Below, piece by piece: positions 1-37,769 of a stretch of DNA of 37,769 bases. Location of the stretch: IMG/VR virus record IMGVR_UViG_3300032675_000063, positions 1-37,769 of that record, one strand, 5' to 3'. Under the pieces are notes generated by a model. It was not told where the DNA came from and did no database searches. It was given only the letters and a program-made list of their open reading frames with translations. The first letter of the stretch is position 1; every line of letters begins with the position of its first letter. The position numbers and the translations under genes were made by a program. Source of the stretch: a virus.

Positions 1-249
1 ATCCCTCGCGATTTCGCTGAAATTGTTAACGCTGGTAAGTCCTGGGAAGGTTATAATCCCTCGGATATTGAAACTCTTCTAGAGGGACCCGATGCGGAAT
101 GGTATTGGGAATCCTGGGATTCGGTGACGAATTCTATTTACTTTGTCGACAGCAAAGGTAATCGTTGGAACCTTTGGCAGGATGGTGATCTCTGGATGTA
201 TTGCGAAAAGCTCATGACCGACGAGGAATATGAGAATTTCTTCGGCTAG
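1..249 (+). CDS. C-terminal part of an unknown small protein (5' end outside window)
   Basis: An open frame runs from base 1 to a TAG stop and gives 82 residues without a visible start, so the gene begins upstream. The translation is acidic and rich in Trp and Tyr (for example EWYWESWDS and NRWNLWQDGD) and looks like a genuine soluble protein, not noise. I do not recognise the family. A strong promoter starts five bases after the stop, so this is the last gene of its transcription unit or the next unit is independently driven. Confidence 0.7.
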   Translation: MPRDFAEIVNAGKSWEGYNPSDIETLLEGPDAEWYWESWDSVTNSIYFVDSKGNRWNLWQDGDLWMYCEKLMTDEEYENFFG

Positions 250-253
250 CCGC

Positions 254-282
254 TTGACTTTTAAAAATAACTCCGGTATAAT
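254..282 (+). promoter_or_regulatory. sigma70-type promoter (TTGACT-17-TATAAT)
   Basis: TTGACT lies at 254-259 and a perfect TATAAT at 277-282, with a 17-nt spacer. The -35 is followed by TTTAAAA, a pattern shared with several other promoters here (1202, 2055, 3067, 15346, 28150). Six bases after the -10 comes GTGG, probably at the transcript start. It drives the small-gene operon beginning at 317. Confidence 0.8.
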
Positions 283-316
283 CAATATGTGGTCTGTGAA
301 ATAAAGGAAAACATGC

Positions 317-622
317 ATGTTGGCTGGTTACGATTTCGTCGAAGCAATAAACGATAAGGTTGAGAGGTACGTTCAAAAGCTTGATCATGTCAAGGCTTCT
401 GATCTTGGATTGGATTCAAGAGCTGGTTATTGTTTGTACGTTGATGAAGATCGTACAACAATTGTGGTTGACATAAGCAACGATCGTACTCTTCAGTATT
501 ACGGTGGTTTTGAGTATATCAATAAGGAATACCGACAAGAGCTTGGTGATTGGGTGTTCTATTTTGATGGTGATGAGCGAGTTTCTGATTGCTTCGCTCA
601 TCTTTCTGTTAACGAACAGTAG
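317..622 (+). CDS. unknown phage protein, 101 aa
   Basis: First gene after the 254-282 promoter. ATG at 317 is preferred over the out-of-frame ATG at 313 and has an AAAGGAAA Shine-Dalgarno about 8 nt upstream. The protein is acidic and soluble, with a conserved-looking centre (NDRTLQYYGGFEY) and an aromatic stretch (DWVFYFDGD). Similar small proteins occur in large tailed phages, but I know no function. Its TAG stop is the first of three in-frame TAGGTC hexamers spaced every 12 nt in the following spacer. Confidence 0.75.
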   Translation: MLAGYDFVEAINDKVERYVQKLDHVKASDLGLDSRAGYCLYVDEDRTTIVVDISNDRTLQYYGGFEYINKEYRQELGDWVFYFDGDERVSDCFAHLSVNEQ

Positions 623-649
623 GTCTATAGCTAGGTCAGGAGATAGGTC
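620..649 (+). repeat. three TAGGTC hexamers at 12-nt period
   Basis: TAGGTC occurs at 620-625, 632-637 and 644-649, exactly every 12 nt. The first overlaps the stop codon of the upstream gene, the Shine-Dalgarno AGGAGA sits between the second and third, and the third ends immediately before the ATG at 650. The same arrangement recurs at 973-1002. All three copies read TAG in the frame of the upstream gene. Confidence 0.8.
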
Positions 650-811
650 ATGATAAGAACATGGCAAGATTTTGATGATAACAGCCCAAGTACTTGGGGT
701 ATGTGGTTTGGTTTGGAGTCTGTTGACGGTCATATCGTAATGATAGTAGGACCATTTAAGACTAAACAAGAATGTTTGGATAAACTTCAACATCATGGAA
801 ATGAATCATGA
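650..811 (+). CDS. unknown small protein, 53 aa
   Basis: A 53-codon ORF starting at ATG 650 directly after the TAGGTC repeat, with AGGAGA as ribosome binding site. The product is Trp-rich near the N-terminus (TWQDF, STWGMWFGLE) and continues with a short beta-like stretch (HIVMIVGPF) and a polar end (KTKQECLDKLQHHG). The last part looks like the small phage proteins in which a Gly-Pro-Phe strand precedes a helix. It overlaps the next start by ATGA (808-811), a sign of translational coupling. Function unknown. Confidence 0.65.
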   Translation: MIRTWQDFDDNSPSTWGMWFGLESVDGHIVMIVGPFKTKQECLDKLQHHGNES

Positions 812-975
812 TCAATATTCAGCTGCAGCAAGGTACTGGTAATTGGGTAACCTATCAGACGACGCTGAACAATTCTATGTATATTGTCCAGGCAATGAAG
901 CAATTGTCTTCAAGGTATCCTAATTATCGTGTTCGCGCCGTTGATCAGAGCGGTCGAGTGGTTGATATTCTGTAG
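808..975 (+). CDS. unknown small protein, 55 aa
   Basis: Starts at ATG 808 overlapping the previous stop and ends at TAG 973-975, which is itself the first unit of the second TAGGTC repeat. The product (MINIQLQQGTGNWVTYQ..., then AMKQLSSRYPNYRVRAVDQ) looks like a small alpha/beta domain: two strands, a helix, and a final strand RVRAVDQSGRVVDIL. This layout is common among short phage proteins of unknown role. There is no membrane segment or known motif. Confidence 0.65.
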   Translation: MINIQLQQGTGNWVTYQTTLNNSMYIVQAMKQLSSRYPNYRVRAVDQSGRVVDIL

Positions 976-1002
976 GTAACAACGTAGGTCGGAGAGTAGG
1001 TC
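973..1002 (+). repeat. second set of three TAGGTC-type hexamers at 12-nt period
   Basis: TAGGTA at 973-978, TAGGTC at 985-990 and TAGGTC at 997-1002. The Shine-Dalgarno GGAGAG is enclosed between the second and third units, and the ATG at 1004 follows after one base. The first unit again contains the stop codon of the gene upstream. Confidence 0.8.
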
Positions 1003-1003
1003 G

Positions 1004-1126
1004 ATGCATAAACATAATCCTATGGCCAAAGTTCTTGCTTCTGGCCTATATAAACAAAGGATCGTCAAGAGCAAAAAGGGAAAAGGCTCTTATACTAGAA
1101 AAGGTAAGAAGGATGAACAAGGATGA
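1004..1126 (+). CDS. small basic phage protein, 40 aa
   Basis: A 40-residue, strongly basic peptide with the block SKKGKGSYTRKGK near its C-terminus. That block is familiar from very small conserved proteins of T4-like and other large phages, whose function is unknown; nucleic-acid contact is plausible from charge only. The start at ATG 1004 follows the TAGGTC/GGAGAG element by one base. The next ORF starts inside its last codons in another frame. Confidence 0.65.
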   Translation: MHKHNPMAKVLASGLYKQRIVKSKKGKGSYTRKGKKDEQG

Positions 1127-1205
1127 CGTAAAGGCTCTTTTATATATCTTCTGGTTGCCTATTGTCATTTTTGTTTTTATTTTCTTTAGAGCATTTTTCG
1201 ATTGA
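1113..1205 (+). CDS. 30-aa single-span membrane peptide
   Basis: A 30-codon ORF starting at ATG 1113 inside the previous gene, with AAGG about 8 nt upstream. The polar head (MNKDDVK) is followed by one hydrophobic segment of about 20 residues (roughly 8-27) and a short tail. It would be a tiny inner-membrane peptide. Its TGA stop overlaps the -35 box of the next promoter. The role is unknown; short single-span phage peptides include lysis regulators and anti-defence or superinfection factors, but nothing here decides. Confidence 0.55.
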   Translation: MNKDDVKALLYIFWLPIVIFVFIFFRAFFD

Positions 1206-1230
1206 CTTTAAAAAATGAATAAGGTATCAT
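1202..1230 (+). promoter_or_regulatory. sigma70-type promoter (TTGACT-17-TATCAT)
   Basis: TTGACT at 1202-1207 followed by TTAAAAAA, 17-nt spacer, TATCAT at 1225-1230. It lies 23 nt before the ATG at 1253 and belongs to the same family as the promoter at 254. The -35 overlaps the stop codon of the 30-aa membrane peptide. Confidence 0.7.
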
Positions 1231-1252
1231 TATAAAATAAAAGGAGTCTGAC

Positions 1253-1447
1253 ATGAAAGATAAACACAAGGTACTCTATACCGTCAAACATCTTGACGTT
1301 AATACACCTTCGCTTTATGGATTGATTATCGAGCGTAAGTCTACGTTTGATAGCTTTCTTGAGGCGGTTGAGTTTGCACGTCAGATTCGTGGGACTTCAA
1401 AGAATGGCGTAACTGTTGTGGGAACACCGACTGTGGTTCGAGCATAG
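1253..1447 (+). CDS. unknown small protein, 64 aa
   Basis: First gene after the 1202 promoter, with an AAAAGGAG ribosome binding site 7-8 nt before ATG 1253. The product looks like a compact alpha/beta domain: a strand (KVLYTVKHLDV), a second strand (LYGLIIERKSTF), a helix (SFLEAVEFARQIRG) and a last strand (GVTVVGTPTVV). There are no catalytic motifs. It is a soluble protein of unknown function in the early-type small-gene block. Confidence 0.7.
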   Translation: MKDKHKVLYTVKHLDVNTPSLYGLIIERKSTFDSFLEAVEFARQIRGTSKNGVTVVGTPTVVRA

Positions 1448-1457
1448 CAGAAGAATA

Positions 1458-1553
1458 ATGATCAAGCGTTATAATGTTCTGAGCAATCTTTGGGAAGTTG
1501 GTTACTGGTTGACCAATACTGAATTTCGTGTATTCTTGTTTGAGAGGGTTTGA
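1458..1553 (+). CDS. possible 31-aa peptide
   Basis: Short ORF from ATG 1458, preceded by AGAAG at 1450, ending in TGA just before the next gene's start. The translation (MIKRYNVLSNLWEVGYWLT..., ending FRVFLFERV) is rich in aromatic residues and resembles a small beta-hairpin domain. It exactly fills the gap between its neighbours, which favours it being real, but the length limits confidence. Confidence 0.45.
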   Translation: MIKRYNVLSNLWEVGYWLTNTEFRVFLFERV

Positions 1554-1555
1554 TA

Positions 1556-1780
1556 ATGGACATTCTTGCGAGAGCTATTGTTGCTTGTGTTCCGTTCTTT
1601 GTTTACTATTTTGTTCATAAATTTATATATACTATTTTTTTAGATGAACAAGATAGAAAAGACCCCATGAATAACTTTTTTAGTTATGCTTTTGCGATTC
1701 CGGCAACTATGGTGATAATTTTTCTTATGTTTCTAGGAATTTCGCTTTTTCACTGGGTTTTGTTCGGGGTCAATAAATGA
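1556..1780 (+). CDS. two-span inner-membrane protein, 74 aa
   Basis: ATG 1556 is preferred over the in-frame TTG at 1550 because GAGAGGG ends 7 nt before it. The protein has two hydrophobic segments (about residues 4-27 and 44-69) joined by a charged loop (DEQDRKDP), so it is predicted to span the inner membrane twice. It overlaps the exported protein gene that follows (ATGA at 1777), suggesting a coupled envelope pair. I do not recognise the family; holin-like behaviour is conceivable, but its early-type promoter and its distance from the lysis genes argue against it. Confidence 0.65.
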   Translation: MDILARAIVACVPFFVYYFVHKFIYTIFLDEQDRKDPMNNFFSYAFAIPATMVIIFLMFLGISLFHWVLFGVNK

Positions 1781-2043
1781 AAAATATTCTTATCGCATCG
1801 GCAATTATTTTTGCCACTATTTCGCCTTCTTATGCTGGTCATCACTTTGGTCCAAGAGTTGGTCATCCGGTTGGTCGCCAATTTGATCGTCATTACGGTC
1901 GTAACATTGGTATCGGTGCCGGTCTACTTGGCCTTGGTATCGTTGGGGCAATTATTCTTAATAACCAGCGACCGCCAGTCGAATGTCTGATCGGTTATGA
2001 TCGCTTTGGTCGTCCTGTTTACGATCAGGAGTGTTTCGAGTGA
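1777..2043 (+). CDS. exported Gly/His/Arg-rich small protein, 88 aa
   Basis: The N-terminus is a classical signal peptide: MKN, a hydrophobic core, then an AxA-type cleavage site (PSYA before GHHFG, after residue 20). The mature part has repeated Gly, His and Arg (GPRVGHPVGRQFDRHYGRN), a hydrophobic Gly-rich stretch (GIGAGLLGLGIVGAIIL) that may insert in a membrane, and two Cys near the end (VECLIGYDRF...QECFE). It resembles small periplasmic proteins common in alphaproteobacteria. It is coupled to the membrane protein upstream, so the pair probably acts in the host envelope. Function unknown. Confidence 0.65.
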   Translation: MKNILIASAIIFATISPSYAGHHFGPRVGHPVGRQFDRHYGRNIGIGAGLLGLGIVGAIILNNQRPPVECLIGYDRFGRPVYDQECFE

Positions 2044-2054
2044 TCTAATATCAG

Positions 2055-2083
2055 TTGACTTTAAAATGAACCCGAGCTATAAT
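2055..2083 (+). promoter_or_regulatory. sigma70-type promoter (TTGACT-17-TATAAT)
   Basis: TTGACT at 2055-2060 followed by TTAAAA, 17-nt spacer, perfect TATAAT at 2078-2083, then a leader of about 30 nt to the ATG at 2117. Confidence 0.8.
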
Positions 2084-2116
2084 CTTATTATTGAAACTGT
2101 GAAAGAGAACTAAAAT

Positions 2117-3070
2117 ATGACTGACAAGATTGAGAAGCTTACGCCTGAGCAGGAAGCCATGATTCCTGTTATTCGTGACGAGTTTATCGCTTACGGATTG
2201 TCTACTGAACCCGCCGATTGGAAGACTGCTGATGAAGGTCTGAACGACGCTTATGTTGTTGTCGGTCTTGATCCGCCGAAGATCATCTTCCATTTTGCTT
2301 CGCCTTACGAGGGCTGTATCGCTGCCAATGTTCTTAATGACAAGAAGTTCATGAAGAAGTATGGTAACCTTGAGCCCAAGGAATTTACCGAAGCTGTTAA
2401 CGCCGAAGTTGAAGTTCTTAAAGAGAAGAAGACTGTTAAGAACTATATCCACGCTTCCGGTTATGGTCAGCATGACGCTGGTTGGATTTCTTTCTACAAC
2501 TTCTTTGATCGTGTTTGTGGTCTTGATTGTACGAAGAAGCTTGAGCCTCTGACTCGTGTTACCAAGTCCGCTGGTTGGTTTTGGGCGTATAAGGACATTG
2601 CTATCATCACTGATCGTCCTGAAATTCTCAAGCGTGACAACGAAAACCGTTTGCATTGTGAAGACGGTCCTTCGATCCGTTATCGTGATGGTTTCTCGGT
2701 CTATTGCTGGCATGGCGTTCACGTTCCTTCTGAATGGATTGAGGATAAGGCTAGCCTTACTCCGACGATTGCCATCAAGTGGGCCAACATCGAGCAGCGT
2801 CGTTGTGCGATGGAAATCCTTGGTTGGGCTAACGTTATTCGTCAGTTGAAGGGTAAGGTTATCGACAAGGACGGCGATCCTGAAATTGGCGAATTGATCG
2901 AGGTCAACATTCCGGACATTGGCAAAGAAAAGTTCCTTCATGTTCTTTGCGGCACCAAGCGTGAGTTTGCTCTTCCGGTTCCTCCGGAAATGAAGACTGC
3001 GCTTGAGGCACAAGCTTGGACTTGGGGAATGGATAAAAAGAGCTTTATTCCTCCGGAAATTCGTACTTGA
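2117..3070 (+). CDS. DUF6745-like protein, 317 aa
   Basis: The central part contains the signature RPEIL..D..NRLHCEDGPSI.YRDG...YCWHGVHVPSEWI (about residues 173-213). I associate this with the DUF6745 family of unknown function, found in actinobacteria, proteobacteria and large phages. The rest is soluble and alpha/beta. It has its own promoter at 2055 and is followed by a separately promoted small gene (3125) of a type I recall occurring beside DUF6745 genes. Codon use is richer in GC and more regular than in the late genes, with many CGT and GGT codons, suggesting good expression. The antisense frame is also open over 320 codons, but that is a by-product of this codon bias. Confidence 0.75.
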   Translation: MTDKIEKLTPEQEAMIPVIRDEFIAYGLSTEPADWKTADEGLNDAYVVVGLDPPKIIFHFASPYEGCIAANVLNDKKFMKKYGNLEPKEFTEAVNAEVEVLKEKKTVKNYIHASGYGQHDAGWISFYNFFDRVCGLDCTKKLEPLTRVTKSAGWFWAYKDIAIITDRPEILKRDNENRLHCEDGPSIRYRDGFSVYCWHGVHVPSEWIEDKASLTPTIAIKWANIEQRRCAMEILGWANVIRQLKGKVIDKDGDPEIGELIEVNIPDIGKEKFLHVLCGTKREFALPVPPEMKTALEAQAWTWGMDKKSFIPPEIRT

Positions 3071-3095
3071 CTTTTAATCAAACTAAGTATATAAT
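3067..3095 (+). promoter_or_regulatory. sigma70-type promoter (TTGACT-17-TATAAT)
   Basis: TTGACT at 3067-3072 overlaps the TGA stop of the DUF6745-like gene. After a 17-nt spacer there is TATAAT at 3090-3095. It drives the gene at 3125. Confidence 0.8.
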
Positions 3096-3124
3096 GTAAA
3101 CGTACCTAAAAAGGAGAACTTATA

Positions 3125-3463
3125 ATGCGTACTTTTAAGAATGTTTGTGCTCAGGGTGATATCTACATTCGTCGTGTCGATTCCCTCCCTGCTGATGTGA
3201 TCAAGGTTGATCCTGAAAACGGTAAGAACATTGTCACTCATTCCGAAACCGGCCACCATCACGTAATGGATGCTGATACGGTTACCATGTATCGTCTGCC
3301 TGATTCGATCATGGATTGCCTCTTGGTTGTCAATGAGCCTACTACTCTCGAACATCTTCGTTCGACTGACACTCATGAGCCTATTTTGTTCGATAAGGGA
3401 ACTTATCATGTTCGTCGCCAGCGCGAGTATACTCCGGAGGGCTTCCGTCGCGTTGAAGACTAA
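3125..3463 (+). CDS. small protein of the DUF6745 neighbourhood, 112 aa
   Basis: ATG 3125 has a strong AAGGAG site. The product contains a His cluster (SETGHHHVM), a run ending EHLRSTDTHEPI, and the C-terminal motif GTYHVRRQREYTPEGFRRV. From memory this REYTPE-type C-terminus is found in small bacterial and phage proteins encoded beside DUF6745-like proteins. The His-rich centre could bind a metal or be a cupin-like strand pair, which is inference. It is separately promoted and followed 25 nt later by the SPFH-like gene. Confidence 0.7.
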   Translation: MRTFKNVCAQGDIYIRRVDSLPADVIKVDPENGKNIVTHSETGHHHVMDADTVTMYRLPDSIMDCLLVVNEPTTLEHLRSTDTHEPILFDKGTYHVRRQREYTPEGFRRVED

Positions 3464-3488
3464 TTGATATGATATGAAAGGAAATTAA

Positions 3489-4694
3489 ATGTTTAATCGA
3501 GTTTTTGGTTCACTGGTTGTTTTGGCGTTTTATAGTTTCTTGACGAATCTCTATACTCCAATCGCCACTCTTGTAACTGGTCGAGTTGCTAGCAATCAGT
3601 TTGGTAATAGCGATATGGCATATCTACAGACAGTTTACACGTTCTCGTTTTTTAGTGGTGTGAATGCATTGTTTAGTATTGCTCTTATTATTGTTTTGGT
3701 GGCTATCTGGTTCAAGCCAACAAAGAATTTGATTACAGCTGCGATTAGCGCCTCTCTAGCCTTTATGGTGTTTACATATCAGTCTGATCGAGCATGGGCT
3801 TACGCTGATACGACTGATAAGACCGAAGCGTATACAATTCTTCCCAACCAGACAGCGTTTTGGGTTCCTGATGCCGGCGCCAATAAGGACAGTCAGGCTC
3901 AGTTTGAAAGTGAAGAGTATTATAACGAACGTAAGATTGCTTCAAAGCGTTTCGTAATTCCTCACGCGAAGTTGGCCAACACAGGCGGTTATTATGGATG
4001 GGATTATTATGTTCCAACGGGTCGCTTGTATATTGTTGATCGTACTCCTTATTCTCATGAATGGGTTAAGTCGAGGGAACGTGGCAGCTCAAACACTGAT
4101 CAGTCTTTTCCTTGTCAGTCCAAGGAAGGTTTGAATATTACTGCAGGCGTTAGTATTGCCGCCAGTGTTGCCGAGCAGGATGCAGCCAAGTTTCTTTATA
4201 ACTTCGGTGTTCAGCAGCCAAAGGGCAATCCAAACGATCCACAGGTTATCTTTCAGAGCGTTTATTATGGTCGTAGCCTTTGGAGTGTAATGGACGATGT
4301 TGGTCGTAAGAAGGTTCAGACTCTGGTTTGTAACGAAATTGGTCGTCGTACTTTCGATAAAGCCAACGAAGATTATGTACCAATGATGGACGATATCGAG
4401 AAGAACGTTAGGGCATATTTCAAGAACTTTGGTATCACTATCAACTTTATTGGTTGGGCCGATACTTTTGAATTTGACAGTGAAGTTCAGCGTACTGTCA
4501 ATAACTTCTATGAAGCAGCCAAGCTTGGTCCGGTCATGGCAACTCTTCAGGCCACTGCACAGCTTGATGTTCAGCGTGGATTGGCAAGCGGTATGGATAA
4601 GCACGGTCTTCCTATGTTTGTCTCGCCGGGAATTATTGAGGGCTTGATTAACCTCGTACCAAAGGCCCCTGCTTCTCCGGTTCCTACAAAATAA
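3489..4694 (+). CDS. membrane-anchored SPFH/band-7-like protein, 401 aa
   Basis: Three hydrophobic segments (about residues 8-30, 52-75 and 80-98) are followed by a soluble domain. That domain contains YYVPTGRLYIVDRTPYS, then CQSKEGLNITAGVSIAASV with EQDAAKFLYNFG, and later GITINFIGWADTFEFDSEVQ. This is the strand/helix pattern of the SPFH (stomatin/prohibitin/flotillin/HflK-C) domain, whose members form membrane-attached oligomers. The C-terminus is Pro-rich. Phage SPFH proteins are known but their role is not; protecting the membrane or regulating host FtsH-type proteolysis is possible. ATG 3489 has GAAAGGAAA upstream. It is the last early-type gene before the AT-richer late-type region. 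Confidence 0.65.
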   Translation: MFNRVFGSLVVLAFYSFLTNLYTPIATLVTGRVASNQFGNSDMAYLQTVYTFSFFSGVNALFSIALIIVLVAIWFKPTKNLITAAISASLAFMVFTYQSDRAWAYADTTDKTEAYTILPNQTAFWVPDAGANKDSQAQFESEEYYNERKIASKRFVIPHAKLANTGGYYGWDYYVPTGRLYIVDRTPYSHEWVKSRERGSSNTDQSFPCQSKEGLNITAGVSIAASVAEQDAAKFLYNFGVQQPKGNPNDPQVIFQSVYYGRSLWSVMDDVGRKKVQTLVCNEIGRRTFDKANEDYVPMMDDIEKNVRAYFKNFGITINFIGWADTFEFDSEVQRTVNNFYEAAKLGPVMATLQATAQLDVQRGLASGMDKHGLPMFVSPGIIEGLINLVPKAPASPVPTK

Positions 4695-4699
4695 TTTAG

Positions 4700-4707
4700 A
4701 ATAAATA
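4700..4707 (+). promoter_or_regulatory. T4-type late promoter (AATAAATA)
   Basis: AATAAATA matches the T4 late consensus TATAAATA at 7 of 8 positions. It sits 30 nt before the papain-like protease ATG, with AAAGGAG in the leader. No -35 is visible, as expected for a gp55-type late promoter. Confidence 0.55.
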
Positions 4708-4736
4708 GTGGTAGTTCTTTTTAAAGGAGTACCACT

Positions 4737-5528
4737 ATGGTTACTAGAAATTACGGTTGGAAACAATCTAAACCAGACAGTAGAGACTTTAGACTTAAAA
4801 CAGTTAATCCTGTTGTCTATAAGTCTCTACCTTCATCAGTCGATCTAAGACCTATTATTCCGGAAGTTTTGGATCAAGGCGAATTAGGTTCTTGTACTGC
4901 TCAGGCTTTAACAATGGCAAACAGAATTGCAAGAATTAAACAGGGCTTACCTGATATGGAATTATCAAGGCTCTTTGTTTATTATAATGAAAGATTAATG
5001 GAAGGCACTGTTGATGAAGATGCTGGTGCTGAAATAAGAGACGGTGCTAAAGTATTAGGAACATATGGCGCTCCTATTGAAACTGATTGGCCTTATGTTG
5101 AAAGTAAGTTTAAAGATAAACCAACAGAACAATCTTATAAAGACGCTATACAAGATGAAGCAAGCCAATACATGACTGTTGAACAAACCGAAAATGAAAT
5201 AAAGATGTGCCTTCATGAAGGTTATCCAGTTGTATTTGGTGCTAATATCTTTCAGGAATTTGAAGGAGACGAAGTGGCTAGAACGGGTATTGTACCAATG
5301 CCAACTCCTAACTCAAGATCGGCTGGCGGTCATGCTATTCTTATCGTTGGTTATGATGATAATACAAGAAAATTTACAGTTTTAAATAGTTGGTCCAAAG
5401 ATTGGGGTGATAAAGGTTATTGTTATTTTCCTTATGATTATATTACCGATCCAAATCTATGTTCAGACTTCTGGACCATAAGAACAATTGCTCCTGTTAA
5501 TCCGGATCGTAAAGTTATAATTCCTTAA
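4737..5528 (+). CDS. papain-like (C1A) cysteine peptidase, 263 aa
   Basis: The C1 motifs appear in order. The oxyanion Gln and catalytic Cys are in LDQGELGSCTAQAL (Q47, C53), the catalytic His is in SAGGHAILIVGYDD (about residue 200), and the Asn is in VLNSWSKDWGDKGYCYFPY (about 222). The N-terminal YGWKQSKPDSRDF resembles the short pro-region of bacterial and phage C1 proteins. There is no signal peptide. The length suits a single peptidase domain. A late-type promoter and a strong ribosome binding site precede it, so it is probably made late and could process virion proteins or be packaged. The substrate is unknown. Confidence 0.85.
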   Translation: MVTRNYGWKQSKPDSRDFRLKTVNPVVYKSLPSSVDLRPIIPEVLDQGELGSCTAQALTMANRIARIKQGLPDMELSRLFVYYNERLMEGTVDEDAGAEIRDGAKVLGTYGAPIETDWPYVESKFKDKPTEQSYKDAIQDEASQYMTVEQTENEIKMCLHEGYPVVFGANIFQEFEGDEVARTGIVPMPTPNSRSAGGHAILIVGYDDNTRKFTVLNSWSKDWGDKGYCYFPYDYITDPNLCSDFWTIRTIAPVNPDRKVIIP

Positions 5529-5542
5529 GAAAGGTTTTTGTT

Positions 5543-6121
5543 ATGAAAGTGAATATTGGTCCTTATAAAAATTTTTGGGGTCCTTATCAGATCGTGGACC
5601 TTCTTAAATATGTTGGAGTGTCGGCGCAGAAATGCGACGATATAGGCGATTGGTTGGCCGAAACTTGGGTTAATAAGTTTTTAAACCAAATTTATTCAAA
5701 AAGAAAACGTAAGATCAAGATACGTATCGACGATTATGATATTTGGAATGCTGATCATACTATGGCTTTGATCATTCATCCCATTCTTGTTAATATTCGT
5801 GATAATAAACATAGTTCTGGATTTGTTGATGATGAAGATGTTCCGGAGAATCTTCGCTCAACCGCAGCGAAACCACACGTTCCGCTAGCGGAACCAATAG
5901 AAAACGAATCGGATTTTGATGATTTATATCATCGGCGTTGGGAATGGGTTGTTGATGAAATGATTTATGCATTTTCAACTGTTCTTGATGAAGATTTCTG
6001 TGATCAGTATTATGATCACGAAACTAATTTCTTTAATAAAGAAAAATACGAAGAGTTAAATAATCGCGCCAACAATGGCTTTAGGCTCTTCGGTAAATAT
6101 TACGGAGGTCTTTGGACTTGA
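5543..6121 (+). CDS. conserved phage protein of unknown function, 192 aa
   Basis: The N-terminus MKVNIGPYKNFWGPYQIVD, the middle KIKIRIDDYDIWNADHTMALI with KHSSGFVDDEDVP, and the C-terminal half RRWEWVVDEMIYAF plus NNRANNGFRLFGKYYGGLW match a family I recall as very common in large tailed phages and viral metagenomes. It is annotated only as hypothetical. It is Trp- and Asp-rich with no membrane segment or known catalytic motif. It follows the protease by 14 nt in the same unit and overlaps the next ORF. Confidence 0.75.
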   Translation: MKVNIGPYKNFWGPYQIVDLLKYVGVSAQKCDDIGDWLAETWVNKFLNQIYSKRKRKIKIRIDDYDIWNADHTMALIIHPILVNIRDNKHSSGFVDDEDVPENLRSTAAKPHVPLAEPIENESDFDDLYHRRWEWVVDEMIYAFSTVLDEDFCDQYYDHETNFFNKEKYEELNNRANNGFRLFGKYYGGLWT

Positions 6122-6324
6122 GTGACAACAAGTTAATCGAAGTTCCTGAATACGTTGTAACGAAAGCCGCTGAATATTCAGGAGCTAATAGTTCATTTCA
6201 AAGAATGTTGGCTACATCTGAAGAGTATAGAGCAGCCAATCTTACACCTATGTTCCTTTATGATTATGATAAGATGCTTCTTTATTGTTTTTGTAAGGAA
6301 ACATATGGAAAAAAGTTGCATTGA
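6118..6324 (+). CDS. unknown small protein, 68 aa, TTG start
   Basis: TTG at 6118 is preferred over TTG 6112 because GGAGG (6104-6108) then lies 9 nt upstream, whereas 6112 would leave only 3 nt. The resulting N-terminus is MSDNKLIEVPEYV. The start codon overlaps the upstream stop, indicating coupling. The product is soluble with a Tyr-rich C-terminal half (FLYDYDKMLLYCFCKETYG) and no known motif. Confidence 0.6.
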   Translation: MSDNKLIEVPEYVVTKAAEYSGANSSFQRMLATSEEYRAANLTPMFLYDYDKMLLYCFCKETYGKKLH

Positions 6325-6328
6325 TGGG

Positions 6329-6358
6329 TTGAAAATTCATTAATGTAACCTATATAAT
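6329..6358 (+). promoter_or_regulatory. promoter (TTGAAA-18-TATAAT)
   Basis: TTGAAA at 6329-6334 and TATAAT at 6353-6358 with an 18-nt spacer, followed by ATGTGG. It lies upstream of the small heat-shock protein gene with a leader of about 50 nt. Confidence 0.6.
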
Positions 6359-6413
6359 ATGTGGATGCTGAGAGGGTCCATAAAAATTTAATCTTGCTGA
6401 AAAGGAGAAAAAT

Positions 6414-6854
6414 ATGACTAACCCATGGACTAATTTTAAATTCGTTGATATGGACAAATATTTTGTAGGTTCTGATCGTCTTTTTGACACACTACAAAAG
6501 GTTCATAAGGATATTGCGAATACAATATCAACAAGTTATCCCCCATACAACATTAAGAAACTTTCAGAAAAAAAGTACGAAATTGAAATCGCTGTTGCTG
6601 GTTTCCCTGAAAGTGCACTAAGTGTTACTCTTGAAGACAATCAGCTTATTGTCAAAGGTAAATTGAACCAAGATGATAAGAAAACCGATGATTATCTTTA
6701 CAAGGGCATTTCCGAAAAGCCTTTTGAACGTAAGTTTACGTTGAACGACAACGTTACTGTTAATAATGCAAAGTATATTAACGGTATGCTTCAAATTACA
6801 TTGGACGCAATGATTGAAGCAAAGAAACTTATGAATATTCCAATCGAAAAATGA
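6414..6854 (+). CDS. small heat-shock protein (Hsp20/IbpA type), 146 aa
   Basis: An alpha-crystallin domain spans about residues 40-140. It begins YPPYNIKKLSEKKYEIEIAV, continues with AGFPESALSVTLEDNQLIV (the AGF motif of IbpA) and ends with the GMLQITL stretch. The N-terminus resembles IbpA-type proteins (NPWTNFKFVDMDKYFVGSDR). These ATP-independent chaperones hold unfolded proteins; T4-like phages often carry one. It has its own sigma70-like promoter, a strong AAAAGGAG site and a terminator directly after, so it is a monocistronic unit and probably well expressed. Confidence 0.9.
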   Translation: MTNPWTNFKFVDMDKYFVGSDRLFDTLQKVHKDIANTISTSYPPYNIKKLSEKKYEIEIAVAGFPESALSVTLEDNQLIVKGKLNQDDKKTDDYLYKGISEKPFERKFTLNDNVTVNNAKYINGMLQITLDAMIEAKKLMNIPIEK

Positions 6855-6876
6855 TTGAATATTACATATTACTTCT

Positions 6877-6903
6877 GGGAGGGTGGCAAACCCTCCCTTT
6901 TTT
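6877..6903 (+). terminator. rho-independent terminator after hsp20
   Basis: GGGAGGG (6877-6883), a 7-nt loop and CCCTCCC (6891-6897), followed by six T. This is a textbook intrinsic terminator. It sits inside the frame extension upstream of ATG 6923, which argues that the next gene starts at 6923 and not at an earlier in-frame codon. Confidence 0.9.
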
Positions 6904-6922
6904 GCGTTTGAAAGGAAAACAA

Positions 6923-7096
6923 ATGTTCTATAATTATTTTAATTACATAGTAGAAAACTTATTAAAGATAGTAAGATTTAATAGAGCCATATCTGAACTT
7001 AATAATCTATCTGATAGAGAATTGGCTGATATGGGTATCAATAGATACGAAATTTATCATATCGTTCATAAATCAATGATGAAGGAAAGTGAATAA
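6923..7096 (+). CDS. DUF1127 (YjiS-like) small protein, 57 aa
   Basis: ATG 6923 has AAAGGAAA upstream and lies after the hsp20 terminator. The C-terminal half RAISELNNLSDRELADMGINRYEI is the DUF1127 signature. DUF1127 proteins are Arg-rich peptides of under 80 residues, abundant in alphaproteobacteria. Some have been linked to RNA binding or turnover and to growth or phosphate responses. A phage copy may mimic or interfere with a host regulator. The N-terminal MFYNYFNYIVENLLKI is aromatic and amphipathic. It also hints at the host class. Confidence 0.8.
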   Translation: MFYNYFNYIVENLLKIVRFNRAISELNNLSDRELADMGINRYEIYHIVHKSMMKESE

Positions 7097-7099
7097 ATA
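7092..7099 (+). promoter_or_regulatory. T4-type late promoter (AATAAATA)
   Basis: AATAAATA, 7 of 8 to the T4 late consensus, 28 nt before the M15 peptidase start and overlapping the stop of the DUF1127 gene. Confidence 0.55.
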
Positions 7100-7126
7100 C
7101 TCTTAGATTTTTACTAGGAGATTGTT

Positions 7127-7630
7127 ATGTCATTTTACACCGATGTTATCAAAAAAGATCCAAGATTTAATTCTACAGCCATAATTAAAGATATTTCTTT
7201 ACTTGAACCCGGAACTAGAGTTGCTGTTGCTAAACTTATAGTTTTAGCACACGAAGCCGGTCACGAATTAAGAGTTGGCGAAACGTTTAGATCACAAGCC
7301 AGACAGGGAGAATGTTATAGAAATGGCGCAACACAACTTAAAAAGGTGGGTTGTCACGGATATGGTGTGGCCGTTGATCTACAATTGCTTATTAATGGTA
7401 AATTTGATCCTAATGGCGAACATTATACATTTCTTCAACAAATGTGTCGTAAGGTTGGATTAATTTCTGGGTTTGATTGGGGAACACCCGCCGAACATCA
7501 TTCATTTCATGATTGGGACCACGTACAACGTATTCCTGTATTTCGTCAGAATGCATTGTTTGCTGGTACTTGGTATCCTGATAAGAATTACGATCCTTAC
7601 GCAGATCAAGTTGCTCATGGAATTAAATAA
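7127..7630 (+). CDS. M15-family peptidoglycan peptidase (endolysin candidate), 167 aa
   Basis: Zinc D,D-/L,D-peptidase motifs of the M15 family are visible: ETFRSQARQ (Arg55), CHGYGVAVDLQ (His77 and Asp84 as metal ligands) and HDWDHVQ (His132). The length fits single-domain phage L-alanyl-D-glutamate or D-Ala-type endopeptidases such as those of T5 and some T4-like phages. It would cleave peptide stems in host peptidoglycan. There is no signal peptide. It overlaps the next gene by one base (TAATG) and shares a late-type promoter, forming a two-gene cell-wall unit. Confidence 0.85.
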   Translation: MSFYTDVIKKDPRFNSTAIIKDISLLEPGTRVAVAKLIVLAHEAGHELRVGETFRSQARQGECYRNGATQLKKVGCHGYGVAVDLQLLINGKFDPNGEHYTFLQQMCRKVGLISGFDWGTPAEHHSFHDWDHVQRIPVFRQNALFAGTWYPDKNYDPYADQVAHGIK

Positions 7631-8076
7631 TGTCAAAATATTATTACGATAACGCCAAACAAATATATCAATTCTGGCTTTCAGTTGGTCTAACTAAACC
7701 ACAAGCTTGTGGAATGTTGGCTCAAGCTGATGCGGAAAGTTCACTAAATCCATCGGCAGTTGGTGATAAAGGTAAAGCCTTTGGACTTCATCAATTACAT
7801 GCTGATAGATGCGAATTAATTAAAAAAGGTTGTGGTATTGATATTACTAAATTGCCTTCTTTGGAAGATCAATTGAATGGTGTCTGGTGGGAATTACAAC
7901 ATTCAGAACATCGCGCGTTGGTAGAAATTAAAACAGCAACAACTCCATATGATGCTGGTGCTATTGCATGTAAATATTACGAAAGACCCGCTTCCGCTAC
8001 ACAACAACAGTATAGAGGAAAAAAAGCGCAAAATTGGTTTTTCTATTTTAATACAGAAGTAAAACAAGAAGCTTGA
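7630..8076 (+). CDS. tail-lysozyme/transglycosylase-like muramidase, 148 aa
   Basis: The sequence GMLAQADAESSLNPSAVGD followed by KGKAFGLHQLHADR is the catalytic region of the phage tail lysozyme / lytic transglycosylase-like fold, with Glu36 the likely general acid. The middle SLEDQLNGVWWEL and the late AIACKYYERP agree with that family. It would cut the glycan strand, complementing the M15 peptidase. The pair could be the lysis enzymes or part of a virion entry device; no holin is evident beside them. Its TGA stop overlaps the -35 of the polymerase promoter. Confidence 0.8.
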   Translation: MSKYYYDNAKQIYQFWLSVGLTKPQACGMLAQADAESSLNPSAVGDKGKAFGLHQLHADRCELIKKGCGIDITKLPSLEDQLNGVWWELQHSEHRALVEIKTATTPYDAGAIACKYYERPASATQQQYRGKKAQNWFFYFNTEVKQEA

Positions 8077-8100
8077 CTAATACATAATCTATAGTATACT
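8073..8100 (+). promoter_or_regulatory. promoter of the DNA polymerase gene (TTGACT-16-TATACT)
   Basis: TTGACT at 8073-8078 and TATACT at 8095-8100, 16-nt spacer. The leader of about 50 nt contains CTGTGGGCTAATTTTGGCC just before AAAGGAG. In T4 and RB69, gp43 represses its own translation through a leader hairpin. Here only a weak GGC/GCC pairing is visible, so that control is not established. Confidence 0.7.
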
Positions 8101-8152
8101 ATATTATTAGCATCTGTGGGCTAATTTTGGCCGGATTGCAAAAGGAGATTTG

Positions 8153-9418
8153 ATGTTTTACACTAGTGTTTTTCAGCGTGGTAATAGAATTTATTACCAA
8201 GGTTACGATAAAGGTTTGAGAGTTAAAGAAGTCGTCAACTACAAACCTTATATGTTTATTCAAAAAAGTAATGGTAAATATAAAACTCTTGATGGTAGAC
8301 CCGTTGAGAAGATGATGTTCGATGATATTTCAGATGCTCGTGATTTCGTTAATCGTTATGAAGATGTAGCGAATATGGAAATATACGGGCTTAATTCATT
8401 CGTTTATACTTTCATCTACGACACGTTCAAAGGTGATATTGATTACGATCCTAATCTGGTTAAGATTGGCATTCTTGATATCGAGTGCGCCGCTGATGAA
8501 GGATTTCCTGATATTCAAAAAGCGGACAAAGAAATCACAGCCATAACAGTGAGATTTAATAATAAAAACTTTGTCTTTGGCTGTGGTAAGTTTACTCCGA
8601 AGGACAATAAAACTTTCTATATTCAATGTCAAGACGAACACGAATTACTTCAGAAGTTTTTGTCTTGTTGGATGTCTCTTGACCTAGATATTGTTACTGG
8701 TTGGAATATAGAATTTTTCGACATTCCATATTTGGTTAATCGTATTCGTGTTCTGTTCAATGAAAAGGAAGCAAAGCGTCTTTCGCCTTGGTTTATTCTT
8801 GATGAAAAGACCGTCGAATTTCGTGGTAAGGAAAATCAAAGTTTCACTCCCGCTGGCATAGCTGTTCTTGATTATTATCAATTGTATCGTAAATTTACAT
8901 TTGGTAATCAGGAATCTTATAAACTCGATTATATTGCTCAGATTGAATTGGGCGAAAAGAAAATTGATCACTCAGAACATAAAAACTTCCTAACATTCTA
9001 TAGAGACGACTTTCAAAAGTTTATTGAATATAATATTCATGACTGCGTTCTGGTTGAACGTCTTGACGATAAAATGAAGTTTCTTGAACAAGTAATGGCT
9101 TTGGCATATGACGCCAAGGTAAATTACAATGATACAATGACAACTGTGCGTCCTTGGGATGTTATTATTCATAATTATCTACTTGATCAAGGTATTGTTA
9201 TTCCTCAGTTCAAGAAACAATCTAATTTTGATAGTTTGGTTGGTGGATACGTCAAGGAACCAAAGATTGGTTTGAGTAGGTGGGTTGTTTCTTTTGATTT
9301 AACATCTCTATACCCAAGTTTAATTCAACAATATAATATTAGCCCCGAAAAAATGATAAACAAAAAAACATTAAAAGAAATGATTGAAAGAGAGAAGAAA
9401 AGACGCGGTTTGACCTAA
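8153..9418 (+). CDS. 43: DNA polymerase gp43, N-terminal fragment (exonuclease + motif A), 421 aa
   Basis: First half of a T4-type family B replicative polymerase. The N-terminal domain is followed by the proofreading exonuclease: ExoI LDIECA (D109, E111), ExoII VTGWNIEFFDIPYL (D190) and ExoIII YNIHD (D297). Palm motif A is SFDLTSLYPSLI (Asp382). The ORF then stops 39 residues later with a very basic tail (EREKKRRGLT). Motifs B and C are in the ORF at 10086. ATG 8153 is chosen over TTG 8150 because AAAGGAG lies 5 nt upstream. Together the fragments total 858 residues, close to the about 900 of T4 gp43, so little is missing. No intein sequences are present at the end. Confidence 0.92.
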   Translation: MFYTSVFQRGNRIYYQGYDKGLRVKEVVNYKPYMFIQKSNGKYKTLDGRPVEKMMFDDISDARDFVNRYEDVANMEIYGLNSFVYTFIYDTFKGDIDYDPNLVKIGILDIECAADEGFPDIQKADKEITAITVRFNNKNFVFGCGKFTPKDNKTFYIQCQDEHELLQKFLSCWMSLDLDIVTGWNIEFFDIPYLVNRIRVLFNEKEAKRLSPWFILDEKTVEFRGKENQSFTPAGIAVLDYYQLYRKFTFGNQESYKLDYIAQIELGEKKIDHSEHKNFLTFYRDDFQKFIEYNIHDCVLVERLDDKMKFLEQVMALAYDAKVNYNDTMTTVRPWDVIIHNYLLDQGIVIPQFKKQSNFDSLVGGYVKEPKIGLSRWVVSFDLTSLYPSLIQQYNISPEKMINKKTLKEMIEREKKRRGLT

Positions 9419-9421
9419 ATA
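9414..9421 (+). promoter_or_regulatory. possible late promoter (CCTAAATA) before the HNH gene
   Basis: CCTAAATA matches 6 of 8 positions of TATAAATA. It overlaps the stop of the polymerase fragment and is 22 nt before the HNH start. The position equals that of the perfect late boxes before the other two endonuclease genes, which supports an otherwise weak match. Confidence 0.35.
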
Positions 9422-9442
9422 CTCTTTAAATGGAGTAAATTT

Positions 9443-10111
9443 ATGAATTATTTAAAGAAATATATTTTAATTATAAGAAGAGCGAAAAATAGAAAAGAAA
9501 TAGACAGAAAATTATACGAATATCATCATGTTTTTCCCGTGTCAATTTATGGTCCAAATGATTTCGTAGTTCCTTTAACTTTAAGAGAACATTACATTTC
9601 TCATAAACTTTTATGGAAAATATTTCGTAAACGTTATGGATCAGAAGACGAAAAAACTAGGAAAATGGCCATGGCTTTTCATTGGATGATTTATGGAAAA
9701 GGTGATACGTATAGACAAAAAATTTTCAATAATTCTTATCTATATGAATCGGCTAGAACTGCAGTCGTTGAATCTAAAAAAGGTAAAAAACGAGTTGATA
9801 TGATTGGAAAGGCTTATTTCGGTGCAGATAGAAAAACTATACTAAAAGGTATAGAAAAAATGAGAGAAAAAAAGACGGGTATGAAAATAAATTATCCCAA
9901 AAATAGATTATCTGCACCATGTTCAAAAGAAAAGTTAGAAAAAATATCTGAACAAAGAAAAAAGACCAAATACAAATATATCAATATGAGCGAAGAAGAA
10001 TTTAATAATTGGTTATCTAAACAGAATTATTACGCTAAAGATGGTCGAATAAATTCTAATGTAACTAGAGCAATTAGGTGGAGAAATGAACATTTTAGAA
10101 AATTTAACTGA
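9443..10111 (+). CDS. free-standing HNH homing endonuclease within gp43, 222 aa
   Basis: The HNH core is near the N-terminus: YEYHHVFPVSIYGPNDF followed by PLTLREHYISHKLL (His28/29, Asn39, then His50 and His54). The rest is Lys-rich and probably binds DNA. It shares layout and core spacing with the HNH protein at 34508. It splits the polymerase gene after motif A, the place expected if its target lies in an intact gp43 gene. The nucleotide sequence is much more A-rich than the polymerase halves, a sign of separate origin. Its last 26 nt overlap the start of the downstream polymerase ORF. Confidence 0.85.
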   Translation: MNYLKKYILIIRRAKNRKEIDRKLYEYHHVFPVSIYGPNDFVVPLTLREHYISHKLLWKIFRKRYGSEDEKTRKMAMAFHWMIYGKGDTYRQKIFNNSYLYESARTAVVESKKGKKRVDMIGKAYFGADRKTILKGIEKMREKKTGMKINYPKNRLSAPCSKEKLEKISEQRKKTKYKYINMSEEEFNNWLSKQNYYAKDGRINSNVTRAIRWRNEHFRKFN

Positions 10112-11399
10112 TGAAGAATTGTATACTCTGGAAAAAATGTTAGATGACATTCGACCTGAATCTTATGATAACTCTTTTATATTTAAAAATAAAACGACGC
10201 CAAAAATAGAAGGTTATTCTTTGACTGCAAACGGTTGTTTATATAAAAATGATTCTCATGGTTTTGCAACGGCGCTTATGCAAAAAATGTTCGATGACAG
10301 GTCGAAATATAAAAAATTGATGATTGAGACTAAAAAAAGATATGAAAAAACCAAAAGCAAGGAAGATGAAAAATTAGTTTCTAGATATAATAATCTCCAA
10401 ATGGCCAAAAAAATTCAACTCAACAGCTTTTATGGAGCCTTGTCTAATATGTATTTTCGTTGGTTTAACTTTGATAATGCAGAATCTATTACTTCGTCAG
10501 GTCAATTAACAATTAAATTTATTATCAATAAGATGAATCAGTTTATGAATAAGATTTGTAAGACTGAAAATGTTGATTACGTTATCGCTTCTGATACTGA
10601 TTCTATCTATGTTACATTTGAACGACTGATTCCTGAAGGCAGCGATGAGCTTAAAGCTGTTAAGTTGATCGATCAATTCTGCGAAAAAAAGATTCAACCA
10701 TATCTTGATATTTGTTATGACGAACTTGCTGGAATGATGAATGCTTATCAGCAGAAGATGCAGATGAAGCGTGAAACCATTGCCAACAAAGGTATTTGGC
10801 GTGGTAAGAAGATGTATATTCTTAACGCTTGGAATGTTGAAGGTGTTCAATATGATAAGCCCAAGTTGAAATTGTCTGGTATTGAAGCTGTTCGTTCTTC
10901 AACACCACATGCTTGCCGCGAAAATATTAAGAAAGCTCTTAGTATAATAATGAACGAGGATCAAGCTTCTCTACAAAAATTCATTGAGGAATTTAGAAAT
11001 GAATTTGCTTCTTTACCGTTTCAGGATGTAGCTTTTCCAAGAGGATTGAAAGGAATAAACAAGTATAAAGATTCCGCTGATATCTACAAGAAAGGAACTC
11101 CAATTCAGGTTAAGGGAGCTCTATTATTCAATAATATGCTCAAAAAGCATAATATTACGAATATACCTCCTCTTTCTGATGGAGATAAAATTAGATTTGC
11201 ATATTTGAAGATACCTAATCCCGTTCAAGACACAGTTATCGCGACTTCTGATCTATTACCCGAACAATTTAACCTTGATAATTATATAGATCGTGATATG
11301 CAATTCAATAAATCGTTTTTGGAACCATTGAAGTCTATAACCGATGTTATTGGTTGGGAAGCAGAACAAAGATCAACGTTGGAGGATTTTTTTGGATGA
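10086..11399 (+). CDS. 43: DNA polymerase gp43, C-terminal fragment (palm/thumb), 437 aa
   Basis: Second half of the split polymerase. After an acidic N-terminal stretch it has motif B AKKIQLNSFYGALSN (about 107-121) and motif C ASDTDSIYV (Asp170 and Asp172). The thumb follows, with KLKLSGIEAVRSSTP, and the C-terminus is STLEDFFG, which fits a sliding-clamp-binding tail. ATG 10086 has AGGTGGAG just upstream, inside the HNH gene. The catalytic aspartate of motif A is on the other polypeptide, so a working enzyme needs both chains to assemble. The first 30 or so residues may be native linker or adapted sequence. Confidence 0.92.
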   Translation: MNILENLTDEELYTLEKMLDDIRPESYDNSFIFKNKTTPKIEGYSLTANGCLYKNDSHGFATALMQKMFDDRSKYKKLMIETKKRYEKTKSKEDEKLVSRYNNLQMAKKIQLNSFYGALSNMYFRWFNFDNAESITSSGQLTIKFIINKMNQFMNKICKTENVDYVIASDTDSIYVTFERLIPEGSDELKAVKLIDQFCEKKIQPYLDICYDELAGMMNAYQQKMQMKRETIANKGIWRGKKMYILNAWNVEGVQYDKPKLKLSGIEAVRSSTPHACRENIKKALSIIMNEDQASLQKFIEEFRNEFASLPFQDVAFPRGLKGINKYKDSADIYKKGTPIQVKGALLFNNMLKKHNITNIPPLSDGDKIRFAYLKIPNPVQDTVIATSDLLPEQFNLDNYIDRDMQFNKSFLEPLKSITDVIGWEAEQRSTLEDFFG

Positions 11400-11734
11400 G
11401 TCAAGATCGGGGTTGTTTTGTTTGTTTTGATGATGATAAAAAAGATTGTGGTAAAAGAAATTGCCCATATCAAGACAAACCACTAAAAGGAAAAACTATG
11501 ATTGAAAATAAAGAAGTTGAAGACGATTTCGGGTTTACATTTTCCGATAGTAACGAAATACAAAACCAAATAAAATCAAATGTCGAGGACAAAGCTCAAG
11601 GGTTACGCAAAATGATCATGCCTTTGCTTAATAATTTGATGAAGAATCCTGAAAAGGATACGATTGTTTGGCCTGATAGAGAAAAGAAAATTAAAGACTT
11701 CATTAAGAAGATGGATGACTATATTAACAGTTGA
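11396..11734 (+). CDS. unknown T4-like conserved protein, 112 aa
   Basis: ATG 11396 overlaps the polymerase stop (ATGA) and has GGAGGA upstream, so it is chosen over the upstream in-frame start at 11354. The N-terminus has four Cys (CFVCFDDDKKDCGKRNC) that could form a zinc site. The C-terminal PLLNNLMKNPEKDTIVWP with a helical end (DREKKIKDFIKKMDDYI) is a module I recall from many T4-like phages, of unknown function. It is translationally coupled to gp43, so a role near replication is likely but unproven. Confidence 0.7.
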   Translation: MSQDRGCFVCFDDDKKDCGKRNCPYQDKPLKGKTMIENKEVEDDFGFTFSDSNEIQNQIKSNVEDKAQGLRKMIMPLLNNLMKNPEKDTIVWPDREKKIKDFIKKMDDYINS

Positions 11735-11759
11735 TATTTTGCAAAACATAAGTTATACT
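11731..11759 (+). promoter_or_regulatory. promoter of uvsX (TTGATA-17-TATACT)
   Basis: TTGATA at 11731-11736 and TATACT at 11754-11759 with a 17-nt spacer, 27 nt before the uvsX ATG. The -35 overlaps the stop codon of the upstream gene. Confidence 0.65.
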
Positions 11760-11785
11760 AATAATACGTAAATAAGAGGTAAACA

Positions 11786-12829
11786 ATGTCACTTAAAGAA
11801 AAACTTATTAAAAACAGTACAATAGATCTTACAGCGAGTCTAATTGATAGTAAAATTTTCACTAAGAAAGATATGATTCCAACATCAGTTCCAATGATTA
11901 ACGTTGCGTTGTCTGGTTCTATTGATGGCGGTATTACTCCGGGCCTAACAATGCTTGCCGGTCCTTCTAAACATTTCAAGTCCGGCTTTTCGCTTCTACT
12001 TGCTTCGGCTTTTCTTAAGAAATATAAAGATGGTATAATTCTATTTTACGATTCAGAGTTCGGTACGCCTCAGTCTTATTTTGAAACTTTCGGTATTGAT
12101 CTTAATTCTGTTGTCCATACACCTATTACGGATATTGAAGAACTTAAGTTTGATATAATGACTCAATTAAAGAATATCGAACGCGGCGATCATGTAATGA
12201 TTCTAATTGATTCGATCGGTAATCTAGCTTCTAAAAAGGAAGTTGAAGATGCGCTGAATGAAAAATCTGTCGCCGATATGACTCGTGCAAAGCAACTTAA
12301 ATCATTGTTTCGTATGATTACGCCTCATCTTTCACTCAAAGATATTCCTATGGTCGCGATCAATCATACTTACATGGAAATTGGTATGTTTCCTAAAGCG
12401 ATTGTTGGTGGCGGTACTGGCGCTTATTACGGCGCTGATAGTATTTGGATTCTCGGCCGCCAGCAGGATAAAGAAGGAAATGAGATTGCAGGATATCATT
12501 TTGTTATCAATGTTGAAAAGTCTAGATTTGTCAAAGAAAAATCAAAGATACCGATTACCGTTTCTTTTGAAGGTGGTATTAACCGTTGGTCTGGCCTTCT
12601 CGATGTGGCCTTAGAAGGTAATTATATAACAAAGCCAAAGGTTGGTTGGTATGCGACTGTTGACAGAGTAACAGGCGAAGTTCGCACTCCTTCATTTAGA
12701 GCCAGTGAAATTGTTGATAATAAAGAATTTTGGACAACTCTTTTTAAGGAAACCGACTTCGCTAATTTTATTGAAAACAAGTATAAGATGGCGACTGGCG
12801 CTATAATGGAGAATGAAGATGTCGAATAA
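11786..12829 (+). CDS. uvsX: RecA-like recombinase UvsX, 347 aa
   Basis: The Walker A is in its phage form AGPSKHFKSG (58-67), matching the GPSKxFKS of T4 UvsX. Walker B is in VMILIDSIGN, and the GGGTGAYYGADSIWILGR region is typical of the RecA/UvsX core. The length is near the 391 residues of T4 UvsX but shorter at the C-terminus. It forms filaments on single-stranded DNA for strand exchange and recombination-dependent replication. It is followed by a small gene and then gp41, the same uvsX - small gene - 41 order as in T4. Confidence 0.95.
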   Translation: MSLKEKLIKNSTIDLTASLIDSKIFTKKDMIPTSVPMINVALSGSIDGGITPGLTMLAGPSKHFKSGFSLLLASAFLKKYKDGIILFYDSEFGTPQSYFETFGIDLNSVVHTPITDIEELKFDIMTQLKNIERGDHVMILIDSIGNLASKKEVEDALNEKSVADMTRAKQLKSLFRMITPHLSLKDIPMVAINHTYMEIGMFPKAIVGGGTGAYYGADSIWILGRQQDKEGNEIAGYHFVINVEKSRFVKEKSKIPITVSFEGGINRWSGLLDVALEGNYITKPKVGWYATVDRVTGEVRTPSFRASEIVDNKEFWTTLFKETDFANFIENKYKMATGAIMENEDVE

Positions 12830-13031
12830 AATCATTGACGAGTATTACTCTGACGATAAATTGAAGAAGGCTGTAATTAACCGTATAGACGACGATTATT
12901 ACGCTATTGACTTTTTTGAAAAAGAAAAGTATATTCATTCAATAGCTTATCCAAACAATTCTATTCATTACGTGTCTGATGCTGCAGAAAATTATGTATT
13001 GGGATATTTCACTAATATCAGGGATCATTGA
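12819..13031 (+). CDS. unknown small protein in the gene-40 position, 70 aa
   Basis: ATG 12819 is chosen because GGAG (12808-12811) lies 7 nt upstream; the in-frame ATG 12813 would leave only one base. The product is acidic and Tyr-rich (DEYYSDDKLKK, DDDYYAIDFFEKEKY) and soluble. It lies between uvsX and gp41, where T4 has gene 40, but it does not look like gp40, which is larger and membrane associated. It overlaps uvsX by 11 nt and gp41 by one base. Confidence 0.6.
   Translation: MSNKIIDEYYSDDKLKKAVINRIDDDYYAIDFFEKEKYIHSIAYPNNSIHYVSDAAENYVLGYFTNIRDH
12907..12935 (+). promoter_or_regulatory. possible intragenic promoter for gp41 (TTGACT-17-TATATT)
   Basis: Inside the 70-aa gene, TTGACT at 12907-12912, followed by TTTT as in the phage promoter family, and TATATT at 12930-12935 with a 17-nt spacer. 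It lies 95 nt before gp41. It could be chance in AT-rich coding DNA. Confidence 0.35.
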
Positions 13032-14431
13032 TGATTGAAACAACAATCTTTTCTAATCTAATTTATAACGAACAGTACGCCCGTAAAGTTATTCCTTTTC
13101 TTAAGGAAGAATATTTTTCGGATCAATCACATAAAATTATTTTTAAACTCGTTCAGGAATACGTTAACAAGTATAACTCGTTTCCATCCAAAGAAGCCTT
13201 GGCGATCGACCTGTCTAATAAAGACGGAATCAATCAAGAAGTTTTCAACCAATCAAAGGAAATTATCAGTGCCTTCGCGGAAGATAAAGAAACAAAACTT
13301 GAATGGCTCAGCGACCAGACGGAAAAGTTCTGTCAAGATAAGGCTATCTACAACGCGATCATGTCATCCATTCGGATATTGGATGACGGTGATGGGAAAA
13401 CCTCTAAAGGGGCCATACCACAGATCTTATCAGACGCGCTCGCCGTATCATTTGATACACACGTTGGGCATGATTTCATTGAAGACGCGAATGAACGCTA
13501 TGAATTCTATCATACGAAAGAAGATAGAATACCGTTCGATCTAGAATTCTTCAATAAGATCACTCAAGGCGGGTTACCAAAAAAGACTCTTAATATCGCT
13601 TTGGCGGGTACAGGTGTTGGTAAATCTCTTTTCATGTGTCATTGCGCGGCGGGCAATTTGTCAGCTGGTATGAATGTTCTTTATATCACACTAGAAATGG
13701 CCGAAGAACGTATTGCTGAACGTATTGATGCGAACTTGCTTGATGTAACAGTTGACGATCTTAAGCAGTTGTCAAAAGAAATATACGATAAGAAAATTGC
13801 TAGAATTAAAAGAAAAACGACAGGTAAGTTGGTAATTAAAGAATATCCAACAGCTTGTGCTGGTTCGGCCAACTTTCGACATCTGCTAAACGAATTGAAG
13901 TTGAAAAAGAAGTTTGTGCCTGATATTATCTATATTGATTATCTAAACATTTGTATGTCATCAAGGATTAAACATGGTTCCCTCGTCAATTCTTATACCC
14001 TTATCAAGTCAATCGCGGAAGAGCTACGAGGGTTGGCAGTTGAATTCAATGTTCCTATCGTCAGTGCAACTCAGACAACTAGAAGCGGATATTCGAACAG
14101 CGACGTGGGATTGGAAGATACATCAGAATCCTTTGGACTCCCAGCCACAGCTGATTTTATGTTTGCACTCATCTCATCAGAAGAACTTCAAGACCTCGGT
14201 CAAATTATGGTTAAGCAGCTTAAGAATAGATACAATGATCCCAACATTAATCGTAGGTTTGTTCTTGGGGTTGATCGTAGCAAAATGCGTCTCTATGATG
14301 TAGAACAATCAGCACAAGAAGATATCCTTGAAGGTCCCGTAATGGATAATACTAAATTTGGCGAGGAAGATTACGAACGTTCTAAACCAAAAAATAAATT
14401 TGATAGATCTAAATTTTCGGGGTTTAAATGA
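13031..14431 (+). CDS. 41: DnaB-like replicative helicase gp41, 466 aa
   Basis: The DnaB/gp41 architecture has an N-terminal helical domain and a RecA-like motor with Walker A LAGTGVGKS (191-199), GMNVLYITLEMAEERI, Walker B PDIIYIDYLN and the PIVSATQTTRSGY arm (H3-type motif). Length matches T4 gp41 (475 residues). It is the hexameric 5'-3' helicase that moves the fork and works with the primase at 28213. ATG 13031 is used, not TTG 13028, because it overlaps the upstream stop as TGATG. The C-terminus is polar and basic, as in gp41. Confidence 0.93.
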   Translation: MIETTIFSNLIYNEQYARKVIPFLKEEYFSDQSHKIIFKLVQEYVNKYNSFPSKEALAIDLSNKDGINQEVFNQSKEIISAFAEDKETKLEWLSDQTEKFCQDKAIYNAIMSSIRILDDGDGKTSKGAIPQILSDALAVSFDTHVGHDFIEDANERYEFYHTKEDRIPFDLEFFNKITQGGLPKKTLNIALAGTGVGKSLFMCHCAAGNLSAGMNVLYITLEMAEERIAERIDANLLDVTVDDLKQLSKEIYDKKIARIKRKTTGKLVIKEYPTACAGSANFRHLLNELKLKKKFVPDIIYIDYLNICMSSRIKHGSLVNSYTLIKSIAEELRGLAVEFNVPIVSATQTTRSGYSNSDVGLEDTSESFGLPATADFMFALISSEELQDLGQIMVKQLKNRYNDPNINRRFVLGVDRSKMRLYDVEQSAQEDILEGPVMDNTKFGEEDYERSKPKNKFDRSKFSGFK

Positions 14432-14931
14432 GAGACATTTATATAATAAGTGATACGCACTTTGGTCATGAAAACATTCTTAAATTTACAGGTTTTGATG
14501 GCGGACCTGTACGTGAGTTTCATGATGTTCATCATATGAATGAGTATATGGTTGAACGTTGGAACAAAACGATTAAGGATAATGATATTGTATATCATCT
14601 TGGTGACGTTTATTTTGGTAAAGGTCACCAAATGCTTTCTAGATTGCGCGGAAGAAAAAGATTGATCCTTGGCAATCATGACAATGGAAAAAGTGAACAT
14701 CTTCTAAACAATTTTGAGAAAATACTCATGTGGAGAGATTTCAAGGAATTTGATTGTATTCTTTCTCACGTTCCTTTGCACGAAAGCGCATTGTATAAAC
14801 GTAAGTATAATCTTCATGGTCACGTTCATAAAGGCGCCCACAGAGGACTTATGCAAGATAAACGTTATATAAATTGTTGCGTTGAAGTTCGTGATTACAC
14901 ACCTGTTCATATTGAAGAGTTAGTCAAGTGA
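14428..14931 (+). CDS. calcineurin-like metallophosphoesterase, 167 aa
   Basis: All metallophosphoesterase motifs are present: SDTHFGHENI (Asp9, His11), LGDVYF (Asp60), LGNHDN (Asn83, His84), ILSHVPLH and LHGHVHKG. The short length and the DTHFGH start fit the small phage/bacterial subfamily that acts on phosphodiesters. T4-like phages often carry one beside replication genes, with unknown substrate. It overlaps gp41 (ATGA) and the SLOG-like gene (GTGA), so the three are co-translated. A role in removing nucleotide-type signals or ends is possible but only inferred. Confidence 0.88.
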   Translation: MRDIYIISDTHFGHENILKFTGFDGGPVREFHDVHHMNEYMVERWNKTIKDNDIVYHLGDVYFGKGHQMLSRLRGRKRLILGNHDNGKSEHLLNNFEKILMWRDFKEFDCILSHVPLHESALYKRKYNLHGHVHKGAHRGLMQDKRYINCCVEVRDYTPVHIEELVK

Positions 14932-15338
14932 TACATAAAATAGGCGTAACTGGAACTCGTTCCGGTATGGATGATAAACAATTAAAAGAAGTTAAAAAAT
15001 ATCTTGAAGGTATGATTTATCTTCTTGGCAACATTGAACTTCATCATGGAGATTGTGTTGGAGTTGATGTTGAAGTTGCTAACATAGCTCAACAATTGGG
15101 TTGTAAAATTGTTTGTCATCCGCCCATTAAATCTGAACTTAGAGCATTTCACAAATCGGACGAATATCGACCACCATACTCTTATTTTGAAAGAAATAGA
15201 AATATTGTTGATAGTTGTGACGTTTTAATGGTTGTACCATACCAAACAGAACATCAAAAGAATGGCGGAACTTGGTATACTCACGACTATGCCGTTAAAA
15301 AGAAAAAGCCTTTGGAAATTTTTTATCCGAATCGTTAA
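14928..15338 (+). CDS. SLOG/LOG-type Rossmann protein, 136 aa, GTG start
   Basis: The N-terminus IGVTGTRSGM, the middle HHGDCVGVDVEVANIAQQLG and the later RNRNIVDSCDVLMVVPY with GGTWYTHDYAVKKKKP form the nucleotide-binding Rossmann pattern of the SLOG superfamily (relatives of DprA, LOG and YspA). The family binds or cleaves nucleotide-like ligands and includes the ThsA sensor domain of Thoeris defence. GTG 14928 overlaps the phosphoesterase stop, so the two proteins are coupled and may act on related molecules. The exact ligand is unknown. Confidence 0.75.
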   Translation: MIHKIGVTGTRSGMDDKQLKEVKKYLEGMIYLLGNIELHHGDCVGVDVEVANIAQQLGCKIVCHPPIKSELRAFHKSDEYRPPYSYFERNRNIVDSCDVLMVVPYQTEHQKNGGTWYTHDYAVKKKKPLEIFYPNR

Positions 15339-15345
15339 AATCCGC

Positions 15346-15374
15346 TTGACTTTCATAAAAATCTAAAGTATACT
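15346..15374 (+). promoter_or_regulatory. sigma70-type promoter (TTGACT-17-TATACT)
   Basis: CTTGACTTT with TTGACT at 15346-15351, 17-nt spacer and TATACT at 15369-15374. It drives the 69-aa gene and, by position, the structured RNA region up to the terminator at 15752. Confidence 0.8.
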
Positions 15375-15400
15375 ATAAACTGAGAAAAAAGGATGAAATC

Positions 15401-15610
15401 ATGAATTATAAGATGAAGGTTGATAACGGTGTTCATCAGGTTTTCGAAACAGCAACAGAACAAATTATCAAAACTTTCGACAACAAAGAAGGTTGTCGCA
15501 AATTTATGCGTCAGCTCAACCTTGGTAGCGGATTCGATGGGTTCACTCCAAGTTTTTTTCTGAAAAAAATTGAAATTAAGAAAAATAAAAACAAAAGAAA
15601 GACTAAATAA
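15401..15610 (+). CDS. unknown small basic protein, 69 aa
   Basis: ATG 15401 has an AAAAAAGGA site upstream. The product begins like a small alpha/beta domain (MKVDNGVHQVFETATEQIIKTF, helix NKEGCRKFMRQLN) and ends in a strongly basic tail of Lys and Arg (about residues 55-69). The pattern of Val-x-x-Phe-Glu-Thr-Ala-Thr-Glu followed by a helix is seen in short phage proteins without known function. It is the only ORF on the transcript that also carries the folded RNA element downstream. Confidence 0.65.
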   Translation: MNYKMKVDNGVHQVFETATEQIIKTFDNKEGCRKFMRQLNLGSGFDGFTPSFFLKKIEIKKNKNKRKTK

Positions 15611-15614
15611 TACA

Positions 15615-15719
15615 AACGAAAATACGTATTGCGCAACGTCGCAAGAGGCAAGAGTCTATAAAGAGACACGGAATAGTTAAGAAAACATGGGTGGGGTTCC
15701 CCTTAACCGTATTTTCGTT
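15615..15719 (+). ncRNA. candidate structured RNA, about 105 nt, four-way junction
   Basis: A perfect 12-bp outer stem pairs AACGAAAATACG (15615-15626) with CGTATTTTCGTT (15708-15719). Enclosed are TTGCG/CGCAA (15629-15633 with 15640-15644), GTCT/AGAC (15654-15657 with 15664-15667) and GTTAAG/CTTAAC (15676-15681 with 15702-15707), the last stacking directly on the outer stem and holding a further GGG/CCC hairpin. No ORF of note lies inside. It sits between the stop at 15610 and an intrinsic terminator at 15724. It is not a tRNA: the acceptor-like stem is too long and there is no TTCRA loop. I know no matching RNA class. Confidence 0.6.
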
Positions 15720-15723
15720 AATT

Positions 15724-15752
15724 AAAGGCGGGCTGAAAAGCTCGCCTTTTTT
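15724..15752 (+). terminator. rho-independent terminator after the RNA element
   Basis: AAAGGCGGGCT pairs with AGCTCGCCTTT around a GAAA tetraloop (one G-T pair), followed by a T run at 15747-15752. It separates the replication block from the late virion block. Confidence 0.9.
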
Positions 15753-15765
15753 ATTATCTAAAAAC

Positions 15766-15773
15766 TATAAATA
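15766..15773 (+). promoter_or_regulatory. T4-type late promoter (TATAAATA)
   Basis: A perfect TATAAATA, 27 nt before the HAD-like gene at 15800 and directly after the terminator. It opens the virion gene block. Confidence 0.75.
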
Positions 15774-15799
15774 AACCATAATCTAATATAGGAATTATA

Positions 15800-16447
15800 A
15801 TGATAACGTTTAAAGATTTCGCTGATTTTATTGTTGAAGAAACCAATAATCCAAAGCATGAAATTCATTATTACGATCTAGACGATACTTTGGTTCATCA
15901 CGATAACAGCAAGCTTAGAGTTCACGTCAAAGATTCATCAGGCAAAAGAGTTAGAACCTTGACGAGTTCTGAATTCAATACTCATCAATTGCCTCCTGGA
16001 CATTCATATGATTTTGGCGAGTTCAAATCTTCAGATGTGTTTGGTAAATCAGCGAAACCTATTAAGAAAGTCATAAATAAATTGAAAGGATTGTCTGATA
16101 AAGGTCGTAAAGTAGAAATACTAACAGCGCGCCAAGATTTAGACGATCAGCCTAAATTTGCTCATCATATGATGAAGTTTGGTATCGATATCGGTAAGGT
16201 TCACGTTAGAAGATCTGGTAATCCTCCGAACGAAAAGAAAAAACCCTCAGAGGCAAAGAAAGCAATTATATCGGACGCTATTGATAAACATGGTTATAAA
16301 AGAGTTCATTTGTATGATGATTCAGCGGAGAATTTAGAAGCTATGTTGTCTTTGAAAAAGAAACATAAAGATGTAGAGTTTCACGCGCATCATGTACAAC
16401 ATAACCCAGAAACTGGGGAAACAACTATTACTACGAGGAAAGTTTGA
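15800..16447 (+). CDS. HAD-like phosphatase with capsid-targeting-type N-terminus, 215 aa
   Basis: HAD motifs are visible: YYDLDDTL (nucleophile Asp26 and Asp28), EILTARQD (motif II Thr) and HLYDDSAENL (acidic motif IV). It is probably a small-molecule or nucleotide phosphatase. The first residues, MITFKDFADFIVE, resemble the T4 internal-protein capsid-targeting sequence and contain I-V-E, a match to the gp21 prohead protease consensus (L/I)-x-E. The enzyme would then be packed in the head and injected. It is first in the late operon and shares this N-terminal style with the next three genes. Confidence 0.8.
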   Translation: MITFKDFADFIVEETNNPKHEIHYYDLDDTLVHHDNSKLRVHVKDSSGKRVRTLTSSEFNTHQLPPGHSYDFGEFKSSDVFGKSAKPIKKVINKLKGLSDKGRKVEILTARQDLDDQPKFAHHMMKFGIDIGKVHVRRSGNPPNEKKKPSEAKKAIISDAIDKHGYKRVHLYDDSAENLEAMLSLKKKHKDVEFHAHHVQHNPETGETTITTRKV

Positions 16448-17877
16448 TGATTAATTTTAAGGATTTTTTAATTGAATCTAAAGGAGCTGACACTGCTTTT
16501 TCTGGCCATGCTAACGAACATCTTACTCATCATTTATTGCAAAAATATATTAATCATTTAAAAAATTCATTACAAAATGGTTCTAATTTAGAAAGTTCTC
16601 ATTCTGCTGCTATGCAGCATATGTTAAATCAAAAATATGATCCGAATAAATTTTCGCAAATTCCTGAATTGGGAAATGCGAGAGCTCATTTCGGCGACGA
16701 AGAAATGGGAAACATGCATGAAGATTCTAAAAAAACTGCTTCTGCTATTATAAATCATCTTAGAAATAATTATAATTTGGGCGTTTCAGATTCTAGACAT
16801 ATTGGTAAAGAAAATGTTGGTAGGTCTGGAGGAGCTGATTTAGAAATTAGTACGCAAAATGATAGAGGAGAACCTGATAAATCTAAAGTTTATTTAGAAC
16901 ATTTGGGAGCTTCTTTAAAATATGCTAAATCTCCTTCTTCTACAATAAAAATACATTCTCCTAGTGTAAAAACTATGTCTGGTATAATTGATAAACATCA
17001 TCAATTAATGCATGGAGAAAAAAGCGGTTTACAAGAAACTTTAAATAATATAGGAAAAGAAGGAGTTCTTTCTCAACAAACTGCTTTGGCAAAACATCAT
17101 GATGTTTTATCTAAATATTTTAATGAATTAGGCGATAAAAAATTAACTTATAAACCTATGATGAATTCGAATGGTCAGGTTATTGGTGGAAATTTGAGTA
17201 AACACGCTGTGAGTCATTTAAGAGACAGTAAAGATCCTAAGTTAAGAGCAGCTTATAATGATATGGCAAATGAAAATTTAAAAATGAAAACTAGAATGGC
17301 TGCAGCTTTACATGATTCTATTTCTAAAATTTTAGATCATCCTTCAACTTCTCCAGAACACGATCAAATTAAAGAATCTTTAATTAGAGATATGGCTAAT
17401 ATTCATAAAGATCAAGCTCCATCTATACTTGTTTCTACAGAAAGAAATAAACCTGAAGCTTCAGTTTATGATACTAGTGATTATCTTACTAAATCAATTA
17501 CAAGAAATGGTTTAAACGGTCACAGTTATTCTGGAAAATCAACTTTTAAAGTTGGCCCCATGGATTTAGCGTTAGATACTAGACCTACTACTTCTAGAAA
17601 CCCTGTCAGCTCTTATCCAGTAAATGCCAGCATAAAAACTTCTGATGTTAAACAAAATGGAAGTTATCCGAAAACTGTAGAAACACCTCCAACAACAAAA
17701 AAAGTAAAGAATAGTAAATCACCTACTAAACCAACACCACAACAAGTAGCGGCTTTAAAACATCAACAGACTCATCCTATATTTGGTAATAGTACTGGAG
17801 AACATAGCGGTACAAGTTTCTATAGTCCGGCTGACACCGAACACGCTCAAAATATGCAAGCACAAGGAGCGCAATAA
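16447..17877 (+). CDS. large putative head-internal protein, unknown, 476 aa
   Basis: Start at ATG 16447 (GAGGAAAG upstream), overlapping the previous stop. It begins MINFKDFLIES, with a predicted gp21 cut after L-I-E at residue 10. The body is His-, Ser- and Asn-rich and mostly helical. Residues 126-160 (RSGGADLEI ... YLEHLGASLKYA) recall a PD-(D/E)xK nuclease core (Asp131, Glu133, then SLK), but this is tentative. The C-terminus is a Thr/Pro/Lys-rich linker and a Ser/Gln-rich tail. The codons are strikingly AT-biased (TCT, AAT, AAA, TTA) compared with its neighbours, suggesting recent acquisition. Confidence 0.65.
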   Translation: MINFKDFLIESKGADTAFSGHANEHLTHHLLQKYINHLKNSLQNGSNLESSHSAAMQHMLNQKYDPNKFSQIPELGNARAHFGDEEMGNMHEDSKKTASAIINHLRNNYNLGVSDSRHIGKENVGRSGGADLEISTQNDRGEPDKSKVYLEHLGASLKYAKSPSSTIKIHSPSVKTMSGIIDKHHQLMHGEKSGLQETLNNIGKEGVLSQQTALAKHHDVLSKYFNELGDKKLTYKPMMNSNGQVIGGNLSKHAVSHLRDSKDPKLRAAYNDMANENLKMKTRMAAALHDSISKILDHPSTSPEHDQIKESLIRDMANIHKDQAPSILVSTERNKPEASVYDTSDYLTKSITRNGLNGHSYSGKSTFKVGPMDLALDTRPTTSRNPVSSYPVNASIKTSDVKQNGSYPKTVETPPTTKKVKNSKSPTKPTPQQVAALKHQQTHPIFGNSTGEHSGTSFYSPADTEHAQNMQAQGAQ

Positions 17878-19115
17878 TGCTTAATTTTAAAACTTATTTA
17901 ATAGAAGCTCCTGTTAAACAAACTGAAGGTAAACCATTAACTCATCTTCGTCACTTAGAAGATAACGCGATTTACGACGGTCATGAAGGTGTTGCTAGAG
18001 CTGCTGATTTTCTAGACGACGCTCATAAAAAACTATTGGGTAAAAATTCGGCGACTCATTTTTCCACAAAGTTTGATGGTGCGCCCTCTATAGTATTTGG
18101 TCATCATCCACAAACAGGTCAGTTTTTTGTTGCAACAAAAGGCGCTTTTAATAAAACTCCAAAACTTGCATTTAGTCACGAAGATATCGATAAACACTAT
18201 GGGCATGCTCCAGGATTGGCTAAAAAAATGCATGCTGCTTTTGAACATCTTCCTAAAATTATGCCACAAAACGCAAAGGCCGTAGATGTATATCAAGGCG
18301 ATATGAAGTATACTAAGCCTGATATTACAACCTCTGGTGGTCGTCATAGTTTTACGCCAAACACTATTACGTATTCAACACCTACTGATTCAGCCGATGC
18401 AGCAAAAATTAAGGCGGCAAAAATGGGCGTTGTAATTCATACAAAATACAAAGGACCAAAAGGAGCTGGACTCGAAGGTATGTCAGCTGGCCCATTAGAT
18501 GATAAAGAAAGAGCTAGATTAAGTAATCATCCGGATGTTCATAATATTGATCCAACAATAACAATAAATCCGGCTAATTATACGCCCGCTGAACAACAGG
18601 AATTTCTTAGTCATAGAGAAGCAGCAACAAGAACTTATCGCAGTATGAAACCAGAAGCTTTTGATGTTGTTTCTAAACATGGTCAAAATATTGAAACTCA
18701 TGTAAACGATATGGTTAGACAAGGCGGAGAGCCTTCTGTTGAAGGTTATTTGGCTCATCTTCAAGCAAGACATCAAAAAGATTTAGATTCTGTAAAAACT
18801 GAAGCAGCAAAAAATAAAAAACGTCAAGCTCACGCTGCGATGATGCAAGAAATATATGACAATAAAGATCATTTTAAGAAAGCTTTGGAGCTTCATAATC
18901 ATCTTCAAAAGGCCAAAGATGTATTGACTGGCGTAATGGCCAAAAACAATCAATGGGGTCATTCAATTGGTGGTGAAGGAACAAATCCGGAAGGCGTTGT
19001 TGCTGCCAATAAAAAAGGTGAAATGACTAAATTTGTCAACAGAAAAGAATTTGCCCGTCAAAATTTCTTGAAGGGCGCTTTCCAAAAACAACAGGCGGCT
19101 GCTAATGCTACGTAG
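17877..19115 (+). CDS. nucleotidyltransferase/ligase-like putative head protein (DUF6267-like), 412 aa
   Basis: It starts MLNFKTYLIEAP with a gp21-type site after L-I-E (residue 10). The core TKFDGAPSIVFG (Lys65) has the KxDG form of motif I in DNA/RNA ligase nucleotidyltransferases. Further features in order are FFVATKGAF, VDVYQGDMKY and NPEGVVAANKKGEMTKFV near the end (about 370-387), which could correspond to motifs III, IV and V. From memory it belongs to the DUF6267 type found in T4-like cyanophages, whose activity is unknown. It overlaps the next gene by 11 nt. Confidence 0.7.
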   Translation: MLNFKTYLIEAPVKQTEGKPLTHLRHLEDNAIYDGHEGVARAADFLDDAHKKLLGKNSATHFSTKFDGAPSIVFGHHPQTGQFFVATKGAFNKTPKLAFSHEDIDKHYGHAPGLAKKMHAAFEHLPKIMPQNAKAVDVYQGDMKYTKPDITTSGGRHSFTPNTITYSTPTDSADAAKIKAAKMGVVIHTKYKGPKGAGLEGMSAGPLDDKERARLSNHPDVHNIDPTITINPANYTPAEQQEFLSHREAATRTYRSMKPEAFDVVSKHGQNIETHVNDMVRQGGEPSVEGYLAHLQARHQKDLDSVKTEAAKNKKRQAHAAMMQEIYDNKDHFKKALELHNHLQKAKDVLTGVMAKNNQWGHSIGGEGTNPEGVVAANKKGEMTKFVNRKEFARQNFLKGAFQKQQAAANAT

Positions 19116-19728
19116 TTTTCTTCAATACTTAAGAGAGTCAAATAAAGATACAAGACCAGTAGTATTGACTTACGGAAGAATGAATCCGGGTCCTACAATT
19201 GGTCATCAAAAAGTTATTGAAAAGGTTCATGATTTGGCCAACAAACAAGGTGCTCATCATGAAATTATTCTTTCTCACTCTCAAGATTCAAATAAGAATC
19301 CATTAAGTATTGATCAAAAGTTAGAGCATGCAAGAAAGTTTTTTCCACAAACCAATTTTGTTGGTTCTTCCAAAGAAACGCCAACAATTTTACATCATCT
19401 AAGTAGATTACATGCAGCTGGACACCCGGAAGCAACTGTCGTAGTTGGTTCTGATAGAGTTCCTGAATTTACTAAAATGTTAAAACAATATAACGGTGTT
19501 CCTGGTAAACATGGTTATTACAATTTCAATAAATTAAAAGTTGTGTCGGCTGGCGATAGAGATCCTGACGCCGAAGGAGTTGAGGGTATGTCTTCAAGTA
19601 AAATGAGAATGGCCGCGCAAGCAGGCGATTTTGATAGTTTCAGACATGGCGTTCCTTCTCACGTTCCAGATGAAGATGCAAAAAAACTATTCAACGATAC
19701 CCAAGCAGGTATGAACGCGGGAAAATAA
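19105..19728 (+). CDS. cytidylyltransferase-like nucleotidyltransferase, putative head protein, 207 aa
   Basis: The HIGH-superfamily signature is GRMNPGPTIGHQKVI (His34), and the second motif is MSSSKMR (about 165-171), equivalent to ISSTxxR. VVVGSDRVPEF and KVVSAGDRDPDAEG lie between them. Close relatives occur in T4-like cyanophages as cytidylyl/nucleotidyltransferases of unknown substrate. Members of the fold make NAD, CoA or CDP intermediates. The first residues (MLRSFLQYLRES) are a weaker version of the capsid-targeting pattern, with L-R-E as possible cut site. It is late expressed beside virion genes, so packaging is likely. Confidence 0.82.
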   Translation: MLRSFLQYLRESNKDTRPVVLTYGRMNPGPTIGHQKVIEKVHDLANKQGAHHEIILSHSQDSNKNPLSIDQKLEHARKFFPQTNFVGSSKETPTILHHLSRLHAAGHPEATVVVGSDRVPEFTKMLKQYNGVPGKHGYYNFNKLKVVSAGDRDPDAEGVEGMSSSKMRMAAQAGDFDSFRHGVPSHVPDEDAKKLFNDTQAGMNAGK

Positions 19729-19729
19729 T

Positions 19730-20986
19730 ATGGCCGACGAAAAACTTCTTTTGGAAAAATTTGCCAAAGCTTTTGGCGTTGAAAACGTATTGGAAGATCT
19801 TAAGATAAAGAAAGCAAAAGAAACTGCCATATTAGAAAGTATGCAAAAAGCTGTAGGTAAAATTAATACCGTTCAAGAAATAGAAATAGAAACCATTGTT
19901 GAAGAAAAATCAATAACAGAATCTGAAGTTATTGTTGAAATGGGTAGACAGCCGGAACCAGTTCTTGATAAAGAACCTATTGTTAATAAGTATGTAAAAG
20001 CTTTGTCCAAAATAACAGACCAAAAGGGTTCGGCAGAACAAAATAGTATACCCGACATTTATCGTCGAGAATTAGATATTATTAAAAAATCAATTGCTGA
20101 TTTTCATCGTTTTGCTCAAAGACATTCGCAACTTGGTGGCGGTGGTGAAGTCAACCTTCGCCATTTAGATGACGTCAATAGATCATCTATCGCTGACGGT
20201 CTCTATCTTCGTTACGACGCAGCCACAAAGAAGTTTGTGTTTGACGATCCAGTCTCTAGTCCAAACTTACTTAATGTAGCTTCTGATATTATACCATCAA
20301 CGACTCTAACATATACTATTGGTAATACAACAAATCGCTGGGCGCAAGCATATATTGATGAAGTTATTGTTGGTGCAAATTCTATTACATTCCAAGACGT
20401 GATAGGTGGAAATCCTGATCAAACGCTTTCTCTCGCTAATCAAGTGTTTTATATCACTCAGGGCGCAGGAACTAATACACAGTTCAATGCTAACGCTGGA
20501 TTCAATGCTGGCGGTATCGTTTTGCAAAACTATACTGTTCAGTTAGCAAATGCATCGCAAAACTTGATAATCGGTTCTACTTCCGTAAACACAAGCGTTA
20601 TCTTTAACCAAAACATCCAAGCAAATACAACTATTACTTTTACTGATAATACCGTACAAACTACAGCTTATAAGCCTCCGAATGTAAGAATAGCAAATGT
20701 CATTTCAAACACAGTATTGATTGACTTTTCGACTGACAACTTTGTTCATATTCATACCAATCAAGGAACTGTTACAGCTAACATACAAAATTTGACAGCT
20801 GGTAAAGTTGTTGAGCTATTCATCTTTAACAATGTCGGCGGTACTCAGCAGTTCAACCATGGCGTTTCCTCAACACAGGCTACAGGCGGTTCATCTTTTT
20901 ATCTCAGCTCTCACAATACGATGTATGTTAAGTATTTCTGTTTAGATGGAACTTCAAACAATACGTTCGTAGCTGCTATAACATAA
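19730..20986 (+). CDS. virion structural protein (fibre- or decoration-like), 418 aa
   Basis: The N-terminal third is acidic and helical (LLLEKFAKAFGVENVLEDL, then Glu-rich). A Gly-rich joint (LGGGGEVNLRHLDDVNRSS with GLYLRYDAATKKFVF) is the repeated fibre motif of phage structural proteins. The C-terminal half is Asn/Thr-rich beta sequence (YTIGNTTNRWAQAY, IGSTSVNTSVIFNQNIQAN) ending in a compact beta domain. This fits a tail-fibre, whisker or capsid-fibre protein. No enzymatic motif is seen. It follows the nucleotidyltransferase by one base and ends before a late promoter. Confidence 0.7.
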   Translation: MADEKLLLEKFAKAFGVENVLEDLKIKKAKETAILESMQKAVGKINTVQEIEIETIVEEKSITESEVIVEMGRQPEPVLDKEPIVNKYVKALSKITDQKGSAEQNSIPDIYRRELDIIKKSIADFHRFAQRHSQLGGGGEVNLRHLDDVNRSSIADGLYLRYDAATKKFVFDDPVSSPNLLNVASDIIPSTTLTYTIGNTTNRWAQAYIDEVIVGANSITFQDVIGGNPDQTLSLANQVFYITQGAGTNTQFNANAGFNAGGIVLQNYTVQLANASQNLIIGSTSVNTSVIFNQNIQANTTITFTDNTVQTTAYKPPNVRIANVISNTVLIDFSTDNFVHIHTNQGTVTANIQNLTAGKVVELFIFNNVGGTQQFNHGVSSTQATGGSSFYLSSHNTMYVKYFCLDGTSNNTFVAAIT

Positions 20987-21012
20987 GTTAATTTTTCTGA
21001 ACAATTATAATT

Positions 21013-21020
21013 TATAAATA
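21013..21020 (+). promoter_or_regulatory. T4-type late promoter (TATAAATA)
   Basis: A perfect TATAAATA, 71 nt before ATG 21092. The leader is unusually long for this block and can form hairpins (TGCAG with CTGCA at about 21031-21058; CAAGAA with TTCTTG at about 21058-21070), so it may carry a control element. No ORF fills it. Confidence 0.7.
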
Positions 21021-21091
21021 AGAATGTTAGTGCAGTAAAAGGCCACGGCAGACCTGCAAGAAGTTCTTGGATAAGTCTTAGGAAAACTCCA

Positions 21092-22174
21092 ATGGTTAAA
21101 AAATTTAGTACATTTGATCCTCAGCTAGTTGTTGTAGAGCAACTTGCAGGTTCTGTTGTGAATCTCACTAACTCGGCGAAATTATCGCTTTATAAAAAAT
21201 CCCAAAAAACAAGCATACCCGTTGATATACTTGAAGAAGTATATCGTAGAGGTTATTCAATCTGGAACGATTCCTTCGAAGGAACTCCGGAACAATTTGC
21301 ATTTGATCGCGTCAATTCATTTATTGCGGGCGGATTTGCGCTGCAATTAGACGAAGATTTATTGGAAAATTGGCAAGATTCAAAATATAAAAACCCAGAA
21401 GGCGGTTTAACAAAAGCTGGTGTAATGGCCTATCGTAGAGAACATCCGGGAAGTCATCTTAAAACAGCAGTAACAACGGAACCTTCAAAATTAAAGCCAG
21501 GATCAAAATCAGCAAATAGACGTAAAAGCTTTTGCGCCCGTATGAGCGGTATGAAGAAACGTTTGACTTCGGCTAAAACTGCTCATGATCCGGATTCACG
21601 TATCAATAAGTCATTACGTAAATGGCATTGTGAAGAAAACGACCTTGAAGAAAAGAAGATGATGGATAATCCTTGTTGGAAAGGTTATCAAGCTTACGGA
21701 ACAAAGAAAAAGAACGGCAAAACCGTTCCTAATTGTGTTCCTGTTAAAGAAGATTCATTAAATGAATTATCACCCGAATTAGTTGGTAAAGTTAATAAAG
21801 CTAGAATAGTTAACAATAAACCAAGTAAAACCGAAGTCGGTAGTGACACTTTATTAAAAGCGGTTCAAAAAGCCAGAGAAAAAACTAAGGTCGGTGCAGC
21901 TGAATCTTATACGGGTGCTGAAAAAACTTCCGATGATTTTACGAAACCAAACAGTAGATTTATTGGAACTGATAATTTAGATAAAGTATATAAAGAAGAA
22001 ACTCCGGGTCAGTCAACAAAAACTATTAAACGTGTAGTAAAAGAAATCGCGATAAGAGACGCTGCTGGACACGTTAAACAATTAAAGAACGTTAAAATTA
22101 GAATGGCCGATGGGTCAATAAAAAGCTTACCTCCAGGTAAAAGCGGAAGCTCTGGTGGCGGAGGAAAGGAATAA
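21092..22174 (+). CDS. virion-associated protein with DUF6321-like domain, 360 aa
   Basis: The N-terminal part (PVDILEEVYRRGYSIWND ... AFDRVNSFIAGG) is a helix pair common in T4-like cyanophage head-region proteins. It is followed by GGLTKAGVMAYRREHPGSHL with RRKSFCARMSGMKKRL (about 110-155), which I associate with DUF6321, and by NPCWKGYQAYGTKKKNG. The rest is polar, Lys-rich and low in order, ending in Gly-Ser. The many Lys and Glu recall T4 prohead core proteins. It probably belongs to the prohead core or packaged proteins. It is first in a late transcription unit. Confidence 0.65.
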   Translation: MVKKFSTFDPQLVVVEQLAGSVVNLTNSAKLSLYKKSQKTSIPVDILEEVYRRGYSIWNDSFEGTPEQFAFDRVNSFIAGGFALQLDEDLLENWQDSKYKNPEGGLTKAGVMAYRREHPGSHLKTAVTTEPSKLKPGSKSANRRKSFCARMSGMKKRLTSAKTAHDPDSRINKSLRKWHCEENDLEEKKMMDNPCWKGYQAYGTKKKNGKTVPNCVPVKEDSLNELSPELVGKVNKARIVNNKPSKTEVGSDTLLKAVQKAREKTKVGAAESYTGAEKTSDDFTKPNSRFIGTDNLDKVYKEETPGQSTKTIKRVVKEIAIRDAAGHVKQLKNVKIRMADGSIKSLPPGKSGSSGGGGKE

Positions 22175-22175
22175 A

Positions 22176-22625
22176 ATGCAAAATAAAGAATTAGTTGATC
22201 AATTAAAAGTGTGTTTGGCAAGTACGTTCAGTTATTACTTGAAAGCTCATTACTTTCATTGGAACGTTGAAGGTTCAAACTTTCCTCAATATCACGAGTT
22301 CCTTAAAACAATTTATGAAGATTCTTTCGAGGCTGTTGACGATATTGCAGAAAGAATTCGTACATTAGAAGCATATGCTCCTGGTAGCCTTTATCGTTTT
22401 CAAGAATTAACTAAGATAGAAGATCAATTAAATATTCCTTCTCCAATAGATATGTTGAGAGAAATTGAAAGAGACAATAAAGCTATTATTGGTTTGTTAA
22501 CAAAAGCGGCAGATACTTCAGAACAATTAAAGAAATACGGTATAACTAATTATCTCCAAGGCCGTATAGAAGCTTTGGAAAAACTTGGTTGGATGATTAG
22601 AGCAACTATAAAGGCAGCAAAATAA
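22176..22625 (+). CDS. Dps/ferritin-like protein, 149 aa
   Basis: The Dps four-helix signature YYLKAHYFHWNVEGSNF and the helix with VDDIAERIRTL are clear, and the length is typical. By alignment to E. coli Dps, four ferroxidase ligands are kept (H28, H40, D55, E59), but the position of Asp67 is Lys44, so iron oxidation may be altered. ATG 22176 is chosen because AAGGA is 5 nt upstream. Dps proteins form 12-mers that store iron and shield DNA. Here it lies inside a late virion operon, coupled by one base to the next gene. Confidence 0.85.
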   Translation: MQNKELVDQLKVCLASTFSYYLKAHYFHWNVEGSNFPQYHEFLKTIYEDSFEAVDDIAERIRTLEAYAPGSLYRFQELTKIEDQLNIPSPIDMLREIERDNKAIIGLLTKAADTSEQLKKYGITNYLQGRIEALEKLGWMIRATIKAAK

Positions 22626-23812
22626 TGGCATACGTTAGTTTAGGTCACGCTATTAGAAATATACTTCTTAGAGAAGAAAAAGAACAAAACGTTAATCCAG
22701 CCAAGAAAAAAGGGCCTCCTGGTGGAGACTGGGAAGAAGCCAGTGAAGAAGATAGAAAAAGCAAGAGTAAAGAAATTGTCAAATCAGTAAAAACTCCTGG
22801 TCAAAAAGAAGTTAAAGAACAGTTGAGATTAAATCCAAATCAAAAAAGTAAAGTTCTAACGCCTTCTCATGAATTTTCCGGTAATCAATTTATTACACCA
22901 CCAGTTCATATTAAACCTCCTGGAGATACAAGATCTCACGAGAACGATCACGCTCAACGTACAACTAATAAAACTGTGCAAATAAAGAACAAAATCGGTA
23001 GCAAAACCCATAATATTGCAGAAAAAGAAATTAAAGAAATTTCTGATTTAGGTGGTGTTACTTCTAGTCAGAGCAATCCGGAACCAGAAGATGGTGGTAA
23101 AAAGAAAATCAAAGAACAATGGGATGATGACGCTTATGATGTTATTGCCAATCATAAAAAATCTGAAGCGGGTTATTCAGTTCGTGGCACAGTAAGAGCC
23201 AAAAATCATGAAGATGCTATGAAACAATGGCATGGAATGTTACAAAGCAGACATATGAGACATAAAGATGATCCGGCAGGCGATGAGTTTTCTTATGCCG
23301 TAACTCATAATAATTCAGGCAAGAAACAAACATTTAATGAGGCTTTTGGCGACGCTGGTTTAACTTCATTGAAAGATGAAGATGGCGGAAAGAAAAAAGT
23401 AAAAAAAGAAAGCGCATTTGATACTGCTGGAGGAGATACTCCAATTGGTTCTATGGGCGGTAAAAGTAATCCAGGGCCGTCTGCTCGTATGAATACAGAA
23501 GATGGCGGTAAAAAGAAAATCAAAGAAGAAGCTGAAGGCACAAAAGATCGTAAGACAATTGAAAACGTTGCTAGACAAAATTCAGCAACAAGTCCTTTTG
23601 ATAGAAAATCAAAACTGGCTAAAAACGCCGAGATCAAGACTAAAATTATTGATGAGGGTAAAAAACGCGCAAACACTATTAAAAAAATTGTTAAGGGTGA
23701 TAAGGGTTCGTCTCCAAGCGAAGATAGCGGTAATGGGCCAACCAAAGTAATCGGTGATGTTGTTTGGAATCCGAATTTACAGAAACCAGATAAAGACACA
23801 GTTTCAAATTAA
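22625..23812 (+). CDS. core-like Lys/Glu-rich protein with EDGGKKK repeats, 395 aa
   Basis: A highly polar, largely disordered protein. The motif (E/D)EDGGKKK(I/V)K(E/K)E occurs three times (about residues 155, 253 and 293). One folded-looking segment lies between the first two (GYSVRGTVRAKNHEDAMKQW ... FSYAVTHNN). The N-terminus MAYVSLGHAIRNILLREE has L-R-E, a possible prohead-protease site. Composition and position suggest a prohead core or scaffold-type protein, comparable in role but not in sequence to T4 gp22/gp67. It is not confirmed as structural. Confidence 0.6.
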   Translation: MAYVSLGHAIRNILLREEKEQNVNPAKKKGPPGGDWEEASEEDRKSKSKEIVKSVKTPGQKEVKEQLRLNPNQKSKVLTPSHEFSGNQFITPPVHIKPPGDTRSHENDHAQRTTNKTVQIKNKIGSKTHNIAEKEIKEISDLGGVTSSQSNPEPEDGGKKKIKEQWDDDAYDVIANHKKSEAGYSVRGTVRAKNHEDAMKQWHGMLQSRHMRHKDDPAGDEFSYAVTHNNSGKKQTFNEAFGDAGLTSLKDEDGGKKKVKKESAFDTAGGDTPIGSMGGKSNPGPSARMNTEDGGKKKIKEEAEGTKDRKTIENVARQNSATSPFDRKSKLAKNAEIKTKIIDEGKKRANTIKKIVKGDKGSSPSEDSGNGPTKVIGDVVWNPNLQKPDKDTVSN

Positions 23813-23863
23813 AATTTAAAAAATATTAAATAGTAAAAAGAATTTTAAAAAAGGATTTAATAG

Positions 23864-25198
23864 ATGACTGATAAAACAAAATCAATTTCTGAAGCTCTTG
23901 CTGAAGTACAACGCAAAGTTAATGAACAGCGTATGAAGAACGCTGAGAGTAATTGGAATGCAGTTAAAAATGAAAGTTTGTGGGACGACGCTAGAAAATG
24001 GGTTGGAGATAGAATGGGGTTGAGAAAACCCGCTGCTAATACAGCAACATCTCAAAATACTACTCCGGCCTCTTCTACTTCTACAACCACGAAGGCTACT
24101 TCTAATACACCAAAAATGAGTTACTCAGACTATAGTCAAACCGGCGTTGGCACAGTAGAGCCAACAAATAGACCGCCAGAACCGGCTCCTGGATCGAACG
24201 GCAAAGTTCCGGATATACTAGCTCCCACAGTTTCGAAAACTACTGCTGTTACTTCATCCCCCGCTTCTACCATAAAACCAGCACCCGCTGCAGCACCTAA
24301 ACCAGCCGCTGCAACTCCAACTCCTTCGCCAAGACCAAATGGCGCTCCTTTACCAACTCCCGCCGCTCCTGCTCCACAAAAAAGCCAAATAGCTCAAAAC
24401 GCAGACGCGGCTATCAACCGTATAGGAAACACAAGCGAATTTGAAGACGGCGGTCCATCAAAATCAAAAGGAAAGAAATCAATGAAAGAAGAAATGTCTC
24501 CATTAGTAGCAGCATTCCTGAAGCTACAGGAATCAAAGCCAGCTAATATGTTTGAAGCTGCTAAGAAAATGAAAGCTGTTTGCCCAAATTGTGGCAAATC
24601 ACCTTGTGTTTGTGAATCAATGGAAGAAGAAAAAGAACTTTCTCCAAAACAAAAGAAAATTGCTGCTCTTGGTGGAGATAAAAAGAAGCTAGACGCTGCT
24701 GATTTCAAGGCTCTTCGTTCTGGTAAGAAGCCAATGGAAGAAGAAGTCGAAAAATTATTCAGCGAAGAAGAACTAGCACATTTCGCTTCGGTTATTGAAG
24801 GAGACGCGCCTTCTGTTGCTCCTGCTAGAGATGATATTGCAAATCGTTCTGATAAACATGATACAAATTCGGATTACGGTATGGACGAAGAAGCAAAGAA
24901 GCGTGGTGTTAAAGCTGGAACAAAGCGTGGGCCTTACAAGCAAAAAGGTTTATCTTCAGGCGAAAAGGACGAAGCTCAAGCAGAAACAAAGAATGTTCCC
25001 GCTCAAGTAAGAACAGCGCGTTCTCATTTCTCTGGCGGCAAAGAAGTTGTTACACTTAAGCATCCACAGACTGATAAACAATATCACGTTCCGGTCAAGC
25101 ACGTTAACGATTTCAACAAAGAATACGCAGCTGCTGAAAAACCTCATGAAAAAAGTGCTGTTGAACGTAAGTTTATGCAAACTCATATGAGCAACTAA
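23864..25198 (+). CDS. core-like protein with Pro/Ala/Thr linker and Cys4 motif, 444 aa
   Basis: A short helical N-terminus (SISEALAEVQRKVNEQRM) precedes a long Thr/Ser/Pro/Ala-rich linker (about 57-190). Then come an EDGGPSKSKGKKSMKEE block echoing the upstream protein and PLVAAFLKLQES (possible L-Q-E protease site). A CPNCGKSPCVC zinc-type motif follows, then LSPKQKKIAALGGDKKKLD, known from several phage head-region proteins, and a basic patch KRGVKAGTKRGPYKQ. It resembles prohead core proteins. A weak late-type box (ATTAAATA, 23825-23832) and AAAAAAGGA precede the ATG. Confidence 0.6.
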   Translation: MTDKTKSISEALAEVQRKVNEQRMKNAESNWNAVKNESLWDDARKWVGDRMGLRKPAANTATSQNTTPASSTSTTTKATSNTPKMSYSDYSQTGVGTVEPTNRPPEPAPGSNGKVPDILAPTVSKTTAVTSSPASTIKPAPAAAPKPAAATPTPSPRPNGAPLPTPAAPAPQKSQIAQNADAAINRIGNTSEFEDGGPSKSKGKKSMKEEMSPLVAAFLKLQESKPANMFEAAKKMKAVCPNCGKSPCVCESMEEEKELSPKQKKIAALGGDKKKLDAADFKALRSGKKPMEEEVEKLFSEEELAHFASVIEGDAPSVAPARDDIANRSDKHDTNSDYGMDEEAKKRGVKAGTKRGPYKQKGLSSGEKDEAQAETKNVPAQVRTARSHFSGGKEVVTLKHPQTDKQYHVPVKHVNDFNKEYAAAEKPHEKSAVERKFMQTHMSN

Positions 25199-25207
25199 GG
25201 ATATAAA

Positions 25208-25474
25208 ATGCCGCTTATAGCGAATAACATCATTATTAACGGGCAAGATTTCAGTCTTGCCCCTAACAATCAAAGTGTTGACGCCAATGGAGAAATAGAC
25301 ATCGGCGGCGAAAAATATGATCCTGTTGTAAATAACAATCCGGCTGTGGTTAGTTCTACTCGAGGAAATCCTTCAATTGAAGATCATCATATTTTAATAG
25401 TTGATGGTAAAGAAAAAATGGTCAGTAGACATTCTTCGTATCTTTTAGATATGTTGACCATAGATAAACAATAA
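25208..25474 (+). CDS. unknown small virion-block protein, 88 aa
   Basis: ATG 25208 with AAGGA upstream, nine bases after the preceding stop. The product is beta-rich at the N-terminus (IANNIIINGQDFSLAPNNQ) and has an acidic middle (NGEIDIGGEKYDPVV) and a C-terminal helix (RHSSYLLDMLTIDKQ). No family is recognised. Position between the core-like protein and the major structural-type gene suggests a minor virion or assembly protein. Confidence 0.6.
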   Translation: MPLIANNIIINGQDFSLAPNNQSVDANGEIDIGGEKYDPVVNNNPAVVSSTRGNPSIEDHHILIVDGKEKMVSRHSSYLLDMLTIDKQ

Positions 25475-25475
25475 T

Positions 25476-25483
25476 TATAAATA
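25476..25483 (+). promoter_or_regulatory. T4-type late promoter (TATAAATA)
   Basis: A perfect TATAAATA, 33 nt before ATG 25516, with a strong AAAGGAG leader. The strength suggests a highly made structural protein downstream. Confidence 0.75.
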
Positions 25484-25515
25484 CAATTAAATAATTCTTT
25501 AAAGGAGAAAAAATA

Positions 25516-26505
25516 ATGGCACAATGGGGTAGAAACGATCAAGGCGTAACTGCTAACAGCACTACTACAAAAGAAACTTCAAATGGCGCGCCAATCGGAA
25601 CTTATGCGTTAGTTAGAGGCGGTCAAACAGGAACTGCTAACGTTTCTTTTGATTCTAATGCACATTTCGGTAATACATCATCGGGTTCAAGAGCATCTGT
25701 CGACGCCGCTATGTACGGTAACGTTACTATAGGAGCTTTTGTTGCAAACAAAGCTGTCGGCGTTTTCGCGGTAAATGCAGCTATGATGTCTACTGTTGGC
25801 GGTAACGTTGTATTATCTTACGTAACTTCTGGTGGTTCTGGTTATCAAGCTAACACAGCTAATTTTACTCCGGTAGTAACCAACGGTGGTTCCGGAGCTT
25901 CAATTAATGCTGTTGCTAACACAACAACCAACGCTGGTAAAATTACAAGTCTCAATATCGTAACGGCCGGATCTGGTTATATTACCGCTCCTTCGCTTTC
26001 TAATTTACCTGCGCCGGCAGCTATTAACATTACAGCGAATACGGTTGGTGTAGTTAATAGTACTTTATTGTTCTCAACAGCAAATTCATACTGGCAAGTT
26101 GGCGATAAGTTAACTTACGGAGTTCCTACAGGTAACACTGCTATTCCTGGTTTAACAGGTAATTCAGTTTATTACGTTGCTTTGGCGAATACAACAGGTG
26201 TTCAGTTGGCTGCAACTCCTGGCGGTAGCGTAATCACTCTTACCCCTGCAACAACAACTCCGGGTCAAGTTCATACTATTCAAGGTACAACAGCAACTGG
26301 TTATGTAGACGTTAATACTGATAATCCAGCCGTTGCGCACACTGGATGGGTTCTAAGAACAGAAGGTACAGGCGGACGCGCTGGTCGTGTATTCTACGAA
26401 ACTCTTGTTGCTATGGGTTCTATTGGAATGAATACTACTTCTTCTACAGGCGTTACGGGTGTAGCAAACACTGTAACTTCTAACACAGTTGATCAATACG
26501 TTTAA
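25516..26505 (+). CDS. virion structural protein, Gly/Thr/Asn/Ala-rich, 329 aa
   Basis: The protein begins MAQWGRNDQGV and ends with an HTGWVLRTEGTGGRAGRVFYE module. This beginning and end is what I recall for abundant structural proteins of T4-like marine phages. The middle contains two similar beta segments (SYVTSGGSGYQANTANF and NIVTAGSGYITAP) typical of phage fibre or decoration repeats. Composition is almost free of Cys and Lys. It has the best late promoter and ribosome binding site of the block, so high late expression is expected. Head decoration or fibre function is inferred. Confidence 0.7.
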   Translation: MAQWGRNDQGVTANSTTTKETSNGAPIGTYALVRGGQTGTANVSFDSNAHFGNTSSGSRASVDAAMYGNVTIGAFVANKAVGVFAVNAAMMSTVGGNVVLSYVTSGGSGYQANTANFTPVVTNGGSGASINAVANTTTNAGKITSLNIVTAGSGYITAPSLSNLPAPAAINITANTVGVVNSTLLFSTANSYWQVGDKLTYGVPTGNTAIPGLTGNSVYYVALANTTGVQLAATPGGSVITLTPATTTPGQVHTIQGTTATGYVDVNTDNPAVAHTGWVLRTEGTGGRAGRVFYETLVAMGSIGMNTTSSTGVTGVANTVTSNTVDQYV

Positions 26506-26519
26506 TAGGTAAATAAATT

Positions 26520-26813
26520 ATGTCTAACAATTCAGTAGCAGTATCACAACTTCCAAACGCTTCAAACGTTGTTGCTACTGATAAAATACTTATATTATAC
26601 AACGCCATTAGCAATTCTTCAGTTGCTAATGGTTCTCCTTCGGTTAGAACAATTCCTTTAAGTAATTTTTCAAATTGTTTTATTTTATCTAACATTGCAC
26701 CGGCAAATTCTTCTTCTTATGGAATTGCCGGAAGTATTGCTTATGATAATACACATTTTTACGTTTGTATTTCTAGTAACAATTGGGTGAGAACTACATT
26801 AAGTTCTTTTTAA
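26520..26813 (+). CDS. small structural-type protein, 97 aa
   Basis: The C-terminal half SYGIAGSIAYDNTHFYVCI followed by SSNNWVRTTLSSF is a short beta domain often found at the end of phage fibre or head-fibre proteins. The N-terminal half (VSQLPNASNVVATDKILIL) also resembles fibre-type N-termini. There are no catalytic motifs. It is preceded by AATAGGTAAATAAATT, which is not a convincing late box. Likely a minor structural protein. Confidence 0.6.
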   Translation: MSNNSVAVSQLPNASNVVATDKILILYNAISNSSVANGSPSVRTIPLSNFSNCFILSNIAPANSSSYGIAGSIAYDNTHFYVCISSNNWVRTTLSSF

Positions 26814-26815
26814 AA

Positions 26816-27205
26816 ATGAATGATAAATTGACTGAAGAAAATTTTTTATTATATTGTGCTCAACATTATGATAACGCAAAATACACGTCCACCGAAGACT
26901 TTATGGAAGATCTTAACAGAATTAAATATATTAAAAAACTGATAACTCGTTATATAGAAAATGATGACCTCAAAGAAAGATTGATACTTAATCATATTAT
27001 TATTTTGAATAATTGTTTTGGACCAGAGGCTTTATGTAAAATTTTATATCTGAAACTTAAACCTCAGATTAAATACATAAAGCCTTTTTTAATTCTTATT
27101 AATGTTTTACCTGATAAAATATATAACGTTGGCGAAGAATCTATAATTGATACTGATACTATACCAATGGATAATAAAATAATTGATAAGTTAAGGAAAG
27201 TTTAA
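26816..27205 (+). CDS. T4-like conserved protein of unknown function (DUF7207-like), 129 aa
   Basis: ATG 26816 is taken because it directly follows the upstream stop and gives MNDKLTEENFLLYCAQHYDN. The sequence YTSTEDFMEDLNRIKYIKKL with RYIENDDLKERLILNHIII and NNCFGPEALCKILYLKL is a helical module that I recall from many T4-like cyanophages (DUF7207 type). Function is unknown. It overlaps the HExxH gene by one base. The constant presence of this pair in T4-like phages suggests a head or replication accessory role. Confidence 0.7.
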   Translation: MNDKLTEENFLLYCAQHYDNAKYTSTEDFMEDLNRIKYIKKLITRYIENDDLKERLILNHIIILNNCFGPEALCKILYLKLKPQIKYIKPFLILINVLPDKIYNVGEESIIDTDTIPMDNKIIDKLRKV

Positions 27206-27756
27206 TGAATACCTCAGTAAAAGACGTTAAAAATTTTATTTCCTTTGCAGCCAAACATTTGGGTCTATCTTCGTTGCCTAGAATAAGCCTAGTTGGTAAA
27301 GAAGAAAATACAAAAAACGCTTTCGGCCATTTTCTCGGCGATAGAAAAGGCACATCAATAACAGTAAGAATTACAGGACGTCATCCAATAGACGTAATGA
27401 GAACTATTGCTCATGAATTAATTCATTATAAGCAGAGAATCAACGGAAATAGAGCTTCAGAACAAATGAAAGAAGATGAAGCCAATGCGCTAGCCGGAAG
27501 AATAATGAGAGATTACGACACTACTTATCCAAAAGCATTTAGAGATAACCCCATCAACGAAGATGGTATGGCAGCAGCCAACGCAATTGGAGCTTCTGCA
27601 GCGGATCCTAACGCCGGAAACATTCAAGGCTTTAGCCCTATGCTTTTAAAAAATAGAAAACATTCATTAATGCCTAGACAACAAAAAAAGTCTAAAACTC
27701 TCCGTGACATTTTAGGTAAAGATTCAAAAAACGAAACATCACAGGATAGAAAATAA
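27205..27756 (+). CDS. HExxH zinc-peptidase-like T4-family protein, 183 aa
   Basis: The motif IAHELIHYKQ (His70, Glu71, His74) is a zincin HExxH site, with EDEANALAGRIMRDY about 20 residues later as possible source of the third ligand. The N-terminus (VKNFISFAAKHLGL ... FGHF) agrees with a conserved T4-like cyanophage protein of unknown function. The C-terminal third is basic and disordered (RQQKKSKTLRDILGKD). It could be a head or tail maturation peptidase or an inactive structural relative. It is not the gp21 prohead protease, which is a serine enzyme. Confidence 0.7.
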   Translation: MNTSVKDVKNFISFAAKHLGLSSLPRISLVGKEENTKNAFGHFLGDRKGTSITVRITGRHPIDVMRTIAHELIHYKQRINGNRASEQMKEDEANALAGRIMRDYDTTYPKAFRDNPINEDGMAAANAIGASAADPNAGNIQGFSPMLLKNRKHSLMPRQQKKSKTLRDILGKDSKNETSQDRK

Positions 27757-28145
27757 TGGTTGAAAGATCCGCTGCAGAAAGAATAGAAGACGCTATCGAA
27801 AAATTAACTGAAATTTCAATAGACCTTAGTAAAATGTTAGCTGTTCACGAACAACGTTTAAATCAACAAGAAAAACAAATTGATAATTTAGGTGGCGCTC
27901 TACAAGATTTTAGAGGAACGTCCGAATTAAAATTAAAAGATGTTTATGACACTATTCGTTCAGAAGATAAAAATATTTTAGAAGAAATTACTAAAATAAG
28001 AGTCGAAGCGAACGAACAACATGAAAAGATGACAGATAGAATTAGTGAAATGGAAAAAACTATTTGGGTGTATATGGGCGGTTTCACTGCAATTTTCTTT
28101 CTACTTTCTTATGGTCAAAATATTCTAAAACTAATCATTAAATAA
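27756..28145 (+). CDS. coiled-coil protein with C-terminal membrane anchor (XhlA/DUF7201-like), 129 aa
   Basis: Residues 1-100 form a long amphipathic coiled coil (RIEDAIEKLTEISIDLSKML, HEQRLNQQEKQIDNLGG). One transmembrane segment follows at about 103-127 (VYMGGFTAIFFLLSYG). This layout is like XhlA-type proteins, which assist holins or attach complexes to the membrane, and like the DUF7201 proteins of T4-like phages. It closes the late block and overlaps the previous gene by one base. Lysis or morphogenesis are both possible. Confidence 0.65.
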   Translation: MVERSAAERIEDAIEKLTEISIDLSKMLAVHEQRLNQQEKQIDNLGGALQDFRGTSELKLKDVYDTIRSEDKNILEEITKIRVEANEQHEKMTDRISEMEKTIWVYMGGFTAIFFLLSYGQNILKLIIK

Positions 28146-28149
28146 TCCT

Positions 28150-28177
28150 TTGACTTTTATCAAAAACGCGGTATAAT
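28150..28177 (+). promoter_or_regulatory. sigma70-type promoter of the primase operon (TTGACT-16-TATAAT)
   Basis: TTGACT at 28150-28155 followed by TTTAT, 16-nt spacer, perfect TATAAT at 28172-28177, then GTGG six bases after the -10 as at position 289. It drives primase, ligase, thyX and possibly nrdA. Confidence 0.8.
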
Positions 28178-28212
28178 CACTTTGTGGTTGATGATAATGA
28201 TAGGATTATATT

Positions 28213-29235
28213 ATGGATTGGTTACAACAAAAATATATCGGAATCATTTCAACCAGACTGGACAAGTTTAAACGGAAAAGCGCAAGCCTTTATAATTTCC
28301 GTTGTCCAGTTTGTGGTGACTCCGATTCAAATAAGAATAAAGCTAGAGGATACATTTACGAAAAGAGCGGTAAAATGCTATTTCATTGTCATAACTGTGG
28401 TGCTACCGCTTCTGTTCCTAATTTCATTAAAATGATTGATCAAGCGGTTTATAATGAATATTTGCTTGAAAGAATTCAAGACAATAAATCGCCAGAACAA
28501 AAAGATCTAGAAGCTTTCGTTGAAAAAATGAAGCCTCCTCTTTTTATGAAGAGCGGACCATTAAAGGGACTGAAGAAAGTTAGTCAGTTATCCCCAGAAC
28601 ATAAAGTGAAGAAATTTGTAGATGCCAGACGTATCCCAACACCTTATCACGCAACTTTATTTTCCTGCCCTAACTTTAAGCATTATACTAATAACCTTGT
28701 ACCTAATAAGTTTGATGTTGATTCTCTTGAACGCGATGAAACTCGCCTTCTTATACCCTTTATTGACTCTCGTAAAATTATGCACGCCTATCAAGGTAGA
28801 GCGTTGGTTAATTCGTCAGTCAAATATATTACAATCGTTCTTAATGATTCAATTCCTAAAGTTTATGGACTTGATAGAGTTGATTTTGGTAGGACTGTTT
28901 ATGTGTTTGAAGGCCCAATTGATAGTATGTTTGTTCCTAACAGTATCGCTACTGCAGGCGGCGATTTGGTGTCTGCGATCAACACCTTTACGAAAGATCG
29001 TCTTGTCGTTGTTTACGACAACGAGCCAAGAAATAAAGAAACCGTAAAGAAAATTGACAAGGCTATCATGCAAGGATATAAAGTTTGTATATGGCCCGAA
29101 AACTTCGAACATAAAGATATCAACGACGCGATTTTAGCGGGCTTGACTTCTGAGTTCATTTCATATATAATTAATCAAAACACTTACCGTGATCTTTCGG
29201 CCAAACTGGCTCTTACAAAATGGAGAAAATCTTGA
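28213..29235 (+). CDS. 61: DnaG-like primase gp61, 340 aa
   Basis: The N-terminal zinc ribbon has CPVCGDS (Cys31, Cys34) and FHCHNCG (Cys59, Cys62). The TOPRIM catalytic core shows YVFEGPIDSMF (about 230-240) and VVYDNEPRNKE (about 265-275). The length equals T4 gp61 (342 residues). It makes the RNA primers for lagging-strand synthesis with gp41. It is the first gene of the unit driven by the promoter at 28150 and overlaps the ligase start (TTGA). Confidence 0.9.
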   Translation: MDWLQQKYIGIISTRLDKFKRKSASLYNFRCPVCGDSDSNKNKARGYIYEKSGKMLFHCHNCGATASVPNFIKMIDQAVYNEYLLERIQDNKSPEQKDLEAFVEKMKPPLFMKSGPLKGLKKVSQLSPEHKVKKFVDARRIPTPYHATLFSCPNFKHYTNNLVPNKFDVDSLERDETRLLIPFIDSRKIMHAYQGRALVNSSVKYITIVLNDSIPKVYGLDRVDFGRTVYVFEGPIDSMFVPNSIATAGGDLVSAINTFTKDRLVVVYDNEPRNKETVKKIDKAIMQGYKVCIWPENFEHKDINDAILAGLTSEFISYIINQNTYRDLSAKLALTKWRKS

Positions 29236-30332
29236 TTAAGTATGACACACTCTACCACATCGACGAGAACGGTAATACTCGTACTTGGATGATGGAGCGC
29301 TTGGGAAACAAGTATCGTACTGTCTCTGGTATTGAAGGTGGTAAGCTTGTAATTTCAGAATGGAAAGAAGTTTACGGTAAGAATGCCGGCAAAGCCAACG
29401 CGACTACCGATGATCAACAGGCCGATCTAGAAGTTAAGGCTCTTTACAAAAAGAAACTCGATCGTAAATATCATACTTCGAAAGAAACGATCGAAGAAGG
29501 TTCTAAGATTATTGAACCTATGCTTGCTGATAAGTATAAAGGTTGGGATTCAAAGTGGAAGCACGTATTCACTCAGCCGAAGCTTGATGGAATGCGTTGT
29601 ATAGCGACCAAGAACGGATTGTTTTCAAGACAGGGTAAGCCCATAGTTTCGGCCCCTCACATCATTCAAGAGTTAGCTCCTTTATTCGAGCTTAGTCCAA
29701 ACTTGATCCTTGATGGTGAACTATATAATCATGAGCTACGAGACAATTTTAATGAGTTGATTTCTATCGCCCGTCAAACCAAACCAACTCAAGACGACTT
29801 GAACAAATCTGCTTCAATGATTCAATATCATGTTTATGATATGGTTTGGAAAGAACATTTTTATAATCGTCTGACTTATCTAGAAAGTATTATTGGTTCA
29901 CTTAAGAGTAATGTGATCAAGCTGGTAGACACTTTCAGCGCTGAAAATTCAGAAAAACTTGATCAGCAATATGCTAACTTTCTTGAGAACGGCTATGAAG
30001 GTCAAATGATTCGTATTGATGCTCCTTACGAAAATAAACGTTCAAAGAGTTTGTTGAAGCGTAAGGAATTTATTGACGAAGAATTTGAAGTCATTGAAAT
30101 ACTTGAAGGTCAGGGTAATTGGTCTGGATACGCCAAAAGCGTTCAGTGCAAGACCAAAGAAGGAGTTGTATTCAATGCTGGTATTAAGGGAACACAGGAG
30201 TTCACCAAGGAGTTGTTGAATCGTAAACCAATTCCTAAGACGGCAACGGTTCGTTACCAGAATATTACGCCAGACGGTAGCTTGCGTTTTCCAATCGCGG
30301 TTGCTTTTTATGAAAATGAAAGAGATATTTAA
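29232..30332 (+). CDS. ATP-dependent DNA ligase with WGR-like N-terminus, 366 aa, TTG start
   Basis: TTG 29232 is preferred over ATG 29220 because GGAG (29222-29225) lies 6 nt upstream and gives MIKYDTLYHIDENGN, a natural beginning; the TTG also overlaps the primase stop. An N-terminal WGR-like domain (about 1-80) precedes the ligase core. Motif I is QPKLDGMR (Lys117), followed by FSRQGK, LILDGELYNH (motif III), YEGQMIR (motif IV) and LLKRKEF (motif V). It then has an OB-fold-type C-terminus. It seals nicks during replication. The WGR fusion differs from T4 gp30. Confidence 0.88.
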   Translation: MIKYDTLYHIDENGNTRTWMMERLGNKYRTVSGIEGGKLVISEWKEVYGKNAGKANATTDDQQADLEVKALYKKKLDRKYHTSKETIEEGSKIIEPMLADKYKGWDSKWKHVFTQPKLDGMRCIATKNGLFSRQGKPIVSAPHIIQELAPLFELSPNLILDGELYNHELRDNFNELISIARQTKPTQDDLNKSASMIQYHVYDMVWKEHFYNRLTYLESIIGSLKSNVIKLVDTFSAENSEKLDQQYANFLENGYEGQMIRIDAPYENKRSKSLLKRKEFIDEEFEVIEILEGQGNWSGYAKSVQCKTKEGVVFNAGIKGTQEFTKELLNRKPIPKTATVRYQNITPDGSLRFPIAVAFYENERDI

Positions 30333-30333
30333 A

Positions 30334-31011
30334 ATGAATAACGCAAAAATTATAGCGGTAACACAACCAATAATTGATAATGAAAAAGGTGTTAAAATGA
30401 CACCAGATGAGTTTATTGCATATTGTGCAAGGGTTTCGAACCCATCTAATCAAATGAATAGTTTAACTGCTCCTAAATTACTCAGATACTGCATAAAACA
30501 TAAGCACTGGAGCGTTTTTGAAACAGTTAGTATTACTATGTCTATAGAAACTACTAGAGATATCGCCCGACAAATTCTCAGACATAGATCATTTTCGTTT
30601 CAGGAATTTTCTCAGCGTTATGCTGATCCAACACAAGATTTAGGTTTCGTTACTCGTGAAGCTCGTCTTCAAGATCAGAAAAATCGTCAGAACAGTATTG
30701 AGATTGATGATGAATCTCTCCAAGGTACTTGGGAACAACTTCAAAATAACTTGACTACTTCTGTGCAAAAAACATACAAATGGGCTATTAAAAACGGTAT
30801 CGCGAAGGAACAAGCACGTGCTGTTCTTCCGGAAGGGTTAACAGTTTCTCGCCTATATATGAATGGAACGTTGAGAAGTTATATTCATTGGTGTCAACTT
30901 CGTATGGGACCAGAAACCCAGAAGGAACATAGAGAAATCGCAACTGACGCTTGGTACGAGATTACCAACGTATTTCCTTCGTTAAAAGATAGTTTGGATA
31001 TAGAAAATTAA
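30334..31011 (+). CDS. thyX: flavin-dependent thymidylate synthase ThyX, 225 aa
   Basis: The ThyX signature RHRSFSFQEFSQR (83-95), the ARVSNPSNQ motif near the N-terminus and YIHWCQLRMGPETQKEHRE in the C-terminal part are all present, and the length is normal. It makes dTMP from dUMP with folate, NADPH and FAD. ATG 30334 is used because the ligase ends at 30332. Most T4-like phages of enterobacteria carry the unrelated Td enzyme; ThyX is usual in cyanophage and alphaproteobacterial phage relatives. It works with the adjacent ribonucleotide reductase to supply dNTPs. Confidence 0.93.
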   Translation: MNNAKIIAVTQPIIDNEKGVKMTPDEFIAYCARVSNPSNQMNSLTAPKLLRYCIKHKHWSVFETVSITMSIETTRDIARQILRHRSFSFQEFSQRYADPTQDLGFVTREARLQDQKNRQNSIEIDDESLQGTWEQLQNNLTTSVQKTYKWAIKNGIAKEQARAVLPEGLTVSRLYMNGTLRSYIHWCQLRMGPETQKEHREIATDAWYEITNVFPSLKDSLDIEN

Positions 31012-31023
31012 TAAGGGGTATAG

Positions 31024-32643
31024 ATGATTGATAATTCAATTCTAGTAACAAAAAGAGACGGATCGACTCAGCCGTTAGATCTAAATCGTTTTCATAAAGT
31101 GGTTAGTTGGGCTTGTGAAGGAATCAACAACGTTTCCGAATCAGAGATAGAACTTAAGTCTCATATTCAATTTTATAATAAGATTAAGTCATCAGATATT
31201 CAAGAAACTTTGATCAAGGCTGCCGCCGATCTTATTTCAGAAGAAAATCCCGGTTATCAGTACGTTGCTGGTCGTCTGATCAACTATCATCTAAGAAAAC
31301 AAGTATACGAAAGTCACCTACCATGGAAATTGAAAGATCATGTTAAACACGTTATTTCTCTTGGTTACTACGATCCTGAAATTTCTTCTTTTTATGATGA
31401 TTTTGAACTGGATGTTTTGGATACTTATATTAATCACGATAGGGATTATTCTATCTCTTATGTGGGCATGGAACAATTAAGAGGAAAATACTTAATCAGA
31501 AACAGAGTTACTGGACAGATTTATGAAACTCCTCAAATGGCTTATATGTTGATTGCCATGATACTGTTTCGTAACTATCCTAAAGAAACCAGACTTAAAT
31601 GGGTAAAGGATTTATACGATGCGACAAGCACTTTTGAAATATCGCTGCCGACTCCTATTATGGCAGGTCTCCGTTCGCCTCAAAAGCAATTCTCTTCGTG
31701 CGTTCTTATCGAGACAGATGACAGTCTTGATTCAATCAATGCTTCAGCTTCCGCAATTGTTAAATATGTGTCTCAAAAAGCTGGCATTGGTATTAATGCT
31801 GGTCGTATTCGTGCTCTCGGCTCTCCCATTCGCGCTGGTGATACTACTCACACTGGTGTTATCCCATTTTACAAGCACTTCCAATCAGCAGTTAAGAGCT
31901 GCAGCCAAGGCGGTGTTCGAGGCGGCGCAGCGACTCTTTACTACCCTATCTGGCATTTGGAAGTTGAGGACCTACTAGTTCTCAAGAATAATAAAGGCAC
32001 AGAAGATAATCGTATTCGTGGTTTGGACTATGGTGTCCAGTTTAATAAGGTGATGTATGAACGACTTCTTGTTGGTGGGAATATTACTCTATTCAGCCCT
32101 AGCGACGTCCCTGGTCTTTATGATAGCTTTTTTATTGATCTTGATAAATTCAGATCGCTATATCAAAAATACGAGGCGGATCCGGCGATCAGAAAGAAAT
32201 CAATACCTGCTGTGGACCTATTCTCATCGTTCATGGAAGAGCGCAAGAACACTGGTCGTATCTATTTGCAGAACGTCGACCATGCGAATGATCATGGTTC
32301 GTTCATTAAAGAACTTGCACCAATTCGCCAGTCAAATCTCTGCTGTGTGACTGGAGAAACTTATGTAACTGTTGAAATGATTGACGGTTCAATTCAAGAT
32401 ATAATGATCAAGGATGTTACAATTCAAATGAAAGTTCTTAGTAGAAACAATAATACTGGTAAAGATGAATTTAGACAAATTAAAGCTGCTGCTATGACTA
32501 GAAAGAATGCATCATTGATGAAAATAACTGATGAAAATGGCAACTCTATTGTTTGCACACCAGATCATCGCATCTATACAAAAAACAGAGGATATGTAGA
32601 GGCGCAAAATATTTTAGAAAATGATGAGTTGTTGGTAATATAA
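31024..32643 (+). CDS. nrdA: NrdA N-terminal part fused to N-half of a split intein, 539 aa
   Basis: Residues 1-440 are the first part of class Ia ribonucleotide reductase alpha. There is an ATP-cone (VTKRDGSTQPLDLNRFHKV), then FSSCVL with the Cys equivalent to E. coli Cys225, then GRIYLQNVDH, ending in QSNLC, where Cys440 matches the catalytic Cys439. Residues 441-539 are the N-terminal part of an intein starting CVTGETYVTV. The ORF stops there. The rest of the enzyme is in the ORF at 33391. The product is inactive alone because the residues that complete the active site are on the other chain. Confidence 0.93.
   Translation: MIDNSILVTKRDGSTQPLDLNRFHKVVSWACEGINNVSESEIELKSHIQFYNKIKSSDIQETLIKAAADLISEENPGYQYVAGRLINYHLRKQVYESHLPWKLKDHVKHVISLGYYDPEISSFYDDFELDVLDTYINHDRDYSISYVGMEQLRGKYLIRNRVTGQIYETPQMAYMLIAMILFRNYPKETRLKWVKDLYDATSTFEISLPTPIMAGLRSPQKQFSSCVLIETDDSLDSINASASAIVKYVSQKAGIGINAGRIRALGSPIRAGDTTHTGVIPFYKHFQSAVKSCSQGGVRGGAATLYYPIWHLEVEDLLVLKNNKGTEDNRIRGLDYGVQFNKVMYERLLVGGNITLFSPSDVPGLYDSFFIDLDKFRSLYQKYEADPAIRKKSIPAVDLFSSFMEERKNTGRIYLQNVDHANDHGSFIKELAPIRQSNLCCVTGETYVTVEMIDGSIQDIMIKDVTIQMKVLSRNNNTGKDEFRQIKAAAMTRKNASLMKITDENGNSIVCTPDHRIYTKNRGYVEAQNILENDELLVI
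32344..32640 (+). other. split intein N-fragment (IntN), 99 aa
   Basis: Block A is CVTGETYVTVEMIDG with the essential Cys1. Block B is GNSIVCTPDHRIYTKNRGYV with the TxxH type signature (TPDH). The length of 99 residues fits natural split inteins of phage and metagenomic origin. It joins nrdA after Cys440 and ends at a stop codon without endonuclease domain. Confidence 0.9.
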
Positions 32644-32655
32644 TTTATAAATTAT

Positions 32656-32663
32656 TATAAATA
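32656..32663 (+). promoter_or_regulatory. T4-type late promoter (TATAAATA) before the GIY-YIG gene
   Basis: A perfect TATAAATA between the IntN stop and the endonuclease ATG at 32700. T4 I-TevI is likewise made from a late promoter, which limits the endonuclease to late infection. Confidence 0.7.
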
Positions 32664-32699
32664 GTTCTGAGATAACACTTCTATCAAGGAATCATTTAT

Positions 32700-33404
32700 A
32701 TGGCTATAGTTTACAAAATAACGAACAGAGTGAACGGTAAAAGTTATATTGGTCACTCTGTTCGAACATTAGAACAAAGATGGAAATCTCATCTATCATC
32801 TGTTAGGCAGGGAAGTAAATTTAGATTTCATTCTGCTATTCGAAAATATGGTGTAGATCAATGGGATCATGAAATTATTTTTGAACATAATAATGTTGAT
32901 ATTTGTAAGAAAAAAGAAGAAGAGATGATTGTTGGATTTGATCTCATGAATAATAAAAAAGGATATAATGCTAAACCAGGAGGATGCGGTGGTTGGATTG
33001 TTCCTGATAAAAAATATGAATTATGGGTAAAAAAACAATCTGAAAATAATATAGGATTAAAAAATAATAATAGTACGGGATACACAAACGAAGAATTGAT
33101 TGAAATTGGTAAAAAGGTGTGTTATGATCTTGGAAGAATTGTAGGTCAAAAGACAATGGTCAAAGAATGTAAAAAGATAGGGATAAGATTTCCTAAATCA
33201 TTCAGACCAATGAGATTTGATGGAAGTTATAAAAAATATGCTGCTATTCTTGAAAAAGAGTTAGATATGAAATTCAATCCATATTTTCGTTCTGAAGAAC
33301 AGAGACAAATATACAGAGAAAAATATACTGGCACTGTTGGACCCAACGTTGGAACTAAAGTTATCATAGATTCAGAAGGAAAAAGAAAACATGTTAAAAA
33401 TTGA
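32700..33404 (+). CDS. GIY-YIG homing endonuclease in the split-intein gap, 234 aa
   Basis: The GIY-YIG nuclease domain is at the N-terminus: MAIVYKITNRVNGKSYIGHS (Tyr5, Tyr16, Gly18), then LEQRWKSH (Arg27), AIRKYG and a KKEEEMI helix supplying the metal-binding Glu. The C-terminal part is basic and probably recognises DNA (GRIVGQKTMVKECKKIGIRF). It stands as a separate gene between IntN and IntC. The expected target is an intein-free nrdA. AT content is high. Its last 14 nt overlap the start of the NrdA C-terminal ORF. Confidence 0.9.
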   Translation: MAIVYKITNRVNGKSYIGHSVRTLEQRWKSHLSSVRQGSKFRFHSAIRKYGVDQWDHEIIFEHNNVDICKKKEEEMIVGFDLMNNKKGYNAKPGGCGGWIVPDKKYELWVKKQSENNIGLKNNNSTGYTNEELIEIGKKVCYDLGRIVGQKTMVKECKKIGIRFPKSFRPMRFDGSYKKYAAILEKELDMKFNPYFRSEEQRQIYREKYTGTVGPNVGTKVIIDSEGKRKHVKN

Positions 33405-33489
33405 ACATTTAAATTATACAGAAGATGTCTATGATATTACTGTAGATAAAAATGAAAACTTTTATGCTAATGGTATTTTAGTTCATAAC
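33391..33489 (+). other. split intein C-fragment (IntC), 33 aa
   Basis: Block F is EDVYDITVDKNENFYANG and block G is ILVHN with the terminal His-Asn, followed by Cys+1 (33490-33492). All residues for branching and Asn cyclisation are present, so splicing competence is likely. Confidence 0.9.
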
Positions 33490-34464
33490 TGCGAAATTGA
33501 CTTGCCTACAAAGCCATTGAAAGATATTAACGATGAAAATGGAGAGATTAGTCTGTGTACTTTGAGTGCGATAAACTGGGGCAAAATTCGTGATCCTGCA
33601 GATTTCGAACGTCCTTGTACTCTCGCTGTTCGTGCTTTGGACGAGTTACTTGACTATCAAGATTATCCAGTTCTTGCTGCCAAAAACTCCACTATGGCCA
33701 GACGACCTCTTGGTGTCGGTATTATTAACCTCGCTTATTGGTTGGCTCGTAATGATCTTAGCTATCAGTCAATTGATCATGATGGATTGAGTAAGCTTCA
33801 TTCATTCGCAGAAGCTTGGTCATATTATTTAATTAAAGCGTCCATTGATCTAGCGGAGGAAAAAGGTGCGTGTCCAAAAAGTAATGAAACAAAGTACAGC
33901 CAAGGTGTGTTCCCCATAAACACCTATAAAAGAGAATTGGACGAAATCGTATCGCCTGCGTATAGGATGGATTGGGTTTCGTTGGGCGCTAAAGCATTAC
34001 GAGTTGGCATCAGAAACTCAACGCTTATGGCTCTCATGCCATCAGAGACATCAGCACAGATTAGCAACGCAACGAATGGTATTGAGCCGCCAAGATCGCT
34101 TGTCTCTGTTAAACAGTCTAAAGATGGCGTCCTTAAACAAGTTGTACCAGAAGTTCGTAAACTTAAGAAGAAATACGACCTACTTTGGGACCAACAGTCA
34201 CCCGAAGGATATCTTAAGATTTGCGGGGTATTGCAAAAGTTCATTGATCAAGGAATATCCGTTAATACCTCGTACAACCCAAAGTTCTATGAAGAAGAAC
34301 AAATCCCTATGTCGGAAATGTTAAAGCACTTGCTGATGTTTTATAAGTATGGTGGCAAACAATTATACTATCTGAACACTGCAGATGGCGCTGGTGAATA
34401 CGAAGAAGCACCTTTGGCTGCTGGTGTTGTTGAAGATGAATCCTGCGAGTCTTGTAAAATATAG
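33391..34464 (+). CDS. nrdA: C-half of split intein fused to NrdA C-terminal part, 357 aa
   Basis: Residues 1-33 are the intein C-fragment. From Cys34 the NrdA sequence resumes: CEIDLPTKPLKDINDENGEI aligns with the E. coli region just after Cys439, with the Glu equivalent to Glu441. Further on come SLCTLSAINWG (Cys462 equivalent) and NTSYNPKFYE. The C-terminus is CESCKI, matching the redox-active CxxxxC-type tail of NrdA in a shorter CxxC form. Spliced NrdA would have 440 + 324 = 764 residues, close to E. coli's 761, so nothing is missing. Confidence 0.93.
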   Translation: MLKIEHLNYTEDVYDITVDKNENFYANGILVHNCEIDLPTKPLKDINDENGEISLCTLSAINWGKIRDPADFERPCTLAVRALDELLDYQDYPVLAAKNSTMARRPLGVGIINLAYWLARNDLSYQSIDHDGLSKLHSFAEAWSYYLIKASIDLAEEKGACPKSNETKYSQGVFPINTYKRELDEIVSPAYRMDWVSLGAKALRVGIRNSTLMALMPSETSAQISNATNGIEPPRSLVSVKQSKDGVLKQVVPEVRKLKKKYDLLWDQQSPEGYLKICGVLQKFIDQGISVNTSYNPKFYEEEQIPMSEMLKHLLMFYKYGGKQLYYLNTADGAGEYEEAPLAAGVVEDESCESCKI

Positions 34465-34483
34465 TAAAGACTTGTAAAATATA
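34451..34483 (+). repeat. 13-bp direct repeat CTTGTAAAATATA at the nrdA 3' end
   Basis: CTTGTAAAATATA at 34451-34463 (last codons of nrdA) and again at 34471-34483, with a 20-bp period. The second copy provides the first T of the late box before the HNH gene. It may mark the insertion event or be a local duplication. Confidence 0.7.
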
Positions 34484-34487
34484 AATA
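34480..34487 (+). promoter_or_regulatory. T4-type late promoter (TATAAATA) before the second HNH gene
   Basis: A perfect TATAAATA, 21 nt before ATG 34508, with AGGAGG in between. Confidence 0.7.
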
Positions 34488-34507
34488 GTCCATAGGAGGA
34501 AACAATT

Positions 34508-35179
34508 ATGGACTATAAAAAAATATATGATAATCTGATAATCAGAGCACAAAATAGAGTAACAAATGGACAAATATATTACGAACTTCACCATATCATC
34601 CCAAGATGTATGAATGGTTCTGATGATTGGAGTAATCTTGTCTATTTGTTACCAGAAGAACATTATCTAGCGCATCAACTATTAGTAAAAATATATCCTG
34701 AAATATTTGAATTAGCTTTTGCTGCAAATATGATGTGTACAAATAGACCAAGCAATAAGTTGTACGGATGGATTAGAAGAAGAATTTCAGATAATATGAA
34801 ACGAAATAATCCAAATGCTGTCGGTAAATCTAGAAGAGAATATATACAAAAGAATGGTCCTGTTGAAGTTGATAGAAGTTATATTACAGATGAATATAGA
34901 AAAAAATGTAGTGAAGGTAAAATAGGTTCTAAAAATCCGATGCATGGAAAATTGCCATGGGAACATTCAAGAGCAACGAATGAAACAAAAAAAGAATGGG
35001 CAAAGGCTGATGAGTATTATAATTGGTGGAAAGAAACAAAAAAATCATACCACGCAATGGCTATAAATTTTGGGTTCGATAAACCAATGATGACACATCA
35101 TAATATGATTAATAAATTTAGAGAAGGTTGGGTTCCAAATGAAGATAACAACTGGAAGGATTTTAAATGCAAGATTTGA
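34508..35179 (+). CDS. HNH homing endonuclease between nrdA and nrdB, 223 aa
   Basis: The HNH core YYELHHIIPRCMNGSDDWSN followed by LLPEEHYLAHQLL (His28/29, Asn43, His52, His56) has the same layout as the HNH protein inside gp43 (YEYHHVFP ... REHYISHKLL), so the two are relatives. The middle is basic (NPMHGKLPW, a NUMOD-like DNA-binding stretch), and the C-terminus has a helix-turn-helix-like segment. T4 itself has mobE between nrdA and nrdB, so the site is a known hot spot for such elements. It overlaps the next start by 13 nt. Confidence 0.87.
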   Translation: MDYKKIYDNLIIRAQNRVTNGQIYYELHHIIPRCMNGSDDWSNLVYLLPEEHYLAHQLLVKIYPEIFELAFAANMMCTNRPSNKLYGWIRRRISDNMKRNNPNAVGKSRREYIQKNGPVEVDRSYITDEYRKKCSEGKIGSKNPMHGKLPWEHSRATNETKKEWAKADEYYNWWKETKKSYHAMAINFGFDKPMMTHHNMINKFREGWVPNEDNNWKDFKCKI

Positions 35180-35403
35180 GAGATACAATCAGTAGTCAAT
35201 ACAAAGTAGAACTTATATATCGTGATACTTGGTCAACAGAGAAACCTACAGGTCAACAAGTAGGTATTCCACCTCATGATATTCGTGTTACGCATAAAGA
35301 TTCTGGTATTATTGCTCAGTGTGGTGCTTATGGTTCAGATCATAAGAATAGAGAAGTTGCAATGAGAATGGTTTCATTAGGTGTTGAAGTTTGGGCGGAA
35401 TAA
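35167..35403 (+). CDS. small RF-1-domain-like protein with altered GGQ, 78 aa
   Basis: The stretch PTGQQVGIPPHDIRVTHKDS with SGIIAQC and SDHKNREVAMRM aligns by eye with the catalytic domain of class I release factors (GGQHVN ... VRITHLPTGI ... SQHKNK). The GGQ is replaced by TGQ. Short proteins of this type occur in T4-like phages; their activity on ribosomes is not known to me. The start at ATG 35167 has GGAAGG 8 nt upstream inside the HNH gene. Without full domains 1, 2 and 4 it cannot be a normal release factor. Confidence 0.65.
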   Translation: MQDLRDTISSQYKVELIYRDTWSTEKPTGQQVGIPPHDIRVTHKDSGIIAQCGAYGSDHKNREVAMRMVSLGVEVWAE

Positions 35404-35407
35404 TGCA

Positions 35408-35596
35408 ATGAAAGCTAAGAAAACAAAATTGACTTTTGAAGAAATCTATAGTAAGCTTCATATGCGTGAGTATGTTGTGGTGCATACAAAGGAGGAGATG
35501 AAACCATATCTTCTCAATGCCAATGATAACACTCTTTATACGATACCAGAAGGATACCTTGAATATGACAAACGATTCTACTACCGAAAGTATTAA
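35408..35596 (+). CDS. unknown small protein, 62 aa (intact copy)
   Basis: ATG 35408 is five bases after the previous stop. The product (KLTFEEIYSKLHMREYVVV, then PYLLNANDNTLYTIPEGYLE) is a small alpha/beta domain. A second, broken copy of the same gene lies at 35710-35901, where VLVHIKDTMQPCLLEP and VPDGYLEYDKKYF match it. Having two copies within 500 bp indicates a local duplication or import of a homologue. Function unknown. Confidence 0.65.
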   Translation: MKAKKTKLTFEEIYSKLHMREYVVVHTKEEMKPYLLNANDNTLYTIPEGYLEYDKRFYYRKY

Positions 35597-35732
35597 TGGT
35601 CTTCAAATAGTTGTTCACGAAACAGACCCAACAGCAAAAATCTATATGGTTGGGAGATTGGAAGATTGAAGAAAAATAGAAGCGAATCCTACGAGAGTTG
35701 TAAAATTTAATGATTGAGATAGAGTTAAATAA
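35565..35732 (+). pseudogene. small gene interrupted by two in-frame TGA codons
   Basis: From ATG 35565 the frame encodes 34 residues (ending KIYMVGRLED) to TGA 35667-35669. The same frame then continues with natural-looking sequence (RKIEANPTRVVKFND), a second TGA (35715-35717), then DRVK and TAA (35730-35732). The simplest reading is a gene of about 55 codons with two nonsense mutations. The first 34 codons could still be translated. TGA is a normal stop elsewhere in this genome, so recoding is unlikely. Confidence 0.45.
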
Positions 35733-35901
35733 GTTGACATATAAATAAATATTTGATAAGCTAGAATCAAGAACTTACGTTCTAGTACATATTAAAGATA
35801 CTATGCAGCCTTGTTTACTTGAACCAGAAAGTGGAAAATTGTTTGAAGTACCTGATGGTTATCTTGAATATGATAAAAAATATTTTAGGAGAAATATATG
35901 A
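35710..35901 (+). pseudogene. broken paralogue of the 62-aa gene with an in-frame TAA
   Basis: From ATG 35710 the frame reads MIEIELNKLTYK, TAA at 35746-35748, then IFDKLESRTYVLVHIKDTM and on to EYDKKYFRRNI and TGA at 35899-35901. It aligns along its length with the intact protein at 35408 (KLTFEEIYSKL ... YLEYDKRFYYRKY); the stop replaces a Glu codon. The stop codon overlaps the next gene's ATG (ATGA), as expected of a formerly translated gene. A shorter product from ATG 35803 is possible. Confidence 0.65.
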
Positions 35902-36149
35902 AAGACATTATTAAAATGGCTGACGAAAAAGACGAGTTTGTAACATCAGACGACGGATTCGTTTATTGGTGGCCAAAGGGTCTTGATGGATATGTTTCGG
36001 CTCAAAATCTCCGTGATTTGGCGACAGAATTAGATGCCAGAAACGAAAAGTGGGAAAAGACCATCAACGAATGTTTTGATGGTTTTAAATGTCCTATCAA
36101 TTTTGATGGTTGTAAAGAAAATTGTGGTAATTACGGGTGTAATAATTAA
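35898..36149 (+). CDS. unknown phage protein with Cys-rich tail, 83 aa
   Basis: ATG 35898 has AGGAGAAA upstream. The N-terminal part DDGFVYWWPKGLDGYVSAQN followed by LRDLATELDARNEKW is a small conserved module of tailed phages (a Tyr-Trp strand, then a helix), without known function. The C-terminus has five Cys (CPINFDGCKENCGNYGC), which may bind zinc or form a redox site. It ends directly at the nrdB start, so it is probably co-transcribed with nrdB. Confidence 0.7.
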   Translation: MKDIIKMADEKDEFVTSDDGFVYWWPKGLDGYVSAQNLRDLATELDARNEKWEKTINECFDGFKCPINFDGCKENCGNYGCNN

Positions 36150-37265
36150 ATGAGTGTATTTGATATTAATAACAAAAAAAATTCTATCAAAGCAAATTTG
36201 TTTTTTGACGATCCGGTAACTATTGCTAGATATGATAAGCAGAAGTATCCATGGATCGAAAAATTAACAAATCAACAACTTGGTTTCTTTTGGAGACCCG
36301 AAGAAGTAGATATTTCAAGAGACTCTAAAGACTTCAAGGGTCTAAATTCTCATGAGCAACACATTTTCACAAGCAATCTTAAGCGACAAATCCTTCTTGA
36401 TTCCGTACAGGGTCGAGCGCCGACAGCCGCTTTTAGTCCAATATGTTCGCTGCCAGAGTTAGAAACTTGGATAACTACATGGACTTTTAGTGAAACAATC
36501 CATAGTAGATCTTATACTCATATTATCAGAAACATATACCCAAATCCTTCTAAGGTTTTTGATGAATTAATGGATATCAAAGAAATCGTAGATTGTGCCA
36601 ATGATATCAGCAAGTATTATGATAATTTAATTTCATTTAATGAAATATCTTCTTGCAATGAGATTCCTGAGTATGGATTGACAGATTGGTGTCCGTCGAA
36701 ATATGAACATAAGAAAGCTCTTTGGCTTGCATTGATGTCTGTTAATGTTCTCGAAGGCATTCGCTTCTATGTTTCGTTTGCTTGTTCATGGGCGTTTGCC
36801 GAAGTTAAGAAGATGGAAGGTAATGCCAAGATTATTAAATTAATCGCTCGTGATGAAAATCTTCATCTTGCTGGTACTCAGCAATTACTTAAGGCTTTGG
36901 TCAAAGAAGATGAAGATTTTGCCAAGATTGCAGAAGAAACAAAACAAGAATGTATTAAGTTGTTTGTTGACGCGGTTGAACAAGAAAAGACATGGGCTAG
37001 TTATCTATTCAAAGATGGTTCTATGATAGGTCTTAACGAAAAACTATTAAACGAATATATAGAATGGATCGCTAACAAGAGAATGACAGCGATAGGACTA
37101 AATACAACCTATAAGGGCGGTAGTAATCCTTTGCCATGGACTCAGAAATGGATTTCTGGTTCTGAAGTACAAGTTGCTCCACAAGAAACAGAAATAACTT
37201 CTTACGTCATTGGTGGCGTTAAGAAGGACGTAACGAATGACACGTTTAAAGGATTTAGTCTATGA
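36150..37265 (+). CDS. nrdB: ribonucleotide reductase beta subunit NrdB, class Ia, 371 aa
   Basis: The iron and radical residues fall at the E. coli numbers: Asp84 (ILLDSVQG), Glu115 and His118 (SETIHSR), Tyr122 (SYTHIIRNIY). The second half of the site is in NVLEGIRFYVSFA and ARDENLHLAGT. It carries the tyrosyl radical that starts catalysis in NrdA, including the cysteine next to which the split intein is placed. Length matches E. coli NrdB (376). It is uninterrupted here, unlike T4 nrdB, which has a group I intron. Confidence 0.95.
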   Translation: MSVFDINNKKNSIKANLFFDDPVTIARYDKQKYPWIEKLTNQQLGFFWRPEEVDISRDSKDFKGLNSHEQHIFTSNLKRQILLDSVQGRAPTAAFSPICSLPELETWITTWTFSETIHSRSYTHIIRNIYPNPSKVFDELMDIKEIVDCANDISKYYDNLISFNEISSCNEIPEYGLTDWCPSKYEHKKALWLALMSVNVLEGIRFYVSFACSWAFAEVKKMEGNAKIIKLIARDENLHLAGTQQLLKALVKEDEDFAKIAEETKQECIKLFVDAVEQEKTWASYLFKDGSMIGLNEKLLNEYIEWIANKRMTAIGLNTTYKGGSNPLPWTQKWISGSEVQVAPQETEITSYVIGGVKKDVTNDTFKGFSL

Positions 37266-37714
37266 TTTTAGAAGTATTATTTTCATTATTAATTAGTTCG
37301 GCATCAGCGAAGGAATTTCCAATTCTACCTGATCCTGCTTTGACGCCCGGTGTAGTTGATCAGGAAGCAACAATGGAAAAGATTTGTCTTTCTGGATACA
37401 CAGGAACTGTTCGTAATGTTTCTTCGGCCACAAAGAAAAAGGTTTTCAAGGAATATGGTATTGATCCCAAAGCAGACAAGTTCGAAATTGATCATTTGAT
37501 TTCTTTAGAACTCGGTGGTTCTAATGATATTAAGAACCTGTGGCCTCAAAGCTACACTACAATGCCTTGGAACGCTCATGTCAAAGATAGACTAGAAAAT
37601 AAGTTGCATAGAATGATTTGTGATGGTATAATCACAATGGAAGATGCTCAACAACAAATTTCAACAGACTGGATTAAAACATATAAGAAATACATAGGAG
37701 AACCAAAAAATTGA
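37262..37714 (+). CDS. exported HNH-family nuclease-like protein, 150 aa
   Basis: The N-terminus is a short signal peptide (MILEVLFSLLISSASA, cleavage near residue 16). The mature part has ICLSGYTGTVRNVSSATKKK, then KFEIDHLISLELGGSNDIKN with LWPQSY (a beta-beta-alpha HNH site with the DH and N residues) and NAHVKDRLENKLHRMIC. This family is widespread in bacteria and phages as small secreted HNH proteins of unclear role. It overlaps nrdB by 4 nt. Export suggests action in the periplasm, perhaps on competing DNA, which is inference. Confidence 0.75.
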   Translation: MILEVLFSLLISSASAKEFPILPDPALTPGVVDQEATMEKICLSGYTGTVRNVSSATKKKVFKEYGIDPKADKFEIDHLISLELGGSNDIKNLWPQSYTTMPWNAHVKDRLENKLHRMICDGIITMEDAQQQISTDWIKTYKKYIGEPKN

Positions 37715-37769
37715 TTACTTGTCAAGATTGTGAGGCAGAATTTACAATTGAACACGACGAATTAGATGA
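37711..37769 (+). CDS. start of a small CxxC protein (3' end outside window)
   Basis: TTG 37711 overlaps the previous stop as TTGA and has AGGAG 10 nt upstream. The visible 19 residues (MITCQDCEAEFTIEHDELD) begin like the small zinc-ribbon-type proteins common in T4-like phages next to nrdB or other nucleotide-metabolism genes. The gene runs off the window, so length and the second Cys pair cannot be seen. Confidence 0.6.
   Translation, partial: MITCQDCEAEFTIEHDELD

Follow-up and report, generated by a model that had tools for sequence, protein, structure and literature searches.

What is encoded between the small ORF and the HAD-like ORF of an uncultured T4-like phage, and which function could it serve during infection? 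The window, i.e., the whole stretch of 37,769 nt analysed here, is a T4-like phage contig (37.8 kb) carrying genes for a T4-type DNA polymerase, a UvsX-like recombinase, a gp41-type helicase, primase, ligase and ribonucleotide reductase. For the region in question, the initial annotation had described a perfect 12-bp outer stem enclosing inner stems of 5, 4 and 6 bp, the last one stacked on the outer stem and holding a GGG/CCC hairpin, with an intrinsic terminator directly after the RNA. Refolding reproduced this description exactly, assigning positions 15615–15719 (+ strand) to a four-way-junction RNA of ~105 nt without the terminator (single-sequence fold), in which P0 forms a perfect 12-bp stem (15615–15626 paired with 15708–15719) and P3, containing the GGG/CCC hairpin, stacks on P0 with a spacer of 0 nt; the terminator was located at 15724–15749. 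The following features were assigned to the locus:

15401–15610, + strand: 69-aa ORF, a syntenic neighbour of the RNA and not an obligate partner
15602–15609, + strand: predicted T4-type late promoter −10 element, GACTAAATA (consensus TATAAATA), read in the sequence, with a predicted start at ~15614–15616
15615–15626, + strand: 5′ strand of outer stem P0, AACGAAAAUACG (single-sequence fold and covariation)
15629–15644, + strand: hairpin P1 of 5 bp (15629–15633 with 15640–15644), preceded by a 2-nt UA linker
15645–15653, + strand: junction J12, GAGGCAAGA, with near-invariant GNGGCA (column conservation)
15654–15667, + strand: hairpin P2 of 4 bp (15654–15657 with 15664–15667), lengthened in a sub-group
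15668–15675, + strand: junction J23, ACGGAAUA, with invariant GGAA (column conservation)
15676–15707, + strand: P3 of 6 bp (15676–15681 with 15702–15707), internal loop, and P3b of 3 bp closing the heptaloop
15692–15698, + strand: heptaloop UGGGGUU, invariant in a loop-blind pattern test
15708–15719, + strand: 3′ strand of outer stem P0, CGUAUUUUCGUU, 0 nt from P3 (fold and covariation)
15724–15752, + strand: intrinsic terminator (11-bp stem, GAAA loop, T run), predicted to end the RNA
15766–15773, + strand: a further late promoter, TATAAATA, for the HAD-like ORF at 15800 and separate from the RNA unit

Without the terminator, the folding energy is only mildly unusual (z −1.95, with 10 of 200 shuffles equally good); inclusion of the terminator, which contributes part of the value, yields z −3.64. 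Since the energy of the single sequence is thus unimpressive, the case for the RNA rests on its homologues.

The search for homologues started from the neighbouring proteins, which served as RNA-independent anchors. Where relatives of the downstream HAD-like protein or of the upstream 69-aa ORF are encoded, the intergenic region often contains the same RNA, its stems differing greatly in sequence. A first DNA pattern retrieved 74 contigs (complete listing) and two further DNA patterns at least 120 contigs each among the matches listed. Covariance models R1 and R2 confirmed the RNA in at least 225 IMG/VR contigs (74 + 65 + 86), this number being a lower bound. One copy is present in each of 15 records with a match; apparent second copies, scoring 15–18 bits, lie inside the helicase gene and were dismissed as chance, and three loci matched by the patterns (L228, L325 and L341) were discarded as false positives. 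Across the family, the RNA measures ~95–135 nt plus terminator (~105 nt plus terminator in the phage of the window), a sub-group possessing a longer P2 and an additional hairpin within the P3 internal loop. In 14 T4-like records from isolates or single cells (T4, HTVC008M, Melnitz, P-SSM2 and S-SM2 among them), the covariance model detected no copy, and blastn searches started from the window and from three further members returned no isolate match. A looser pattern produced one chance match in the isolate and single-cell records and one in an RNA-less contig. Cellular homologues were rejected, as the 16 GTDB contigs matching the first pattern all did so by chance and lack the fold. Likewise, a cyanophage origin was rejected, no psbA being found in 13 RNA-bearing contigs, some of which are fragments.

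Two alignments fitted to the model, and hence both leaning towards it, were evaluated for covariation: A5, comprising 100 diverse members, and A6, which adds members retrieved by a loop-omitting pattern and contains 102 rows, two of them chance matches from the helicase gene. In A5, both sides vary in 27 of the 30 pairs, the other three being largely fixed by the search pattern. A covariance search for compensatory changes in the stems had been proposed at the outset as a check, and its outcome strongly favours the fold: in the model-fitted A6, double-sided compensatory changes occur in all 30 pairs, amounting to 955 compensatory cells. Altogether 89.5 % of the cells pair in A6, versus 31–44 % when the partners are slid by 1–3 columns, and the covariation score is 0.764 as compared to 0.226 for shuffles and 0.06–0.15 for slid partners. 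All helices take part in this signal (A6): double-sided changes are found at every modelled pair of P0, the inner six pairs of which are paired to 97.5 %; P1 shows compensatory changes in 5 of 5 pairs (88 % paired) and P2 in 4 of 4 (83 % paired); P3 and P3b, paired to 99.7 % and 100 %, respectively, vary on both sides of every pair. The same tendency was observed in a 12-sequence MAFFT alignment that was not structure-fitted (19 pairs versus 9.8 shuffled; score 0.287 versus 0.151). When A5 was ranked by mutual information, i.e., with pairing left unused, the top 16 ranks were taken by 16 model pairs, and this ranking yielded no additional helix indicative of a pseudoknot. Covariation among the homologues hence confirms, on comparative sequence grounds, that the structured RNA is a real family with a fold beyond chance. 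Were the DNA or the opposite strand the functional entity, A-C mismatches should match G-U in frequency. Within the core helices, G-U occurs 120 times versus 22 times for A-C (p ~2e-17; 87 versus 17 when counted over distinct helix variants), and this excess of G-U over A-C identifies RNA of the + strand as the functional molecule. No conserved reading frame runs across the RNA, the spacings between the invariant blocks falling in all three phases.

The predicted late promoter ACTAAATA (15602–15609) is placed for an RNA start at the base of the outer stem; with the usual spacing of T4 late promoters, transcription would begin at ~15615, the first base of P0. An element of the TATAAATA type was found just upstream in 95 of the 100 members (its end within ~22 nt of the model start), and four others have CTAAATA. 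In 91 of the 95, the element ends 0–7 nt before the RNA, its background frequency being 0.024 per 60 nt. An intrinsic terminator follows at a median distance of 6 nt in 99 of 100 homologues, the contig ending at this point in the 100th. It forms in 96 of 99 minimum-energy folds of RNA plus terminator and is therefore unopposed, leaving no obvious switch. In 70 of the 100 homologues, a second late promoter is located 20–260 nt downstream. A homologue of the late sigma factor gp55 (E ~1e-20 or better) is encoded on six of 13 RNA-bearing contigs tested, among them both contigs larger than 160 kb, and the other seven may be fragments. From this promoter and terminator architecture, the RNA is predicted to constitute an autonomous T4-type late transcription unit. 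The initial annotation had attributed a promoter of its own to the 69-aa ORF: a sigma-70-like site at 15346–15374 would indeed serve this ORF, the promoter relevant to the RNA being instead the late one at 15602–15609. In the window, six TATAAATA elements were counted (at 15766, 21013, 25476, 32656, 34480 and 35740), all on the + strand and none on the − strand.

The order uvsX, gp41 helicase, small ORF and RNA is conserved, and the genes further downstream differ between phages. In 96 of 100 cases, a member of the small-ORF family lies no more than 500 nt from the RNA, in 87 on the same strand and in 9 on the opposite one. In about nine members the RNA is thus inverted relative to its neighbour and points at it; because of these inverted copies, a role as 3′ UTR or as cis-regulatory element (riboswitch) cannot be the shared function. 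The small ORF was also rejected as a partner of the RNA, since it is widespread in phages lacking the latter. A natural RNA-less state is represented by locus L024, where the small ORF and the adjoining terminator (~1650–1980) have no RNA between them. The ORF itself belongs to an ORFan family of 60–100 aa with the core LNLGGGFDGWTPSF (15401–15610 in the window; loci L035–L081), occurring also beyond the RNA-bearing clade, and no PHROG or Pfam match was obtained for this family. The position of the RNA had been taken as the border between the replication and late gene blocks; such a border is not clean, genes for primase, ligase and ribonucleotide reductase being located further downstream.

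Invariant or near-invariant bases reside in the unpaired junctions GNGGCA and GGAA and in the heptaloop UGGGGUU (column conservation in A5). Some of these bases were part of the search patterns, so that their invariance is partly ascertained, with the exception of the heptaloop and of the members fetched via proteins. A loop-blind pattern composed of the promoter, AGAGGCA and GGAATAG recovered 79 distinct real members, 78 of which possess the heptaloop UGGGGUU, and J12 is also present in members retrieved solely via neighbouring proteins. P3b varies around the constant heptaloop (GG/CC to CG/CG, AG/CU, CC/GG and AC/GU). Neither sequence nor size is conserved in the P1 loop, and P2 is highly variable in length. 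The P0–P1 linker measures 2 nt in 71 of 100 members and the P3–P0 junction 0 nt in 85 of 100.

At gathering score, no Rfam 15 family matches the window (including manA, wcaG, Ocean-V, 6S, tmRNA, ribozymes and riboswitches), and relaxed thresholds gave only sub-threshold chance matches for the window and for 15 loci of divergent members. ARAGORN predicted 0 tRNAs in the window, and the literature searched contained no description of the RNA. The earlier view of a new structured RNA that is not a tRNA and fits no class is thus borne out by the negative ARAGORN and Rfam results together with the positive covariation. Two stable RNAs of T4, C and D (rnaC, rnaD), are comparable in that they are small, are not tRNAs and have no known function. 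Whereas they are encoded within the tRNA cluster of T4, the new RNA lies at the gp41 locus with a predicted late promoter and a terminator to itself, and covariance model R2 matches nothing in the whole T4 genome, i.e., neither of the two. The RNA motifs manA (RF01745) and wcaG (RF01761) were found in marine T4-like cyanophages by comparative genomics (PMC2864571). Like the new RNA, they are structured and conserved in aquatic T4-like phages; they differ in being located in 5′ UTRs of metabolic genes, as putative cis-regulators (PMC2864571). Neither motif was matched in the window at E up to 10, nor at E up to 1 in the 15 loci of divergent members. Melnitz-like phages encode a permuted tmRNA with a glutamine riboswitch (PMC9004378). 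Here, too, an aquatic T4-like phage has a gene for a noncoding RNA, but tmRNA is much larger and includes a tRNA and a tag domain; no tmRNA was detected in the window by ARAGORN or Rfam. A type III antitoxin RNA, which would consist of repeated pseudoknot units beside a toxin gene, was dismissed in view of a single unit in place of repeats, the lack of a pseudoknot signal and the variable downstream neighbour. The packaging RNA (pRNA) of phage phi29 is a phage-encoded, structured RNA of ~120 nt with strong covariation that acts in trans. The new RNA resembles it in size class, phage origin and covariation and has no sequence or Rfam match to it. Packaging RNAs of the phi29 type bind the portal/connector and are needed for DNA packaging; to our knowledge, T4-type packaging motors are not known to require RNA. 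Judged by these comparisons, the RNA class is new, a claim that concerns the class and not its mechanism, and the broad category, phage small RNA, is already known. Fremin and co-workers have reportedly published a large-scale compilation of structured-RNA candidates from phages and viruses, in which the present family may be an uncharacterised entry.

Sequence analysis has established that the RNA has homologues, a conserved fold and a defined functional strand, that a late-type promoter and a terminator flank it, and that it is independent of the neighbouring genes. We consider it probable that T4-like phages devote a late gene to this small RNA and that it acts in trans, its invariant junctions and loop binding a specific protein or ribonucleoprotein (RNP) of phage or host origin. 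Transcription would be initiated by a gp55-type late sigma factor where the outer stem begins and stopped ~135 nt further on by the intrinsic terminator. The resulting compact four-way-junction RNA, expressed late in infection, would present GNGGCA, GGAA and UGGGGUU on a covarying scaffold and, instead of pairing as an antisense RNA, act in trans by binding its specific phage or host partner. What speaks for recognition by a protein or RNP is the location of the conserved bases, which occupy single-stranded junctions and one loop, whereas the scaffold varies freely; invariant unpaired bases are, however, equally compatible with an RNA that binds a ligand, is catalytic or pairs with a fixed target. 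The phage small RNA suggested in the initial annotation is supported; the 3′ UTR control element suggested alongside is contradicted as a general role by the RNA's own late promoter and the inverted copies in some phages, and the third suggestion, a host-factor decoy, stays a candidate role. More tentatively, and with less than even confidence, the RNA could be the core of a late RNP or a shape-based mimic of a host RNA (e.g., tRNA), and thereby represent a previously unrecognised phage RNA class, retained across a large uncultured T4-like clade as a dedicated late structural or counter-host RNA. We know of no precedent for such an RNA in T4 biology.

Among the alternatives, a trans-acting antisense sRNA using UGGGGUU (or the exposed GNGGCA) as seed for one fixed target, e.g., a phage mRNA or an rRNA or tRNA of the host, would agree with the late sRNA-like unit, its intrinsic terminator and U tail, with a G-rich heptaloop on a stable stem as plausible kissing loop, and with the constancy of this loop while its stem changes. 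Targets in mRNA, however, usually drift, so that seeds differ between phages, whereas the loop is the same across highly diverged members; moreover, the window contains the complement AACCCCA a single time, with neither enrichment nor depletion beyond the general rarity of CCCC, and most invariant bases are held by the junctions and not by an open seed. We regard antisense action as rather unlikely. Still less probability is given to a tRNA-shaped decoy or mimic that would occupy a host enzyme with affinity for tRNA or a defence based on an anticodon nuclease. The four-way cloverleaf with its 2-nt P0–P1 linker and 0-nt P3–P0 junction in most members, as in tRNAs, and the stacked arm with a terminal loop of 7 nt are tRNA-like; unlike a tRNA, however, the RNA has no T-loop consensus, anticodon arm or CCA at the 3′ end and a P1–P2 junction of 9–10 nt, ARAGORN was negative, P2 length and the P1 loop vary, and topology alone constitutes weak evidence.

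A cis-acting riboswitch, attenuator or 3′-UTR stabiliser of adjacent genes would account for the RNA ending at a terminator and, in most members, lying just after the small ORF. A riboswitch or attenuator would form the leader of a gene downstream and include an antiterminator mutually exclusive with the terminator. This explanation is largely refuted and appears very improbable, considering the RNA's own late promoter and the separate one often following it, the terminator free of a competing fold, the copies inverted with respect to the same neighbour and the variable downstream genes. Similarly, the presence of an extended inverted repeat, once per record and at a fixed place in the genome, could suggest an element acting at the DNA level (cruciform, recombination, origin or packaging site), but the strand-specific excess of G-U is expected only for RNA of the + strand and promoter and terminator are tightly coupled to the RNA, which refutes this as the main role and leaves it hardly any credence.

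T4 is among the best-studied phages, yet its uncultured aquatic relatives carry a strongly constrained, predicted late RNA gene that is absent from the catalogues searched. The strong constraint, the single-copy locus and the invariant loop and junctions imply a specific function in late infection, candidates for which are assembly, packaging, translation takeover, RNA turnover and counter-defence. The RNA is small, self-contained and readily synthesised, and it provides a sharp annotation marker for a phage clade without a detected isolate.

Several further genes of the window were noted. The DNA polymerase is split into an N-terminal (8150–9418) and a C-terminal ORF (10086–11399) with a homing-endonuclease-like ORF (9443–10111) between them. 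Similarly, the large subunit of ribonucleotide reductase (31024–34464) consists of two ORFs around a GIY-YIG endonuclease ORF (32700–33404) and is followed by a weakly HNH-like ORF (34508–35179). Genes for a papain-family cysteine protease (4737–5528) and an SPFH/Band 7 protein (3489–4694) are accompanied by a nearby Hsp20 gene (6414–6854).
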